From an uncultured Latescibacterota bacterium (GTDB lineage: Bacteria; Latescibacterota; UBA2968): a DNA stretch of 64,000 bases. A program made the translations under genes and the position numbers. The notes beneath the pieces are model-generated. The model was not told where the DNA came from. It did no database searches and saw only the letters and a list, made by a program, of their open reading frames with translations. The stretch is taken from contig OX638329.1 of NCBI GenBank assembly GCA_951812755.1, positions 5,605,563 through 5,669,562 on the forward strand, given 5' to 3'. Of this stretch, positions 1-64,000 are shown piece by piece (the first letter of the stretch is position 1; each line of letters begins with the position of its first letter).

Positions 1-2465
1 CCACCATCCTTTATTAGCATGTAAAGTGTATTGGCAATTATACGGCTATATTCGGGGTACAACTCGGTCTTGCCGAGCCAATGGAGTATTTTACTGTGTT
101 TGTCTTCATCCAACTCCATTTCTGACCAAGATCGTATCAAGACAGACCAGAGATCAACATCCCACTCTCCAGACCTGGCCAATGCATCTGCCAATTCAAG
201 ACCCCAGTCAAAATCCTGCTTTACTGCTTCTGCGACATTCTCCAGGAGTCCTCTACGACTGGGGCCATCCCATTCCGAGCCTTGGAATGACAACAAATCG
301 TCAAGCCAATCTGCGGCTGGCTTTGCCAGCAATTCTTCAATAGTCCAGGGACTTTGCGATTCTACTGGACCTGACTCAATCCAACGTGTCAGGTCTGGAT
401 GTTCGCTTGGCTCGAATTGTGGGTACTCCTCTAATACTTTATCCAAAGCTTGCTCGACTAAGCCACAATTAGGATCTGATTTATGAAGCCAATCAAACCA
501 GTCAAAATGTTGCCTTGCAGTATGCTCTGCACTTTTGGGGTCTTCATCGTTCGGCCAACGATAATCCCATACAGCATTAATGAGGAATTCCCGGTGATTC
601 GAGTTGATCTTGGAATAGACTCTCCTTACTGCCACAAATATTTCGTGACGAACACGCAAATCGTGAAGTCCTATATGTGTTAGCAGCCAATCAATTTTGT
701 TGTCTGCGGTCATGTCTTGGCGTTTGGACACCCCATGCACTGCCAAGCGGCGCAACAGTGGTGCATCTGAATCCACGAGTCGATCACACCACCACGCCGC
801 CGTTTCTACTTGTTTTGAAGCCAGCCTTTCGAGGCAGTCGCGAGCTATATTAATCAACATGTCAATCGGGTGGGGATACTTGTCCTGCTTGTGCGGCTCA
901 ATGGCAGATCGCCTATAGCTCGTACGTTCATACTCGCGCGTTGCCTTTTGCCAAGCATGCGATGTGTGATACTGTTCTTTTAGACGCCTGATAACCAGAT
1001 CAAGTAAAGGTTCGGCTATTTGAGATAGTTGTGGCTTCAATCCTCCCTTCCACAGTCTTTCCAGTTGAGAGTAGTTACCTATTAGTGGTAATTCCATATC
1101 AACAGGTGGACTCTCACTATCCTCCCTGTCCCAAAAGATACTCTCCTTGATCAATAAGCGGCTACTCGCCATAGTATCGAAAACCTGTAATAGACTGTCT
1201 AATATCTCGTGCTTAATGCAACATTTTCCGATATGATACAGTAGATCGTTAGTGCTTTCATGCATCGGAGTGGTGTCAAGCAAAAGAGAAATCCAGCGGG
1301 ATAAAATGTTCTTATCCTGCGAAGCTTCCTCCCTTCCAATGGTCCTACCCAGAGCATCCCAGAAATACGGATTCAGACGCATATTGTGCTTGCCAATCAG
1401 CAGGAATAGCTTGTCCGCCTGACCGTATGCGAAACGATCAATCAGCCACCAGGACAAATCTCGATCCCGCTCGCTAAGCGTACCATCCCCAAACAGTGCA
1501 TTTAGAATCCCGCGCTGGTCAAGCCAATCAATCCATTTGGGATCAGAAGCTGCTTTTGTAAAGAACCGAGTCTTTATTTTATCCTCAAGCGCATACTCAA
1601 TGATATCTAAGCTTTTCTCGTCAAGGGGTGGCGGCTTTTCCGCGATCGCGGTAATCTCACGTTGCCAGCCAAGGACATCGCGCCTGACATGTTCAGCCAT
1701 ACGGAGAACGCCCTCGTATAGTGCGCTGTAATCGTTTTCGTCTGCTTGTGGATAGCTGATCGGTTCGATTCCGAGTAAACGCCAACGATCTGCGTCATTA
1801 TCCGTTTCACCGATTAAAACAAAACGCTGGTCGGCCTCGCCTACTGGCAGAGCACGCGCCAGATAATTCATAATTGTATCATCGTGGCTATAGCCGACGA
1901 AAAGCACCGTGAAAGAACGAAATAAATCGACGAGAAAACGTCGCGCCCAGCCCTCTGAGAGATAGGCGCGACCAAAATCTGCATCTGTAATCACCATCTC
2001 ATCAGAATAGCTAACTGCGCCGTGGATGTGGACGATACCATTGAAGCGATGCCCCAAGGGCAATGCCGGAGCCCGGAACACATTGGGCTGGCTACTGGTG
2101 AAAACATCCTTTGCAGCCTGCTCAAACAAAAGGTCGAAATTAGTAGTAACGACGCGAGCTTGCTCGGTCTTGGAATAGAGCCGTAGAAGATTTCGATGCA
2201 GATCAGTAGCTTTTAGACCAGGCGGAAAAAGTACTTCCTTAGCGAGGTTATGAACATTTACTCCATCATGTTGTAATCGTCCGAGGAAACGGTCTGGTAG
2301 TTCTCCCTCTTGCGGAGCTTTACCTGTTCCTTGCGCGATCCTATTCGCTAAGTCTTCAAAATTCGGAAGGCAAGCAGGCGCACCCATCGAAACACCAGCT
2401 CCAGCGAAAACCACGAGTCTGCCATCGCGTAAAGCATTTAATAGAGGTTTATTTGTTATCTTCAT
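1..2465 (-). CDS. SIR2-domain defence protein (partial, runs off left edge)
   Basis: Reading down from the ATG at 2465, one frame stays open for 821 codons to the window edge. It has no stop in the window. Residues 1-290 look like a SIR2 domain: FAGAGVS at 20-26 (NAD-binding), TTNFD at 107-111, HIHG at 146-149 with the likely catalytic His148, and VGYSHDD at 190-196. The remaining 530 or more residues are Trp-, Leu- and Arg-rich, look helical and match no domain I can name; a repeat or HEAT-like sensor region is possible. This is the layout of phage-defence sirtuins (DSR type), which deplete NAD+ on infection. That function is family knowledge applied by inference. It lies 10 bp after the RloB stop, so it is probably the third gene of the RloA-RloB operon. 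The ribosome binding site is weak (GAGC). Confidence 0.85.
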   Translation of the reverse strand, partial: MKITNKPLLNALRDGRLVVFAGAGVSMGAPACLPNFEDLANRIAQGTGKAPQEGELPDRFLGRLQHDGVNVHNLAKEVLFPPGLKATDLHRNLLRLYSKTEQARVVTTNFDLLFEQAAKDVFTSSQPNVFRAPALPLGHRFNGIVHIHGAVSYSDEMVITDADFGRAYLSEGWARRFLVDLFRSFTVLFVGYSHDDTIMNYLARALPVGEADQRFVLIGETDNDADRWRLLGIEPISYPQADENDYSALYEGVLRMAEHVRRDVLGWQREITAIAEKPPPLDEKSLDIIEYALEDKIKTRFFTKAASDPKWIDWLDQRGILNALFGDGTLSERDRDLSWWLIDRFAYGQADKLFLLIGKHNMRLNPYFWDALGRTIGREEASQDKNILSRWISLLLDTTPMHESTNDLLYHIGKCCIKHEILDSLLQVFDTMASSRLLIKESIFWDREDSESPPVDMELPLIGNYSQLERLWKGGLKPQLSQIAEPLLDLVIRRLKEQYHTSHAWQKATREYERTSYRRSAIEPHKQDKYPHPIDMLINIARDCLERLASKQVETAAWWCDRLVDSDAPLLRRLAVHGVSKRQDMTADNKIDWLLTHIGLHDLRVRHEIFVAVRRVYSKINSNHREFLINAVWDYRWPNDEDPKSAEHTARQHFDWFDWLHKSDPNCGLVEQALDKVLEEYPQFEPSEHPDLTRWIESGPVESQSPWTIEELLAKPAADWLDDLLSFQGSEWDGPSRRGLLENVAEAVKQDFDWGLELADALARSGEWDVDLWSVLIRSWSEMELDEDKHSKILHWLGKTELYPEYSRIIANTLYMLIKDG

Positions 2466-2475
2466 GTTTGCTCAA

Positions 2476-3072
2476 CTATGCACTATTGAGAATATTCTCG
2501 ACCAATTTGTAAACTGTTGTACTACCGAATTTACGCGGCCAATCCGTGCAGGGAGGATTATCGCGAACTCTGGCTCGACGGACAGCTTCTTCGATCATAT
2601 CGGGCGTGATCTTTCGGATATCAATATTCTTGTCGTAGTCGGGAAGATGCCTCTTCAGTCGGATGGAACATTCGCGTGACGAACCGATCTGGGTACCATC
2701 TTCAAAGTGGAGCAACAGCCAATACTCGAACCTGGGATTGCTAAGGGCGAACCCGTAATTATCCGCCCCCTGCGACCAGGTGTGGAGTTGCGCCAACTCT
2801 TCATCCCGCCATTGGTCCTTATCTACCACCAACCAGGCTTCATCCGAGACCAACAGGTTTTCCCGTCTGAGGTGATCTTCCATACGCTTCAGGACCTGAG
2901 TTGGGCTGTGATGTTTGCTTCTTAAACACTTTACATGGACAACCGAATTACGGTCATTGAAAATGGCGAAATACTGCGGTTCGGTCTTAATCCCCTCTGT
3001 CGCAATAACAAATAGCTTCCGGTAACGTCGTTTGCCAGGTGGTCTTCGAAAATCACGTCTTCTCGTCGGCAT
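2476..3072 (-). CDS. rloB: RloB-family protein
   Basis: This 198-residue protein matches the RloB family. It has a basic N-terminus, then [15 protein letters not shown] at 21-35 with the conserved TEG-x-x-TE motif, VVDKDQW at 82-88 with paired acidic residues as in a TOPRIM-like fold, and the family signature [13 protein letters not shown] at 111-123. RloB proteins pair with an RloA ATPase and are found in restriction and abortive-infection loci; lactococcal AbiL has the same pairing. RloB is thought to be the nuclease-like effector, but its activity is not established here. The start overlaps the end of the ATPase gene by 20 bp, which suggests translational coupling. The stop is 10 bp before the SIR2 gene. 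Confidence 0.88.
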
Positions 3073-4420
3073 CCGTCCGTTCCCCTATTTCCTCTATGCG
3101 ATGAGGATTAGTGAATGGCCCTCCCAGCGAGATGCGCGGGATTCCTCCCATCCGTCCCTGTAAATAGCTCTTCCGAATATCCTTATCGTAACGAACATCT
3201 TTGTACTCGCTAAAAGAAAACAGACTCGACACGCCAGCCCCATCCCTTTCCATTGCCCACATTTCGTCTCGACGCAACAACTGCTGGTCCATCAGCATGA
3301 CATTATGGGTCGTCAGCAGCAATTGCGTTCGAGTCTCTTCAGAACAACTATTCAGGTACATCTCAAGCAATTGGCGGATCAGCAGGGGATGCAGACTGCG
3401 GTCAATCTCATCAATGACATAGACCTTCTGCGACACTTGCGCCGAAAGATCAAGAAAGGCAGGCAGGAGATCAATAATCCGTTGTGTACCATCCGATTCC
3501 TGATGAATCTCGAATCTAACCTCTTTACCATCCGATTTCAGGTGGGATGTGACCAGTCTATTTGCGATTAACTCTCCATCCCTGCGGGTAATCACTATAC
3601 GATCAGCCGGATTTTTTTCTCGCTCCAGATGAGCACTCTTACCTTCCTTCACTTTTTCCTGAAGTTCGGTTTTTGATCGGTCAGAAAGCGGTATGTTGTC
3701 TAATGGAATTTCTTCACTGCGAAGATGAGCAATTCCGGTATCGAGCCACGGCAACGTCTCGTTCATGGACTTGTATAGTGGGTGTCCGTCATCAAAAAAT
3801 AGCTCGACGTGACCAAATCGCATGTCGGGTGCCACCAGTATAAGCTTATTCTTAAACCAGTCATAGACCGGCTTGAAATCATCAATATTTTGGGATACAG
3901 AGTTAGTCAAGAAAAGCTGATTGTCCCGGGTTCCCCTGAAAACGAATGGGAAGAAATCGTCTTTGGAGAACGATTTGTCAAAGCTGAGATTGCCGTCACG
4001 TCGATCATAAAGCACTTTTTCACTCGTACTAGTAATTTTCACGAGTCTTTCTTCCAGCACCTCCTTTTGGTTCACCGCAAAGCTGAAATCATAGATGGTC
4101 TCATCAATCAGCAGTTCAAAAGCAAAGCGTGAAGGCCGACTTTTCCACCTATCATCTAAACGAAATGTATCAATTGGAATCAGGCTATCGGGCCTGGTAC
4201 CCTCCACGACCAGCGTCTTGACAAAATTCAGAGCCTTAAAAAAATTGGTCTTGCCCGATGCATTGCCCCCATAAATCGCCGCGATAGGAAGAACCCGCGT
4301 TTGGTATTTTCCGAGCTTTGGAACGCGCTCTCCATGCTGGCGCTCTCGGCTGGCAACCATCGAAAAGGTCGTTGGGTCGCGGAAAGACATCCAGTTTTCT
4401 ACTGAGAAACTGATTATCAT
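3053..4420 (-). CDS. rloA: RloA-like AAA/ABC-type ATPase (COG1106, AbiLi-like)
   Basis: A 455-residue SMC/ABC-like ATPase. It opens with [20 protein letters not shown], typical of COG1106. The Walker A is GGNASGKT at 51-58, a signature-like ESDGTQR lies at 308-314, Walker B is [13 protein letters not shown] at 333-345, and the switch histidine is in TTHN at 370-373. The split between Walker A and Walker B by about 270 residues fits the OLD/RloA type. It heads the operon with RloB and the SIR2 gene and has a strong Shine-Dalgarno (AGGAGGTGGTGAG directly before ATG). By analogy with AbiLi it may sense infection and license the effectors; that is inference. A perfect palindrome sits just upstream. 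Confidence 0.9.
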
Positions 4421-4433
4421 CTCACCACCTCCT

Positions 4434-4462
4434 AATATGATATTTTCGGTTTATATCATATT
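4434..4462. promoter_or_regulatory. Perfect palindrome in front of the RloA-RloB-SIR2 operon
   Basis: Ten-base arms AATATGATAT and ATATCATATT, exactly complementary, are separated by 9 bases. The element ends about 14 bp upstream of the rloA start codon, next to its Shine-Dalgarno. It lies in an AT-rich promoter-like stretch and could be an operator for a regulator, or an RNA hairpin in the leader. No regulator gene lies beside it in the window. Confidence 0.6.
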
Positions 4463-4880
4463 AAATTTAGAGAATTTTAGCTAAAAAACAAGTCTAAAAG
4501 AGAAAAAATCTCTTTAAATGTCTTTTTTTAACAACGACCCATTGATTGTAACACCAGAAACAATTAACGTGATGTGTGACTTCAAAACCGCCACATAGTA
4601 ATACCGATAAACAGATATAAGAAAGTCAAAACCACTGGATTGCGGCTAACACCCTGCCGCAATGACGGCTCTAAAATCCTTGTTTTTCTGACTGCTGACC
4701 ACTGATTGCTTGTTTTCTTGACCATTATTCAAAAGTCACACATGACGTAAACAATTATAAAAAAACAGGGCGACCACAAGGGTCGCCCCTACAACAAACA
4801 CTGGATCGCGGCTCAACATCATGCCGCGATGACAATCGCTTTTAACGTCTTTTCACACTTCAAAATTCTCACTTCAAAAT
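4463..4880. repeat. Gene-free stretch with dispersed repeat fragments
   Basis: No coding frame is credible in these roughly 420 bases. They hold two versions of a small inverted element, TGGATTGCGGC...GCCGCAATGAC near 4638-4665 and TGGATCGCGGC...GCCGCGATGAC near 4802-4832. Between them, near 4768-4793, is a hairpin CAGGGCGACC...GGTCGCCC. Related copies occur at 13195 and in the 149-bp tandem repeat at 30534. The rest is AT-rich, including the likely rloA promoter. Confidence 0.6.
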
Positions 4881-5795
4881 TCACAACCCCACACCAAACG
4901 CCCTCTCAAATTCCCCCCAGAGATCGAGATCAACATCGGCGGTGGCATCGGAGAGAACCTCGTCGAGTTCGCGGGGAGAAGCTGGTCCCACAAGAAGCAT
5001 GCCATTGCCATTTAAGGGCGCGGCCAGACAAAACTGCAGAGCAAAGCGGCGAATACTAATCCCGCGCGCATTGCACCAGTCCCACATCGCAACAGCGCGA
5101 TCACCCTGTCCCGGATACCGGCGATCACACAACTCGACATCGGGCCTGGGACCTGCCAGAACGCCCATACCCTGCACACTCGCCAGAATAACACCCACAT
5201 CGTGCTCAAGCGCGAGAGGAATCGTCGTCTTCGCAGCCGTCTGACTCAGCAGCGTATAATCGAGAAACGTAATAACAATATCGCAAACCCCAGTCTCAAT
5301 TGCGTAGCGGTGAAAATCGTGCGAACGACAGCCAACACCCGTATAACCGATCAGACCCTCATCTCTCATCTTCAAAAGCTCATCCGAAGCATACCCCGGC
5401 GAATAAACCTTCTCTATATCCCTCGGATCGTGGATAAGCAACGCATCGATATAATCCGTCTTGAGCTGTCTCAGACTATTCTCAACTGTCCACCGAATCG
5501 ACTTAGCCGAAAAATCGTGTCGCCGATCCCGATGAGTACCCGCTTTAGTCTGCAAATAAACCTTCTCCCGATACCCCCCTTGAAGCGCGAGACCCACGCG
5601 CCGCTCGCTCTCGCCCCCGCCATAAGCAGCAGACGTATCGATAAAATTAATCCCCCGATCAATCGCCGCCCGCACAGTCGCAATCCCCTCATCATCAGAG
5701 ACCCGCTGCGGACTGCCGAGAAAAGCACAGCCAAGACCAATCGCTTTGGGTGTCAATTCCGTGCGACCAAGACGTCGCGTTTCGAGTTCGGGCAT
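4881..5795 (-). CDS. Aldo/keto reductase
   Basis: A 304-residue AKR-fold NADPH-dependent oxidoreductase. The catalytic tetrad is visible: Asp53 and Tyr58 in FIDTSAAYGGGESE, Lys84 in LQTKAGTH and His122 in LLIHDPRD. The N-terminal RRLGRTELTPKAIGLGC motif is typical of the family. The general pattern recalls aldose/fucose dehydrogenase-type AKRs, but the substrate cannot be read from sequence. It lies 24 bp downstream of a secreted pectate lyase on the same strand, so a role in sugar catabolism is plausible but inferred. Confidence 0.85.
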   Translation of the reverse strand: MPELETRRLGRTELTPKAIGLGCAFLGSPQRVSDDEGIATVRAAIDRGINFIDTSAAYGGGESERRVGLALQGGYREKVYLQTKAGTHRDRRHDFSAKSIRWTVENSLRQLKTDYIDALLIHDPRDIEKVYSPGYASDELLKMRDEGLIGYTGVGCRSHDFHRYAIETGVCDIVITFLDYTLLSQTAAKTTIPLALEHDVGVILASVQGMGVLAGPRPDVELCDRRYPGQGDRAVAMWDWCNARGISIRRFALQFCLAAPLNGNGMLLVGPASPRELDEVLSDATADVDLDLWGEFERAFGVGL

Positions 5796-5819
5796 AGCAT
5801 CTCCTTATTTATTTTTCGT

Positions 5820-7253
5820 TCACTTCACACTTCTCACATAATGCGCCAGCAAGTTCAGATTCCGAATAAACGTGCGGCACGAAAGAATCTCGGCATCAAT
5901 GCGCTCGCGTCTATTCTCTGGATTTCTCAACGACCCCTGCTCGACCCAGCGACCCCGATCATCGAGCGCATCAATAACCTCTTTCACGCGATCAGCACCG
6001 GGGCTTGTAACGCGCCCGCGCTCGGACAAAATCTTCTCGCGGCCCTCTGCCCTCACGCGATTGTACAGAGCCTCAACCCGCTCAATCCGACTCCCACTCA
6101 CCTTAAACGCATAATGCGTAGGCAGGTCTGAATCGTCATAAGTAAGCACATAATCGCGGGTAAAAAACAGCGGTCGATTGGTCCGAAGCTCGTAAAACCG
6201 CGCCAGGCGACCATCGGGCAAAAGCGAGCGTTTTGCCCAATCCAGCGCGCTGGGAATCGGATCCAAAAAACGTTCCTCTCCAGTCGCCAAATACAAATCC
6301 AAAAGAATTTGCAAAACCCCAAAACTCTCCCCACCCGTAACAGAAGGCGGCTCAAAACGACGCGCCCAGGTCGGCTCCATATCCAAATTGTACTGCTGCG
6401 CCCACGCGGGCTGCGGCTCGGGCATCTGCGCCAAAATAATAAAATCGCCACCGCGCTTAGCCGCATCAATATATCGGACATCCCCATAAATATCGTACGC
6501 CTCAACCATCGTCTCGATCACATCGGCAATCGCATTATCATTAAACGTATAATAATCCAAATAGCGCGTATCGGGATGGGTCCGCGACCACGTTTCAGGA
6601 TAATGCGCCTTCTTCACCGGAAATTTTTCCGGATCCGGAAAAACCTCAAACCGCTGCGGCCACGCCCCATTTGGATACTGCACTTTGAGAAGCGCACTGA
6701 GACCAAATTGCACCGCCGCGTGAATCTCCCCATCCTCAAAATTTTGCACCTTATCGACGCGCATCAACAATTGCAAGGCACTCTGCGTATTATTATCGTC
6801 AAGCGTCGTGCGATTGCGGCGATCACCCGTATCTACATCGCCCCGTTCGACATCGCGCCGAAAGTGCCAGCGCTTACTTCCCTCCGCATCAAAATCAATG
6901 CGATAATCCCAACCACCAGAAGCGAGCTGCCCCCAAACAAGCGCGCGCGCCGCCTCAACAGCACCATTGAGAAACAGCGTATCGCCCGTAGCCTCATAAG
7001 CCGCCAAAAACGCCATACCCACAGCAGGCGTACCTGGCGGCTGCACCCAAATCGTCGAAGGCGACGCCGTACCCTCGCCTTCGCGTATAGAAAAATCGGT
7101 CTTGTACCGCCACAAATAACCGCCCTGAGTCGCAACCTCAGTGCGAAAATAGCGCGTCGCCATAACCATAGCATCAATCGCGGCCCGATGAAGACTTTCA
7201 TCAACACTAAGAGGCGCAGTAATCATCATAAGCAGAACAAAAAGTTTTTTCAT
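5820..7253 (-). CDS. Secreted pectate lyase (PL10-like)
   Basis: A 477-residue exported protein. The chosen ATG at 7253 gives MKKLFVLLMMITAPLS, a signal peptide, and is preceded by AGGAG; an upstream in-frame start would add 11 unconvincing residues. The body shows motifs I associate with the Pec_lyase/PL10 alpha-toroid fold: QGGYLWRYKTDFS, WVQPPGTPAVGMAFL, a DDNNTQSALQLL segment, PNGAWPQRFEVFPD, YYTFNDNAIADVI and PAWAQQYNLDMEPTWARRFEPP. It would cleave polygalacturonate by beta-elimination in the periplasm or outside. The aldo/keto reductase follows by 24 bp. Confidence 0.78.
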   Translation of the reverse strand: MKKLFVLLMMITAPLSVDESLHRAAIDAMVMATRYFRTEVATQGGYLWRYKTDFSIREGEGTASPSTIWVQPPGTPAVGMAFLAAYEATGDTLFLNGAVEAARALVWGQLASGGWDYRIDFDAEGSKRWHFRRDVERGDVDTGDRRNRTTLDDNNTQSALQLLMRVDKVQNFEDGEIHAAVQFGLSALLKVQYPNGAWPQRFEVFPDPEKFPVKKAHYPETWSRTHPDTRYLDYYTFNDNAIADVIETMVEAYDIYGDVRYIDAAKRGGDFIILAQMPEPQPAWAQQYNLDMEPTWARRFEPPSVTGGESFGVLQILLDLYLATGEERFLDPIPSALDWAKRSLLPDGRLARFYELRTNRPLFFTRDYVLTYDDSDLPTHYAFKVSGSRIERVEALYNRVRAEGREKILSERGRVTSPGADRVKEVIDALDDRGRWVEQGSLRNPENRRERIDAEILSCRTFIRNLNLLAHYVRSVK

Positions 7254-7296
7254 ATCGAACTCCTGAAACAAGCGATCAGCAGTCAACCGACCCAGC

Positions 7297-7336
7297 CTCC
7301 CAATTTTTAATTCTTAATTCTTAATTCCTAATTCAC
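7297..7336. repeat. Dispersed AT-rich repeat, copy 1
   Basis: A run of the unit TTAATTCTTAATTC after CCCAATTTTT. Close relatives occur at about 17071, 20428, 21853 and 59061, always between genes and often touching a gene end. Confidence 0.6.
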
Positions 7337-7404
7337 CCTTCGTCAACCGCAAAATGCTCACATCAGTTGCGCTTTTCATCTTTAGCATGTAAATTTCAGT
7401 CACA

Positions 7405-8052
7405 ATGGACATCCTCTACCTCGACAATCACCTGCTGGTCGTACGCAAACCCGCGGGCATGCTCGTACAGGGCAACCACACCCGCGACAAAAACTTGCTG
7501 GACATAGGCAAAGCCTATCTCAAAGTCAAATTCAACAAACCCGGCAACGTATTTCTCGGACTCGTACACCGATTGGACCGCCCCGTATCGGGCGTAGTCG
7601 TCTTTGCGCGCACATCGACATCAGCACGCCGCTTATCACAACAATTTCGGGAGCGAACCGTTGAAAAACACTATGTAGCTCTCGTCCACGGCAAAACCCC
7701 TGAAAAGGGCCATCTCGTAAACCACATCGCGCGACGACAAACAAAAAGCCGCATCGTAAACGCCCCTCAGGGACAACGCGCAGAACTCACTTACAAACGA
7801 CTGGCATACCGCAACGGCGTATCCTCAGTGCGCGTGGACCTCGCCACCGGACGCCATCATCAGATACGCGTACAATTTGCAGACATGGGCCACCCCGTAT
7901 TGGGCGATTACAAGTACGGATCGCGCAAACCATTTCCCAACCGCGCCATCGCCCTCCACGCCCAGAGCTTGACCATAATACACCCGACAAAAAAGGAACG
8001 CATGACCTTTGAAACCCTGCCAGAAACATTTTGGCCTAAGAAGCTGTTTTAA
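7405..8052 (+). CDS. RluA-family pseudouridine synthase
   Basis: A 215-residue single-domain RNA pseudouridine synthase. The start region LYLDNHLLVVRKPAGMLVQ is the usual RluA opening. The catalytic aspartate lies in GLVHRLDRPVSGVVVFART (about 50-68), and the C-terminal segment has TGRHHQIRVQFADMGHPVLGD. There is no S4 domain, so it is a short RluA/RluC-like member acting on rRNA or tRNA; the target uridine is not predictable. The Shine-Dalgarno is weak. Confidence 0.88.
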   Translation: MDILYLDNHLLVVRKPAGMLVQGNHTRDKNLLDIGKAYLKVKFNKPGNVFLGLVHRLDRPVSGVVVFARTSTSARRLSQQFRERTVEKHYVALVHGKTPEKGHLVNHIARRQTKSRIVNAPQGQRAELTYKRLAYRNGVSSVRVDLATGRHHQIRVQFADMGHPVLGDYKYGSRKPFPNRAIALHAQSLTIIHPTKKERMTFETLPETFWPKKLF

Positions 8053-8079
8053 AATTAATACCTGATGTTACGCATATCA

Positions 8080-8215
8080 GGCGTTTTGTCATGCTGAGCG
8101 TAGCCGAAGCATCTTTTCCACCTAAGTTGGTAAGAGATGAACTGCTACGCAGTTGTACCCCGCTCCTTCGACTCCGCTGCGCTCCGCTCAGAATGACAGG
8201 GTAATAGCGCATAGC
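8080..8215. repeat. Dispersed intergenic element with imperfect inverted ends
   Basis: The stretch starts GTCATGCTGAGCGTAG and ends CCGCTCAGAATGAC, so its ends are imperfect inverted copies. Inside is AACTGCTACGCAGTTGTAC, which recurs at about 59079 in another intergenic space. It looks like a non-coding REP- or MITE-like unit. No gene is seen in it. Confidence 0.55.
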
Positions 8216-8281
8216 TGAGAAGGGGCAAAATGAGTTTTAAAACAGCTTCTAAGTCTTTTAAATAGTTTTAGGGCACACCCC

Positions 8282-9187
8282 ATGACCGAACAAATAACCT
8301 ATCGCAACCGCAAAACGGGCGAAATGATCTCCGAACCGCTTATATTGCCCCGCGTTCAATACGCTGTCGCACAATCTCGCGTAGCGATATTTATCTATAA
8401 CATATTCCTGAACACATACTCATTTTGCTGGCTACTCGGCAAATGGATGGACCTATCGGGATCGCGAAAAAAAATTCGAGCATTTGTGCAAAAATACGAC
8501 ATCAACCTGGACGAAATCGAATTGCCCCTGGAACAATACGAGAACTTAAATGCCTTCTTCTCTCGCAACCTCAAACCCGACGCACGTCCCTTTATCGCCG
8601 ACCCCCACATCTTCTGCTCACCCGCAGATGGAAAAGTACTCGCATATCCCAAACTGGATGCACAAATCCGTTTACCCGTCAAAGGGTCCCATGTCGATAT
8701 TGCACATCTCCTATCATCAAAAGAATCCGCAATCCCCTATAGAAATGGTGCTGCGCTCATCATCCGATTGGCCCCGGCAGACTACCATCGCTACCATTTT
8801 CCCGTAGCTGGCATCGCAACCTCATCTGCCAAAATTTCTGGACGCTACTATCTCGTCAACCCCATTGCCCTCGACGTAAAACCCGATTTATTTGCCCACA
8901 ACAAGCGCGAAGTAACATACCTCGAAACCGAACACTTTGGGCGCATCATGATCATGGAAGTAGCGGGCTGGGGCGTGGGGCGCATCGTCCAAACATACCA
9001 GCCGGGCACTGTAAAGCGGGGACAGGAAAAGGGCTATTTCCAATTTGGAGGATCTACTCTGGTACTCCTGTTCGAGCCTGGGCGCATTGTCTTTGACAAT
9101 GACCTGACCCGCGACACACAAGCAGGCATCGAAATTCAGGTCCTCGCAGGATCGCAACTCGGTGTACAAGTCATATCCAAAAATTAA
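8282..9187 (+). CDS. psd: Phosphatidylserine decarboxylase
   Basis: A 301-residue proenzyme of the Psd family that makes phosphatidylethanolamine at the membrane. Visible marks are NLNAFFSRNLKPDARP, CSPADGKVLAYP with the conserved Asp, LAPADYHRYHFPVAG with the catalytic histidines, and the self-cleavage motif GGST at 256-259, whose Ser258 would become the pyruvoyl group (LGST in many homologues). The length and order fit the bacterial long form. rimO follows by 22 bp on the same strand. Confidence 0.92.
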   Translation: MTEQITYRNRKTGEMISEPLILPRVQYAVAQSRVAIFIYNIFLNTYSFCWLLGKWMDLSGSRKKIRAFVQKYDINLDEIELPLEQYENLNAFFSRNLKPDARPFIADPHIFCSPADGKVLAYPKLDAQIRLPVKGSHVDIAHLLSSKESAIPYRNGAALIIRLAPADYHRYHFPVAGIATSSAKISGRYYLVNPIALDVKPDLFAHNKREVTYLETEHFGRIMIMEVAGWGVGRIVQTYQPGTVKRGQEKGYFQFGGSTLVLLFEPGRIVFDNDLTRDTQAGIEIQVLAGSQLGVQVISKN

Positions 9188-9209
9188 ACCATAAAACCAA
9201 AAATACACT

Positions 9210-10559
9210 ATGCCAACAATCAACCTCATCACCCTGGGCTGTCCCAAAAACACCGTCGATTCCGAGCGCATGCACCACCTCCTCAAGCTCAACGGCTACG
9301 ACCTCTCGGACGACGCGGAAGACGCCGACATCATCGTCGTCAACACCTGCGGATTCATCGAACCAGCCAAAGAAGAATCAATAGCAACAGTAATGGACGC
9401 CGCCGAATACAAAAAAAACGGACGATGTCGCGGCGTCATCGTCACGGGCTGCCTGGCCGAGCGATACCGCAAAGAATTAGAATCCGAACTCGTAGAAGCA
9501 GACATGATCGTGGGCCTTGCCGGAGAGCGCGAAATCGTCACACACTGCGATACCCTGTTGGGCACATCGCGCATTCACACCATCCGAGATGCAGAGGCGC
9601 GCCATCTACTCACCCCAAAACACTGGGCGTATTTGCGAATCTCAGACGGTTGTGACAGAACATGTGCATTTTGCGCCATCCCGAGCTTTCGCGGAAAAAA
9701 CAAAAGTACAAACCTGGACCGCCTCATCGCCGAAGCCTATCGCATGGTCGGCAACGGCGTGCGCGAAATCGCCCTCATTGCCCAGGACACCATGCGATAT
9801 GGCGCAGACCTGTACGGCAAACCCCGGCTAATAGACTTACTAAAAGAACTAATCCAAATCGAAGGACTCGACTGGGTGCGAATGTTATACGCCTATCCAA
9901 CCGGTTGGCGCAATGAGTTAATCGACCTCCTGGCAACCGAAGAAAAATTGTGCGCCTACATCGACCTGCCCATCCAGCACGCATCAGACCCCATACTAAA
10001 AACGATGAACCGGGGCACCACAAAAGCGGGCATTCGCAAACTCATCTACACCTTGCGCAAACGCATACCAAACTTGACCATCCGATCATCAATCATCACC
10101 GGATTTCCCGGCGAACGCGATGAACACTTTGCAGAACTCATGGACTTTGTCGATGAAATGCAATTCAACCGCCTCGTCGGATTCACCTATTCACACGAAG
10201 AAGGCACGCAGGCGGGCGCATTAAAAGACGACGTACCCGAAGAAATAAAACGCGAACGGCTAAACGACCTGATGGCATTGCAAGCGCAAATATCGGGCGA
10301 ATTGAACGCCGTGCACGTGGGACACACCTTCAAAGTACTGGTGGATGAGGTCTCAGACGACCCGGCATATCACTACATCGGCCGCACGCGAATGGACGCC
10401 CCAGAAATCGACGGCGCCGTATTTTTTACGGGCCCTGCAAATATCGGTGACTTCGTCGAAGTCGAAATCACCGATGCAACCGAACACGATTTAATCGGAC
10501 AAGTCGTAAAAACCAACGCCCTATTGGAAATCGCGCCTGTTAAAAATGGGGAAAGATAA
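9210..10559 (+). CDS. rimO: Ribosomal protein S12 methylthiotransferase RimO
   Basis: A 449-residue radical-SAM methylthiotransferase. The N-terminal MTTase cysteines are Cys11, Cys47 and Cys81 (TLGCPKNTVDSE, VVNTCGF, VTGCLAERY). The SAM cluster motif is CDRTCAFCAIPSFRGKNKS with Cys148, Cys152 and Cys155. A C-terminal TRAM domain follows from about residue 370. TLGCPKN with the RGKNKS form favours RimO over MiaB. It modifies Asp88 of ribosomal protein S12. Confidence 0.94.
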   Translation: MPTINLITLGCPKNTVDSERMHHLLKLNGYDLSDDAEDADIIVVNTCGFIEPAKEESIATVMDAAEYKKNGRCRGVIVTGCLAERYRKELESELVEADMIVGLAGEREIVTHCDTLLGTSRIHTIRDAEARHLLTPKHWAYLRISDGCDRTCAFCAIPSFRGKNKSTNLDRLIAEAYRMVGNGVREIALIAQDTMRYGADLYGKPRLIDLLKELIQIEGLDWVRMLYAYPTGWRNELIDLLATEEKLCAYIDLPIQHASDPILKTMNRGTTKAGIRKLIYTLRKRIPNLTIRSSIITGFPGERDEHFAELMDFVDEMQFNRLVGFTYSHEEGTQAGALKDDVPEEIKRERLNDLMALQAQISGELNAVHVGHTFKVLVDEVSDDPAYHYIGRTRMDAPEIDGAVFFTGPANIGDFVEVEITDATEHDLIGQVVKTNALLEIAPVKNGER

Positions 10560-10623
10560 AAGGCAAAAAGCATCCGCAGATAGACACAGATAAAAGGAGA
10601 AAGCACCTTCAGGAGATAAAGCG

Positions 10624-11835
10624 ATGTTCGACAGCAGAGAACAGATAATAGACCAACTTCGCGCTGGGGAAGATGGGTACGCCGAGTTCAAGGAAGTGCG
10701 CTTTGGGGCACGCGGCGTAATCTCGCCCAATACAGAAGATATGGCCGCAGAGTTGGTTGCGCTGGCAAATGCGACGGGCGGTGTGGTATTCCTTGGCATC
10801 GACGATTCGGGCACCGTGCGCGGAATACCAACGGCGCGCATCAATGCAGTCGAACAGTGGGTTATCAATATCGCAACGCACAACTGCGACCCGCCGATTC
10901 GACCGATCTTGCGCAAGGTATTGCTTTCGGATGTGACTGGAGACGACCAATGCGTGCTTTTGACCGAAGTTCCGCGCGGACTTTACGTCCACCGAACATC
11001 AAGCGGGCGTTATTACCTGCGGATCGGTTCCACGAAACGCGACCTCACACCATCAGAACTCGCACGGCTATTCCAGCAGCGGGGTCGCGAGTACGTATTT
11101 GACGAGCAGCCTGTACTCACCGCCACAGTTGACGACCTCAGCCGCAATCGGCTCGAAGCGTTTTTCGGACGCTCGCCAACGATCCCCTATCTCGACTTGC
11201 TGCGCAACACCCGGGTGACTTTCCAGGACGAGAACGGCGTAGATCGTCCAACCATAGCTGGCCTGCTTGTCTTTGCCAATGAACCGACCGAATTCATCCC
11301 CTCCGGGTCCATTGAGGCCGCGTGCTATGGGGGAACCCAACTATCGTCCGACGAATTGGTGCATGCCGAACGCCTCGCAGGTCCCGTATCCGATCAAATC
11401 GACGCCGGAATCGCTTTCGTCGCCAGCCATCGCCCGCACCGCGGTGCTGACACCCCGTACGACCTCGATGTCGTTGACGAAGCCATTGTCAATGCTGTCG
11501 CCCACCGCGACTACGCCATTGCTGGCTCAAAAATCCGCCTATTCCTGTTCGCCGACCGGCTGGAACTATACAGCCCGGGCAAATTGCCCAACACCATCAC
11601 GCTCGACGACATGCCCTACCGCACGTTCACGCGCAATCAGTTGTTAGTCAATTTCCTATCGCGTATCCGCAGCAAGCGCACCGGACAGGTATTCCTCGAA
11701 TCTCGCGGCGAAGGCGTGCGGAAAATTCTGGAAGATGGCGAAGCGCACTCGGGACGGCGTCCAGAGTACGAACTATTCGGCGATGAACTGCGACTGACAC
11801 TGTGGCCGAAGGAAGGATTGACCGCTGACCGCTAA
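10624..11835 (+). CDS. AlbA_2/Schlafen-type DNA-binding ATPase-like regulator (RecG-like COG2865)
   Basis: A 403-residue protein with two parts. Residues 1-130 form a Schlafen AlbA_2 domain (GYAEFKEVRFGA, LANATGGVVFLGIDDSGTVRG). Residues 200-400 form the usual C-terminal ATPase-like half (VDEAIVNAVAHRDYAIAGSKIRL, FADRLELYSPGKLPNTIT, ESRGEGVRKIL). Such proteins are annotated as putative transcriptional regulators or ATP-dependent DNA helicase-like; their function is largely unproven. It ends 11 bp before folA. A shorter relative lacking the AlbA_2 half lies on the other side of folA at 12398. Confidence 0.82.
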   Translation: MFDSREQIIDQLRAGEDGYAEFKEVRFGARGVISPNTEDMAAELVALANATGGVVFLGIDDSGTVRGIPTARINAVEQWVINIATHNCDPPIRPILRKVLLSDVTGDDQCVLLTEVPRGLYVHRTSSGRYYLRIGSTKRDLTPSELARLFQQRGREYVFDEQPVLTATVDDLSRNRLEAFFGRSPTIPYLDLLRNTRVTFQDENGVDRPTIAGLLVFANEPTEFIPSGSIEAACYGGTQLSSDELVHAERLAGPVSDQIDAGIAFVASHRPHRGADTPYDLDVVDEAIVNAVAHRDYAIAGSKIRLFLFADRLELYSPGKLPNTITLDDMPYRTFTRNQLLVNFLSRIRSKRTGQVFLESRGEGVRKILEDGEAHSGRRPEYELFGDELRLTLWPKEGLTADR

Positions 11836-11846
11836 CAGGAGAAATC

Positions 11847-12311
11847 ATGACCATTATCGCTGCAATGGACAAAAACCGCGTCATTGGCCGGGACAACAAA
11901 ATGCCCTGGCACATCTCTGAAGAATCCAGGCACTTTCGGCGCACCACAACTGGACACGTCGTCCTGGTAGGGCGCAAGACCTTTGAGTCCTTTGGCAACA
12001 AACCCCTGCCGGGCCGCCCGCATGTCATTGTGAGCCGGACCATGCCCGACACAAAAGGCATCGATGTATGCAGATCGCTCGAAGCAGCCATTGAAAAAGC
12101 CAGATCTTATGGCCGCGAAGTATTCATCTGCGGAGGCGGCGAAATTTATCGCGCCACGCTCTCAAAAGCCGACCGGATGATCCTATCGTACATCGATAGT
12201 GAATTCGCAGGCGATGAATACTTCCCCGAGTTTGACGAAAATGAATGGATCATATCAAAAAAAGAGGTGTATGATCAATTCACAGTCGTATATTATGAGC
12301 GCAAAAAATAA
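11847..12311 (+). CDS. folA: Dihydrofolate reductase
   Basis: A 154-residue DHFR. It begins MTIIAAMDKNRVIGRDNKMPWHISEE, with the NADPH-contacting and folate-binding residues, then VVLVGRKTFESFGNKPLPGRPHVIVS and FICGGGEIYRA. AGGAG lies just upstream of the ATG. It makes tetrahydrofolate needed by thymidylate synthase, whose gene follows at 13381, separated by a truncated AlbA_2-type gene. Confidence 0.93.
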   Translation: MTIIAAMDKNRVIGRDNKMPWHISEESRHFRRTTTGHVVLVGRKTFESFGNKPLPGRPHVIVSRTMPDTKGIDVCRSLEAAIEKARSYGREVFICGGGEIYRATLSKADRMILSYIDSEFAGDEYFPEFDENEWIISKKEVYDQFTVVYYERKK

Positions 12312-12397
12312 GGTGCGACAGTGGAAGTGTCAGTATTCTGGATGGTAGTCAGAAAGCGTTTGAGCAGAGGACAAGCGTATTCATTTGGAGAATTGAT

Positions 12398-13186
12398 ATG
12401 CTCAGTGGATTTTTTGACGAACTGTTCGTGCCGAACACAAATAAAGACACACTAAGGCGAGAACTCTATCAGCGATTTATCCCCACAGGCGTCTTCAACC
12501 ATGAGGACGAAGATCTGCTACTCAAAAGGCGTTTACTCGTAAAAGAAGGGGGAGAATATCGCGCATCGGTCGCCGGTGTGTTAATGTGCCATGACAGCCC
12601 CGATGAGTACCTCTACAACAGTTTCATCCAAGCTGTTTTTTATCGGGGAATGGAAAAGGATGCGAACTACCAGATCGATGCCAAAGATTTTAAGGGGCCC
12701 CTTGACCAACAGATCATAGACGCCTTCAAATTTGTCGAAAAATTCAATGAGGTATCAGCACGCAAAGACATTGGCAGAATTGAACGGCCACAATACAGCA
12801 TGCGAGCCGTTTTTGAAGCCCTGGTGAACGCCGTTGTACACAGAGATTACTCAAAAATCGGCTCGAAAATTCGGTTGTTCATGTTTTCAGACAGACTCGA
12901 ACTCTATTCACCTGGCGCGTTGGCAAACACCATAACAGTGGAAAATTTGCGTTATGCACAAGCCACCCGCAATGAATTGCTCGCCCGCTTACTCTCGGAA
13001 ATCACCTTGTATGACACGATGAGCAGACAAGTAATCCGGCGACACTTTTTGGAGCGACGAGGCGAAGGCGTAGGCATCATCTTAAACGAAAGCGAGACCC
13101 TCAGCGGTCAAACGCCTGTTTATGAATTGTTCGACGAAGAATTGCGCTTGACGATCTTTGCCGCCAAATCTCTACAAGAAGTTTAG
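12398..13186 (+). CDS. Truncated RecG-like regulator lacking the AlbA_2 domain
   Basis: A 262-residue protein that aligns by eye with the C-terminal half of the gene at 10624: FEALVNAVVHRDYSKIGSKIRL, FSDRLELYSPGALANTIT and ERRGEGVGIIL are near copies of its motifs. No AlbA_2 N-terminus is found upstream; only 86 bp separate it from folA. It is therefore either a decayed relative or a stand-alone ATPase-like half. The preceding GGAGAATTG-ATATG gives a plausible ribosome site. Function unknown. Confidence 0.7.
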   Translation: MLSGFFDELFVPNTNKDTLRRELYQRFIPTGVFNHEDEDLLLKRRLLVKEGGEYRASVAGVLMCHDSPDEYLYNSFIQAVFYRGMEKDANYQIDAKDFKGPLDQQIIDAFKFVEKFNEVSARKDIGRIERPQYSMRAVFEALVNAVVHRDYSKIGSKIRLFMFSDRLELYSPGALANTITVENLRYAQATRNELLARLLSEITLYDTMSRQVIRRHFLERRGEGVGIILNESETLSGQTPVYELFDEELRLTIFAAKSLQEV

Positions 13187-13189
13187 GCA

Positions 13190-13320
13190 TCGTCATTGCT
13201 CAAAAACATGCCGCGATGACAGACACGGGGCCTGCATCACAAGCGGGCGGGCACAGGAGCTTGCCCCGTAGTGCTTTTATACGGGGGCACCACCGCCCCT
13301 ACGAAAATCCTCCCTCCCAA
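13190..13320. repeat. Dispersed repeat fragments before thyA
   Basis: Contains ATGCCGCGATGACAGAC, related to the element at 4802, followed by two GC-rich pieces with a GGGGGCACCACCGCCCCTACG hairpin-like pattern related to the one near 4768. No coding potential is seen. Confidence 0.5.
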
Positions 13321-13380
13321 TAGTCTAACCTCTTACTTCTCCCTCCTTTTATTATTATATTTTTAGCACTGGGGGTATTC

Positions 13381-14220
13381 ATGCACACATATCTCGACCA
13401 ACTGCAACACGTCCTGGACCACGGCGTAAAAAAGGGCGACCGCACGGGAGTGGGCACAATCTCGTGTTTTGGCCTGCAGGCGCGCTATCCAATGGCAGAC
13501 GGATTTCCCGCAGTAACCACCAAGCGACTGGTGTGGAAATCAATGCTATCGGAACTCCTGTGGTTTATATCCGGATCCGACAACATCTACGACTTGAAAG
13601 CCTATTTGAAAAGCAATCGGCTGTGGGATGGCAATTATGAGGACTATTTGAACCGCCTGGGAATAAATAAAAACGACGGCAGCATGGGACGCATTTACGG
13701 CGTACAGTGGCGGCAATGGAAAGGCACCAACGGAAAAGTGGTCGATCAGCTTCAAAATGCGATTGATTTGATCCGAGAAAACCCCGAATCCCGACGCATC
13801 ATGGTCAATGCCTGGAACGCAGCAGAAACAGGCTCTCGGGACGTGGCCCTGCCCCCGTGCCACAACTTCTTCCAATTTTACGTCTCAGAAGACAAACTAT
13901 CCCTACAAATGTATCAGCGATCCTGCGACATGTTTTTAGGCGTACCACTCAACATCGCATCCTATTCTGTATTATTGCACATGGTTGCAAAAATTACGGA
14001 CCTCGTCCCCCACGAATTTATCCATGTCCTCGGCGACGCACACATCTACTTAAACCACCTCGACGCAGTAAAAGAACAACTATCTCGCCAGCCATATCCC
14101 CTGCCCAAATTGCAGATTAAAGACCGCGGACAAACCGAAATCGACCACTTTGAAATGGACGACTTTGAACTCATCAATTATCAGCACCACGACACCATCC
14201 GCGCGGAAATGGCGGTTTGA
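13381..14220 (+). CDS. thyA: Thymidylate synthase
   Basis: A 279-residue ThyA that methylates dUMP using methylene-tetrahydrofolate. The nucleophile is Cys160 in LPPCHNFFQFYV. Other marks are DRTGVGTISCFG, SELLWFISG, RIYGVQWRQW, QRSCDMFLGVPLNIASY and HVLGDAHIYLNHL. The length is near the 264-residue E. coli form with a short insertion. GGGGGT precedes the start. It pairs with folA upstream for the dTMP cycle. Confidence 0.95.
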   Translation: MHTYLDQLQHVLDHGVKKGDRTGVGTISCFGLQARYPMADGFPAVTTKRLVWKSMLSELLWFISGSDNIYDLKAYLKSNRLWDGNYEDYLNRLGINKNDGSMGRIYGVQWRQWKGTNGKVVDQLQNAIDLIRENPESRRIMVNAWNAAETGSRDVALPPCHNFFQFYVSEDKLSLQMYQRSCDMFLGVPLNIASYSVLLHMVAKITDLVPHEFIHVLGDAHIYLNHLDAVKEQLSRQPYPLPKLQIKDRGQTEIDHFEMDDFELINYQHHDTIRAEMAV

Positions 14221-14336
14221 AGCAAGTAATAAGGCAGAATATGAGATGGCCTCACACAAAGACACTAAGACACAAAGGTACAAGACGTAAGAGAGCCTGC
14301 CCCATAGGGTGTAATACGGAGTAAGACAGCCACCCA

Positions 14337-14474
14337 TTATTCTCTTTTATCGCGTATTGCGCGGATCATCTGCCACAAGATATATCCAATGCCAACTAAG
14401 ATGAAAACGGACGTGAGAACCAGGAAAATCTGGACGCCTAAAGGTAGATTCTCAAATGGAATGATCGGATGCAT
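14337..14474 (-). CDS. Small single-span membrane protein (45 residues)
   Basis: A short reading frame on the minus strand gives MHPIIPFENLPLG, then a hydrophobic span of about 20 residues (IFLVLTSVFILVGIGYILW), then a basic tail ending RAIRDKRE. That is the usual inside-positive pattern of a one-pass membrane peptide. It lies opposite both neighbours in a gap of about 310 bp after thyA. No good Shine-Dalgarno is visible, so it may be an orphan or decayed gene. No family recognised. Confidence 0.45.
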   Translation of the reverse strand: MHPIIPFENLPLGVQIFLVLTSVFILVGIGYILWQMIRAIRDKRE

Positions 14475-14534
14475 GATTGGTAAACCAGTTATTATCGTTT
14501 TTGCCGAGCGTCGTCTAAATAGGACCCGAATATC

Positions 14535-15248
14535 GTGAGAACATTACTCTTAATTTGTGCTGAAAGTGAAGCGCAAGTTTCTCGCAAGTTTATCAACGCG
14601 GCAACCGACGCCAAAATCGCCGATCAGGTAGTGGCCACTTCTTTTGATAGATTGGAAGAAAGCGTGCGTACCGCTGAAGGAATCGAACAAATTATCATCT
14701 TCCCCGCGCTGATCGCCCTCCCCGATGCAATGCGCGAAAACCTGTTACAACGCATCACAACTCTCCAAAATGAAAACCCACAAATACGCATCCTCCTCAC
14801 CAGCCCATTGGGCGGCGATCCCCGCTTGTTCGACATGATACAGGACCGCATGGCAGCCGCGCTAAAAAGCACGCAAAACACACCCATATTGACAATAGAA
14901 GCACCGAAAACTTCTCGAACCCTCGACTTTGAAAATTTCGCCACACTGCCAAATCAGATCGCAGATATAAGCACCCTCGTCCCCGACCGCCAGGGACAGG
15001 GCGTTTGGGTACGCGAAGTATTGGACCACACACCCAATGCCGACGCGATCTTTTACGCAGACGCCGATCGTTTTTCCGCCACCGTCGATCTCGCCCTCGT
15101 TCGAGAACAAGGATTGTTAATCTACGGACTGGAAGGACAGCCCCTGCCCGCCAGCTATGGCGGACCCCTGCGACTGATCATTCCCGGACACGATGATCGC
15201 TGTGCAAATGTAAAAGGCGTAGCGCGGGTTGAAATCGTTTTAAAATAG
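14535..15248 (+). CDS. CbiX-like chelatase domain fused to a molybdopterin-binding-like domain
   Basis: A 237-residue protein starting at GTG. The N-terminal half resembles CbiX/SirB sirohydrochlorin chelatases (LLLICAESEAQVSRKF, IIIFPALIALPDAM, ILLTSPLGGDPRLFDMIQDR). It lacks the metal-binding histidine expected where most homologues read HGS, and the second one too, so chelatase activity is doubtful. The C-terminal 80 residues resemble the end of sulfite-oxidase-type molybdopterin domains (LLIYGLEGQPLPASYGGPLRL, then CANVKGVARVEIV), without the cofactor cysteine. Function unknown; a binding or scaffold role is possible. Confidence 0.6.
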   Translation: MRTLLLICAESEAQVSRKFINAATDAKIADQVVATSFDRLEESVRTAEGIEQIIIFPALIALPDAMRENLLQRITTLQNENPQIRILLTSPLGGDPRLFDMIQDRMAAALKSTQNTPILTIEAPKTSRTLDFENFATLPNQIADISTLVPDRQGQGVWVREVLDHTPNADAIFYADADRFSATVDLALVREQGLLIYGLEGQPLPASYGGPLRLIIPGHDDRCANVKGVARVEIVLK

Positions 15249-15305
15249 AAGAGTATGTACAGAAGTTAAACCAGAAAACTTCAACACCTGAAAGGCATAA
15301 CACAT

Positions 15306-16124
15306 ATGAATTGGTCAAATTTTGGCGTAGCGGTCAAAGAATCTCGGTTTAATATGATGAGAAACTGCGTTCTACTTATGATGGCGTTCATAACTTTTGG
15401 ACAGGCAGACGCGGGATTGCTGCCAGAAACTCCCAGGCCTCAAGGTGGCGATATCGTCGGCTCCTGGATAGCTGAGAAGATCGCGCTAAACGCTTATGTC
15501 CCAGCCGGGCTTGTACAGGCTGTATCACCTCTTAAAGTTGAAGGCGAGATCAACGGCACACTGACTTTTGGTTCAGACGGCAAGGTTCAATCTGACTATA
15601 TGACAGAGACCACTGTCTCGGCGGTACTGTTCCTTCCACTTTCGGTCTCTATACACGATATGAGCCGATATGAGGGAAATTATACAGTCGCGTCCGATAC
15701 CCATGCACTCATCATAACGCGCGAAAATGAAGATCCACTCAATTATACGTACACGGCTACGGCGGATTCACTGCATATTATACGTCCGCTACTTTTAGAT
15801 GAATTATTGGCGTCAATACCCGAAAATTTTAAGGACATTGCACTGAGCGTACTGTCTCAGCACGTACCACCAGATGATCCTATTAAGATCGTGATCAGTT
15901 TTGAGAAATCGACGGATACGGGGACGCCGAGTATGCTAACTGGTGACTTTGATGGCGATGGGCAGGTCGGGATTGCGGACTTTTTGCTTTTTGTTGAAGT
16001 GTTTGGAACCCGGAGCGGACAGGAGAACTTCAATCCCAAATTTGACCTCGACAACGACGAAACCGTTGGTATTACCGACTTCCTCATCTTTGTGGATAAT
16101 TTTGGCAAAACGGTCAATGGATAG
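15306..16124 (+). CDS. Secreted protein with dockerin-like EF-hand tail
   Basis: A 272-residue protein. A signal peptide (RNCVLLMMAFITFGQADA) follows a 16-residue lead, so translation might instead start at the ATG near 15351. The middle (GSWIAEKIAL, TLTFGSDGKVQ, YEGNYTVASDTHAL) looks like a lipocalin-type beta barrel. The tail has two calcium-loop repeats, DFDGDGQVGIADFLLF at 214 and DLDNDETVGITDFLIF at 247, the dockerin type I pattern. The same tail ends the beta-propeller protein at 41579. It is likely exported and held at the surface; the ligand is unknown. Confidence 0.7.
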   Translation: MNWSNFGVAVKESRFNMMRNCVLLMMAFITFGQADAGLLPETPRPQGGDIVGSWIAEKIALNAYVPAGLVQAVSPLKVEGEINGTLTFGSDGKVQSDYMTETTVSAVLFLPLSVSIHDMSRYEGNYTVASDTHALIITRENEDPLNYTYTATADSLHIIRPLLLDELLASIPENFKDIALSVLSQHVPPDDPIKIVISFEKSTDTGTPSMLTGDFDGDGQVGIADFLLFVEVFGTRSGQENFNPKFDLDNDETVGITDFLIFVDNFGKTVNG

Positions 16125-16179
16125 CTGTCAGTTGCTCAACACCAACGCCGGTCACACGCATCAAAGGAGAAAACACACC

Positions 16180-17070
16180 ATGTCATTAACACAAAATCAA
16201 ATTAATCAGTATCGCGATCGGGGAGTTTTGATTGCGGAAAATGTATTAGATGATTCAGCCTTTGAACCGATTGAACACGCTTATGACGTATTGATCAATC
16301 AGAAGGCGCAAGAGCTATTAGAAGAAGGAACAATCTCATCCGTACATGCAGATAAGCCCTTCAGCCATCGCCTGGCTGCAATTGCACAGGAATTAGACGA
16401 TGAGGGATATGACGCGCTGCGCGGTTTTGTAGGTGGGTTCGACATCATGCGCGCGCGTGTGAAACCGATGTTCGACATCTTCTTCAACGAACAATTACTA
16501 TCCGCAGTTGAGAGCCTCATAGGACCAGAAATAACCCTGAGTCCAATTCAGCATTTCCGCCCCTACTTGCCCGCGCGCGAAAGCCAACCCGGACAGGTAC
16601 CCTGGCACCAAGACCAGGGCGTAACAAAAGAAGAAGCGGACATCTCGGAAATCATAACCTGCTGGATACCACTCGTAGATGTCACCCCAGAACGCGGATG
16701 CTTACAAGTATTGCCGGGCGTAGTACCCATGGGACTGCTCGAACACCAGCGCGAAGGCGGCACCATGATCAAACCCATGTACATGCCAGAAATTGAACCC
16801 GTAAACTGCATCATGAAACGCGGAGACGTACTCATGATGAGTGCGTACACCCCGCACAGAGGCCAGCCAAACCGCACGAATCTGGTGCGTTGGAGCATGG
16901 ATCTGCGATTCCAAAAAACGGGCACCCCCACAGGACGCCCATTCTGGCCCGAATTTATCGTCCAGAGCAAAGAAAATCCCGCATCTGTGCAAAACAGCTT
17001 TGACGAATGGTGTACGCGGTGGATAACAGACATGCGAGAGAGCAAAGGCACCCATCTACATCGGGTGTAG
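16180..17070 (+). CDS. Phytanoyl-CoA dioxygenase family protein (PhyH)
   Basis: A 296-residue Fe(II)/2-oxoglutarate oxygenase. The start is the ATG at 16180, nine bases after AGGAGA; longer in-frame readings overlap the previous gene and are rejected. Iron ligands are the HxD in VPWHQDQG and the distal His in YTPHRGQPNRT, with the 2-oxoglutarate Arg a few residues later. Substrate unknown. It stands alone on the plus strand. Confidence 0.85.
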   Translation: MSLTQNQINQYRDRGVLIAENVLDDSAFEPIEHAYDVLINQKAQELLEEGTISSVHADKPFSHRLAAIAQELDDEGYDALRGFVGGFDIMRARVKPMFDIFFNEQLLSAVESLIGPEITLSPIQHFRPYLPARESQPGQVPWHQDQGVTKEEADISEIITCWIPLVDVTPERGCLQVLPGVVPMGLLEHQREGGTMIKPMYMPEIEPVNCIMKRGDVLMMSAYTPHRGQPNRTNLVRWSMDLRFQKTGTPTGRPFWPEFIVQSKENPASVQNSFDEWCTRWITDMRESKGTHLHRV

Positions 17071-17110
17071 GGAATTAAAAATTAGGAATTAGGAATTAAA
17101 AATTGGGAGA
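17071..17110. repeat. Dispersed AT-rich repeat, copy 2
   Basis: GGAATTAAAAATTAGG-type units follow directly on the PhyH stop codon, in the opposite orientation to the copy at 7297. Confidence 0.6.
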
Positions 17111-17225
17111 ATTGGGAGAATCGGGCGAAAGATTTTTTGCCCCTTCTTCACACTTCACAGCCCCTCTTTCTCATCTGCGTTCATCTGCGAAAAACGCTCA
17201 AATTATTCGCGTTTTTTTCTGCGGA

Positions 17226-18032
17226 TCACACTTCAAACGGGATATCATCCGCATTAAAAACCTGCGTGCGTTTCATCATGCGGCGTTCCGATGGCGGAAA
17301 GGGTTCGCGGCGATGCATCGTGGGGCGATTGTCCCACATCACCAGATCGCCAACCTGCCAGATATGGGTCCATAAAAATTCGGGACGGGCGGCGTGCTCA
17401 AAAAGCGCCTTGAGAAGCGCGTCGCTTTCATCAACGGACATATCCAGAATATATTTGGTCAGATGGGGACCGGCATAAAGCGACTTGCGCCCGGTTTCTG
17501 GATGGGTGCGCACGACCGGATGGTCAACGCGTTCGGATGGATTTTGTTCCTCAACATAATGACGGTGTACGGCTCGCAATCCTGCGAGCCGTTTTTTCAT
17601 ATCTTCATCTAACGCTTCATACGCAGCATAACAATTGCACCACTGGGTATTGCCCCCTGCACTGGGAATTTCAAGCGCATAGAGAACGGAAATCGTGCCC
17701 GGTCGCTTGAGATACGACAAATCTGAGTGAAAACTAACCTCCCCATCGCCCAATGCACCGATGGGCTGGCCGTTCTCTTCAATATTGGAAACAATAAAAA
17801 TCTCTTTGTGTTCGCGGTCGAGCTGTTTGCGAACATGTTCGACTGCGCGACCAAAATAATTGGTAAAGCGAATCTGATCTTCCTCGCTCAAATCCTGGTC
17901 GCGAAAATACACAACACAGTAATCGAGCAACGCCTGGCGAATAGCCTGGACAGTGTCATCATTGAGTCCCTGCGAAAGATCAAGCCCCTGAATTTCAGCG
18001 CCCAGTGCGCCGCCAGAAGGTATGACTTGCAT
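17226..18032 (-). CDS. TauD/TfdA-family dioxygenase
   Basis: A 268-residue Fe(II)/2-oxoglutarate dioxygenase of the taurine dioxygenase type. The start at 18032 follows GAGGT and gives MQVIPSGGALGAEIQGLDLS, the normal N-terminus; a 53-residue upstream extension runs through the amidohydrolase gene and is rejected. Iron ligands are His and Asp in FHSDLSYLKRPG and the distal His in MWDNRPTMHRR, which also supplies the 2-oxoglutarate Arg. The substrate is unknown. It lies 10 bp downstream of an amidohydrolase, so the two are probably co-transcribed. Confidence 0.88.
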   Translation of the reverse strand: MQVIPSGGALGAEIQGLDLSQGLNDDTVQAIRQALLDYCVVYFRDQDLSEEDQIRFTNYFGRAVEHVRKQLDREHKEIFIVSNIEENGQPIGALGDGEVSFHSDLSYLKRPGTISVLYALEIPSAGGNTQWCNCYAAYEALDEDMKKRLAGLRAVHRHYVEEQNPSERVDHPVVRTHPETGRKSLYAGPHLTKYILDMSVDESDALLKALFEHAARPEFLWTHIWQVGDLVMWDNRPTMHRREPFPPSERRMMKRTQVFNADDIPFEV

Positions 18033-18042
18033 AGTTTTTACC

Positions 18043-18873
18043 TCATCTATCCGGCCATTTATACGCGACCTTTGCATTCTTCCAAAAATACTTCTCCAGC
18101 ACCGCGTCACCCTTTTGAGAAAAATAATCATACACAAGGCGTTGCGCCTCAGCAGGGGTGCGCTTGCTGCGTTCGAGAACCGGCCAATCACTGCCGTAAA
18201 TCACGCGATCTTCGCCAAAAAGATCCCAGAGCGCGTCGATCAAATAAATATAAAAATCGAGATCTGTGGGCGCCGGAACAACCTGACAGCGCAAATCCAT
18301 CAGACCCGACACCTTGCAAAAAATATTGGGCTGTTCCGCGGCTTTTTGCATAAGCTCCAAACGCTCGGGCGCGATGGGATTGCCATCTGCCGGAACATTG
18401 CCGCAGTGATTGATCACAATGCGGAGATCGGGCAATCGACGCGCGATTTCCACAACCGCATCGCTGATCCCCGAATCGAGTTCGAGATCGTATTCGACGA
18501 GCTTCTCAAAAGCACCCGCCATCTCGCCCAAATCTTCGCGCTCCCAGGGATGAGTGCGCGGGCGAATACCCAAAAAGAGCGGATTAGACGCCAGGCGATT
18601 GAGATGATCGCCAAAATCCTCAGCACGCGGATCGAGATTGCCAACCAGCCCCACGATAAACGGATCATCCTCAATTACATCGAGCACCCACTGGTTGTCT
18701 TCAACCCATGTACTCGCCTCGACAATAATAGCCCCCGTAACACCTTCAGACGCGACCAACGCTCTGTAGTCTTCGGGCATAACCCGGCGATAGATCTCGT
18801 CATCCGGCTCGGGAAAAGGCACACCCTCTGGGCGAGTGGGATCGTAAATATGGATATGCGTATCAATAATCAT
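18043..18873 (-). CDS. Amidohydrolase family 2 (COG3618-type metal hydrolase)
   Basis: A 276-residue TIM-barrel amidohydrolase. The metal motif HxH is in MIIDTHIHIYDP, a later histidine is in IVINHCGNVP, and the closing acid is in RVIYGSDWPV. Such enzymes hydrolyse lactones or decarboxylate aromatic acids. The pairing with the downstream TauD oxygenase suggests a small catabolic unit; the substrate cannot be named. Confidence 0.83.
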   Translation of the reverse strand: MIIDTHIHIYDPTRPEGVPFPEPDDEIYRRVMPEDYRALVASEGVTGAIIVEASTWVEDNQWVLDVIEDDPFIVGLVGNLDPRAEDFGDHLNRLASNPLFLGIRPRTHPWEREDLGEMAGAFEKLVEYDLELDSGISDAVVEIARRLPDLRIVINHCGNVPADGNPIAPERLELMQKAAEQPNIFCKVSGLMDLRCQVVPAPTDLDFYIYLIDALWDLFGEDRVIYGSDWPVLERSKRTPAEAQRLVYDYFSQKGDAVLEKYFWKNAKVAYKWPDR

Positions 18874-18884
18874 TCATTACCCCT

Positions 18885-19766
18885 TTATAATGCAACTTCT
18901 TCTACATCCATATGCTCGCGCAACCGCCCAAGCGCGCGATCTTTGAGCTGGCGCACGCGCTCGCGGCTAATATGAAAACGCTTACCCACTTGCTCCAGCG
19001 ATTCTGCGTGATCAACATCCAGGCCAAAATAGCGGTTGATAATCTCGGCTTCGCGCTCGGGCAAATCGGCCAGGCCCTTGTGCAAAAGATCGCGCAATCG
19101 GCTGGCATGCACATCCTCATCTGGCTGGGGTGCATCATCGGGAACAACATCGGCAAACCGGCGGTCCCCATCTTCATATACCGGGCTGTCGAGTGAGACA
19201 GATGCGCGGCTCGTTTGAAGTGCCTTATGCACCCGTCGGGTTGAAAAATCGGTTTCTGAAGCCAACTCGTCAATAGTGGGAACGCGACCGTATTCTTGTG
19301 AAAGTGCTGCGAACACTTTGTTGAGCATATCGCGATCATCTATTTGATTGACCGGAAATGCAATCGGATGCGTCTGCCGATTGAGCGCAGAGAGCATGGC
19401 CTGGCGAATCCACCACACCGCATAAGTGATAAACTTGTACCCGCGTTCGGGATCATAAGTTTGGGTAGCGCGTATAAGACCCATATTGCCCTCGGCAATG
19501 AGATCGGAAAGGGGCAATCCGCGCCCCGTATATTCGCCAGCCACGCGCACAACAAAGCGCAAATTGGCTGTAATGAGATGATTCAGCGCCTTTTGATCGC
19601 CCTTGCGCGCAGCATTTATAGCTTTGACCTCGTCTTCGCGGGAAAGCGGGGTATATTTGCGAATATCGCGCAAATAAAGATCTGTAAGCTGTGCCTGCGA
19701 AGAATCCCCCAAAGGGGAATCACTTCCATTTAAGGATTCTGCTGATTTTTTTAATTCTTTTTTCAT
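18885..19766 (-). CDS. RNA polymerase sigma-70 factor (group 2-like)
   Basis: A 293-residue sigma factor. Region 1.2 is LTDLYLRDIRKYTPLSREDE; region 2 includes NLRFVVRVAGEYTGRGLPL, DLIAEGNMGLIRA and KFITYAVWWIRQAM; region 3 follows; and region 4 is ISRERVRQLKDRALGRLREH. Region 1.1 is absent and the N-terminus is a short polar stretch, so it is an RpoS/RpoD-like alternative factor, not a full primary sigma. The start at 19766 overlaps the MerR gene's stop by 4 bp (ATGA), which indicates translational coupling and probably autoregulated co-expression with that regulator. Confidence 0.88.
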   Translation of the reverse strand: MKKELKKSAESLNGSDSPLGDSSQAQLTDLYLRDIRKYTPLSREDEVKAINAARKGDQKALNHLITANLRFVVRVAGEYTGRGLPLSDLIAEGNMGLIRATQTYDPERGYKFITYAVWWIRQAMLSALNRQTHPIAFPVNQIDDRDMLNKVFAALSQEYGRVPTIDELASETDFSTRRVHKALQTSRASVSLDSPVYEDGDRRFADVVPDDAPQPDEDVHASRLRDLLHKGLADLPEREAEIINRYFGLDVDHAESLEQVGKRFHISRERVRQLKDRALGRLREHMDVEEVAL

Positions 19767-20269
19767 AGTTTTAATTCCAGTGTCTCGGCAGTTGATGGGG
19801 AGTGAAAAAATGGTACGGACTGACACGTCGGTTGGTTGAGCGTTTGACACGCTGGACAGAGACGCTCTTCAACTCTGAGATCACAGGGCAAACACGCGCA
19901 GATACTGGCTATGGTTTGGGTCAGCGTTTCGCGTATGTGCTTGTAGTGTTCAATCTGTTCTTCAACTTCACGAAGACGGCCATTGAGATCTTCGAGAATA
20001 TCATGCGCGAGTTCGCCTGCGGTTTTGTGTTTTTCTCGTTTGTCAATAATGACCTTGATATGTTCGAGATCAAATTCCATCTCTTTCAGACTCAAGATCA
20101 TGCGCAACCGCGCAAGCTGCTCGTGAGAATAACATCGAAAACCACCGCTACTTCGACATTCGGGATATATCAGACCCATCTCTTCGTAATAGCGCACTGT
20201 GCGGGTGGTCGTGCCAGCTTCTTTTGCCAATTTCCCAATATGCATCAAACCATCATTGCATTTTGACAC
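19763..20269 (-). CDS. Cysteine-rich MerR-family regulator
   Basis: A 168-residue regulator starting at GTG after GAGGTG. Residues 8-75 are the winged helix (IGKLAKEAGTTTRTVRYYEE, MGLIYPECRSSGGFRCY). A long dimerisation helix follows, then a C-terminal cysteine cluster: CACLPC, then CPAC and a further Cys near 150. That pattern suggests metal or redox sensing, as in ZntR- or SoxR-like proteins, but the ligand is unknown. It is coupled to the sigma factor gene downstream. Two near-identical operator dyads flank its promoter. Confidence 0.85.
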   Translation of the reverse strand: MSKCNDGLMHIGKLAKEAGTTTRTVRYYEEMGLIYPECRSSGGFRCYSHEQLARLRMILSLKEMEFDLEHIKVIIDKREKHKTAGELAHDILEDLNGRLREVEEQIEHYKHIRETLTQTIASICACLPCDLRVEERLCPACQTLNQPTCQSVPFFHSPSTAETLELKL

Positions 20270-20304
20270 AACAAATCACCTCGTTTCTATAAGCGGAACA
20301 GGCA

Positions 20305-20393
20305 AACTTTGACGTTACGTTAAAGTTGGACGAAAAAATATACCTTAACACAACATCAATGTCAACGAAAAACTTTGACGTTACGTTAAGGTT
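20305..20393 (-). promoter_or_regulatory. Promoter and paired MerR-type operators of the merR-sigma operon
   Basis: On the minus strand TTGACA (20365-20360), a 17-base spacer and TATATT (20342-20337) form a near-consensus sigma-70 promoter. Two near-identical 23-bp dyads of the type AACTTTGACGT-TACGTTAAAGTT lie at 20305-20327, downstream of the -10, and at 20371-20393, upstream of the -35, with centres 66 bp apart. Classical MerR operators lie between -35 and -10, so this layout is unusual and fits looping or simple repression. Confidence 0.75.
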
Positions 20394-20427
20394 GGGAATC
20401 AGCTATCAGTCCGTCCTGCTTCCACCT

Positions 20428-20467
20428 CTTAATTCTCAATTTTTAATTTTTAATTTTTAATTCTCAA
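20428..20467. repeat. Dispersed AT-rich repeat, copy 3
   Basis: Runs of ATTTTTAATT units that touch the 3' end of the AICAR transformylase gene, whose stop codon lies at its border. Confidence 0.55.
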
Positions 20468-21639
20468 TGGTGAAACAAACGCACCCCGGTCATAACCAGA
20501 AGCATACCGTATTCATCACAGGCTGCGATGACATCGTCGTCGCGCACTGAACCTCCGGTCTCAACCACGTATTTGACACCCGTACGAGCGGCGCGATCAA
20601 TATTGTCTCGAAAGGGAATAAACGCATCGGAACTGAGCACAATCTCGTCCATCTGCCCAATCCACGCTCGCCTCGCATCCTCGCTCAAAGGCAGAGGCAC
20701 AGTATCGAAACACGCTTCCCAAACCCGACGTTCCTCACGAGTCATATTACCACGCAAATAGGCTTCAATAGCATTGATCTTTTCAGGGCGTTTGAGACCT
20801 CTTCTAAATTCGAAACCGAGAATATCCGGATGCTGACGCAAGTACCACGCTTCGGCCTTCCCCGCGGCAATGTCCGTACAGGCCAGGCGATTTTGCTGCC
20901 CCGCGCCATTGCCGATAACCTGCCCATCAAAGGCAAAACACATCGAATTGGATTGCGTGTACTTAAGAGCAATAGTCGCCAGGAGCATATCGCGCTGTGC
21001 TTCGGGCGAAACCTCTTTATTCTTTGTCACAATATTCGTTAAAATATCTGTACTAATAGCTTTGGCATTGCGCGTCTGTTCCAGAAAAACGCCGAAAACA
21101 TCGCGAGTCTCCGGGCCAGAAGGTGCGTATGATTCATCCATCTGGAGAATGACATAACTGCCACCTTTTTTTCTCTTGAGAATATCGAACGCCTCCGGTT
21201 GATACCCCGGCGCAATAATACCATCGGACACTTCGCGACTGAGCAAGCGCGCAGTCGGTTGATCCACCTCATCGCTTAAAGCCACCCAATCGCCAAAAGA
21301 GGAAAGCCTATCCGCACCCCGAGCGCGGGCATAAGCCGTAGCCAGAGGCGAAAGATCGAGATCATCGACAAAAAACGCCCTTTGCAGCGCATCGGAAATG
21401 GGAACCGCAACAGCCGCACCGGCAGGGCTTAAGTGTTTGAAAGAAGCAGCCGCAGGCAAATTGATTACCTCTTTAAGCTCACGCACGAGTTGCCATGAAT
21501 TGAGCGCGTCGAGCAAATTAATATAACCCGGTGCGCCATTGAGCACCGCGAAAGGCAATTTGCCATCGGAAGAGTACGCACGTGCATCAGATTGATGCGG
21601 ATTGCAACCATAGCGAAGAATCAATCCATCTTGAGACAT
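20464..21639 (-). CDS. purH: Stand-alone AICAR transformylase (PurH C-terminal-type domain)
   Basis: A 391-residue phosphoribosylaminoimidazolecarboxamide formyltransferase without the usual N-terminal MGS/IMP cyclohydrolase domain; usual bifunctional PurH is over 500 residues. The start at 21639 follows AAGGAT and gives MSQDGLILRYGCNPHQ, the expected domain opening. The catalytic Lys68-His69 pair lies in SFKHLSPAGAA. Other marks are YTQSNSMCFAFDGQVIGNGAGQQ and SSDAFIPFRDNID. It transfers a formyl group from 10-formyl-THF to AICAR; the final cyclisation must be encoded elsewhere. A ZTP riboswitch controls it. Confidence 0.88.
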   Translation of the reverse strand: MSQDGLILRYGCNPHQSDARAYSSDGKLPFAVLNGAPGYINLLDALNSWQLVRELKEVINLPAAASFKHLSPAGAAVAVPISDALQRAFFVDDLDLSPLATAYARARGADRLSSFGDWVALSDEVDQPTARLLSREVSDGIIAPGYQPEAFDILKRKKGGSYVILQMDESYAPSGPETRDVFGVFLEQTRNAKAISTDILTNIVTKNKEVSPEAQRDMLLATIALKYTQSNSMCFAFDGQVIGNGAGQQNRLACTDIAAGKAEAWYLRQHPDILGFEFRRGLKRPEKINAIEAYLRGNMTREERRVWEACFDTVPLPLSEDARRAWIGQMDEIVLSSDAFIPFRDNIDRAARTGVKYVVETGGSVRDDDVIAACDEYGMLLVMTGVRLFHH

Positions 21640-21664
21640 AAGACAATCCTTTTGAAAAAAACTA

Positions 21665-21694
21665 AAAAAGCCCAATCCTATAGCGGATTGAGCC
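21665..21694 (-). terminator. Riboswitch expression-platform terminator
   Basis: On the minus strand GCTCAATCC pairs with GGATTGGGC across a short loop and is followed by TTTTTT. It begins inside the last conserved aptamer segment, so ligand binding and terminator folding would exclude each other. Confidence 0.85.
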
Positions 21695-21772
21695 CAGGCG
21701 ATCGACCCCTTGAATTTTAGTTCTAACGCTCCCTTCCGGTTATTTCCGGATATTCGCCAGTTGCGTCAGATA
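21692..21772 (-). promoter_or_regulatory. ZTP (pfl) riboswitch
   Basis: The minus strand carries the conserved ZTP-aptamer parts in order: GACGCAACTGGCG (ACTGGCG at 21761-21755), a hairpin TCCGG...CCGGA, GGGAGCG at 21733-21727, a linker, and CGCCTGGGC at 21700-21692. The last segment overlaps the terminator stem. ZTP riboswitches sense ZMP/ZTP, the substrate that builds up when 10-formyl-THF is short, and turn on purH-type genes. The gene below is exactly that enzyme. Confidence 0.88.
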
Positions 21773-21786
21773 ATATTAGTAAAACC

Positions 21787-21815
21787 AATATAACAGCAGG
21801 CTACATATATGTCAA
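21787..21815 (-). promoter_or_regulatory. Sigma-70 promoter of the riboswitch-purH transcript
   Basis: TTGACA (21815-21810), a 17-base spacer and TATATT (21792-21787) on the minus strand, ending about 15 bases before the aptamer. The boxes are identical to those of the merR-sigma promoter at 20337-20365. Confidence 0.8.
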
Positions 21816-21852
21816 CAGCAGTCAGCAGTCAGTTGTCTGTCCACCCAACCTA

Positions 21853-21887
21853 TCCCCAATTTTTAATTCTTAATTCTTAATTCTTCA
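21853..21887. repeat. Dispersed AT-rich repeat, copy 4
   Basis: CCCCAATTTTTAATTC followed by TTAATTC units. It overlaps the 3' end of the AAA ATPase gene and encodes its last residues RIKN and its stop. Confidence 0.6.
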
Positions 21888-23080
21888 CTCCCCGACACAA
21901 TTTGTGTCGCACCTGTTTCAGTAGTCACAAAACAGAGCAATTGCTCCGGATCAGCCAGGTCGAGAACAACGGGCGAATGCGTGGTGGTCAAAATTTGGGC
22001 ACGCGCTTTGTCCTCATTCTGTGCTACAGCACTAAATGCTTTGAAAACCGCTTCTACCGCGCCAGAATGAAGACCGTTTTCCGGAACTTCGAACAAACAT
22101 ATCCCATCGCCATCGGGCGCATAAACCAGCAATGTTAGAGCCAGCAATCGCAGGGTTCCATCGGACAACATCCACGACGGTGTTTCGAGATCATTGTGGT
22201 GCTTGACCACCAGATAGCAGTGTTGATCTTCGGGACGCACAACCGTATAAATAGTGGATAAACCCGGCAAAACAGTGCGCAACAGCGCCAGCCAGGCTGC
22301 ATGCTTGCTCGGCTCATTCTCTTTCAGAGCAGCAACCACCCAGGGTAGATTGGCACCATCGGATAACAGCGTGCGCGGTTGCCCTGGTGGACTGGGGAGG
22401 CGAATGCGTTCGCCGTTGAGATCGAATTTGTGAATACCGTATGAAAGAACGTGTTTGAGCCATGTTGCGATGGGAAAACGCGATTCATCTTCGGGCAAAT
22501 TGCCCAGAGCTGAACGCCTCGCGCCGAGTTTGAAAGAAGGATCCCATCCCGCACCGGATTCATCGTAAAATTTATCATTTCCACCAGGCACTTTATTGAC
22601 AATGGTTTTGACGCCGCGCAGCCTGGGCGTCGCCAGAGTTTGCGGTGTGGGCTTATCTACGGCAAAAAGCGATTCTTGAACGGCGCGATCATCTCGCTGA
22701 ATATCTGTGAGCAAAAGCACCCGCTCGGAGAGAATCCCAACTTCACTGTCTTCTTCGGTCACGCCAATAGCGATTTCGTATCGACACCGCGAAAAATCCC
22801 GATCTGAAAACAGATTGGATTCGTGCGCAGGCACAGCCAATTCAACAGCGATTTCAAATCGATCTGCAAAACCATGCCAGGTCAGATCGCGTAAATCACT
22901 CGCCCGGTTGTAAATAGCTGCATCGAAGCCATCGCGCACAAAATCCCCCAAAAACGCAATAGCGTCGAGAAAAGTCGTCTTACCGCTGCCATTGGCACCA
23001 ACCAGCATGTGGAAAGGTGTGAGATCCTGTTCGATATGACGCAAACACTGATAATAAAGGGTTTCAAGACGCTGGATCAT
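21863..23080 (-). CDS. AAA_21-type predicted ATPase (COG4637-like)
   Basis: A 405-residue SMC/ABC-like ATPase. The start at 23080 follows AGGAG; an upstream frame extension of 24 residues is rejected. Walker A is GANGSGKTT at 28-36, the signature region is LSDGTLRLLALTLLVY, Walker B is ICLFEVPENGLHSGAVEAVF, with Val in place of the usual second acid after Glu, and the switch is TTTHSPVVLDL. It resembles the ATPase halves of OLD- or Gabija-like proteins but has no nuclease partner beside it. The last four residues come from a dispersed repeat. Confidence 0.82.
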   Translation of the reverse strand: MIQRLETLYYQCLRHIEQDLTPFHMLVGANGSGKTTFLDAIAFLGDFVRDGFDAAIYNRASDLRDLTWHGFADRFEIAVELAVPAHESNLFSDRDFSRCRYEIAIGVTEEDSEVGILSERVLLLTDIQRDDRAVQESLFAVDKPTPQTLATPRLRGVKTIVNKVPGGNDKFYDESGAGWDPSFKLGARRSALGNLPEDESRFPIATWLKHVLSYGIHKFDLNGERIRLPSPPGQPRTLLSDGANLPWVVAALKENEPSKHAAWLALLRTVLPGLSTIYTVVRPEDQHCYLVVKHHNDLETPSWMLSDGTLRLLALTLLVYAPDGDGICLFEVPENGLHSGAVEAVFKAFSAVAQNEDKARAQILTTTHSPVVLDLADPEQLLCFVTTETGATQIVSGSEELRIKN

Positions 23081-23142
23081 GTGGAACTCCTGTATTAAGT
23101 TAGGAGCATAGTACATGACAGAAAGAGAGGCGTCAAGCGGAA

Positions 23143-23877
23143 ATGCAATCAAAAAAAACAGTCTTGATCACCGGTGCAACTGATGGGATTGGTCGGGCAC
23201 TTGCAAAAATCTATCGGACGCGCGGAGAACGGTTGGTAATGGTGGGCAGGCGCGCACTGAGCGCACTCAATGATCCGTTATACACCAAAGACACATATTG
23301 TCGTGCAGACCTATCGCAGAACGATTGTGCAAATCGGGTATGCGAATTTCTGAACGCGCAAAAAATCGACACCATAGATCTGGCGATTCAGAATGCTGGC
23401 ACCGGATATTTCGGATCCATCGCAGAGCAAAATGCGGAGAGCATTCGAGACATCGTATCAGTCAACCTCCTGGCACCCTTACGCTTGACACACGCCCTGA
23501 TTCCATACCTGAAAAAAACCAATGGAAAACTCGTATTGATCGGCTCAATCACACATGCCTTTCCCTGTCCCGATTACGCCGTATATGCCGCGAGCAAAGA
23601 AGCCCTCAACACCCTGGGACGCAATTTGCAAATCGAGGGCGACATAAATGTACAGATCATTCATCCGGGTGCAACACGCACGGGATTGCATCGAAAAATT
23701 GGCATGGACAACGAAAAGACAAAGGGATTTCCACCGGCAGAACGGGTCGCCAAAAAAATCACACAGGCGATAGATGGACGGCGTTTTATCGCGACAATTG
23801 GATGGCGAAACGCATGGGCGCGATTTTTGGGGCGCTATTGCGAAGGCATAGTCAACGCCATGGTGCGTGCAACGTGA
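23143..23877 (+). CDS. Short-chain dehydrogenase/reductase
   Basis: A 244-residue SDR. The NAD(P) motif is TGATDGIG at 10-17, NAG lies in IQNAGTGYFG, and the catalytic Tyr-x-x-x-Lys is in YAVYAASKEAL with the Ser in LIGSITHAF. The substrate is unknown. Its stop overlaps the GTG of the next SDR by 4 bp. Confidence 0.85.
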   Translation: MQSKKTVLITGATDGIGRALAKIYRTRGERLVMVGRRALSALNDPLYTKDTYCRADLSQNDCANRVCEFLNAQKIDTIDLAIQNAGTGYFGSIAEQNAESIRDIVSVNLLAPLRLTHALIPYLKKTNGKLVLIGSITHAFPCPDYAVYAASKEALNTLGRNLQIEGDINVQIIHPGATRTGLHRKIGMDNEKTKGFPPAERVAKKITQAIDGRRFIATIGWRNAWARFLGRYCEGIVNAMVRAT

Positions 23878-24620
23878 AACACGCGGTCATTACAGGCGCA
23901 GCGGCTGGAATCGGCAAAGCACTTGCCCACCGCTTTGCACAGGCGGGACATGCCATAACGGGCGTGGATATAGATACCTCGGGCGCAGCGAGAGTCGAAC
24001 GAGAACTGGATGCGCGATTTGTCATTGCAGACCTGCGTTCTGAAGCGGACATCGCGCGAGTTCTCACCAAACTAACCCAGGAAAAACCGATTGACGTATT
24101 GATCCACAACGCGGGCATCAACGCCGTGGGGCGATTTCCCGACATAGACATAGAAAATCATGAACACGTAATCGCGGTGAACCTCTACGCACCGATGCTA
24201 CTCACCGCGGCATTGCTAAAAGCCGACCTGATCGCAAAAGGCGCGTCCATAGTCTTCATCTCCTCTCTTTCCCACTACACGAGCTATCCGGGTGCTGCAA
24301 CTTATGCTGCGACCAAAAGCGGATTAGCCTCCTATGCACGCAGTTTATCCATCGCCCTTGCACCGCAGAATATTCACATCATGACAGTTTTCCCTGGCCC
24401 AACGCGCACAGCCCATGCGCGGCGTTACAGCCCGCACAACACACGCGAAGAAAAACGCATGCCACCCGAAAAATTGGCACACCACGTCTTTCGCGGCATA
24501 AAAAAGAAAAAGCACCTCATCGTACCAGGTGCTACCAACCGAATACTCGCCCTCCTGGGCAAAGGGTGCCCACCCCTGATGGAATACGCAATGCGTAAGG
24601 TGATTTTGGAAAAGTTGTAA
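23874..24620 (+). CDS. Short-chain dehydrogenase/reductase (second of a coupled pair)
   Basis: A 248-residue SDR starting at GTG 23874 within GTGA, overlapping the first SDR's stop; a much longer in-frame reading that crosses the first gene is rejected. Marks are TGAAAGIGKALAHRF, HNAGINAVGRF, FISSLSHYTSYPGAATYAATKSG with the YxxxK pair. The two SDRs are only moderately alike and may act in sequence or as a heteromer. Confidence 0.85.
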   Translation: MKHAVITGAAAGIGKALAHRFAQAGHAITGVDIDTSGAARVERELDARFVIADLRSEADIARVLTKLTQEKPIDVLIHNAGINAVGRFPDIDIENHEHVIAVNLYAPMLLTAALLKADLIAKGASIVFISSLSHYTSYPGAATYAATKSGLASYARSLSIALAPQNIHIMTVFPGPTRTAHARRYSPHNTREEKRMPPEKLAHHVFRGIKKKKHLIVPGATNRILALLGKGCPPLMEYAMRKVILEKL

Positions 24621-24628
24621 GAAGGTTC

Positions 24629-25585
24629 TTATCTATCCAGAGCCAGAAACTGCCGCACGTATTCGCCTTTAGGCGTCAACAGAGTAGTCACATCAACCAC
24701 ATTGGGCACCTGATCCATAATATTCTCACGGACCCGTTTAGCGATAGCGTGCCCTTCTGTTATCGTGATATTCGGATCGGCTTCTGCTGTTAATTCAACA
24801 TACAGGGCACCACCCATGGTCCGTATGCGAATATTGTGCGTAAACACGATGCCTTCTACCCCTTCCGCAGTCTCTTCAACCAGAGCCACCACCTGTAACG
24901 AAGGCGCGAAATCGATCAACTCTTTAACCGCGTTGCTCCCAACCTCCCAGGCACTGTGCAAAATCAGGCTCGCGATCACCATAGTGGTAATCTGATCGAT
25001 CAACCTGAAGGAAGGAAAATAAGACGAGATAAAAATACTCAGAAGAACTGCCAGCGCACTCGCAGCATCGGCCCGATAATGCCATGCTTTTGCGATCAGC
25101 ATGGGGCTGTTCAGGCGTATGCCCCTGCGCCGAGCAATGCGGCAAAGTGTTTCCTTGGCAATTATTGAAATGAGGATGATTGCAATGATGAGGAACACAT
25201 GACTTAAGCCACCTTCATCGCGGTCTATGGGGTGCTCGTGATCGTGATAGCCAAAAGCATCCATGATCAGTTCCACACTCACGTATGCGAGAAGAAAAGC
25301 CGCCAAAAGCGACAAAAGAGTTTCAATACGACGGCGACCGTAATGGAACCTCAAATCTTCACAGTCCTCCTCAGACTGCGATCCTATCAGCACGGCGACC
25401 CAGGCTATGACATCGGACACAATATCCGACAGGGAGTGAAGCCCCGAAGCAATCAATGGTAGGTAACCGGTAAAATTGCCGAGAACAATTTTTGTGGCAC
25501 TTAATATGGCGTTTGTGAATCCGCCTATAGTGATAATAGTAGTAGCTTCTCTAAGTCTGGTCTTTTCATTGTATTCTGCATGCAT
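24629..25585 (-). CDS. Cation diffusion facilitator (metal/proton antiporter)
   Basis: A 318-residue CDF exporter with about six hydrophobic spans and a cytoplasmic C-terminal domain. The two metal sites are visible as HSLSD (His50, Asp54) and HYRAD near residue 170. A histidine-acid loop (GYHDHEHPIDRDEGG) lies between spans. It probably exports Zn2+, Fe2+ or Mn2+. It converges on the SDR pair with a gap of 8 bp and lies near several His-rich proteins to the right. Confidence 0.88.
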   Translation of the reverse strand: MHAEYNEKTRLREATTIITIGGFTNAILSATKIVLGNFTGYLPLIASGLHSLSDIVSDVIAWVAVLIGSQSEEDCEDLRFHYGRRRIETLLSLLAAFLLAYVSVELIMDAFGYHDHEHPIDRDEGGLSHVFLIIAIILISIIAKETLCRIARRRGIRLNSPMLIAKAWHYRADAASALAVLLSIFISSYFPSFRLIDQITTMVIASLILHSAWEVGSNAVKELIDFAPSLQVVALVEETAEGVEGIVFTHNIRIRTMGGALYVELTAEADPNITITEGHAIAKRVRENIMDQVPNVVDVTTLLTPKGEYVRQFLALDR

Positions 25586-25607
25586 AACACCTGTACCTCT
25601 GTAACAG

Positions 25608-26318
25608 CTATCGTTTTTTTCCTACAAAAAAAGGACCCAACGAATCGACATAAAGTGCGGTTTGCTGGGTTTTTCTCATATCCTGCACAACGCGAGAGAG
25701 CGGATAGAGTTCTGCACCGATCAAACCAATGATAAAATCATTGTCATTGGCATCGAGGCCATAGCTGGCCAGTCGAATATCGTGCGCATAATCTTCGCGT
25801 CCATAAGCGCGTCCGATAGAAGCGTGCTCCATCAAAATTTTGCGCTGTTCCCTGTGATCGAGACGAGCAAAAGCCCCATTGCGACGCAGCGGGTACCACA
25901 TCGCCCAGGGCCATTCGGGATTGAGCACATTATCGCGCGGGCGGTCGATAAGAGCGTATTCGAGATCCGGCTCGTAACCCGTGGCATACGTGCGCCCGAG
26001 CATCGTGAGTTCAGGACGACGTGTATAGGAGACAAATGGATCGCTATTGAGCAACGCGCGAATATCAGTAACAAACAAATCCGGCGATTCAACTAAAAAA
26101 ACAATACCAATGCCGTAGGGATCGTGCGCATCGAGATAAAGCGCAACATCGAGACTGCTTTGATCGAGTGCCTCAGATACGGCATCGACATCCCCCACAC
26201 CCGTAAAAACCTGCAACTGCATATAAAGCCGCCGATCACTCGTTTGCGGTTTCCCATCAACAGGCGCGCCGTGTTCGAGGATATCGAGTTTTTCTTTTGA
26301 TTCAGTGGGATGATGCAT
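25608..26318 (-). CDS. Chlorite dismutase-like heme protein family (Cld/HemQ)
   Basis: A 236-residue protein. The start at 26318 follows AGGAG. The C-terminal half shows the Cld/coproheme decarboxylase pattern: MWYPLRRNGAFARLDHREQ, ILMEHASIGRAYGRE with the likely proximal heme His, and a closing block with LGPFFVGKK. Members decarboxylate coproheme to heme b or detoxify chlorite; the deciding distal residue was not assigned here. hemB lies elsewhere in the window. It is 22 bp upstream of the CDF gene and may be co-transcribed. Confidence 0.7.
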   Translation of the reverse strand: MHHPTESKEKLDILEHGAPVDGKPQTSDRRLYMQLQVFTGVGDVDAVSEALDQSSLDVALYLDAHDPYGIGIVFLVESPDLFVTDIRALLNSDPFVSYTRRPELTMLGRTYATGYEPDLEYALIDRPRDNVLNPEWPWAMWYPLRRNGAFARLDHREQRKILMEHASIGRAYGREDYAHDIRLASYGLDANDNDFIIGLIGAELYPLSRVVQDMRKTQQTALYVDSLGPFFVGKKR

Positions 26319-26391
26319 ATACAGACTCCTGATATTCAATGGATACACTTACCAAATTGTTGCTACTTGTGATTGCTCAATTTTTTCATCT

Positions 26392-26454
26392 TTAAAGAAC
26401 ACTACCCTCCAAATACCAGATCAAACCATGTGTATCGGTGACTGCACGAGTCAT
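26392..26454 (-). pseudogene. Remnant of a PIN-domain (VapC-like) toxin
   Basis: The ATG overlaps the antitoxin stop as ATGA (26454-26451). The frame reads MTRAVTDTHGLIWYLEG, the normal start of a PIN toxin with its first catalytic Asp, then stops after 20 residues. A shifted frame continues for about 14 codons (FFKDEKIEQSQ) before it stops. The rest of the toxin is missing. Confidence 0.65.
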
Positions 26455-26690
26455 TGGGAAACCTCTCGAGGGAAATTGTGCCACATTTCCTCGCGGTTTT
26501 GACGAATTTCTCTATCTGTTATGTCCAGTCCTTTCCAGGCACCTCGTAGAGATCTCTTTTGAGTCTTCTTTATACCTTTAAGATCTTGTTCAACTTGATC
26601 GGTCATACCCCGAATCAATTGAACTTTCTCCTCAACCGACAGAGAACGCGTTGTATTCAAAATTTCTGCCAACATGGAATCGGTTGCCAT
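26451..26690 (-). CDS. Antitoxin of a VapBC-like pair (toxin lost)
   Basis: A 79-residue, mostly helical, charged protein (MATDSMLAEILNTTRSLSVE...). The start follows GGAGG at 26690. Its stop overlaps the ATG of a truncated PIN toxin, the usual antitoxin-toxin arrangement. The domain type is not certain. Without its toxin it may be a free-standing remnant. Confidence 0.6.
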   Translation of the reverse strand: MATDSMLAEILNTTRSLSVEEKVQLIRGMTDQVEQDLKGIKKTQKRSLRGAWKGLDITDREIRQNREEMWHNFPREVSQ

Positions 26691-26744
26691 TTCAGGCCTC
26701 CATTTGTTTGTTCTGCTGCAAAAATTATTTTTTATTTTCAATTC

Positions 26745-26780
26745 AAAAAATAAGACTTGCCCTCAAAAAGAGCAAGCCCC
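26745..26780 (-). terminator. Terminator after the TonB receptor gene
   Basis: On the minus strand GGCTTGC pairs with GCAAGTC (one G-U pair) over a 10-base loop, followed by TTATTTTTT. Confidence 0.6.
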
Positions 26781-26835
26781 TGTTTAGTCTCTGATCTGGT
26801 GCTTGGTGAGACATCAGGATAGTTGACCCCTAAAC

Positions 26836-29037
26836 TCAAAAGAAAGACATCTTGTAGTGCGCTTTAATGCTCCGCCCTGTTTCCGGCATCACAGAACGAA
26901 TGCGCGAGAGATGGTTGCGGTATTCTGTATCCAAAAGATTGTCCAAAGAGAGAATAATACTATGGCGGGTATGGTCGGTATTAATGTCGCGCTGGGCATA
27001 GACACTAAAAACAGCATAGCCATCGGTAGGATCTTCGAATATATCCACGCGCTCCTGTCCTGCGACCAACTCTGCAGTCCCGCCAACCGTAAGATAGGGA
27101 TGCTCATAGGTTGTACTTCCAACAAACTTGAACGGCGGTATTTCGGGCAGAGGCAAATGCTCATCCCTGTTCTCGCCGCGCACATAACTGCCGTTCAATT
27201 CCAGATTCAGACGGGTATTCAAACGCCACCCCAGATGCATCTCCAGACCCAAAAATCGCGCGGCAACACCATCGGCAGCGTAAATCGGCAGAAGTTGGGC
27301 ATAATTGATCTCTCCGGTATTGCGCGGGGCAATATAGGTATCAAACTCGTTCCAATATCCACTCAAAACAAAATCGACACCCGGCTGCAAATAGTGAAAA
27401 AAGACCTCAAAGCCCAGACTCGTTTCAGCCTCGAGATCGACATTGCCCACCTCAAAAGTGTACGCAGCCAGATGCGGCCCATCGTTATAAAGCTCTTCAA
27501 TCGTAGGCACGCGCTGAGACCGGCTTAAGTTTAAACCGCCGGTTAGCCGGTCGGTAATAGTCACGAGCGGACTAATCGCTGCAGACCATGCGTGAAAGGT
27601 GCGATCTACATCGAGATCCGCAATACTCTTTGTTCTTGGGCGCGGATCAAAGTCAGCATACGTATAACGTGCAGAAGCCTGAAATTCGATGTCTCGATAG
27701 GTGCATTCGTGGTAGAGACCCAAGGAAGCGTTTTGCTCTCGCGTGGGCGGCGTAAAAACAAACGCCCCCAATTTGAGATTGTGATGACCAAAGCCCAGGG
27801 CGAGAACGGTATTTCGCGTCTTACCGTGTGTGTTCATAAGCAATTTGAGATCGCCGCTATAGTCGTGAAACAAAAACTCGGACCCAATACGGCCGCTGGA
27901 TTCGTACTCGAAGTGATGATAGTAAGTCCTGGTAAAATCCATCTCTACGCTACTGAGCACCTGGCGATCAAAATGGAAAGCCGCCTTGCCATCAAACACC
28001 CGGCGATCAATATCCAGATCTACGCCATTGGGATGCCCGCCAATAAATCCGCCGGGAATGCCGTATTGGGTATCGAACTGGTCAAAAGAAGCACCGATAT
28101 ATCCCCGGTCAGTGGGATATGACAAACCGAGCGTATGCGTACGCGTATTAATAGGCGTATTGGCGAGCCTGCCAATAGGGGTTTGCACATCCCGGGTATT
28201 GCGGTACGTAGTTTCAGCATAGAACGCGAGCGGACCCACGGGCACTGTAATTCCAACAGCGGAGAGATACCCTCGATTGACTGTCTCTCCATAAGCACCA
28301 ACACTGCCAAAAACGCGCTGCGGATGGTCTTCGGGAATTTTCTGTTTAACGACATTGATAACCCCGCCAATGGCCGATGCCGTGTGAAGCAGCGTGCGAG
28401 GTCCCCGGATAATTTCGAGGCGTTCCGAATTAAAAGGTTCGAGCGTAACAGCGTGATCAGCAGAAGTGGCGGATAAATCCCGGGTCTCAATACCATCTAT
28501 ATTGATCTGCACGCGGTCGCCACTGAGACCGCGTATAACTGGTCGAGCAGGTGCAGGCCCCATGCTGCGGATGGCAACGCCAATCTCGTTTTTCATCGTC
28601 TCGGCAAGCGTGAGACTGTACTTCTTCTGAAGTTCATCCCCCGAAAGCACGCCAGTGACTTCGTGCAATGCTTCAAAGTGAGTTTCTGCATTTTTCCCGA
28701 CCACGTCAATGGTATCGATCAAAATTTCCTGAGCGACCATTTCGACGTACAAAATGGGCAACTTCGTACCTGAGACCCTTACCTCCTTACTCACCAACCC
28801 ATAGCCAATACGAAAAAAAGATAAGCGATGAACGCCCTCCGGCAGATGCAAGATAAAACGGCCCCGTTTATCGGTTGTCGCGCCCTCTGTGCCATCATCG
28901 AGTTCGATATCGACATCGCCAATTGCGCGTTGGGTTTTGCGATCAAAAACATATCCCTCGAGCAAACGCATTTCACTCGATGCGCTAATCGCGAAAAAGC
29001 AGAACACAAAAACGAGAATGAAAGCCGTGAATCTCAA
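26836..29037 (-). CDS. TonB-dependent receptor, probably metal-related
   Basis: A 733-residue outer-membrane receptor. A signal peptide (FILVFVFCFFAISASS) precedes a carboxypeptidase-like beta sandwich (LLEGYVFDRKTQRAIGDVDI), a plug domain (RPVIRGLSGDRVQINIDGI, RLEIIRGPRTLLHTASAIGG) and a beta barrel ending in Phe (YKMSFF). No TonB-box is assigned with confidence. The neighbours are a His-rich lipoprotein, small His/Cys proteins and a DUF3299/ABC unit, so zinc or another divalent metal is the likely substrate, as with ZnuD-type receptors; this is inference. Confidence 0.85.
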   Translation of the reverse strand: MRFTAFILVFVFCFFAISASSEMRLLEGYVFDRKTQRAIGDVDIELDDGTEGATTDKRGRFILHLPEGVHRLSFFRIGYGLVSKEVRVSGTKLPILYVEMVAQEILIDTIDVVGKNAETHFEALHEVTGVLSGDELQKKYSLTLAETMKNEIGVAIRSMGPAPARPVIRGLSGDRVQINIDGIETRDLSATSADHAVTLEPFNSERLEIIRGPRTLLHTASAIGGVINVVKQKIPEDHPQRVFGSVGAYGETVNRGYLSAVGITVPVGPLAFYAETTYRNTRDVQTPIGRLANTPINTRTHTLGLSYPTDRGYIGASFDQFDTQYGIPGGFIGGHPNGVDLDIDRRVFDGKAAFHFDRQVLSSVEMDFTRTYYHHFEYESSGRIGSEFLFHDYSGDLKLLMNTHGKTRNTVLALGFGHHNLKLGAFVFTPPTREQNASLGLYHECTYRDIEFQASARYTYADFDPRPRTKSIADLDVDRTFHAWSAAISPLVTITDRLTGGLNLSRSQRVPTIEELYNDGPHLAAYTFEVGNVDLEAETSLGFEVFFHYLQPGVDFVLSGYWNEFDTYIAPRNTGEINYAQLLPIYAADGVAARFLGLEMHLGWRLNTRLNLELNGSYVRGENRDEHLPLPEIPPFKFVGSTTYEHPYLTVGGTAELVAGQERVDIFEDPTDGYAVFSVYAQRDINTDHTRHSIILSLDNLLDTEYRNHLSRIRSVMPETGRSIKAHYKMSFF

Positions 29038-29055
29038 AACAAATCTCCAACAAAG

Positions 29056-29095
29056 AAAAAGCCCTCACCCTATGTCTGAAAGACCAGGTGAGGGC
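29056..29095 (-). terminator. Terminator after the His-rich lipoprotein gene
   Basis: GCCCTCACC and GGTGAGGGC form a perfect 9-bp stem followed by TTTTTC on the minus strand, between the lipoprotein stop at 29103 and the receptor start at 29037. The receptor therefore needs its own promoter or read-through. Confidence 0.8.
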
Positions 29096-29102
29096 AATGA
29101 AT

Positions 29103-29594
29103 TTACTGATCTACGACACGCACTGGAATAGGAACCGTGCGAAAATCTATATGATCGTCGTGCGTGACTTCAAGGACAATAGTGGTCTCACCTGCCTTGA
29201 GGCCGCGCAGTTGGAATTCAAACTTACCCACATCTGCAGGCTCCTGATGAACTTCGACAACCGTGGGATCGGCAATAGTCGCGGTAAATTTGTCATCTGG
29301 CTCATCCGGCGGGTCAATCTCGTCGCCATCGTGATCAAGGAACATAATACTCCATTTGGCAGTAAGCCCACCATTGGGAACTTCGAGATGGCCTACCCGA
29401 CCGCCGCCAGCATCAATCGCCCCTTCAAAATAGCGGAAAAAACGATTGCCCGAATCTATGAGCACCAGACCCTCAGGCTCGAAATGTTCTTCGTGTTCAG
29501 ACACGGGATCGTCACTACCACAACCAATCACAAACAGAGTCAGAACTGCCACAGCGGCAAAGGTGCGTTGAAACGATTTTCTTGCAAAAAACAT
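29103..29594 (-). CDS. Putative metal-binding lipoprotein
   Basis: A 163-residue lipoprotein. The start at 29594 follows AGGAGACC and gives a signal ending LFVIGC. The mature start is acid- and His-rich (SEHEEHFEPEGLVL). The body (NRFFRYFEGAID..., DHDGDEIDPPDEPDD, GLKAGETTIVLEV) looks like one or two Ig-like beta domains. It probably binds a metal on its way to or from the TonB receptor whose gene follows. No named family is certain. Confidence 0.7.
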   Translation of the reverse strand: MFFARKSFQRTFAAVAVLTLFVIGCGSDDPVSEHEEHFEPEGLVLIDSGNRFFRYFEGAIDAGGGRVGHLEVPNGGLTAKWSIMFLDHDGDEIDPPDEPDDKFTATIADPTVVEVHQEPADVGKFEFQLRGLKAGETTIVLEVTHDDHIDFRTVPIPVRVVDQ

Positions 29595-29728
29595 GATAAG
29601 GTCTCCTGAATATAGCCCGCACGGGCAGAGAACACACAGAGGGAGGCCCTCTTGTGCCCGCACAAAAAGGCACAAAAATACAAGAAATAAAAAAATAATG
29701 CAAACTTTAGTATTAAGATATTCAGTAT

Positions 29729-30001
29729 TCAGGAGACTACTGGAGGAGATCGGCCCTGAGGCGAAAGGAAAAACTGGTGAGGTAATAATGTGGCATTCAG
29801 CAGAAAATAAAACCAATAGACGTATAACACGCCAAAAGCAACTATGGCACTGATAAGACCACTAAAGCCATAAACCCAATGGCAAACAAGACAATGAATG
29901 TCGTGCTCAACATGGTCAAATGCGTGCCCAAAGGCAAGGGCAAACGCGCCGAGGAACAATATGGCGATCAGTGTTTTGATAAGTGGATGTTTGAGATTCA
30001 T
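29729..30001 (-). CDS. Small His/Cys-rich membrane protein, copy 1
   Basis: A 90-residue membrane protein with spans near residues 8-25 and 40-62. Between them is GHAFDHVEHDIHCLVCHWVY, a dense cluster of His, Cys and acids. The ATG at 30001 has GGAGG 10 bp upstream. A close duplicate lies at 33382; both have the same C-terminal HQFFLSPQGRSPPVV. A metal- or heme-related role fits the motif; no family is certain. Confidence 0.65.
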   Translation of the reverse strand: MNLKHPLIKTLIAILFLGAFALAFGHAFDHVEHDIHCLVCHWVYGFSGLISAIVAFGVLYVYWFYFLLNATLLPHQFFLSPQGRSPPVVS

Positions 30002-30041
30002 CTGCAATTCTGCCTCCAAAATGCATTGCCCGCCAGTGCGT

Positions 30042-30494
30042 CTATTTGTCCTCTGGAGAATGCGCTTGCAATTGTCTAATCGATTGCAAGCGCAAAAGCA
30101 ATTTTTCGAGATTTGATTTTAGCTCTTTTTGGATCTCGACCATTTGCTCGGGTGTCACCTGTAAATTTTCTTTTTCGCCATGGTGTCCATGGCCGTGATC
30201 ATGGGCATCTTCCGAGTCATCTCCGGGTACTTCAACCACATTTTTTTCCCACAATTCAAAATCTTTTTCGATAACCTGAAGACTATCGCGTATTCCCGCA
30301 GCATGATGTGAAAATGACTTTAGACTATCCAGTTGGTTCTCAAATTGCTCTTCAATTTCCATCATCGCCTTGTGAATATCCGCCGCCTGTTGCAGGTGGT
30401 GTGCATCTTCCTTATTTTCTCCACGGCACGAAATAAAAAACGCAAACATTATAACACTTATCACTTTGAGCCGCATTGAATTTTGTCTCTCCAT
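30042..30494 (-). CDS. His-rich lipoprotein with coiled coil
   Basis: A 150-residue exported protein. The start at 30494 follows AGGAGACG; the signal ends FFISC, suggesting a lipoprotein. Residues 30-90 are heptad-like helices (IHKAMMEIEEQFENQLDSL), then a metal-binding stretch EDAHDHGHGHHGEKEN, then more helix. Likely a periplasmic metal chaperone or buffer. Its gene abuts the 149-bp tandem repeat on its 5' side. Confidence 0.7.
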   Translation of the reverse strand: MERQNSMRLKVISVIMFAFFISCRGENKEDAHHLQQAADIHKAMMEIEEQFENQLDSLKSFSHHAAGIRDSLQVIEKDFELWEKNVVEVPGDDSEDAHDHGHGHHGEKENLQVTPEQMVEIQKELKSNLEKLLLRLQSIRQLQAHSPEDK

Positions 30495-30533
30495 ATCTTG
30501 CGTCTCCTTTTTATTCATAACAAATACACTCAA

Positions 30534-30829
30534 TACTCTTTCAAAAAAATTTGTTGATATGTTTTTTCGATAGACTGGATTGCGGCTTAAAGCATGCCGC
30601 AATGACAACCGCCGTTCGTCACTCCGGCGTAGGCCGGAGTCCAGTGAGTTTAGGCATGAAACTTATTTGAAAGACCACTGAGTACTCTTTCAAAAAAATT
30701 TGTTGATATGTTTTTTCGATAGACTGGATTGCGGCTTAAAGCATGCCGCAATGACAACCGCCGTTCGTCACTCCGGCGTAGGCCGGAGTCCAGTGAGTTT
30801 AGGCATGAAACTTATTTGAAAGACCACTC
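30534..30829. repeat. Perfect tandem duplication, 149-bp unit
   Basis: The stretch from 30534 is repeated from 30683 with a period of 149 and no difference seen until about 30829. Each unit contains TGGATTGCGGC...GCCGCAATGAC and an inverted ACTCCGGCGTAGGCCGGAGT. The single-copy relatives are at 4638 and 13195. It lies between the His-rich lipoprotein and DUF3299 genes. Confidence 0.9.
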
Positions 30830-31364
30830 AATATGTATTATCAAGATTGTTTTTAATATCCCGTTTATCCATCACCTCGGCTTTGCTGATGCGAAAAAAG
30901 AGTTCAGACGAGTCTTTTTGCAACAGTTCCAGACGACCTGTAATCGTAATGGGATCATAAGTAAAATCAATCGGCTTACTCGGACGAATATCTACCAGAG
31001 ACTCAGGCCCACCCCCGCCTACACAAAACGAACAGCCCCCAAGTGAATACGGAGTCAAAACAAAACGCGTTTGTTTTTTTTGAGCCGATAGCGGAATCAT
31101 AAACCCGACAAGCTCAACGTATTTGCCATTCATTTTATTTAACGTATCGGAAAATATGGGCACAAAGTTCGGCGCATAAGGATCATAACTCACCGTCGCA
31201 AGGGTTTCCCAAAGCGACCCCTTCATCATCTGAGGCAACGGAGACGCCTGAAGCTCTGGGCGATGGTCTGTTGACGAAGGCGGTGCCTCACTGTTAGTAT
31301 CTATTCTCAAAATCACAGCAAATAACAAAATAAACATTACTGTGCGCTGTATATAATTCATCAC
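30828..31364 (-). CDS. DUF3299-family secreted protein
   Basis: A 178-residue protein. A hydrophobic N-terminus (VMFILLFAVILRI) leads to a DUF3299 pattern: WETLATVSYDPY, VELVGFMIPLSAQKKQTRFVL, GGCSFCVGGGGPESLVDI with a Cys-x-x-Cys, and TGRLELLQK. Its start overlaps the stop of the permease by 4 bp. It is usually seen beside ABC permeases with FtsX domains in metal-related loci; the function is unproven. Confidence 0.75.
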   Translation of the reverse strand: MMNYIQRTVMFILLFAVILRIDTNSEAPPSSTDHRPELQASPLPQMMKGSLWETLATVSYDPYAPNFVPIFSDTLNKMNGKYVELVGFMIPLSAQKKQTRFVLTPYSLGGCSFCVGGGGPESLVDIRPSKPIDFTYDPITITGRLELLQKDSSELFFRISKAEVMDKRDIKNNLDNTY

Positions 31365-32635
31365 GACACCTCCACAAGTGTTTGTGCGACATCTGTCCGA
31401 TAAACTTGAAGTGCGGGTATAAGAGCCGATACACTACCCAACACAAGCGCCAGACCAATGAGCCAGAATTCATCGGGCAAAATAATCCATCCCGTCAAAT
31501 TTATATGCTGTGCCTCGCGCACCCATTCGCCAATCACCTCAGTGCTGGCATGCCCAAGCACAAAACCCAACCCCGTGCCCATCAACGTAAGCAAGATCCC
31601 CTCCAAAAGCACCTGAACAAAAAGCTTACCGCGGCTTGCCCCCAGAGCACGCATCATAGCCAGATCGTATCGCCGATCTTTCATCGCATTATAAAGCGCC
31701 ACAAAAATGCTCAACGCCGCTGCAAATACCAGAACCCCACCAAAAACCCGCACCACCTCTAACCCCACACCGAGCAATGCAAAAAGGCGCGTGGTCTCAA
31801 ATGCGGGGGACGCAGCCTGAAATTTGGTCTCTTTGTTCACATACCTCGGGAATGACACGGCAGCAATGGGCGAACGATAGCGAATCAACAAACTCGTAAC
31901 TTCGCGCTCGGCATCGGCTTCACTGTCCATCGGCAAACCGAGAACATCGCGCCTGATATCCTCATCGGCATGGCTTTCCATGTGGTGATCCTGTCCACCG
32001 CCCTCTTCTGCATGCGGTTCGTGAACCAGCCAGACCGTTTCCACAGAAGTCAATAACAGACGGTCGATGATCGAACCCGTTGGTTGCAACACACCCACCA
32101 CGCGAAACGGTTGCGATTCGTGTTTATCAGAAGCAGTTTCTGCGGTCAAACCGTGCGAGCTAATAACCTCGTCACCTATTGCAAGACCTGTCACGCTGGC
32201 AACCCGCGCGCCTATAACCACCTGGTATGGCGCATCCCAAAAAGTACCATCAATCAATTCCGCCCGGTAGTGTTTGGCGTATTCGGATGTCGTGCCCACA
32301 ATGCGATAACCCCGATAATTATCCCCTAACGCCAGAGGTATCGCCTGTGCAACCGCCCTGTTTTTTGCCAGTTTACGCGCCTCTAAAAGCGGTATGTTAC
32401 CCGTTGGCACATCAACGTGAAAGACACTGGACAAAATCAATTGCAAGGGACTGCCCTTCGCACCCACAACAACATCGATATCTTGAACATTTCGGTACAA
32501 ATTCTCTTCAAATTGCTCGCCAAAAAGCAACAAAACAACGACAATACCCGTTCCAAGCCCCAACAACACCATATTGAGCAATGTATTCAACTTCCGCCGA
32601 TAAATATAGGCCAAACTAATTTTGAAGAGATTCAT
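31361..32635 (-). CDS. ABC transporter permease, FtsX/MacB type
   Basis: A 424-residue FtsX-like permease: one N-terminal membrane span, a long extracytoplasmic domain with a His-rich patch (EPHAEEGGGQDHHMESHADE), then three spans in the last 160 residues (ALSIFVALYNAMKDRRYDLAMMRALGASRG is the usual motif). It is coupled by 4-bp overlaps to the ATPase upstream and DUF3299 downstream. The His patch hints at metal sensing or transport. Confidence 0.83.
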   Translation of the reverse strand: MNLFKISLAYIYRRKLNTLLNMVLLGLGTGIVVVLLLFGEQFEENLYRNVQDIDVVVGAKGSPLQLILSSVFHVDVPTGNIPLLEARKLAKNRAVAQAIPLALGDNYRGYRIVGTTSEYAKHYRAELIDGTFWDAPYQVVIGARVASVTGLAIGDEVISSHGLTAETASDKHESQPFRVVGVLQPTGSIIDRLLLTSVETVWLVHEPHAEEGGGQDHHMESHADEDIRRDVLGLPMDSEADAEREVTSLLIRYRSPIAAVSFPRYVNKETKFQAASPAFETTRLFALLGVGLEVVRVFGGVLVFAAALSIFVALYNAMKDRRYDLAMMRALGASRGKLFVQVLLEGILLTLMGTGLGFVLGHASTEVIGEWVREAQHINLTGWIILPDEFWLIGLALVLGSVSALIPALQVYRTDVAQTLVEVS

Positions 32636-33285
32636 GCGGGCAATTCCACCTGTTCATCGAGCGTAATACAATGGTCAAAACTGTCGGTAATGCGATGATC
32701 ATGTGAAGCCACCACCAGAGTTGCCTGAACCTCTCGCGCCGATGACACGAGCAAATCCAACACCTGCTTGCTGCGCGTATCATCCAACCCAGATGTCGGT
32801 TCATCGGCCAACAGCAATTGGGGACGATTAACAACAGCCCGGGCGATAGCCACGCGCTGTTGTTGACCAAAACTCAGTTCCGATGGATAAGCGTGTTCTC
32901 GACCTGCCAGACCGAGAGTCGCAAGCATCTGCTGAACACGCGCTTTGTCCTGCGGTACACCGGCCATATAGTGCGCCATAAGCAAATTTTCCAGTACCGT
33001 AAAAACGGGCAACAGGTAAAATTGCTGAAAAACAATGCCAATATGTTGCCCGCGAAATCGATCCCGATCAGTCTCTGTCAGTGCATAAATATCCTGTTCG
33101 GCAATATGCACACTGCCCTGTGAGGGCTTTAACAGACCAGCTATAATATGCAAAAGCGTAGTCTTCCCGCTTCCAGACGGCCCGCGCAACAGCCATTTTT
33201 CACCGGGATTGGCCTCAATATATTCTGGCAAGTCCAACACAAGATGGCTGCCATAAACATGCCCAACATCTTTAAGTTCAAACAT
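32632..33285 (-). CDS. ABC transporter ATPase, LolD/MacB type
   Basis: A 217-residue ATPase. Walker A is GPSGSGKTT at 35-43, signature is LSFGQQQRVAIARA, Walker B is LLLADEPTSGLDD, and the switch is VVASHDHRI. It partners the permease that overlaps it by 4 bp. The likely action is mechanotransmission or lipoprotein/metal export rather than classical solute uptake. Confidence 0.85.
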   Translation of the reverse strand: MFELKDVGHVYGSHLVLDLPEYIEANPGEKWLLRGPSGSGKTTLLHIIAGLLKPSQGSVHIAEQDIYALTETDRDRFRGQHIGIVFQQFYLLPVFTVLENLLMAHYMAGVPQDKARVQQMLATLGLAGREHAYPSELSFGQQQRVAIARAVVNRPQLLLADEPTSGLDDTRSKQVLDLLVSSAREVQATLVVASHDHRITDSFDHCITLDEQVELPA

Positions 33286-33381
33286 GGTATGGTATTTAAA
33301 AAATAATGGATAAAACCGTACACAACAGACACATCAACGGCCCGAAATGACGGCAGATGATTGAGAATACAAATGAAAAGA

Positions 33382-33657
33382 TCAAACAACTGGAGGAGAA
33401 CGGCCCTGAGGCGAGAGGAAAAACTGGTGGGATAAAAATGTAGGGTTCCGCAGAATGGAAAAACAACAGGCGTATAATACACCAAAAGCAGCTATGGCAC
33501 TGATAAGACCACTAAAGCTATAAACCCAATGGCACACGAGACAATGGATGTCATGTTCAACATGCTCAACCGCATGCCCAAAGGCAAAAACAAATGCGCC
33601 GACGAGTAATACGGCGATCAGTGCTTTGACGAGTGGATGTGTGGTGTGTAGATTCAT
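33382..33657 (-). CDS. Small His/Cys-rich membrane protein, copy 2
   Basis: A 91-residue paralogue of the protein at 29729. The hallmark is GHAVEHVEHDIHCLVCHWVY. The C-terminal LSHQFFLSPQGRSPPVV and about 40 bp beyond the stop are also conserved, so this is a segmental duplication of about 300 bp. It lies upstream of the ABC genes. An AAAGG lies before the ATG. Confidence 0.65.
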   Translation of the reverse strand: MNLHTTHPLVKALIAVLLVGAFVFAFGHAVEHVEHDIHCLVCHWVYSFSGLISAIAAFGVLYACCFSILRNPTFLSHQFFLSPQGRSPPVV

Positions 33658-33756
33658 CTCAATATTGTGCCTTTAATAATTAAATTAGACCTTTTGACCT
33701 CTTAAATATACAAAATACCCAATTTTATTCCAATAGGCGTTAGTGCATAACATCAG

Positions 33757-34019
33757 TTACTCAGTCTCATCAGCATCAAATTGACTTTTACTACCTCGCA
33801 AACGAATAGCCCGTTTCATATCCTCAATAGAGACCGGCTTAGAGGGGGGGATAAAATACCTTTCAAATCTCGGACATCTCGCAGATTTGATTTTATGACC
33901 ACATCTCCATTGTTTTGAATAACAATATTCAATCGGTCTCCTGGATGGAGGTGTAGATACTCCAGTACTTCTTTGGGCAAAAGCAGGTGACCATCTTCTT
34001 TGAGCATTGTTTCAGCCAT
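33757..34019 (-). pseudogene. AbrB-type antitoxin with a frameshift in a 7-base homopolymer
   Basis: The start at 34019 follows AAGGAG. The frame MAETMLKEDGHLLLPKEVLE...LHPGDRLNIVI is a SpoVT/AbrB DNA-binding domain. At a run of seven C (33844-33850 on the minus strand) it shifts and ends at 33816 (LSPPLSRSLLRI). Read in the other frame, the sequence continues PSKPVSIEDMKRAIRLRGSK..., the normal antitoxin tail, to a stop at 33757. Either a mutation or a sequencing error. Confidence 0.65.
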
Positions 34020-34237
34020 AGTGAAACTCCTTCGTTTCTGCTGCAAAATTTGCTTTTCTTTCATTATTTTTACAAGCGTGAGACTGTATTTCTTCTGAGA
34101 AGAAAATTTAAGGGACTGACCTCTGAAAGTCAATCAATGTTCCTATTCATTTACAAATATTTACAAGGAACCCATTTGCCCTTCACGATGTTTAATATCA
34201 TAAACCGTTACTGCGCCGTAGAAAAAGGAGTGAACCA

Positions 34238-35026
34238 ATGCACACCAGATTATTTTTTTTATTGGCACTGTTCCTTACTGCCTGTATAGGTCCGTTAGAC
34301 CCGAACAATTCCGAATACATTGAAATACGAGAAGTAACCGTTGGCCCAGCTCTGGCCAGATGCTACGGCGTTGGCGAACAGACCTGCATGATAGTTGACG
34401 GTTCATTTTTCTACGACAGCATAGAGGGCTTCAACTTCGAAGCGGGCTACAACTATCGTCTGCGGATCGGCAAATACGACCCCTATGATGGAGAAGAACC
34501 CCCGCAGGATGCTGGCCAATACAGTTATCGCCTGCTCGAACAAATAGAAAAAACCCGCGCCCCATCCACTCCTGCAACCTTATCCGTGGGACCGACGCGG
34601 GTAAAATGCGCACAAATCGACGACTTTTGCCTGCTGATCAACAGTACGCCAATCGACGATATAATCACCAACTTTGATTACGAAGCCGGGTATCACTATA
34701 CCCTCAATGCAAACCAATATAGCGATGGCCGATACGTATTGACTGAAATAGTCTCAAAAACCGAAGTGACAGGCACAGAAGAAGAAATAACCGTGGGACC
34801 ACACAGAACCCCCTGCGACGACAACGCCTCCGTGTACTGCAACGTCGTCAATGGCGAAGCCTTCCGCAGTGAAATCGTGAACTTCCAGCCCCGGCACAAC
34901 TACAGCTACCGTCTGCGAGCAGAGCGATTCAACATGTTTACCAATAACACAACCCCGCCGTCACCCAACATCCCAACCTACGGCTATCGCTGGCTGGAAA
35001 CACTCGAGCAGAGCTCCAATAATTAA
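34238..35026 (+). CDS. Lipoprotein with three DUF4377-like repeats
   Basis: A 262-residue lipoprotein: signal LFFLLALFLTAC, then three tandem units beginning VGPALARCYGVGEQTC, VGPTRVKCAQIDDFC and VGPHRTPCDDNASVYC, each with a Cys pair and ending in a tyrosine-rich YNYRLRI, YHYTLNA or YSYRLRA strand. DUF4377 usually occurs once. The AAAAGGAGTGAACCA before ATG is a good ribosome site. It converges on btuC with overlapping stops. Function unknown. Confidence 0.72.
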   Translation: MHTRLFFLLALFLTACIGPLDPNNSEYIEIREVTVGPALARCYGVGEQTCMIVDGSFFYDSIEGFNFEAGYNYRLRIGKYDPYDGEEPPQDAGQYSYRLLEQIEKTRAPSTPATLSVGPTRVKCAQIDDFCLLINSTPIDDIITNFDYEAGYHYTLNANQYSDGRYVLTEIVSKTEVTGTEEEITVGPHRTPCDDNASVYCNVVNGEAFRSEIVNFQPRHNYSYRLRAERFNMFTNNTTPPSPNIPTYGYRWLETLEQSSNN

Positions 35027-36090
35027 AACGCCTGACTCAAATTTTTGCGATATAAAATAAACCAGATCACAATCGGCGCGCCGATCAGGGATGTCACTGC
35101 ATTCAGCGGCAAAACAAATTGACTCCCCGGCAGATGGGCAATCAGATCGGATAGCAGTGCCAGCGTCGCCCCCAGGCAAGTGACCGCAGGCATAAGCACG
35201 CGATGATCAGACGTATGCAACAGACTGCGACAAAGATGGGGCACAGCCAGCCCCAAAAACGCAATCGGACCGCAAAAAGCAGTCGTCGCGCCCGCCAGAA
35301 CTGACGCACTGATCAAAATCCACAAGCGAATACGCTTGACATTCAGACCCATACTGCGCGCATAATTTTCCCCGAGCAACAGCGCATTGAGCGGTTTGAT
35401 ACACAAAAACGCCAGCAAAAGCCCGAGGGAAATAGCACAGAAAAGCACGGGCATCTGCCGCCAGGTCACACTCCCAAAACTGCCAAAAGTCCACAAAATA
35501 TACGACTGAATCTGTTCGGGAACGCTAAAATAAATCAAAATACTGACAAAAGCCCCGGTCGCATACCCAAACATCAGACCCAAAATCAGCAACGTCATCA
35601 CACTCTGCACACTGCGAGACACCAACAACACGCACCCCAGCACAGCGGCAGCACCTATAATAGCCGCAACAGCCAAACTCAAATCGCCCAGAAAACCCAT
35701 CCCGGCGATAAGCACACTACCAACCGCACCCACTGTCAGCACCACAATAGCAACACCAAGACTCGCGCCGGCACTGATACCCAGCACAAAAGGATCTGCC
35801 AGCGGATTGCGAAAAAGCGTTTGCATCTGCAACCCACTCACAGAAAGCGCCGCACCTGCCAGCACAGCGGTAATCGCCTTGGGCAGTCGAATCGTATGAA
35901 CAATAATCGCCCATGCCGGAGAAGACACTTCTTCGCCCGTAAGAACACCAAACAAACCCGCCAATGGAATATGAACCGACCCCAGCGACAGACTCAAACC
36001 GAACGCAATCAGGAACAAGAAAAATAACCCCAGCATAATAACCGCATGCCGCGGCCCCTCCCGCGCTTCATCATTGTATTGAGCCTCCAT
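35023..36090 (-). CDS. btuC: Vitamin B12/iron-siderophore ABC permease (BtuC/FecCD)
   Basis: A 355-residue membrane permease with about ten spans. The start at 36090 has AAAGGA at good distance; an ATG 9 bp upstream is too close to that site. The FecCD marks are GAALSVSGLQMQTLFRNPLA, DPFVLGISAGASLG and GPIAFLGLAVPHLCR. Context (BtuF, BtuB-like receptor, CobO, CbiZ, CbiB on the same strand) points to cobamide uptake. Confidence 0.85.
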   Translation of the reverse strand: MEAQYNDEAREGPRHAVIMLGLFFLFLIAFGLSLSLGSVHIPLAGLFGVLTGEEVSSPAWAIIVHTIRLPKAITAVLAGAALSVSGLQMQTLFRNPLADPFVLGISAGASLGVAIVVLTVGAVGSVLIAGMGFLGDLSLAVAAIIGAAAVLGCVLLVSRSVQSVMTLLILGLMFGYATGAFVSILIYFSVPEQIQSYILWTFGSFGSVTWRQMPVLFCAISLGLLLAFLCIKPLNALLLGENYARSMGLNVKRIRLWILISASVLAGATTAFCGPIAFLGLAVPHLCRSLLHTSDHRVLMPAVTCLGATLALLSDLIAHLPGSQFVLPLNAVTSLIGAPIVIWFILYRKNLSQAF

Positions 36091-36155
36091 CCCGACCATC
36101 CTTTTATCCTATTTTAGACAGGAATTTTCATCCGCATCCATCTGTTCATCGGTGT

Positions 36156-37157
36156 TCATCGGTGGTTGCTTTTCAGTGCCGCAATCAAATCGGCAATCGA
36201 ATCGCATTCCCGAACCACGCCACCGCGCTCAACACACCAGACCCCGTCCTCCCGAATAACGACACGCCACCTGGATCCCGCATCTCCCACTCGAAACCCG
36301 GCTCTCTCCAGCGCGCGCTTTGTCCAATACGCGCGTCGCCCCTCCCCAGAAACAGCAACTGAGGTGCGACCGCGTTGTGCATTGAGCTTAAACGCACCCG
36401 TATCCGCGTCAAAACGCACGCCCTCACTCTGAAACGCACCTTCAAATGCACCATTGAGAATTAAATCCTCGGGCGCACCGGTCTGCAACGCGCCCTCAAA
36501 CGGCAAAAGATAGATACGATCTGCACAGCGCAACGCCAGATCCAGATCGTGCGTTGAAAGCAGAATCGCCTTACCCGTAGAATGAGCCAGATCTTGCAAC
36601 AAAGCCATAATTTCAGCGCGGCGGGGCAGATCGAGAAAAGCCGTAGGTTCATCCAAAATCATAAGATCGGGCTGCTGCGCCAGCGCGCGTGCAATCATAA
36701 CCTTTTGACGCTCGCCATCGCTGAGTTCGGCCACATTGCGATATGCCAGATCCTCAGCACGGGCCGCTCGAATAGCCCATGAAACAACCCGTTCATCTTC
36801 CTCTGTAAAGCGCCCGATCCAATCCGTATGGGGATATCGCCCCAAGCCCACCAAATCGCGCACAGCCATAATACCAACACTCATGCGATCCGTAAGCACC
36901 ACGCTGATCACCTGGGCAACCTCTATAGCAGACATATCCGCGATATCCCGACCCATAAGATAAACATGGCCATCAAGCGGTGGCTGCATCCCCACAAGCG
37001 TGCGAATAAGCGTGGATTTGCCTGCGCCATTGGGGCCCAGCAAACACACAAACTCACCGCGATGGAGCGATACATCTATATCGCGGGCCACAACGCGAGG
37101 CGGACGACGGCCGTGTTTATAACCCACAGCGAGATCTTGTGTTTTGAAAATCGCCAT
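36156..37157 (-). CDS. btuD: B12/siderophore ABC ATPase with C-terminal extension (BtuD)
   Basis: A 333-residue ATPase. Walker A is GPNGAGKST at 41-49, signature LSDGERQKVMIARA, Walker B LMILDEPTAFLD, switch LSTHDLDLAL. Residues beyond about 255 are an extra domain of roughly 80 residues (YWTKRALERAGFRVG, WRVVIREDG) of unknown role. It precedes btuC by 65 bp. A possible terminator at 37173-37229 separates it from the upstream genes. Confidence 0.85.
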   Translation of the reverse strand: MAIFKTQDLAVGYKHGRRPPRVVARDIDVSLHRGEFVCLLGPNGAGKSTLIRTLVGMQPPLDGHVYLMGRDIADMSAIEVAQVISVVLTDRMSVGIMAVRDLVGLGRYPHTDWIGRFTEEDERVVSWAIRAARAEDLAYRNVAELSDGERQKVMIARALAQQPDLMILDEPTAFLDLPRRAEIMALLQDLAHSTGKAILLSTHDLDLALRCADRIYLLPFEGALQTGAPEDLILNGAFEGAFQSEGVRFDADTGAFKLNAQRGRTSVAVSGEGRRAYWTKRALERAGFRVGDAGSRWRVVIREDGVWCVERGGVVRECDSIADLIAALKSNHR

Positions 37158-37172
37158 TTCCCATCCGGGTGA

Positions 37173-37229
37173 ACAAAAAAACGGGTCGCGCCTTTTCTTC
37201 TATATTCACGAAACCCGTCTCTTTTTTAT
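37173..37229. terminator. Candidate terminator inside the cobalamin island
   Basis: ACGGGT and ACCCGT pair across a 26-base loop, with T-runs on both strands, so it could act in either direction. It lies between the Cache protein gene and btuD. The long loop lowers certainty. Confidence 0.5.
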
Positions 37230-37242
37230 TTTTATTCCACTA

Positions 37243-38826
37243 CTATTTCGTCAGCAACATCTTGCGCGTGACCACATCTGTCCCGGCTTGCAGGCGATAC
37301 ACATACATACCCGTACTGACCTGAAGCCCAGCAGCGTCACGCCCATCCCACACGACCGTATAATTTCCCGCGGACTGGAATTGCTGCACCAGCAACCGAA
37401 CTTCCTGACCCAGTACATTGTAAATAGCCAATCGTACATTCACTGCTTCGCCCAGAGAATAGCGAATAGTAGTTGCTGGATTAAACGGATTGGGATGGTT
37501 CTGATCCAATGAAGCCGCAAAAGGATTAATAAAGCGCACATCACCGTTCAAATCAATCTCATAAGTCACGCGGCTTCCGGGCATGAGTGGAATACTGAAC
37601 CACCTCGCAATGGTCGCACCATCTGTCGAACGCACGCGCGCCTGATACATCCCATTTACACTCCTCTGGCCATCCGCCGTCACCCTCACCACCGCACGAC
37701 CCATCTCATCTGTCGTATTATGCCACGCATAATTGGGCACGCGACCGGCAATCGAGCGAGAAACCTCCACTGTCAAACCACTCACATCGCCATCGCCTAC
37801 CACCTGTACATCCACCAGACCGGCATCATTGACCGCCGTATCGGAATCCAGATAAATACCAGCACCTACGACAAAGTCCTGACCAAATATATTAAAAGGA
37901 ATCGCGTAGGTCAGCTTGGGCGATTGGGTATCTTCATCTCCATCTACCGCAGGATTGTCCCAATAATACTCGACAAAACCACCGCCCTTTGTCGCGGTCG
38001 CGATGATCTCCTGCACAATTTTGAGGCCATTGACATCTTCGAGATCAATCAAATTTTGCCCATCTAGGCTCGGGTCAGCCCCGTGAAAAATCACTACACC
38101 ATCAGTACTTATCACAAAAATGTAGATCGAATCGTACTTGAAATCCTCACCCTCGGTCCTGATTGCACCCTGGACGGTTGCCAGGTAGGGATAACCCTTT
38201 TCCTCAATAATAGGAATGAGAACTCTCAACCCCTCTACAAAGGCTTTCAGAGTTTCCCTATCCTTCACATCACGGGCTGTTACCTCTAAAATCTCAAAGA
38301 TATTTGGCTCGGCATCAACGCCGGACAGATCCATATAAAAGCCAGCGGTTAAGACAAACTCCAGGCCGCGTATAGTAACCGGGACAGCGTAGGTCAGCTT
38401 GGGCGAATCGGTGTCTTCTTCCAACGACGGATCATCCCAATAATACTCGACAAAACCGCCTCCTCCAGTCGCTGCAGCGAGCATCTCCTGGACAACCTTG
38501 ACGCCCCTCGCATCTTCGAGATCAAGTACGTTTTTGTCCTCAAATGTCACATCGGCCCCGTGAAATTGTACAAGACCTTCTGGAGTCAATATCACGAGGT
38601 ATATCGAACCGGCCCTCCAATCTCCCTCACTCCTGAATACCTCCACTAATCTTGAGACCTCAGCGAAATTAGAAGCGCTCTCTAAAGAATCCTTTGCCCC
38701 TTCTACAAAAGCTTTCAGAGTCTCCCGATCCACCACCTCACTCGCCGTTACCTCCTGACCCTGTACAACGGCGGGATGCCCAGCAAAAAAGAGACTGGCC
38801 AGCCCTAAAATTATTAAATATTTCAC
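37243..38826 (-). CDS. Secreted double-Cache protein with type IX-style C-terminal sorting domain
   Basis: A 527-residue protein, GTG start after GAGAGG. A signal peptide (YLIILGLASLFFAG) precedes two similar Cache-type sensor units of about 150 residues each; hallmarks GGGFVEYYWDDPS and GGGFVEYYWDNPA, each followed by SPKLTYAVP or SPKLTYAIP. A beta domain follows, then a FlgD-like ending from about 440: DQNHPNPFNPATTIRYSL, NVLGQEVRLLV, STGMYVYRLQAG, TRKMLLTK. There is no membrane anchor and no output domain, so the Cache units bind a ligand outside the cell. Confidence 0.82.
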   Translation of the reverse strand: MKYLIILGLASLFFAGHPAVVQGQEVTASEVVDRETLKAFVEGAKDSLESASNFAEVSRLVEVFRSEGDWRAGSIYLVILTPEGLVQFHGADVTFEDKNVLDLEDARGVKVVQEMLAAATGGGGFVEYYWDDPSLEEDTDSPKLTYAVPVTIRGLEFVLTAGFYMDLSGVDAEPNIFEILEVTARDVKDRETLKAFVEGLRVLIPIIEEKGYPYLATVQGAIRTEGEDFKYDSIYIFVISTDGVVIFHGADPSLDGQNLIDLEDVNGLKIVQEIIATATKGGGFVEYYWDNPAVDGDEDTQSPKLTYAIPFNIFGQDFVVGAGIYLDSDTAVNDAGLVDVQVVGDGDVSGLTVEVSRSIAGRVPNYAWHNTTDEMGRAVVRVTADGQRSVNGMYQARVRSTDGATIARWFSIPLMPGSRVTYEIDLNGDVRFINPFAASLDQNHPNPFNPATTIRYSLGEAVNVRLAIYNVLGQEVRLLVQQFQSAGNYTVVWDGRDAAGLQVSTGMYVYRLQAGTDVVTRKMLLTK

Positions 38827-38887
38827 GATAGTCCCTCTCTGTAATCAGTTCATTGGAAATTATTGTAAAAAAAATACGAGTGTGATC

Positions 38888-39853
38888 TCAGAAAGTCAAT
38901 AAAACCGCCAGCCCTGTCGCGAGCAAACAGGTGACAATCACAAAAACACACATACGGCGCATATCCCCGGGCTGACCGCCCTCTGGATCATCCCCATCAC
39001 CCAACCACACATCTGTAATCTGCATTCCCCCCTGCCAAACAGGACCGACCAATCGCCTCTGCAAAGCACCTGCAGCCGTAGCTTCGCTCCACCCGGAATT
39101 TGGCCCTGGAACAAGCGCGTGTTGTCGCCACCCGATAAGCAATGCCTTGCGCGCGGAACATCTGGGCATAAAAAACGCCACAAGCACCATCCCCAAATAC
39201 GTCAAACGCGCGGGAATAAAATTGAGCACATCGTCCAGCCGCGCCCCGCACCAGCCAAAATAGTGGTATTGCGGCGTCCTAAACCCCACCATAGAATCCA
39301 TCGTACTGACCACCTTAAAAAGCACAACACCCGGCAACCCCAGTATAGCGTACCAAAAAATCGGCGAAACAAAACCATCCACAGCATTCTCGCTCAAACT
39401 CTCCATACCCGCACGCCGGCAAGCCGCAAAATCCATCACATCCGTATCGCGTCCCACAAGCATAGACGCAGCCTCTCTCGCACGCTCCAGATCAGCAGCG
39501 CGATCAATCGCCAACCCGTGCTTGCACAAATCTTTGAGCGCAAGCATACTGTACAAAACGAAAACCTGAAAAATCCAACCCACCTCAGATTGGACATAAT
39601 GCAACACACAAGCCAATACACAAACAACACCCACCCAAAACACAGACAGCAACAAAAACAGCAAACACCCCCCTGCATAACCATCCAAACGCAGACCGCG
39701 AAGCATTCGCTCAAAAAAAGACAGCGTCGCACCCATCAAACGAATGGGATGCAACGCATAAACCGGATCGCCAAAAAGACCATCCAAAACAACCGCACAA
39801 AGGAGCAAAACCGGATCCGGCTCGAGAATTTTCACGTCCATTTCAAACGCCAT
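38888..39853 (-). CDS. cbiB: Adenosylcobinamide-phosphate synthase CbiB/CobD
   Basis: A 321-residue membrane enzyme that attaches aminopropanol phosphate to adenosylcobyric acid. Marks are DGLFGDPVYALHPIRLMG, ESLSENAVDGFVSPIFWY, STMDSMVGFRTPQYHYFG and PGPNSGWSEATAAGAL. A second ATG at 39841 is as likely a start. It overlaps cbiZ by 22 bp, so the two are coupled. Confidence 0.9.
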   Translation of the reverse strand: MAFEMDVKILEPDPVLLLCAVVLDGLFGDPVYALHPIRLMGATLSFFERMLRGLRLDGYAGGCLLFLLLSVFWVGVVCVLACVLHYVQSEVGWIFQVFVLYSMLALKDLCKHGLAIDRAADLERAREAASMLVGRDTDVMDFAACRRAGMESLSENAVDGFVSPIFWYAILGLPGVVLFKVVSTMDSMVGFRTPQYHYFGWCGARLDDVLNFIPARLTYLGMVLVAFFMPRCSARKALLIGWRQHALVPGPNSGWSEATAAGALQRRLVGPVWQGGMQITDVWLGDGDDPEGGQPGDMRRMCVFVIVTCLLATGLAVLLTF

Positions 39854-40950
39854 CCAAGCGCAAGTGCATCGTAAACGACCTCCAAAAATGCGTTTTCATC
39901 CACGCGCAACTGCTCGTAACACGACAACCAAACATCTGGCCTCGCCGCCAGCGAAGTCGCCAATACCGCTGCCTGCTGCCGCAACACCGGATCGGCCATT
40001 GCAGGTGAAAGCGTCCCATACCGCACGCGATCCCAAACCGCTGCAAATGCATACGCTGCCGCCGAAACGCTCGGTTCGTAAACAACAGACTTGAGATTCT
40101 TCTCTAACAGCGCAAAATCATCCGCTTTCAGCCGTTTCTCCATCGCCTGCAAAAATCGACCCTCGCTAAATCCAAACCGCTTCAACGCATGAAAAACACT
40201 TCGCGTATGCGACGCCTCCAAACCGTTTTGCCATCGCAGTGCCTCCAGCGTGGCTCTGCGCACAGACTTGCCGATCAACTCGCCCAATTTTGCGTGATGC
40301 CCCACATTGGTCTTAGGCACCCTCATCTTATCCAGAGGCGCGACAATACAGTACTGATCTGTACCCGTACCCGTTGCGAGATCCTGAGAATAGCGACTCG
40401 AAATAGCGAGATCTCGAAGCGCGGCAGACTTCCCCTCGGTCATCGTCACCACCGCCCGCGCCATCGCCCCTGGCGTAAGCGGCCAATTGATAAACACCAT
40501 CGCATTGATCGTACCCTCATATAGATGGCGCCATCCAGCATCCTCTTCGTGCCAACTCGCCTCATCGCCCGCACACCCCGCATTGCCCTCAACACCCGCG
40601 GTAACAACCGCACACACGCGCAACTCGGCATGCGTATCCACAACGCGAGCCGCATAATTCATATTCGCAGCCGTACCCATCAGTGCAACCGCGTCTGGCG
40701 GCAAGCCGCGTTCTCCGCATACATGGCGATGATACCCCACCTCGCCGAGTTGTTTAATCAACGCAAAACGCGCATCGTGCCCATTGCCCTCACAACTCTG
40801 GTGATTCACCAGATACCGGACATCCTCGCACAAACCACCGCAATATGCCGACGTACTCAGCACCTGATGCGGCACCAGCAATTCCGCGATCAGAAAACGA
40901 CCATCGCGCTTTAAATCGTAATATTCATGCTGATCGATAAACTCATCCAT
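39832..40950 (-). CDS. cbiZ: Adenosylcobinamide amidohydrolase CbiZ, long form
   Basis: About 372 residues. The first 230 match CbiZ: LVNHQSCEGNGHDARF, ALMGTAANMNYA, VVTAGVEGNAGCAGDEASW, GTINAMVFINWPLT and GTGTDQYCIVAP. CbiZ removes the aminopropanol tail from salvaged cobamides so they can be rebuilt with the cell's own lower ligand. The extra 150 residues at the C-terminus are not part of the usual enzyme. The start one base after the cobO stop (40950) is taken. Confidence 0.88.
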   Translation of the reverse strand: MDEFIDQHEYYDLKRDGRFLIAELLVPHQVLSTSAYCGGLCEDVRYLVNHQSCEGNGHDARFALIKQLGEVGYHRHVCGERGLPPDAVALMGTAANMNYAARVVDTHAELRVCAVVTAGVEGNAGCAGDEASWHEEDAGWRHLYEGTINAMVFINWPLTPGAMARAVVTMTEGKSAALRDLAISSRYSQDLATGTGTDQYCIVAPLDKMRVPKTNVGHHAKLGELIGKSVRRATLEALRWQNGLEASHTRSVFHALKRFGFSEGRFLQAMEKRLKADDFALLEKNLKSVVYEPSVSAAAYAFAAVWDRVRYGTLSPAMADPVLRQQAAVLATSLAARPDVWLSCYEQLRVDENAFLEVVYDALALGWRLKWT

Positions 40951-40951
40951 C

Positions 40952-41512
40952 TCAAAAATCAACCCCCGGTTGAGCAACAATATCCTGGTCACTAAACGGA
41001 TGCTTAATCTCGCGCATCTCGGTCACCATATCGGCAAAATCAACCAACTCATCTGGCGCGTCCCGTCCCGTAATAATCACATGCAACATCTCGGGCTTGT
41101 GCTCCCGCAACCACGCCACCACCTCGGTTGCATCCAACCAGCCAAAAGCCATCAAATACGTAAACTCATCCAGAATAAACAGATCGTAATTCCCGCTAAC
41201 AATCCGCTCCTGCGCCACTTCCCAACCGCGCAATGCCCGAGCCTGCGTCTCATCTATATCCTTACTCGTCCACGTCCACCCATCGCCCGTACCAATCCAA
41301 TCGATCTCCATGCGCCTGGCCGCACGAATCTCGCCAAAATTGGCATTCTCATGCTTCAAAAACTGAATCACACCCACGCGCATCTTGCGCCCCCATGCGC
41401 GTGTCATCACCCCAAGCGCAGCCGTAGTTTTACCTTTACCATCTCCGGTATTGACCATCACCAGCCCCTTTTTCACATGCCGCTTGCGTTCTGTCTCTTT
41501 TCTGGCACTCAT
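40952..41512 (-). CDS. cobO: Cob(I)alamin adenosyltransferase CobO/BtuR
   Basis: A 186-residue P-loop adenosyltransferase. Walker A is [13 protein letters not shown] at 22-34; later marks are [31 protein letters not shown] and [10 protein letters not shown]. It adds the adenosyl group to reduced corrinoids. It precedes cbiZ by one base. Confidence 0.9.
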
Positions 41513-41523
41513 AGAAACCTCTC

Positions 41524-41570
41524 TTTTGGATCGCGGATTACGCGGATGAACGGATGAACGCGGATAAAGG
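41524..41570. repeat. Dispersed GCGGATGAACG-type repeat
   Basis: GGATCGCGGATTACGCGG followed by two GATGAACG units. Related fragments occur near 10571, 17172, 36137 and 54666. Confidence 0.5.
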
Positions 41571-41578
41571 CTTTTTAT

Positions 41579-42811
41579 TCATTCACCTTCAAATTCCGAA
41601 ACAAAAATCAGAAAATCGGGAAAATCAATCGAACCGTTGCCATCCAAATCGAACATCGCATCATTCGCTGATTTCCCAAACGCGGAAGCAAAAGCCAAAA
41701 AATCGCTAAAATCAACCACACAATCGCCATTAAAATCGGCCACACTGCCCACAAATGCAATACTCGCGGGCGGCAGTCCTGTACTGATCGGACCGGCCAT
41801 AAGCTCATCCGTCTTCACGTCATAAACCCGCACCCCCGCCGATGTCGGATCCACAAAACTCCCGCCATCCAAAACGTACAACCGTCCGCCAAACACCCCC
41901 AGGCTCGGCACAAATCCGCCTGAAAGACCACTCAAACCCGACGATACAGACTGCATCCCCAAACCGAACCGTTTAACGGCATTGACAAAACTCGCATTCA
42001 GAACAACGACATACCCCTCATCATCTGACACCATCGCCAGAGAACTCAGATTGCCGCCCAGCGCCATCTCGCCAATAACAACGCCTTCGCTCCTCAAATT
42101 TGCCAGATCAATCACCTCAATCCCGCCATCCGTCAGATCACCAAACGTATTGACCGCGCTCAAAAACCACTTACTCCCCCGCTGCACTGCGCCCGCGGGG
42201 TTCTTACTCGCCATCACAATCCCCTGCACACCCGCTGTATTTGCATCCACATCCACCACCTGATCCGTCATCACATCAACAACCGCAATCACCGAAACAT
42301 CCGTCGGCACAAATCCATTATCTCGATCCAGCCGTTGACACGCAACAAACAAATGATTGCCATACAACGCGAGTTGAGATATTTCGGGCAAACCATCCGC
42401 ATCCGCAAATCCCGATAAATCCACCGCGCCTAATGAATCGCCTGTAACGGGATTTACAATCAACACTTGCACGCGCTCATACCGCGAAATATACGCTTTC
42501 TCCTCACTGACAAAAGCCATATCGTGCGGATTCGAACCATTGCCCGTCGAATACTGCATCAACGGCATCTTCAGATCACTGCGGCTTAAAACAATCACAT
42601 TATCCTGCCCCAGACGATTGAGAATATACACCTTATCCCGATACGTCCGCACCACCGCATCCGAGTGAATAATCAGATGATCACGCGTTGCCGTATTTGT
42701 GTTGAGATCCAAACTCGAAAAACTACCACTGCTATAATCCGTTGTCGTAATAACCGCTTGATTTGCCAGTGCTTCCGATGCAAAAAACAGAACAACTAAA
42801 AACCACCTCAT
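41579..42811 (-). CDS. Secreted beta-propeller protein with dockerin-like tail (BtuG-like)
   Basis: A 410-residue exported protein. The start at 42811 follows AGGAGGAGG and gives MRWFLVVLFFASEALA. Residues 20-350 read as a YncE/DUF5074-like propeller (YRDKVYILNRLGQDNVIVL, GSNPHDMAFVSEEKAYISRY, QLALYGNHLFVACQRLD). Two EF-hand repeats end it: DFNGDCVVDFSDFLAF at 359 and DLDGNGSIDFPDFLIF at 388. It lies directly after the BtuB-like receptor in a riboswitch-led operon. Bacteroides BtuG, a cobalamin-binding surface propeller partner of BtuB, has the same fold and position; the equivalence is inference. Confidence 0.75.
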   Translation of the reverse strand: MRWFLVVLFFASEALANQAVITTTDYSSGSFSSLDLNTNTATRDHLIIHSDAVVRTYRDKVYILNRLGQDNVIVLSRSDLKMPLMQYSTGNGSNPHDMAFVSEEKAYISRYERVQVLIVNPVTGDSLGAVDLSGFADADGLPEISQLALYGNHLFVACQRLDRDNGFVPTDVSVIAVVDVMTDQVVDVDANTAGVQGIVMASKNPAGAVQRGSKWFLSAVNTFGDLTDGGIEVIDLANLRSEGVVIGEMALGGNLSSLAMVSDDEGYVVVLNASFVNAVKRFGLGMQSVSSGLSGLSGGFVPSLGVFGGRLYVLDGGSFVDPTSAGVRVYDVKTDELMAGPISTGLPPASIAFVGSVADFNGDCVVDFSDFLAFASAFGKSANDAMFDLDGNGSIDFPDFLIFVSEFEGE

Positions 42812-42850
42812 TACATCCTCCTCCTGTGATAAAAAGAACCTTTCATCCAC

Positions 42851-45046
42851 CTAATCCGCATTCACACGCACAAAAAACGCGCGTCCCGGCAGCGGATAAC
42901 CCCAGGTATCGGCAATTTGTGCCCCGGTTAAATTTTTAACCTCCAATCCAATGTGAAACCGCAGCCCTGTATCTACCTTCACACCCGCATTGTGAACATG
43001 CCGCGATAATAGCGGGCGTCGATTTGCCTGATCGAGAAAATTTCCATCTTCAAACGCATAGTCGTAAAACACAGCACATCGCCCCAGGCGCATCGTCGCA
43101 CGAACAAACAGCGCGTGGGGCGGGCGATTGGGCAAAATATTGCCATTCAAATGGGGAATCTCGGACTTATCTGTGGCTTTTTGATACGTGTAATTACCCG
43201 ACAAATCGACCCGAGAACCAAAGCGTCTCTGCGCGGTCATTTCAACCCCATACACACGCGCCTTGCCGATATTCACCGGACGCGACGTAGCCTGTGACGT
43301 GTGAACAAACTGGATCAAATCCTCATAGCCATGGTCAAAAAACGCGCCTTCCAAAGTGGTCGTCCCATCTGCATAACGCAGACCCGCATCCCATGTGAGA
43401 CCATACTCCGGCCGGAGATTGACATTGCCGACCACACCGCCGCGATCACCAAAAAGTTCGTAAAAAGAGGGCACTCGAAATACGCGCCCCGCATTGGCCT
43501 TAAACATCAGATGGGATGTCAGATCCAACCGCATACCCGAGCGCAGACTGGTGAGATCGCGCGTATTGGCCGAATCGGGCGCGAGCGGCGAAAAATTAAA
43601 AGGATTGGCACCCGTAAACGAACTGTATATCCGCCGTTGCTCCGCTCCAAAAGACCAGATACCGACCTCACCCGGCAGTGAAATATCCACACCTGTGCGT
43701 GCGGAAAAAATCCACCGCTGACTATCGAACAAATTGGCGATAGACCGGACGCGCGTCGTGGGCAAATAAGTCTCCCGGTGCAAACCGATCGCAGCCGCGA
43801 TATCACAGCGCGAAAACAAAACCGTTTGCAAACGGCCCTGCCACCCATAAGTGCGCGTGAGATAATCGTTATCCTGGCGACCAATCCCGATTTCACCATC
43901 CAAATCGCGGAACCGCTCTTTGACATGCGTGACATAAAGCGATTGCCGCGTATTCACGCCCCGCAACAGAACGCGATCTTCATAAGCGACCTCCGTCATC
44001 GTCTGGAAAGCGTCCAAATGTGCATTCTGCGACTGATTATTGCTAATACCTGGCATGCCCTGATATTTCCAGTGCGCGGTCTCGTGGATGGATAAAATTC
44101 TATCCTCCCCAAAAGCGCGACGCCATTTGCCCAACAAATTGAAAGATCGATGATCGTTATTCTGACGCCTGCTCCAAACATCGTCACTGTCATTGTATTC
44201 AGTCCCATTATCATCGAGAAATGCAAAATCGTTATCGCTATGTGCATAATCAGCCACAACGAGAAACTCCGACAGCCCAAACCCACCCGCGAACACACCA
44301 CTCAGCAACCGCGTATCAAAAGCACCCCACGATCCTCGAATCCCGTGAAACCATCGCCTCTGCGTCCGTCGCGTGCGCACATGCACCGTGCCACCCAGTC
44401 CATTGCCGCCAGCACCTGCACCGCGATACACCTCAATCTGCCCGACGTGAGCCAAAGGCAAATTGCTGAGATCTACCCCCCCGCCAAAAGCGGTATTTAG
44501 TAAAATGCCATCGAGATAAATCTCAACCTGATCCGCTGATGAACCCCGCAATGAAAGCGTACTAAAAGTACCCAATCCACCCAGGCGTTTGACGTTTACC
44601 CCCGTGACCTCAGCCAATACATCTGGCAACGTCGTTTCTCTACCCTCAAAACTCTCGCGCGTAATAACCGTCGCATACGCCGGATTCCTGTGAATATCAC
44701 TGGCCCCGATCGGATCGGCAATCACCGAGAACTCATCGAGGGAAAGCGTCCTATGAGACAGCGCAATAAACACCTCAGCCGTATCGGCCACATGAACCGT
44801 GCGCCGCACCTCATCGTAAGCCACATGTGTTATGGCAAGCGTATAAGAACCGGGCATCAGATCAAAAAAAACAAAGCGCCCGCTCTCATCTGTCTGCGTC
44901 ACAAAATCCGTATTGAGCATGCGAACACGCACACTTGCGATGGGCATTCGGCTCTCCGCATCAGTAACGCGACCAACAATCTCCGCTCCCCAAAGCGGCG
45001 TATTCGCGCAAAGAATCAAAAAAATTAAAAAACGCATCATTTTCAT
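42851..45046 (-). CDS. btuB: TonB-dependent cobalamin receptor (BtuB-like)
   Basis: A 731-residue outer-membrane receptor: signal (FLIFLILCANTPLWGA), carboxypeptidase-like domain (IVGRVTDAESRMPIASVRV), plug (LGTFSTLSLRGSSADQVEIY, IEVYRGAGAGGNGLGGT) and barrel ending FFVRVNAD. The C-terminal residue is Asp, not the typical Phe. Placement between BtuF and CobO under a B12 riboswitch supports cobalamin as substrate. The gap to btuF is 3 bp. Confidence 0.86.
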   Translation of the reverse strand: MKMMRFLIFLILCANTPLWGAEIVGRVTDAESRMPIASVRVRMLNTDFVTQTDESGRFVFFDLMPGSYTLAITHVAYDEVRRTVHVADTAEVFIALSHRTLSLDEFSVIADPIGASDIHRNPAYATVITRESFEGRETTLPDVLAEVTGVNVKRLGGLGTFSTLSLRGSSADQVEIYLDGILLNTAFGGGVDLSNLPLAHVGQIEVYRGAGAGGNGLGGTVHVRTRRTQRRWFHGIRGSWGAFDTRLLSGVFAGGFGLSEFLVVADYAHSDNDFAFLDDNGTEYNDSDDVWSRRQNNDHRSFNLLGKWRRAFGEDRILSIHETAHWKYQGMPGISNNQSQNAHLDAFQTMTEVAYEDRVLLRGVNTRQSLYVTHVKERFRDLDGEIGIGRQDNDYLTRTYGWQGRLQTVLFSRCDIAAAIGLHRETYLPTTRVRSIANLFDSQRWIFSARTGVDISLPGEVGIWSFGAEQRRIYSSFTGANPFNFSPLAPDSANTRDLTSLRSGMRLDLTSHLMFKANAGRVFRVPSFYELFGDRGGVVGNVNLRPEYGLTWDAGLRYADGTTTLEGAFFDHGYEDLIQFVHTSQATSRPVNIGKARVYGVEMTAQRRFGSRVDLSGNYTYQKATDKSEIPHLNGNILPNRPPHALFVRATMRLGRCAVFYDYAFEDGNFLDQANRRPLLSRHVHNAGVKVDTGLRFHIGLEVKNLTGAQIADTWGYPLPGRAFFVRVNAD

Positions 45047-45049
45047 AAG

Positions 45050-46162
45050 CTATGGATCGAGCTTTCGATAATACTTGAGTTGATGGTCTAACAACAAATC
45101 GGGATGTAGAATTTTAATAATATCAGCCAACACAACATCTGGCTCAATAAGCCCCGTTTCCCAATAATCATTGCCCCCGTGCGCATTGAGACGCGCATTG
45201 GCATTGAAAACACTCCCGGTCTCAAACGCCGTGAATTTTTTGTAACGCGCATCCTCGGCGACAACATCGTTTCGAGAGTACCACTCATTTCTCATCGTGA
45301 TCCAGCAATCCGCATCGTACGCCTTTTCGTAAACCGTCTCAAAATCGAGCGCCAAACTCTGCCGTGAATCATCATCTGCCCACAGATAATTTGCACCTGC
45401 ATCCCTCAACAACTGCGCGGCATAAGTTTTTCCGCCAGACATAAACCAGGTGCCGCGCCAGAGAGACCCCACAACAACAGTGGGACGCTTATCTGCCGGC
45501 AAATTCTGGACCAACGCCCTACGCGCCTCGTACCTCACAACAATGCTATCAAATTGGGCCGATGCCAGTTCTTCTTTCTGAAAAAAATTACCCACAAATT
45601 TGATCCACTCCACGCGCCCCAGCAAAGAAGATTCCGCATAAGCAGTATTCACCACAACGGGCACACCCGCTTCTTGAAGCGCGAGAAGGGCATTATCCTG
45701 CGCTTGCGAATCTGTAATAACGAGATCGGGTTGAAGCACCAGAACTCTTTCCAAATCAATAGACCTATCTCGCCCAACTTCGACCAACTCACCCGCCGCA
45801 AAGCGCCGGTTGACAGCCTCTGAATTGACATATTTGATATTATCAATCCCAATCAGACTGTGAACCTCACCGAGCTTTTCGATATGTGGCAGATGCGTCG
45901 TGGATGTCGTAATCACAGTCCGCACGGGAATTTCTATTCTCGGAACGCCTTCATAGCCATCGGGCGACTCGTGCCCGCGCTGCACCAGGATATACTGAAA
46001 CTTTTTTTGTATTCCATTCCCGGACACTGTTACAACCCTGTACGCATCGAAATAATCAACGCTAAAACCCTGTGCATATTGCAAAGACAACTGCGCCTGA
46101 GCAGGTATGGCCCAAACCCCGATACAAAATATCATCTGTATCCATATTTTTAGATTCAACAC
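45050..46162 (-). CDS. btuF: Periplasmic cobalamin-binding protein (BtuF-like)
   Basis: About 370 residues. The start is GTG 46162 or TTG 46159, just after GAGG; the upstream part of the open frame runs through the terminator and is rejected. A signal (MIFCIGVWAIPAQAQ) is followed by the class III binding protein fold: TSTTHLPHIEKLGEVHSLIGI, LQPDLVITDSQAQDNALLAL, PTVVVGSLWRGTWFMSGGKT and ending LHPDLLLDHQLKYYRKL. First gene after the B12 riboswitch. Confidence 0.85.
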   Translation of the reverse strand: MLNLKIWIQMIFCIGVWAIPAQAQLSLQYAQGFSVDYFDAYRVVTVSGNGIQKKFQYILVQRGHESPDGYEGVPRIEIPVRTVITTSTTHLPHIEKLGEVHSLIGIDNIKYVNSEAVNRRFAAGELVEVGRDRSIDLERVLVLQPDLVITDSQAQDNALLALQEAGVPVVVNTAYAESSLLGRVEWIKFVGNFFQKEELASAQFDSIVVRYEARRALVQNLPADKRPTVVVGSLWRGTWFMSGGKTYAAQLLRDAGANYLWADDDSRQSLALDFETVYEKAYDADCWITMRNEWYSRNDVVAEDARYKKFTAFETGSVFNANARLNAHGGNDYWETGLIEPDVVLADIIKILHPDLLLDHQLKYYRKLDP

Positions 46163-46177
46163 ACACCTCGCTTTCCC

Positions 46178-46212
46178 AAAAAAAATCCCCGATTTCCTTG
46201 TAGAAATCAGGG
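46178..46212 (-). terminator. Riboswitch-linked terminator before btuF
   Basis: On the minus strand CCCTGATTTC pairs with GAAATCGGGG over a short loop, followed by A and eight T. It lies between the B12 riboswitch and the btuF start, as expected for control by transcription termination. Confidence 0.85.
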
Positions 46213-46293
46213 ACATAGTTGTACGCGACAAAACCACAGGACCGAAGCGCACGCATTATCTCACCTTTTTCCCAATCCACGAGGAAATCAATA

Positions 46294-46440
46294 AGGTCTG
46301 CGATTCGGGCAGGTCTTCTGGCTTCTGGGTCTTGTGCTTCTCGCGCCTTCCCGGTTTTTTACCAGTGGCATAGTGCGAGAAACATCCCCAGTTACAGCGG
46401 CGGGACCGCAACGGATTCTCACCGTTTTCCCTATACTGCA
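46294..46440 (-). promoter_or_regulatory. Cobalamin (B12) riboswitch
   Basis: On the minus strand: AACGGTGAGAATCCGTTGCG, GTCCCGCCGCTGTAACTGG, a GCCACTGGTAAAA loop, GGGAAGGCGCGAGAAG and the B12 box GAAGCCAGAAGACCTGCC. All conserved blocks are in the right order. It would shut the operon from btuF onward when adenosylcobalamin is plentiful. Confidence 0.95.
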
Positions 46441-46473
46441 ACCCGAGTCTGAGAGTACAGATTTAATTTTTAA

Positions 46474-46716
46474 CTATAACGCGACTTCCTCCACTGAAAG
46501 ACCGCGATCTTTGAGATACGGCAAAAGACCTTTTTTATTCACCGTTCGCAGTGCGCGGGCAGAAAGTTTGATACGCACAAAGCGCCCCAGTTCGGGAACG
46601 TAAATGCGCTTGCTCTTCAAATTGGGTTTCTGCACCCGCTTGACTCTTCGTTTGGAGTGGGACACGTGATGACCACTAAGCGGTCCCCTGCCCGTAATAC
46701 TACAACGTCTGGCCAT
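46474..46716 (-). CDS. rpmB: Ribosomal protein L28
   Basis: An 80-residue 50S protein. The start at 46716 follows AGAGGA and gives MARRCSITGRGPLSGHHVSH, then KSKRIYVPELGRFVRIKLSA. Only one Cys is present, so this is the zinc-free form. It follows rpmG by 28 bp. Confidence 0.95.
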   Translation of the reverse strand: MARRCSITGRGPLSGHHVSHSKRRVKRVQKPNLKSKRIYVPELGRFVRIKLSARALRTVNKKGLLPYLKDRGLSVEEVAL

Positions 46717-46744
46717 GGAAAAATCCTCTTCTCTATATTTATCG

Positions 46745-46909
46745 CTATCTATCTTCCCGATACACCACATGCTTCCGCAGTATGGGATCGAACTTTTTCA
46801 ATTCGAGACGATCGGGATGATTCTGCCGATTTTTTTCCGTGTGATAATAGTGCGAACTCTCTGTACTTTTCATTCTAATGAGAATGCGGCTACCCTGTCG
46901 CTTAGCCAT
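46745..46909 (-). CDS. rpmG: Ribosomal protein L33
   Basis: A 54-residue 50S protein, too short for many gene callers. It begins [20 protein letters not shown] after GGAGGAAGTT, continues [19 protein letters not shown] and ends [11 protein letters not shown]. It has no cysteine, so it is the zinc-free form. It heads the rpmG-rpmB pair, an order opposite to that of E. coli. Confidence 0.94.
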
Positions 46910-47096
46910 AACTTCCTCCAGTATCTTTTGTTATGAGACCGCCAACACGCGGCGGGGCAAGAAGTTGAAATATACAGTGTTACCTTTATAACATCAAGAA
47001 ATTTGTATTACACAGTCAAAATCGAGTTGGCAAAAACACATCCCATTCGCTATCATACAGTTTTGCGTTCGCAAACATCCAGCCAAGGAGAGAACA

Positions 47097-47447
47097 ATGG
47101 CCGAAGAAACAATCTTTAGCAAAATTATTCGACGCGAAATCAACGCAGACATCGTGTATCAAGACGACCTCGTAACCGCATTTCGAGACATCAATCCCCA
47201 GGCACCTGTCCACGTATTGATTGTTCCGAATAAATTGATCCCCACAATCAACGACGTACAAGAAGAAGACGAACCCGCACTCGGGCGCATGATAACTGTA
47301 GCGGCAAAAATCGCAACAGACGAGGGCATTTCAGAAGCCGGGTATCGCCTCATCATCAACTGCAATCGCAACGGAGGCCAGGAAGTGTATCACATCCACA
47401 TGCATCTGCTCGGCGGACGACCTCTGGGCAGGATGTTGGCGAGATAG
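47097..47447 (+). CDS. hinT: HIT-family purine nucleotide hydrolase
   Basis: A 116-residue histidine-triad protein: [35 protein letters not shown] and the triad HIHMHLLGG (His99, His101, His103). It is expected to hydrolyse AMP-lysine or similar phosphoramidates. AAGGAGAG precedes the ATG. Confidence 0.93.
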
Positions 47448-47451
47448 AAGG

Positions 47452-47727
47452 TCATTGATCAGAAGGCGGAGGAACCGGATCGTACCCACCTCTGGCAAAC
47501 GGACGACAGCGCAAAATACGTCGTATCGCCAGAGAAAGAGCATACGGGAAGGGATGCTGGCGAAAAGCTTCAAGCGCGTAGTGTGAACATGTGGGTTGAT
47601 AGCGGCAGGGACTGGGCGCGATAGCAAAAAAGCGCATCAAGGGCGACAGCACATATTGATAGCCCTTGATAAGCACACGCGCTATCGTTGCCAACATCCT
47701 ATCGACAATTTTTATGGGATTGACCAT
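47452..47727 (-). CDS. yidD: Membrane protein insertion efficiency factor YidD
   Basis: A 91-residue YidD protein: [28 protein letters not shown] with three cysteines, and [18 protein letters not shown]. It converges on the HIT gene with a gap of 4 bp. It supports YidC-dependent insertion. Confidence 0.93.
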
Positions 47728-47778
47728 TTTGCATTTTGAGGTATATTAGGCGGAATCCTTAAAACTACGGAGAACCGA

Positions 47779-48624
47779 ATGACTCTACCAGACATACAAA
47801 ACTCACATGACAAACGCGGCATTGAAATCGACCAGGTCGGTGTATCCAATGTGCGCTATCCCTTGACCTTGCCGCTACGCGATAACGGCGAATTTCACAC
47901 AGTGGCCAATCTATCCATGACCGTGAGCTTGCCCCACCATCAAAAGGGAACCCACATGTCGCGGTTTATGATTGCCCTGAATGAACAACACAAACACTTT
48001 ACACCTGATAGCGTACACATCGTGCTCGAAGAAATGCTCGAATTATTGGAAGCCGAAGAAGCGTTTCTAAGCATGGCATTTCCCATTTTTTTAACCCGCA
48101 AAGCACCTGTCACAGGCATTGAAGGCATGCTGGACTACAACTGTGAATTTAAGGCAATGTTGACAAATGAGGGCATGCAAGACAAACTGATCGGTGTGCG
48201 TGCCAACGTGGCAAGCCTCTGCCCCTGCAGCAAAGAAATCAGCGACTACGGCGCACACAATCAACGTTCCGAAATCACAATGGATGTGCGGCCTTATGAG
48301 GATGAATTTATCTGGTTTGAAGATCTGATCGACATTGGCGAATACCATGCCTCGTGTCAACTCTATCCCATTCTAAAACGAACAGATGAAAAATACGTAA
48401 CCGAGCGCGCATATAACAACCCCAAATTTGTCGAAGACATCGTGCGCGATGTGGCGACAGACTTGCTGGCAATGATGGACGAAGAGCGCATCGCGTGGTT
48501 TTACGTATCGAGCAACAACTATGAAAGCATCCACAACCACGATGCTTATGCCAAAATTGAGCGCGGCGTGCGCGGTCCGCTATTGACACACCGCAAAGAA
48601 GCGGAAAATGCGTTGATGATCTAA
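47779..48624 (+). CDS. folE2: GTP cyclohydrolase FolE2 (type IB)
   Basis: A 281-residue zinc-independent-type cyclohydrolase that makes dihydroneopterin triphosphate for folate. Marks are DQVGVSNVRYPL, LSMTVSLPHHQKGTHMSRF and the metal/catalytic VASLCPCSKEISDYGAHNQR with Cys148, Cys150 and His159. The choice of FolE2 rather than zinc FolE is in keeping with the zinc-sparing L33 and L28 nearby. Confidence 0.93.
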   Translation: MTLPDIQNSHDKRGIEIDQVGVSNVRYPLTLPLRDNGEFHTVANLSMTVSLPHHQKGTHMSRFMIALNEQHKHFTPDSVHIVLEEMLELLEAEEAFLSMAFPIFLTRKAPVTGIEGMLDYNCEFKAMLTNEGMQDKLIGVRANVASLCPCSKEISDYGAHNQRSEITMDVRPYEDEFIWFEDLIDIGEYHASCQLYPILKRTDEKYVTERAYNNPKFVEDIVRDVATDLLAMMDEERIAWFYVSSNNYESIHNHDAYAKIERGVRGPLLTHRKEAENALMI

Positions 48625-48644
48625 AAAGTATAAATTGTCTCAAT

Positions 48645-48683
48645 AAAAAGGGCCTATGAGTTTCTTCCTCAAAGGCCCTTTTT
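48645..48683. terminator. Bidirectional terminator between folE2 and sufE
   Basis: AAAAAGGGCCT and AGGCCCTTTTT form an 11-bp stem with A/T tails on both strands. It can serve folE2 (plus) and sufE (minus), which converge here. Confidence 0.88.
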
Positions 48684-48696
48684 ATTATTCCTCAAT

Positions 48697-49116
48697 CTAT
48701 GCCGCTGTGGCAAGCGCGAGTTCGTGAATGCGCTTGACCATAGAGGCAAAGCCATTGGCGCGGTTGATACTGAGGTGTTTGGCGAGATCGAGCTTTTGAA
48801 AAATGCTGCGAATATCAGCCGTGAGAATCTCTCGAGCGGTCTTGCCCGAATACAGCGACAACAAAATAGCGACCAGCCCCTTGACAATCTGCGCATCGCT
48901 ATCTGCGCGAAATTCGATCACAGGGGGATCGCCATCTCGCACATCAGTTACGAGCCACACCTGGCTCACACATCCCCGCACCAGATTGGTATCAATTTTG
49001 TATTTCTCATCAAAAGACGGCAATTTGCGACCAAGTTCAATAATATACCGGTAGCGATCTTCCCAATCCGTGAGAACATCAAAATTTTGCATAATGCGAT
49101 CAATCGTAATATCCAT
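48697..49116 (-). CDS. sufE: Fe-S cluster assembly protein SufE
   Basis: A 139-residue SufE; the start at 49116 follows GAGG. The sulfur-accepting Cys49 is in NLVRGCVSQVWL, and ADSDAQIVKGLVAILLSLYS follows. It accepts sulfur from a SufS desulfurase, which is not in the window. It follows hemB by 8 bp. Confidence 0.92.
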   Translation of the reverse strand: MDITIDRIMQNFDVLTDWEDRYRYIIELGRKLPSFDEKYKIDTNLVRGCVSQVWLVTDVRDGDPPVIEFRADSDAQIVKGLVAILLSLYSGKTAREILTADIRSIFQKLDLAKHLSINRANGFASMVKRIHELALATAA

Positions 49117-49124
49117 AAAACCTC

Positions 49125-50096
49125 TCACCTCAACACCCGCGCAATATCGCGCGCAAAATAGGTCAGAATAAGATCTGCACCCGCGCGTTTAATACTCACC
49201 AGAACCTCATCTCGCACCCGGACTTCATCCAGCCAGCCATTTGCGAAAGCAGCTTTTAGCATCGCAAACTCGCCGCTGACATTGTACGCGGCAACCGGCA
49301 CGCCAAACTCCGTTTTCACCCGATAAATGATATCCAGATAGGGCAATGCGGGCTTGATCATAACGATATCCGCGCCCTCCTCGATATCCAGAGCCACTTC
49401 CCGCATCGCCTCGTCGCCATTTGCCGGATCCATCTGATAGGACCGGCGATCGCCAAATTGTGGCGCAGACTCTGCCGCTTCGCGGAATGGACCGTAAAAA
49501 CCCGAACAGTATTTGGCCGAATATGCCATAATGGGTATATGGTCAAACCCCCGGGCATCCAGAGCAGTGCGAATAGCCCCAACGCGGCCATCCATCATAT
49601 CAGAAGGCGCGACCATATCTGCACCCGCGCGCACATGAGAAAGGGACTCCTTAACAAGCAGATCAACCGTCTCATCATTATCCACATCGTTATCCACAAT
49701 AACACCACAATGCCCGTGGTCCGTATATTCGCATAAACACACATCCGTAATCACAAAGAGATCGGGCGTATGTTCTTTAATCGCAGATATCGCGCGCTGA
49801 ATAATACCATCATCGCAATAAGCCCCACTGCCCCGCGCATCCTTGTGATCGGGAATCCCAAAAAGAATCACCGCGGGAATACCCAAATCGGCAATTTCCT
49901 TGCACGCCTCAACCGCGACATCTATCGACATCTGATGATTGCCCGGCATAGACCCGATTTCTTTTTTTACGCCTTTACCTGGACACACAAACAGAGGCAT
50001 AATCAAATCGTCAACGCGCAGGTAATTCTCACGCACCATTCGACGCGTGGTCTCGCTCCCGCGCAAACGGCGCATACGGGTAATGGGAAAATTCAT
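49125..50096 (-). CDS. hemB: Delta-aminolevulinic acid dehydratase
   Basis: A 323-residue porphobilinogen synthase. The zinc site is [14 protein letters not shown] (Cys120, Cys122, Cys130) and the Schiff-base lysines are Lys195 ([14 protein letters not shown]) and Lys248 ([11 protein letters not shown]). It condenses two ALA to porphobilinogen for heme and corrinoids. It follows cysS by 13 bp. Confidence 0.95.
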
Positions 50097-50109
50097 AAAA
50101 GTCTTTCTC

Positions 50110-51609
<1,500 letters not shown>

Positions 51610-51791
51610 CGTAATCTGCTTCTTTAATTGTTTCACATAAGGGTTTTTCCGGCGTTTCATTTTTGAAAGATCGTATTCTTTTTTTATCATTTCATCCTCG
51701 GATAGAATTTCTGTTCCTGTTTGATACGAATTACACAATCGTCATTTCTAAAACAGTAAATACATTGTCATATAAAATCAAATGGAAAAAT

Positions 51792-52553
51792 TTATCTTTT
51801 CATTTCAGGGTTCTGAGGCCTTCTTCGGCGCAGATGGATGAGATAAACCCCTGTAATCGCGAGACCAATGCTCACCCACTGATGCACAGTAAGCCCCATA
51901 AAAACCTCGGGCGTGAGGCGCACAAACTCGACAAAAAAGCGGGCAACAGCCATCAAAACGAGATAAAGACCAAAAACCCTACCGGGTCTGAGACGATCGC
52001 GCAAAGCCAACAGAATCCCGAAAATACAAACCATCTGAATCATCTCGTAAATCGGCGTCGGATGTACAAAATCGAGCGTGGGCACAAGACCATTGGGATA
52101 AGCCATGCCCCAGGGCAAATCCGTGGGAATACCATAGCATCCATCGCCCGAAAGCTCACATCCCCCTCGCCCAAAAAAGTACCCCACCACAAGAGCCGGC
52201 GCAATAGCATCCACGGCGGGCCAATCCAGCGCGTTATACCGGCGAAGCCAGAAAAGTACCGTCACAGCCCCGCCCAAAAACCCGCCATACCAGGCCCAGC
52301 CCACAGAGGAAAAAATCGTGCCAAAAGGATCGGCCACAAAAGCGTGGGGATACTCAAAAACGTGAAAAATTTTACTGCCCACAATACCGCCAATCACAGC
52401 GGCAAACGCAATGCGATCTGACAACGTGGGGTCAAGCCCCCGACGCCGAAACTCGCGCTTGAGCACCCACGACGCACAAAGCAAACCAACCGCGAGCATC
52501 ACGCCATAAACGCCAATGCGAATCGGCCCGTATTCAAAGAGAATTGGAGACAT
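51792..52553 (-). CDS. lgt: Prolipoprotein diacylglyceryl transferase
   Basis: A 253-residue inner-membrane enzyme with about seven spans. Marks are GVYGVMLAVGLL, GWAWYGGFLGG, YFFGRGGCELSGDGCYG and VHPTPIYEM. It transfers diacylglycerol to the lipobox Cys of prolipoproteins, of which several are encoded in this window. Confidence 0.93.
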   Translation of the reverse strand: MSPILFEYGPIRIGVYGVMLAVGLLCASWVLKREFRRRGLDPTLSDRIAFAAVIGGIVGSKIFHVFEYPHAFVADPFGTIFSSVGWAWYGGFLGGAVTVLFWLRRYNALDWPAVDAIAPALVVGYFFGRGGCELSGDGCYGIPTDLPWGMAYPNGLVPTLDFVHPTPIYEMIQMVCIFGILLALRDRLRPGRVFGLYLVLMAVARFFVEFVRLTPEVFMGLTVHQWVSIGLAITGVYLIHLRRRRPQNPEMKR

Positions 52554-52561
52554 AGTATATA

Positions 52562-53683
52562 TCAGACCGCCTTCTTCTCGAGCAAAAACAAAAACTCTCG
52601 GTTCAGTTCCTCAGCATCCCTCAACCATTCATTCGTCCACTTCATCCCCGCCATCACATTCTTCTTGTAATTGAGCGCGACCACATCTATCAGCTTGCCA
52701 TTGCGCCGCATCACATCGTTCAACGCCCTCGCAGTCGCCCGCCCGCCAGAACTGTACGACAGAATAATCCACCGCGCGCGCGTCGCCGCAATCAGATTCT
52801 CAATCGCCTCAACAGCAATAAAGTGCCCCTCATCACTCCGTCGAAACTCCTCAAAAACAGACGCCGCTACCGTATCCGACGTATCCTTACGACGACTGGC
52901 CTTCCCGAAAAGAGCCGGTTTATCCGCGCAAATCACACTCGTCCACACATGGTAATACGAAGCATATCGCACGCGCGACGGCGGCATCTTCTCATTATTT
53001 GAACCATAAGGCGGATCGAAATACGCCAGATCAACGGATATATGAGGGACAAGATCAAAAATGTCCCTCTGGAATACCTGATGCTCCCCCGATGACCGAA
53101 AAATATTCGGCACCTTCAGCATGAGCTTCTTATAAGAACGCGGCGCCCAGTCCTTCAGATAAGAAACAAAATGCCCCAAACTGCTATCCACGCGATCCAG
53201 TGCCAAAATCAGACTCGTAAGCGCCACAGCCTCATCAACCGGATCCAGCTTCAGCGCGTCAATCTCCCCTCGAATCGCATCTAACTTGCGGGTATTGTGT
53301 ACTTGCCACGGCTTCTTGCGCCCATCGCTCTGTATCGCACATCCGTTATTGGAATATCCACCATAGTGCTCAGTAAACCACCCATCCACAGGCGGAACAG
53401 CATTGAGGTGATCGATAAGCGGTTGGTAATCCTCTCGCCTCTTTTTATTCAGCAAATAGCACGTCCCAAAAACCTTCGACCACACCGCAACATCATTGCA
53501 AACAACCGTATAGCCAAGCCTTGCGAGCGCCTGCGACACCCTCGTCGTCCCCGAAAACCCATCCAAAACCGTCTTTGCATCAACCTTCTTCACCATCTGC
53601 AGAATATGCGGAAGAAGTTTCAACTTGGACCCCGCATATTTGATCCCCTCTGTGTAGGGCACATCGAGACCATCTGGCATCAT
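52562..53683 (-). CDS. DNA adenine N6-methyltransferase, D12 class
   Basis: A 373-residue methyltransferase. Motif X/I region: YTEGIKYAGSKLKLLPHI and VLDGFSGTTRVSQAL at 39-53. Motif IV: LAYFDPPYGSN with the catalytic DPPY at 213-216. No restriction nuclease gene is seen nearby, so it is an orphan or serves regulation. Its start overlaps the stop of a ribbon-helix-helix gene by 4 bp, an unusual partner. It lies 8 bp before lgt. Confidence 0.85.
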   Translation of the reverse strand: MMPDGLDVPYTEGIKYAGSKLKLLPHILQMVKKVDAKTVLDGFSGTTRVSQALARLGYTVVCNDVAVWSKVFGTCYLLNKKRREDYQPLIDHLNAVPPVDGWFTEHYGGYSNNGCAIQSDGRKKPWQVHNTRKLDAIRGEIDALKLDPVDEAVALTSLILALDRVDSSLGHFVSYLKDWAPRSYKKLMLKVPNIFRSSGEHQVFQRDIFDLVPHISVDLAYFDPPYGSNNEKMPPSRVRYASYYHVWTSVICADKPALFGKASRRKDTSDTVAASVFEEFRRSDEGHFIAVEAIENLIAATRARWIILSYSSGGRATARALNDVMRRNGKLIDVVALNYKKNVMAGMKWTNEWLRDAEELNREFLFLLEKKAV

Positions 53684-53889
53684 ACTTTATCCCAACCTTG
53701 CTCCATCTCATCTAAAGTCCAACGCTTGTCGGGATTCTCCAGGCGATGTAGGGCCAAGTATTTCTCTTCCAGTTCATCCAGATATTCCAGAATAGCTTCC
53801 TCAATATAGAAATTCTTGGTGCGCCCGGTACGGGCGGCAAGATCAGCAATACGCTGCTCAATCTCAGAAGGTAAATGGACAGCAATCAT
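53680..53889 (-). CDS. Ribbon-helix-helix (CopG/RelB-type) DNA-binding protein
   Basis: A 69-residue protein: MIAVHLPSEIEQRIADLA is the RHH strand and helix, followed by GRTKNFYIEEAILEYLDELE and a Trp-rich acidic tail. It resembles antitoxins of RelBE/ParDE pairs. GGAGG lies before the ATG. The next gene, overlapping by 4 bp, is a DNA methyltransferase rather than a toxin. Two palindromes upstream are possible binding sites. Confidence 0.82.
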   Translation of the reverse strand: MIAVHLPSEIEQRIADLAARTGRTKNFYIEEAILEYLDELEEKYLALHRLENPDKRWTLDEMEQGWDKV

Positions 53890-53930
53890 GTCATGCCTCC
53901 ATAGTCATATTTAACATCTTTGTGTTGCTC

Positions 53931-53955
53931 ATATGGCAACAGCCTGTTGCCATAT
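53931..53955. promoter_or_regulatory. Perfect palindrome upstream of the RHH-methyltransferase operon
   Basis: Arms ATATGGCAACA and TGTTGCCATAT, 11 bp each and exactly complementary, separated by 3 bases. It lies about 42 bp upstream of the RHH start, where an autoregulatory RHH operator would be expected. Confidence 0.7.
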
Positions 53956-53973
53956 TGGATTGCGTTCTAATTC

Positions 53974-53990
53974 TCTCACAACCTGTGAGA
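53974..53990. promoter_or_regulatory. Second palindrome upstream of the RHH-methyltransferase operon
   Basis: Arms TCTCACA and TGTGAGA, separated by 3 bases, with the same spacer length as the larger palindrome 19 bp away but a different sequence. It may be a second operator for the same or another regulator. Confidence 0.5.
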
Positions 53991-54054
53991 CATTTTCCAC
54001 TCAAGCAGTTTCCGATTTCCTTAATTCCAGATTCTTCGCAATCTCGTCGCGAAT

Positions 54055-54744
54055 CTACCTGGACAACTGACGAACCACAGTTGCGATATCTTCGGCGGTA
54101 TGGGACGGGCGAAAAAAGAAACGCAAATCGCCGTTCTGGTCAATGAGATAAGTATAGAGGGAATGGTCAATAAGATACCCTGCTGCGGAATTCCGCTCGC
54201 CGATCTCATAATGGGCGGCATAGCGTTTAACCACCGCATCAATACTATCCTGCGCCCCTGTAAGACCAATGGCCGGCACGTCAAAATACGACAAATAAGT
54301 CTTGAGCATTTCGGATGAATCGCGCCCGGGATCAACACTCACAAAAAGCGTCCCGAGATCGCGTGCATCCTCGCCTAAAATCGTATAGGCACTGGCAAGC
54401 CGCGCCATCGTTTGAGGACATGCATCGGGACAACTCGCATAGCCAAAAAAGAGAAGAAACGGACGCTGATGATCGGCCAAATGGAATGAATTGCCATCGT
54501 GATCAACAAGCGTCAAATCGCCGCCAAAAGGATAAGGCTCGGCAGAAAGGGTGAGATCCGGATCGGATTTCGGCACGCGCTCAAGCGGTTTACAAGCCAC
54601 AAATAGCAACAACAAAGTGCAAAGTACAAAGTGCAAAAAGCCTCTCCAGCCCCCCCTTATCCCTCGCGATTTATCTGCGCCCATCTGCGCCGATACTCGC
54701 TTCGCTACGTTGTAGGCTACGCCTGTGCTGCGGATCGTATTCAT
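54055..54744 (-). CDS. Sco1/SenC copper chaperone
   Basis: A 229-residue lipoprotein-like SCO protein. The copper motif is YASCPDACPQT (Cys105, Cys109) with the distal His in LIDHSLYTYLID. The lipobox is LLFVAC (Cys51). The ATG at 54744 overlaps the previous stop as ATGA, but the first 35 residues are unlike a signal and match dispersed-repeat sequence; a later start is possible. It delivers copper to cytochrome oxidase CuA. Confidence 0.85.
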   Translation of the reverse strand: MNTIRSTGVAYNVAKRVSAQMGADKSRGIRGGWRGFLHFVLCTLLLLFVACKPLERVPKSDPDLTLSAEPYPFGGDLTLVDHDGNSFHLADHQRPFLLFFGYASCPDACPQTMARLASAYTILGEDARDLGTLFVSVDPGRDSSEMLKTYLSYFDVPAIGLTGAQDSIDAVVKRYAAHYEIGERNSAAGYLIDHSLYTYLIDQNGDLRFFFRPSHTAEDIATVVRQLSR

Positions 54745-55199
54745 CTGCGCCCTTCACGAAACGAAACAACAGGTGCCTGAAGCGTCTGCACCTGACCATT
54801 TGCAAAAGTAAGCGTAAGCGCGAGAGAATCGCCCGGAGCCAAATCGCGTCTGAGACCGATGATCATAAGGTGGTTGCCCCCGGGTTGCAAAGTCGCCGAA
54901 CCATCTTCTGGAATCGGCAAACGGTCAATTTTTTTCATACGCATAATATTGCCATCAGTCGTCATAACGTGAATCTCGGCAACCTCAGCCGCAGGCGTAG
55001 AAGCAGAAATAAGCGCAGTCGCCATCCCCTCATTGTGAATAAACAAATAAGCCGCCGTCATCGTCTGTGGCGGAATATTCTGTCGCACCCATGCGTTTTT
55101 GACAGTAACAGAAGAAATATCCCGATCGCTGCATCCCATCCCCAGCAGAATGAGAGCCAGGGAAAATATCCCGCCCTTTATGAGAAATCGCAATCTCAT
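54741..55199 (-). CDS. PCu(A)C-family copper chaperone
   Basis: A 152-residue lipoprotein with lipobox GMGC (Cys23). The copper motif H(M)x10Mx21HxM is present: EIHVMTTDGNIMRM, then PGGNHLMIIGL with His110 and Met112. It hands Cu(I) to CuA of the terminal oxidase with Sco1. It overlaps both neighbours by 4 bp. Confidence 0.88.
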   Translation of the reverse strand: MRLRFLIKGGIFSLALILLGMGCSDRDISSVTVKNAWVRQNIPPQTMTAAYLFIHNEGMATALISASTPAAEVAEIHVMTTDGNIMRMKKIDRLPIPEDGSATLQPGGNHLMIIGLRRDLAPGDSLALTLTFANGQVQTLQAPVVSFREGRR

Positions 55200-55582
55200 T
55201 TCTGTAATGAAACAATATAAATGGAGATAATCCTGCGTTCTTCTTCCGAAATTTGGGGATAGCCGGGCATACCCATGCCCCGTTCATTGAGCGCGCCCTT
55301 GAGGATCGTACGCGAAACAGCCTCAATTGAACGCCCGTATTTATAAACCTTTGGATCGTGAAAATCGCGGGGCCTTGGATTCAGAGTACGCGCGATCTGA
55401 CCATTGCCATGGCCGTTGCGCCCATGGCAAACCGCGCACCCGTATTTTGTGTAAAGAGCCTTACCCCTTTCAATATCTGCCGCGGCAAACTGCGGGCGCT
55501 GAGGGGGTTCGGCCTTCTGCTCTGGCGGATTCTGGCAAGCCATCAAAATGCCGCAGAAAGCTGTGAGAAAGAGGCGAAACAT
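55196..55582 (-). CDS. Lipid-anchored c-type cytochrome
   Basis: A 128-residue monoheme cytochrome c. The start at 55582 follows GGGAGAC; lipobox LMAC (Cys16). The heme site is CAVCHG (Cys49, Cys52, His53) and the axial Met is in NERGMGMPGYP. It overlaps the PCu(A)C gene by 4 bp, so the three genes form one copper/respiration operon. Confidence 0.87.
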   Translation of the reverse strand: MFRLFLTAFCGILMACQNPPEQKAEPPQRPQFAAADIERGKALYTKYGCAVCHGRNGHGNGQIARTLNPRPRDFHDPKVYKYGRSIEAVSRTILKGALNERGMGMPGYPQISEEERRIISIYIVSLQK

Positions 55583-55640
55583 AATGTCTCCCGATATAGT
55601 TGGTATGAATATACCCAAAATGCAGAACCTAAAAAAGTAG

Positions 55641-56678
55641 TCAGTCGCCTCTGCGATTGGCCTGCGATTGTGGCGTAAGATCAAACCACGTCTCGTGGCC
55701 TTGAAAAAAGCGATCGAGTTCATCGACCATAAGTTTGAAAAAGTGGGGATAATCATCGCCCGTATGCCCCGAAAAATGCGGGCTTAAAAACACATTAGGA
55801 AGGTGAATAATCTCACTATCGGAGGGAATAGGTTCCGGATCAAAAACCTCGAGACCCGCGGTAATATCACCTCGCTTAAGGCGTTCGATTAAAGCATTGG
55901 AATCGACAATCGCGCCGCGCGAAACATTGACAAAGGCCGACCCGGATTGGATGAGATCGAGTTCGCGTTTCCCAATCATACCTCTGGTGCGCGGTGTAAG
56001 CGGGGCAACACAGACAATAACATCGCATTCCGAAAAAATCTTATCCATCGAAGTCTGCGTAAACCCCACAATCTCGGCAATATCGCGCGACAAATACGGA
56101 TCATAAACCCAGATATCCGTATTAAAAGGACGCAAAAAAGAAATCAGACGACGGCCCATGTGCCCGCACCCAATAAGACCGACGCGCTTGCCGAATAGCA
56201 TACCGCGCATATCGCGGTTTTTAGCACCAATGGTATCGCCAGCGATAATGTGGCGAAACGCCGCCCCCGCATTGCGCAGCGCGATCAGGATAAGCGCGAG
56301 TGCCCATTCGGCAACCGGATAAGACGACCCCTGAGTCGTATCAACCGTGCGGATACCGCGTTCCCAGGCAGCATCGAGATCTATCCGCGCGGCAAAGCGG
56401 TCGCCTTCCAATTCGCCAACCAACTTCAAATTTGGCGCATTATCCATCACCTCAGCATCGATCGTGGGGCACCCTGAGCATACGACAACAGCATCCGCAT
56501 CCCCAATACAATCAATTAAACCCGCAATAGTTCCGGGGTCGCGAGGGGCTTCATAAATATTGCCGCCCTCGCACTCAAACCAATCCCAAGTGGCAAATGT
56601 CTCGAGGCGGGCGAGTTCCTCCGGCGGAAAATAGCTATCGCGAATGCGCTTATTAGACGCGAGAAGGACTTTTGGCAT
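55641..56678 (-). CDS. D-isomer-specific 2-hydroxyacid dehydrogenase
   Basis: A 345-residue NAD-dependent dehydrogenase. The Rossmann loop is VGLIGCGHMGRRLISFL; catalytic Arg in FVNVSRGAIVD, Glu in VFDPEPIP and His in LSPHFSGHT. Substrate unknown. Same strand as PhyH and the sulfatase; spacing of 38 bp allows one operon. Confidence 0.86.
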   Translation of the reverse strand: MPKVLLASNKRIRDSYFPPEELARLETFATWDWFECEGGNIYEAPRDPGTIAGLIDCIGDADAVVVCSGCPTIDAEVMDNAPNLKLVGELEGDRFAARIDLDAAWERGIRTVDTTQGSSYPVAEWALALILIALRNAGAAFRHIIAGDTIGAKNRDMRGMLFGKRVGLIGCGHMGRRLISFLRPFNTDIWVYDPYLSRDIAEIVGFTQTSMDKIFSECDVIVCVAPLTPRTRGMIGKRELDLIQSGSAFVNVSRGAIVDSNALIERLKRGDITAGLEVFDPEPIPSDSEIIHLPNVFLSPHFSGHTGDDYPHFFKLMVDELDRFFQGHETWFDLTPQSQANRRGD

Positions 56679-56716
56679 GTTTAACCTCTTTTCGAATTAG
56701 GCACATTCTCATCTTC

Positions 56717-57565
56717 TCACTTCAACCCCTCACCCGGTATCCACTGTATATCTATCGGCTCTGCCTTGCCATCATACGCGATTCTGAGCGGCTCCATCAG
56801 GGTCTGTAACTCTATAGACGATGACACAGCATCGCTATTTCTGCCCTCTGCCAGAGCGACCGTGGCCTGTGTGCGCTCGGGCAAAGCGACAAAATCTGGA
56901 TAGTACCACATCGTAAGCACAGTCCTGCGCTGATCTGTCTGGTTCGCATGCGAAGCGTGCAACAGACTGCCATACCCCATCACGAGATCGCCGGCCTTTA
57001 CGGGAACATCGATCTCATCCGCCACCCGCGAAAACCCAGGATCATCCGGATTGGCAAACGTTCTGAGATCGTCTGTATGGCTCGGAGAAATCTCGTCATG
57101 CAATGAATGACGTTTTAGATGTGACCCCGGGACCACGCGCAAACACCCGTTTTGCGACATCGTATCGGTCAAATAATACATCAAAAAACATTGAACGGGC
57201 TGCGTCGTATAGCTCACCGGATCATCCCAAAAACGACCATCTTCATGCCAGAACAGAGGCGGACTATGTGGCGGCTTGCTAATAATGCGTCCATGCCCAA
57301 ACTTTGGTTCATCAAACCCGAGCTGTTTTAACGCCGCGAGCGCATTGGGATGTGCGATGAGTTCAGCCATCACCGGATACTGATACGCCATGGCCCAATC
57401 GATCATGACCATACTCCCGGTCGTGCGATGCATCTCAAAATGCTCCGGCTCCTGTTCGGAGAGCACATCATCGCTAAAGCGCTGCAATCGATCTACCAGA
57501 ACAGAATCGAGAATATTCTCGAACACATAGAACCCATCGCGCGCAAATTGTTCTCGCTTGTACAA
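56717..57565 (-). CDS. Phytanoyl-CoA dioxygenase family protein (PhyH)
   Basis: A 282-residue Fe(II)/2-oxoglutarate oxygenase. The TTG at 57565 is chosen because AAGGAGGT lies 5-6 bases upstream; the extra 14 residues of the open frame lie before this site. Iron ligands are LFWHEDGRFW (HxD) and the distal His in LLHASHANQTDQRR. It follows the sulfatase by 13 bp. Confidence 0.85.
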   Translation of the reverse strand: MYKREQFARDGFYVFENILDSVLVDRLQRFSDDVLSEQEPEHFEMHRTTGSMVMIDWAMAYQYPVMAELIAHPNALAALKQLGFDEPKFGHGRIISKPPHSPPLFWHEDGRFWDDPVSYTTQPVQCFLMYYLTDTMSQNGCLRVVPGSHLKRHSLHDEISPSHTDDLRTFANPDDPGFSRVADEIDVPVKAGDLVMGYGSLLHASHANQTDQRRTVLTMWYYPDFVALPERTQATVALAEGRNSDAVSSSIELQTLMEPLRIAYDGKAEPIDIQWIPGEGLK

Positions 57566-57578
57566 GGCAAACCTCCTT

Positions 57579-59027
57579 CTAAATTTCAGGCAACGCAATC
57601 CTATCATCTGTCTGTATCTGCCACTGTCGAATCCGCTCGGTCAGGTCTCGAATACGATCTCTGCATTTGGGATCGTCGAAATGATTGACGGTTTCATAAG
57701 GATCGGTCGTCAGATCGTATAGTTCACACTGATCGTGCGCGCTGAGATTGAGTTTCCAGCGGTCGGCGGAAATAACAGACCGCCACGGCGTACTCATAGC
57801 GGGATTGACCTCGGCCTCGCCGGGACGCGGATGGCCATCGCTGCGGTTCCACTGAATAAAAACATCATTCTCCGACAATGTCGCATCGCCATCCAGCACG
57901 GACACGCGGCTCTCGCCCTGCAGATGATCCGGAATCGATTCACCCATCAAATCCAGAAGCGTAGGCACAAGATCAATATGTGAAATATTTCCCCCGACCA
58001 TACGCTGCTGTCTGGATAAATAGGGCACATGGATCAGAAGCGGAATCTTGACAGACTCCTCGTACAAAACAGTCTTGCCTAAAATACCGTGATCGCCCAC
58101 CATCTCGCCGTGATCGCTGGTAAACACAATAATCGTATTATCCGCCTGCCCCCTCTCCTCAAGCGCAGCGAGAATCTTGCCAACAGAGCGATCGATCAAC
58201 GTGACATTGCCATAATAGCGCGCGCGAACAGCACGCCAGCCTTCATCTGTGCGAAGATCGTAACCGTATTCCTCGGACTCCATATAATAAGCGGACAAAA
58301 CGCGATTGAGAAGAGACGCATTGGCCGGCGGCTTTTGGCGAAATGTGGGACCAACGGGAAGTTCTGAAGGATCGTAATAATCGTTCAATGGCCCGGTATG
58401 CGGTGGATGCGGTTCCAGATAAGAAACCGCGAGCACAAAGGGATCATCGCCACATGCGCGTATAAATTGGGCAGCGCGGTCACCCTGGAAAGACGCTTTG
58501 GTAAACGGTTCATCCATACTCGCTTCAACATGGCGGGAAAAAACGCGCTGACCCTCGGATTCGGCATTGGGTTCAAAACCATTTTCCACGAGAAAGTGAT
58601 GATAGGCACTGCGGTATGCGTGACGTTCAGAACTCGAAAAAGAGCGACGGTACGAATCCTCGGTACCAACCCATTCGGAAAAACCGTGTTGCGGGAAAAT
58701 CTCATCGCCGAGATGCCACTTGCCATTATAACAACAGCGATAATCCGCAGACACCATCTCAGCAATAGTTTGCACATCTCGAGGCAGCGGAACATTGCAC
58801 GCTGGAACGCGCGCAGTATGCGGGTAAAGACCGCACAACATCGTAGCGCGCGAAGGACTGCACACAGGCTGACTGACATAGGCATTCTCAAAAACAAAAC
58901 TCTTATCCGCAAGCGCGTTGAGATGCGGCGTATCAATATGATCATTGCCATAACACCGCATCGTATCTGCGCGCTGTTGATCCGTAAAAATAAATAACAA
59001 ATTCGGCTTTCTAAGAAATGCGTTCAT
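57579..59027 (-). CDS. Type I sulfatase
   Basis: A 482-residue sulfatase. The start at 59027 follows AGGAAGG. The formylglycine motif is QPVCSPSRATMLCGLYPHT, with Cys56 to be modified. NLLFIFTDQQRADT holds early metal Asp residues; VFTSDHGEMVGDHG and GKTVLYEESVKIPL are also typical. No signal peptide is seen, so it may act in the cytoplasm. It is grouped with PhyH and a dehydrogenase. Confidence 0.9.
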   Translation of the reverse strand: MNAFLRKPNLLFIFTDQQRADTMRCYGNDHIDTPHLNALADKSFVFENAYVSQPVCSPSRATMLCGLYPHTARVPACNVPLPRDVQTIAEMVSADYRCCYNGKWHLGDEIFPQHGFSEWVGTEDSYRRSFSSSERHAYRSAYHHFLVENGFEPNAESEGQRVFSRHVEASMDEPFTKASFQGDRAAQFIRACGDDPFVLAVSYLEPHPPHTGPLNDYYDPSELPVGPTFRQKPPANASLLNRVLSAYYMESEEYGYDLRTDEGWRAVRARYYGNVTLIDRSVGKILAALEERGQADNTIIVFTSDHGEMVGDHGILGKTVLYEESVKIPLLIHVPYLSRQQRMVGGNISHIDLVPTLLDLMGESIPDHLQGESRVSVLDGDATLSENDVFIQWNRSDGHPRPGEAEVNPAMSTPWRSVISADRWKLNLSAHDQCELYDLTTDPYETVNHFDDPKCRDRIRDLTERIRQWQIQTDDRIALPEI

Positions 59028-59060
59028 CGTCAAACCTTCCTGTAGTTAGCAGTCAGCCCT

Positions 59061-59122
59061 ACTCCCAATTCTTAATGAACTGCTACGCAGTTGTACACCG
59101 TTCCCTAATTTTTAATTCTTAA
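59061..59122. repeat. Dispersed repeat mosaic at the MFS gene end
   Basis: CTCCCAATTCTTAAT is interrupted by GAACTGCTACGCAGTTGTAC (also at about 8140) and resumes TAATTTTTAATTC. It touches the 3' end of the MFS gene, and looks like one repeat inserted into another. Confidence 0.55.
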
Positions 59123-60336
59123 TTCGTCAACCGCCACTGTGACCTGGGAATCATAACAGCGATAACGGCGAGGACGACGCATCCCGCAATCGCAAAGATC
59201 GCGCAATACAAAAGCGTATGCGACAGCCCAATATCCGAACCTTCTGAAACACCAGCGAGCAAAGCAAGACAAAGCGAAAATGACAAACGCCCAATCAGAC
59301 TCTGAATCGAAAGATACGTCGCGCGATGGTGTTGTTGCAAGCGCGGAACAGTCGCCGCATTGAGAGGCGCAATCATAAGCGCACGCGGAACAGAGCGAAA
59401 AGCCAATAGAAGCGCAACAACGGGATGAAAAAAGAACCCCATCAGTGAAATGAGAACAACCTGCACCCCTGCACTGAGCATAAGTGCCGACCGGGTACCG
59501 AGATGATCGCGCAGGCGAATACTCTGTCTTGCAAACCACGCGGCAATGCCCATCGTCAACGCCGTGTGTAAACCCGTAAGCAACGGCGTGGAAGCCTCGC
59601 CCCCGAGCAACTGGATATAGGGCTGATAAAATTCATAGGGAATATGGTTGATAACCGTCATAAAAACGGAAAACAACATCAACCACCCGAGCACAGGTTG
59701 ACCGAGATAAGCGAGACACGCGCGAATCTGAAAAAAAAACCCCGAAGTCTGGCCCCTGAGCGCAGGACTGGACTCTCGGTCGGGTTCGGCAAATAACAAG
59801 ACCAGCAAAAAAGCCACGCACGCCGCCAACAAAGACAAACCATAAGCAGCGCGTAAAGCAAAGATAGACACCACTCCCCCAAGGAGCGCGGCACCCGCTG
59901 AAGCAATAAAAACATTCCGCATAATGCGCGCTTCGCGTTGGGGGTATGCGTCTTCTCTACCCAAACATTTGAGCAGATCGTAGTGAAACGACGTATCCGT
60001 GCCAGACCGAAAGGCCATGCTCGCAGCCAGCCCAATTTGCGCCAGCACAAAAACGCCAAAAGAGCCACCTAAAAAAAACAGAGCATACGCAAAGATCGCT
60101 GAAACAGCAGAGATCAGAAGGGTCAGACGACGACCCAGGGTATCGGACAAATATCCGGAGGGCACTTCGAGAATAACAACGGCGACATAATAAATAGCTT
60201 CGAGACGCAGCACCTGATCAATAGGCATGTGCTGGTTAAAATACAAAAAAAACACAGGCAACCAGAAATACGCCTGCGTGAGGGGGGCATAAATCGGATA
60301 CAGTCGAACGCTGCGAGTGAGTTCAGAATGTGACAT
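59119..60336 (-). CDS. MFS transporter
   Basis: A 405-residue, 12-span major facilitator (start MSHSELTRSVRL at 60336 or an alternative 6 bp upstream). The A-like motif is VPSGYLSDTLGRRLTLLISA. The second half has FRSVPRALMIAPLNAATVPRL. Substrate unknown. Its last residues and stop sit at the edge of a dispersed repeat. Confidence 0.82.
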   Translation of the reverse strand: MSHSELTRSVRLYPIYAPLTQAYFWLPVFFLYFNQHMPIDQVLRLEAIYYVAVVILEVPSGYLSDTLGRRLTLLISAVSAIFAYALFFLGGSFGVFVLAQIGLAASMAFRSGTDTSFHYDLLKCLGREDAYPQREARIMRNVFIASAGAALLGGVVSIFALRAAYGLSLLAACVAFLLVLLFAEPDRESSPALRGQTSGFFFQIRACLAYLGQPVLGWLMLFSVFMTVINHIPYEFYQPYIQLLGGEASTPLLTGLHTALTMGIAAWFARQSIRLRDHLGTRSALMLSAGVQVVLISLMGFFFHPVVALLLAFRSVPRALMIAPLNAATVPRLQQHHRATYLSIQSLIGRLSFSLCLALLAGVSEGSDIGLSHTLLYCAIFAIAGCVVLAVIAVMIPRSQWRLTN

Positions 60337-60411
60337 CGTCAATTGTCAAACCGGGTGTGCGGGCGTCCCAGTATGCCACAACACAGCCTCCCACCCGCAT
60401 TGTCTCACTGC

Positions 60412-60759
60412 TCATTTCTCATGCCTGAAACTGACCATAGCGCGATTCACAGTTCTGAACGTTTGAAAGGCCGACGCCAAAGACGTAACCATGAGAATAC
60501 TCTCGATTCTTCTGGTAATACCCACCAGACGCAAATCGCCACCTGCAGCTTTGGCAGTCGCCAGAGATGCGGTGAGAACCCCGAGCATCGCACTGCCAAA
60601 CCATCTCACAGCAGAAAAATCGACAATCACGCGATTCGTGCCATTTTCAACGAGCTGTTTGATATGCGCATGAAACGGCAAAACGTCAGGGCCGTCCATC
60701 AGTTCACCTGTAAGGGTAATAATCGCGATGTCGTCCTTGATTTCTTCCCTTAGATTCAT
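60412..60759 (-). CDS. STAS-domain anti-sigma factor antagonist
   Basis: A 115-residue STAS protein of the SpoIIAA/RsbV type. The conserved Ser56 region is IVDFSAVRWFGSAMLGVL, the site phosphorylated by anti-sigma kinases. No kinase or phosphatase partner is beside it. It may act on an alternative sigma factor elsewhere. Confidence 0.83.
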   Translation of the reverse strand: MNLREEIKDDIAIITLTGELMDGPDVLPFHAHIKQLVENGTNRVIVDFSAVRWFGSAMLGVLTASLATAKAAGGDLRLVGITRRIESILMVTSLASAFQTFRTVNRAMVSFRHEK

Positions 60760-60863
60760 AGCTACTTCCTTTGTTGAATGAGATTGGATATTCTTCGCGC
60801 AGCGATAACATACATTCCTTACACCAATTTCACAACTATTTCTTCATCTTCAAAAGAGACTGG

Positions 60864-60926
60864 CCTGGAATTTGCAAGAGTAAAAATATAACCTGGAAAT
60901 TGCAGGTATAATGAACGATACGTTCA
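60864..60926 (+). promoter_or_regulatory. Repeated operator and -10 box before the TA-like pair
   Basis: CCTGGAATTTGCA at 60864 and CCTGGAAATTGCA at 60892 are direct repeats 28 bp apart. They are followed by TATAAT at 60907-60912 and a small palindrome TGAACG-ATA-CGTTCA at 60912-60926 that overlaps it. This fits autoregulation of the genes at 61003. Confidence 0.5.
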
Positions 60927-61002
60927 AGTTAAGCAGTGTGAAATGAATACAACATGCTTGACTTTTCACATATTTTTTTTCATTCTGTAAATAGGAAATC
61001 GC

Positions 61003-61335
61003 ATGACTGTTGGCAGACGATGGACGGTTGAAGATCGATATGGCAACACCATCTATCTTACCGATGAAAGATGGGAGCACATTATTGATCCCTGGAACCA
61101 TTCTGAGATGCGGGATTTTGAAATACATCTTCGAGATACAATTCGACTGGGGCAACGCAAACAAGAGCCTTTAAATTTTCATAAATACCGATACAGCAAA
61201 TCTTTTGACGACCTTGTCGGAGACAATACGCATATCGTCGCCATTGTCCTTTTCAAATTTCGGGAAGTAAACGGCCATGAGATTGTGAATAATTACGTTC
61301 TCACAGCATACCAAAAAGAGATTCTGACAATATGA
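61003..61335 (+). CDS. Putative nuclease-like toxin (PBECR/BrnT-like)
   Basis: A 110-residue protein: RRWTVEDRYGNTIYLTDERW, then a His in EHIIDPWNHSEMRDF, a basic patch LNFHKYRYSKSF and the ending VNNYVLTAYQKE. The pattern recalls small RelE/EndoU-like nuclease domains (I..H, then TAY), but the match is by eye. Its stop overlaps the DUF2283 start by 4 bp. A likely toxin partner; function inferred. Confidence 0.55.
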   Translation: MTVGRRWTVEDRYGNTIYLTDERWEHIIDPWNHSEMRDFEIHLRDTIRLGQRKQEPLNFHKYRYSKSFDDLVGDNTHIVAIVLFKFREVNGHEIVNNYVLTAYQKEILTI

Positions 61336-61694
61336 ATGAACCTAATTTCAACTACGATAAAGAAAGTGATACACTTTATGTGTCATTTGAACCCAATGTT
61401 AAAGCAACGGGCATTGAGCTGAATGATCATATTCTACTTCGGATTGATAAGGCCAAACGCAAAGCTGTTGGATTGACATTTTTCGACTATTCAATTTTGA
61501 CACAACAAACGAATATAGGGCCTCGGAGTTTTCCCTTGACGGGCCTGAGCGACCTATCCGATGCACTGAGAGATATAGTTATAGATATTCTTCAACGCTC
61601 ACCCATCAAAGAAATCCTTCCGCTATCGGCCTATACACCATCTGCTATTGAAATGGTTCCCATTACATCACCGATATTGCACAGAAAGCATTGA
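61332..61694 (+). CDS. DUF2283-family protein (putative antitoxin)
   Basis: A 120-residue protein. The first 70 residues match DUF2283: FNYDKESDTLYVSFEPN, IELNDHILLRIDKAKRKAVG. It overlaps the upstream gene by 4 bp, the order toxin then antitoxin. The longer C-terminal part (PSAIEMVPITSP) is not part of the domain. Confidence 0.65.
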   Translation: MNEPNFNYDKESDTLYVSFEPNVKATGIELNDHILLRIDKAKRKAVGLTFFDYSILTQQTNIGPRSFPLTGLSDLSDALRDIVIDILQRSPIKEILPLSAYTPSAIEMVPITSPILHRKH

Positions 61695-61756
61695 CCTGCT
61701 AGACTGACGTTGTGCTGCGCGTGCGCAATTGTACACCCCTGATAAAAGACTAATAA

Positions 61757-61794
61757 AAAAACGGGACCCGATTAAGGTGTCCCGTTTCTCTTTT
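61757..61794. terminator. Bidirectional terminator
   Basis: ACGGGACCC and GTGTCCCGT pair over a short loop, with A-rich and T-rich tails on both sides. It ends the TA-like pair on the plus strand and the oxidoreductase gene on the minus strand. Confidence 0.8.
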
Positions 61795-62907
61795 TTAAGC
61801 CATGGGATCTCGTTTGAGCAAAGGCAGGGGATTGGGCGTGACGAGCACACCGCCATTCTCATAGGACTCAATCGCCGCCCACGTGTATTCGAGCGCGGCG
61901 AGCGCATCGTGACCCGAAGCGCGGAGTTCTTCTCTGGGCACACCATTGGTAACATCCTCGAGAAAAGCGTGGATGCGAAAGGGAAAGGTGGCGTCAAAGT
62001 TAGCAATCCCCGAATCATCAACAATGGGATCGGGCGCGGCACCGTGCGACATATTCTCCGGCATAGGCGCTGTACCGGGCGCGGGCCAGAAAGTAATTTT
62101 TTCAACGCAATTTTCAATACAAAAAGTCCCACGCGTACCCGCCACTTCAACGCTCCACCAGCCGCCCAGGCCAAAGGTAGCATCGCCGCGCTGGCTCAGC
62201 AAATAACCCATCGCACCACTTTCAAAGCGCACGTGAATACTGTTGAGAGAAATCATAAGATCGCCCGCTTGCTTGCGAAAACTGGGGCGGTCAAAAAATG
62301 CCTGCACATGGGTGATATTGCCGCAAAAATTTCGCATCACGCTAAAAGGATGCGTGAGAAAAGCCTTGACGTGAAAATAGGGATGCCCCCACGACTTAGG
62401 CCCTTTGCCTGGTCTATAAGTCGCTTCGCCCCCTGCAAAACCCATCTTGTGAATACAGTAAATTTGTTCGCCCACTTTGCCTTCTGCGATATATTCCCGC
62501 GCTTTGTCCGCAGGCTGAGAGAAATAATGGTTGAGATTGCATCCGAGGTATAGATTTTGTTCTGCTGCATAAGCAACCATATCGCGGGCTTCATCAATAT
62601 CGTTGGACAGGGGTTTTTCACACAAAACGTGTCTGCCAGCGGCGAGAGCCTCCATCGTGGGTTCATAGTGCCAACTGCCATTCTCATTTCCCCCGGTCGT
62701 AACATCGACAATATCCAGGTCCTCGTTCTCCAACATGTCTTTGAGGCTATAATAAGCTCTAACACCGTGTCTTTCCGCAGCCCTATCCGCGGACTCTTTG
62801 ACAACATCGCATACCGCAACGAGATCTGCAAGGTCGTCTTCTGCATGACAACCCGCATGCCGGTTGCCAATACCACCCATACCAACAACACCAACTTTAA
62901 GTGCCAT
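61795..62907 (-). CDS. Gfo/Idh/MocA-family oxidoreductase
   Basis: A 370-residue NAD(P)-dependent sugar/inositol-type dehydrogenase. The start at 62907 follows AGGAGATAG. The Rossmann motif is VGVVGMGGIGNRHAG; AAGRHVLCEKPLSNDIDEAR carries the conserved EKP lysine. The last 60 residues include the usual FDATFPFRIHAFLEDV helix. Substrate unknown. Confidence 0.88.
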   Translation of the reverse strand: MALKVGVVGMGGIGNRHAGCHAEDDLADLVAVCDVVKESADRAAERHGVRAYYSLKDMLENEDLDIVDVTTGGNENGSWHYEPTMEALAAGRHVLCEKPLSNDIDEARDMVAYAAEQNLYLGCNLNHYFSQPADKAREYIAEGKVGEQIYCIHKMGFAGGEATYRPGKGPKSWGHPYFHVKAFLTHPFSVMRNFCGNITHVQAFFDRPSFRKQAGDLMISLNSIHVRFESGAMGYLLSQRGDATFGLGGWWSVEVAGTRGTFCIENCVEKITFWPAPGTAPMPENMSHGAAPDPIVDDSGIANFDATFPFRIHAFLEDVTNGVPREELRASGHDALAALEYTWAAIESYENGGVLVTPNPLPLLKRDPMA

Positions 62908-63095
62908 AAAACTATCTCCTATAAAGAGGTAAAGGGATTCACAGTAAAGCGCAATCGCGCACCGCGCGATCACAATCTCTATAGCTCGAACTCTTCGAGC
63001 ATTTCATCCAGTCCGGACAAACAGCGCAACCTCACCATAAATAACCGAAGAAGTGCCAATATGCAACTTAAACTTTCAAATTTACCCCATTGCCC

Positions 63096-64000
63096 TTATG
63101 CCGCACTCGCCTTGCTCCGAATCTCCGTGAGATGGAAAGGCGTTGCAGCCCGTCCGCCCTCGGGTAGCCCAAGGGGCAATTTCACATCCAGCAAAAAGGG
63201 GCGCTCCTCGCCCTCCACCACATCCAATCCCCGCGCAATAGCATCATCCAGATCCGATTCTTCATCGACCTGCATCCCCTCTACACCAAACCCTTCTGCA
63301 ATTTTCACCGGATCAATCCCGTCCAGAACTACCCCCGGATATTCTCCCGTCTCCTTCATCACACCACCCGCCCGCTCAAAATTAGTCGCCACAATACCAT
63401 AAGATCGATTATTTGGAATCACAAAAAGCACCGGGATCTGGTGGTGGGCAGCCGTCCAAAGCCCGGAATCGGCATAATACATCGACCCATCGCCCACCAG
63501 CCCAACCACAGGCTTGTGCGGCACCGCCAGTTTCAAGCCAATCGTCCCGCCAATCCCATAACCCTCCGATCCCCCAGCCGCCCGGATATAGGCATTGCGC
63601 CCTGCGCCATAAGCATCTCCTCGACTATCTATTGGCACGGCGTATTGCTCGACCATCATCAAACCACCCCCCAACCTCTCCAGCCCCCGATCGATTGCAT
63701 CCACCAGCACATAGGGTCTCACTTGCCCGGCCTCCTGCGCCACGCGCTTTGCCGCTGCTTTTCGCTTTGCGTGAAGTGAAGTAGCGTGCATCTCAGCGCG
63801 GGCGAGGCGCTCGGCAAAAGACACCTGAGGCGAAGCGCGTTCAAGACATTCAAGCGTCCTGAACTCATCTGCCAAAATTGCGAGATCCAATCCCGGAAGA
63901 TTCGTAAAATTCTCGACATCTGGCCCAATTCCAATCAGGCGTTGCGCACCCGACAACACATTAAAATCCTGGGGTTTCCCGCGACCATTGTGGCGCGCGC
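63096..64000 (-). CDS. Thiamine pyrophosphate-dependent enzyme, C-terminal part (runs off right edge)
   Basis: At least 301 residues are open to the edge; the true start lies beyond it. An internal GTG at 63959 gives a 287-residue reading but the frame continues upstream in the same family pattern (NGRGKPQDFNVLSGAQRL). The TPP motif is GDGSMYYADSGLWTAAHH to NNRSYG, the standard GDG to NN spacing. It resembles acetolactate synthase or benzoylformate decarboxylase relatives; the substrate is unknown. Confidence 0.82.
   Translation of the reverse strand, partial: ARHNGRGKPQDFNVLSGAQRLIGIGPDVENFTNLPGLDLAILADEFRTLECLERASPQVSFAERLARAEMHATSLHAKRKAAAKRVAQEAGQVRPYVLVDAIDRGLERLGGGLMMVEQYAVPIDSRGDAYGAGRNAYIRAAGGSEGYGIGGTIGLKLAVPHKPVVGLVGDGSMYYADSGLWTAAHHQIPVLFVIPNNRSYGIVATNFERAGGVMKETGEYPGVVLDGIDPVKIAEGFGVEGMQVDEESDLDDAIARGLDVVEGEERPFLLDVKLPLGLPEGGRAATPFHLTEIRSKASAA

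Follow-up and report, generated by a model that had tools for sequence, protein, structure and literature searches.

We find that the gene at positions 41579–42811 (minus strand) of the window, i.e. the whole stretch of 64,000 nucleotides analysed here, probably encodes a BtuG-like corrinoid-binding propeller, which would act together with the BtuB-like receptor of the preceding gene. The best reading is that of a non-lipidated variant within a broad family of BtuB-linked propellers; we do not file it as BtuG proper, because the sequence threshold and the lipidation were both tested and neither applies to this protein. The host is a Candidatus Latescibacterota, a phylum of its own within the FCB group according to the NCBI taxonomy, so that the finding lies outside Bacteroidota, as the first-pass annotation of this DNA had proposed. 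The nearest named relative, a Candidatus Latescibacterota MAG, has a propeller 91% identical; several close relatives are labelled Gemmatimonadota, yet belong to the same genus or order by their kinship codes.

The gene stands in an operon headed by a cobalamin riboswitch (RF00174, 46291–46461, minus strand, 114.4 bits for a gathering threshold of 31.5), which a genome scan found in a single copy in the whole 6.53 Mb single-contig genome. There follow, all on the minus strand, the genes for a BtuF-like periplasmic corrinoid-binding protein (45050–46252, Peripla_BP_2 at 1.5e-28), the BtuB-like TonB-dependent receptor (42851–45046), the propeller, the corrinoid adenosyltransferase CobA (40952–41512, TIGR00708 above cut-off), the adenosylcobinamide amidohydrolase CbiZ (39832–40992, 2.5e-53), an enzyme of corrinoid remodelling, the adenosylcobinamide-phosphate synthase CbiB/CobD (38888–39853, TIGR00380 above cut-off), a secreted protein that combines two Cache domains with a T9SS type A tail (37243–38826), a BtuD-like ABC ATPase (36156–37157) and a BtuC-like permease (35023–36099), the last three assigned by Pfam and NCBIfam models. 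In this B12-riboswitch operon the gene order thus places the propeller directly behind the receptor. Order-level relatives (L063 and L064, 71–72%) share the Cache protein of the operon, which was not seen in the genus mates L059–L061; it is possibly a further surface ligand-binder. Elsewhere in the window, a ZMP/ZTP riboswitch (RF01750, 55 bits) lies at 21685–21774 on the minus strand.

CbiC, an enzyme of corrin-ring synthesis, was not found in the genome, which is 99.6% complete; two proteins with a B12-binding domain are present, and the B12 operon contains uptake and salvage genes only. From these three observations corrinoid salvage is probably obligatory, and this Latescibacterota organism probably depends on B12 uptake.

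The receptor has a TonB plug, a barrel and an N-terminal carboxypeptidase-regulatory domain. Its top NCBIfam model is that of the B12 receptor, TIGR01779, at 131 bits, the equivalog cut-off of 600 being far above; in the PDB it matches BtuB of E. coli (3e-17) and BtuB1-3 of B. theta (1e-14 to 1e-16), the top match overall being a different receptor, 9gbc. The BtuB-like assignment, already made in the first-pass annotation, agrees with the riboswitch and the operon setting, and we keep it.

The listed reading frame of the propeller starts at a GTG (42850). An alternative ATG at 42811, 39 bases past the TAG stop of the receptor, is preceded at 5 bases by a ribosome binding site, AGGAGGAGG (42817–42825, minus strand), and opens a signal peptide, so that the protein most likely has 410 residues counted from this ATG. 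It is laid out as a Sec signal peptide region (MRWFLVVLFFASEALAN, 42761–42811, minus strand; residues 2–14 form a helix in the structural model), a seven-bladed propeller and a dockerin-like tail. The signal region, as read, has no cysteine, and a lipobox is absent.

The AlphaFold2 model of the propeller, made from an alignment of 35 sequences, has a pLDDT of 89.9 and a pTM of 0.86, and its strand order gives seven blades, a C-terminal strand closing the ring. In a Foldseek search of the PDB the ranks 1 to 15 are all BtuG chains (7.0e-18 to 3.5e-14, best TM 0.82 on the target); the first other matches are an archaeal YVTN propeller (5.1e-14), XusB (4.6e-11) and YncE of E. coli (3.4e-10). A profile of 36 family members compared with PDB sequences likewise places nine BtuG sequences on top (9e-14 to 6e-13), the first protein of another kind being the WD40 propeller WDR5 at 4e-6. 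The likeness to BtuG in fold, proposed beforehand, is thereby strengthened; of the label “YncE-type propeller” the seven-bladed propeller stands, and “YncE-type” is loose, the structure of YncE being much less similar to the model than that of BtuG. Pfam and NCBIfam have no model that matches the propeller, even at E = 1, and DUF5074 (PF16819), a candidate model for BtuG, is absent from the genome.

The case for BtuG likeness rests on profile and fold, since the sequence identity between the propeller and BtuG is only about 17%. BtuG genes were collected by a BlastP cut-off of 1e-10, divergent genes being also accepted by structure match (PMC6143338). Against BtuG1-3 the E value stays here above that limit: a single-sequence phmmer search gives BtuG first, at 1.7e-4, and the reverse, tblastn-type search, with 222 residues of B. 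theta BtuG3 as query, has the propeller gene as its sole match in the genome, at 2.4e-5.

In BtuG2 the cobalamin lies in the central cavity, and one face of the protein is strikingly negative (PMC6143338, PMC10404256). We assigned the blades from the AlphaFold2 model and the loops to the faces ourselves, with the alignment already seen; on this assignment, conservation is higher in the DA/BC loops, on the binding face, than in the AB/CD loops (mean Jensen-Shannon 0.505 versus 0.424, Mann-Whitney p = 0.0013), and the former are more acidic (mean net charge -12 versus -5). Blades 1–4, which make the hydrogen bonds in BtuG2, show no higher conservation than blades 5–7 (0.509 versus 0.497). The loop conservation thus speaks for a conserved functional face, without confirming the precise contacts of BtuG2. 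Modelling of the complex, suggested in the first-pass annotation, was feasible with a fused protein because the frame of the receptor continues past a single TAG codon, which we read as glutamine, into the propeller; in this AlphaFold2 model both domains fold well and the docking is not confident (pTM 0.59), the rows being unpaired and the fusion an artificial one that leaves from the periplasmic end of the receptor. It neither supports nor refutes a contact between the two proteins, and none of our conclusions depends on it.

The survey of other genomes used samples weighted towards the kin of the window, in which a single-sequence search detected the propeller in 60 of 147 genomes and a profile search in 108 of 386; neighbourhoods were read in the loci L039–L198, duplicates being removed before counting. 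Among assessable homologues of at least 300 bits, 94 of 99 lie at most 900 bp from a BtuB-like receptor gene of the same strand, which is directly upstream in 91 cases; such an adjacent receptor accompanies 4 of 10 homologues at 100–300 bits and 20 of 26 below 100 bits. With only some 16 TonB receptors in the genome, such a neighbour would be expected by chance in about 1% of cases. The receptor profile was built from the surveyed loci and may accept other TonB receptors, so that the riboswitch serves as an independent check: it was found at 64 of the 75 scanned loci, or 62 of 73 after dropping two duplicates. Only five scanned loci show neither riboswitch nor receptor, and one of these (L173) ends at a contig edge. 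Genes for BtuFCD, CobA, CbiZ or CbiB lie near many of the propellers. A propeller occurring mostly away from B12 genes, which the first-pass annotation had named as the observation that would speak against its proposal, is thus not what the genomes display.

Several loci depart from the common arrangement. Six have the propeller and a cobalamin riboswitch without an adjacent same-strand BtuB-like receptor (L174, L175, L180, L186, L191 and L122), and in two others (L171, L056) a tandem pair of propellers lies downstream of one BtuB. In a family of the same phylum (f6, loci L045 and L047) there is a second propeller, a lipidated paralogue; the same stretch contains a BtuB-like receptor, and no riboswitch was found there. 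This paralogue may serve another ligand.

By record title the hosts belong to Latescibacterota, Krumholzibacteriota, Eiseniibacteriota, Fermentibacterota, Myxococcota and Thermodesulfobacteriota, with one MAG labelled Pseudomonadota; such MAG labels can err. The receptor-propeller pair is conserved in at least five phyla besides Latescibacterota, which answers the earlier proposal that the pair be followed across phyla.

The attachment of these propellers is interchangeable: it relies on a T9SS tail, a lipobox or a dockerin-like tail. Among 118 distinct family members of at least 100 bits, classed by sequence patterns, the T9SS type A tail is the commonest (54), followed by a lipobox alone (24) and the dockerin-like tail (17); three members have two patterns and 20 none. 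The lipobox pattern occurs in 3 of 77 tailed and 24 of 41 untailed proteins (Fisher p = 4e-11), so that the two kinds of anchor, lipobox and C-terminal tail, seldom occur together. Parsimony on a 96-member tree counts at least nine changes of anchor, a rough figure given the quick search, the long branches and some labels set by eye. The dockerin form was seen, among strong homologues, only in the window's part of Latescibacterota, and T9SS tails occur in sister families of the same class.

In the window the tail (41579–41746, minus strand) is a double EF-hand, ADFNGDCVVDFSDF...FDLDGNGSIDFPDF, with two calcium-binding-like DxNxD...D motifs. It just passes the cut-off of EF-hand_1 (25.9 for 25.4) and falls short of that of Dockerin_1 (20.3 for 22.9), so that “dockerin-like” is a fair label as far as motifs and domain scores tell. 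The module recurs about 115 times elsewhere in the genome (e.g. loci L002–L008), either at the C-terminus of a protein or just after its signal peptide; from this number of copies it is a general module of the lineage. We considered a tail specific to B12 uptake, and dropped this idea in view of the copies elsewhere; a tail acting by itself as a C-terminal sorting signal was also dropped, since the module comes right behind the signal peptides of other proteins. The first-pass annotation saw a dockerin tail in place of a lipid anchor: the missing lipobox and the dockerin-like motifs stand, the dockerin assignment stays below its curated cut-off, and the replacement is not particular to B12.

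A six-frame search of the genome gave four cohesin-like matches above the Pfam cut-off, three of them immediately before T9SS tails; genome positions 762742–763107 and 768954–769307 hold cohesin-like domains. In two proteins of 1517 and 2056 residues (757500–773000 of the contig; L219), weak cohesin-like stretches immediately precede a T9SS tail; cohesin was not listed at 1e-3 when these proteins were scanned whole. Such stretches are possibly a surface scaffold, which we give as a lead only. The genome likely encodes a T9SS, since it has a PorU-type C25 peptidase of 1904 residues and some 15 T9SS tails.

How far do these data favour a surface partner of BtuB over other roles? The propeller might be a YVTN-type protein that joined B12 loci in a separate recruitment, and resemble BtuG by analogy instead of homology. 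The low identity of 17% goes in this direction, as does the readiness with which propellers are recruited, XusB being another propeller on a TonB receptor. We nevertheless hold this for unlikely, because in both profile and fold every BtuG structure outranks the other propellers by several orders of magnitude, and because the order of receptor and propeller genes is identical to that of BtuG. That the protein serves another ligand, siderophore or haem, or has a structural role, the riboswitch context being incidental, is much harder to defend: XusB and AztD-like propellers do bind different ligands, but they come lower in the Foldseek list, and the cobalamin riboswitch recurs at 62 of 73 distinct loci, with B12 transport and salvage genes around many, and even at the six loci deprived of an adjacent same-strand receptor. 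We regard this explanation as highly improbable.

The place of action is another matter. The propeller could bind corrinoids and pass them from BtuB to BtuF within the periplasm instead of acting as a surface lid: its Sec signal is a plain one, it has no T9SS tail, the dockerin-like module found behind signal peptides elsewhere is no C-terminal export signal in itself, and the lipoproteins of Myxococcota are not necessarily on the outer surface. Against this, 54 of the 118 distinct strong homologues, sister families of the same class included, carry the T9SS type A tail, a cell-surface address; besides, BtuF of the operon already has the periplasmic role, and BtuG itself is a surface protein. 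A periplasmic relay appears to us somewhat less plausible still than an independent recruitment, and we retain, as the likelier reading, a BtuG-like propeller working with BtuB at the surface.

For such a propeller the following path may be proposed. Once exported from the cell, the protein would stay on the outer surface through its dockerin-like tail, which would replace the lipid; its acidic conserved face might catch cobamides and hand them to BtuB, after which BtuF-BtuCD would import them, and CobA, CbiZ and CbiB would adenosylate and remodel them.

BtuG was described as exclusive to Bacteroidetes (PMC6143338), which was explained by competition in the dense gut. Our literature search, which covered few subscription journals, returned nothing relevant on BtuG, or on a propeller plus BtuB, outside Bacteroidota. 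The occurrence of the pair in several environmental phyla implies that the lid strategy predates the gut or is independent of it, and that dedicated binders probably serve B12 scavenging in many uncultured lineages. Going further is tentative: the lid propeller of BtuB could be a general and old mode of B12 uptake across many Gram-negative phyla, not an invention of gut Bacteroides, and the means of keeping the lid at the surface would have been exchanged many times; here a dockerin-like module would hold the lid without a covalent bond, and cells could share or shed it. Three modes of anchoring on one propeller family are in any case a natural experiment on the role of the lipid anchor and of the hinge in lid function, and a family without Pfam or NCBIfam model is currently invisible to annotation.

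BtuG is known for its femtomolar binding of cobalamin. The propeller of the window shares with BtuG1-3 of Bacteroides (PDB 8BMX, 8OKV, 8PTD, 3DSM) the seven blades, the gene beside btuB, the cobalamin riboswitch and the acidic conserved face, these proteins being its top PDB matches by both sequence and fold. It differs by an identity of about 17%, by the absence of lipobox and lipoprotein export signal and by the phyla concerned; where Bacteroides BtuG is lipidated, we find a dockerin-like tail here and a T9SS tail in sister families. BtuB-BtuG form “pedal bin” complexes (PMC10404256), in which receptor and partner propeller are likewise encoded side by side. By analogy, BtuB and the propeller likely work as receptor and lid; the pair is known here from its genes, and anchoring by the tail could allow a different hinge.

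The tail resembles type I or GC-type dockerin domains by its tandem calcium-binding-like motifs, and departs from them by its score below the curated Dockerin_1 cut-off and by the N-terminal as well as C-terminal positions of the module. XusB, the xenosiderophore lipoprotein of Bacteroides fragilis, is also a propeller partner of a TonB-dependent receptor; unlike our propeller it binds ferrichrome, has no cobalamin riboswitch context and is the weaker fold match (4.6e-11). Finally, the DUF4465 proteins (BtuJ) are B12 binders found in eight clades (PMC13398666): like the propeller they are dedicated binders outside Bacteroides, often near B12 transport genes, but their fold is an unrelated jelly-roll.
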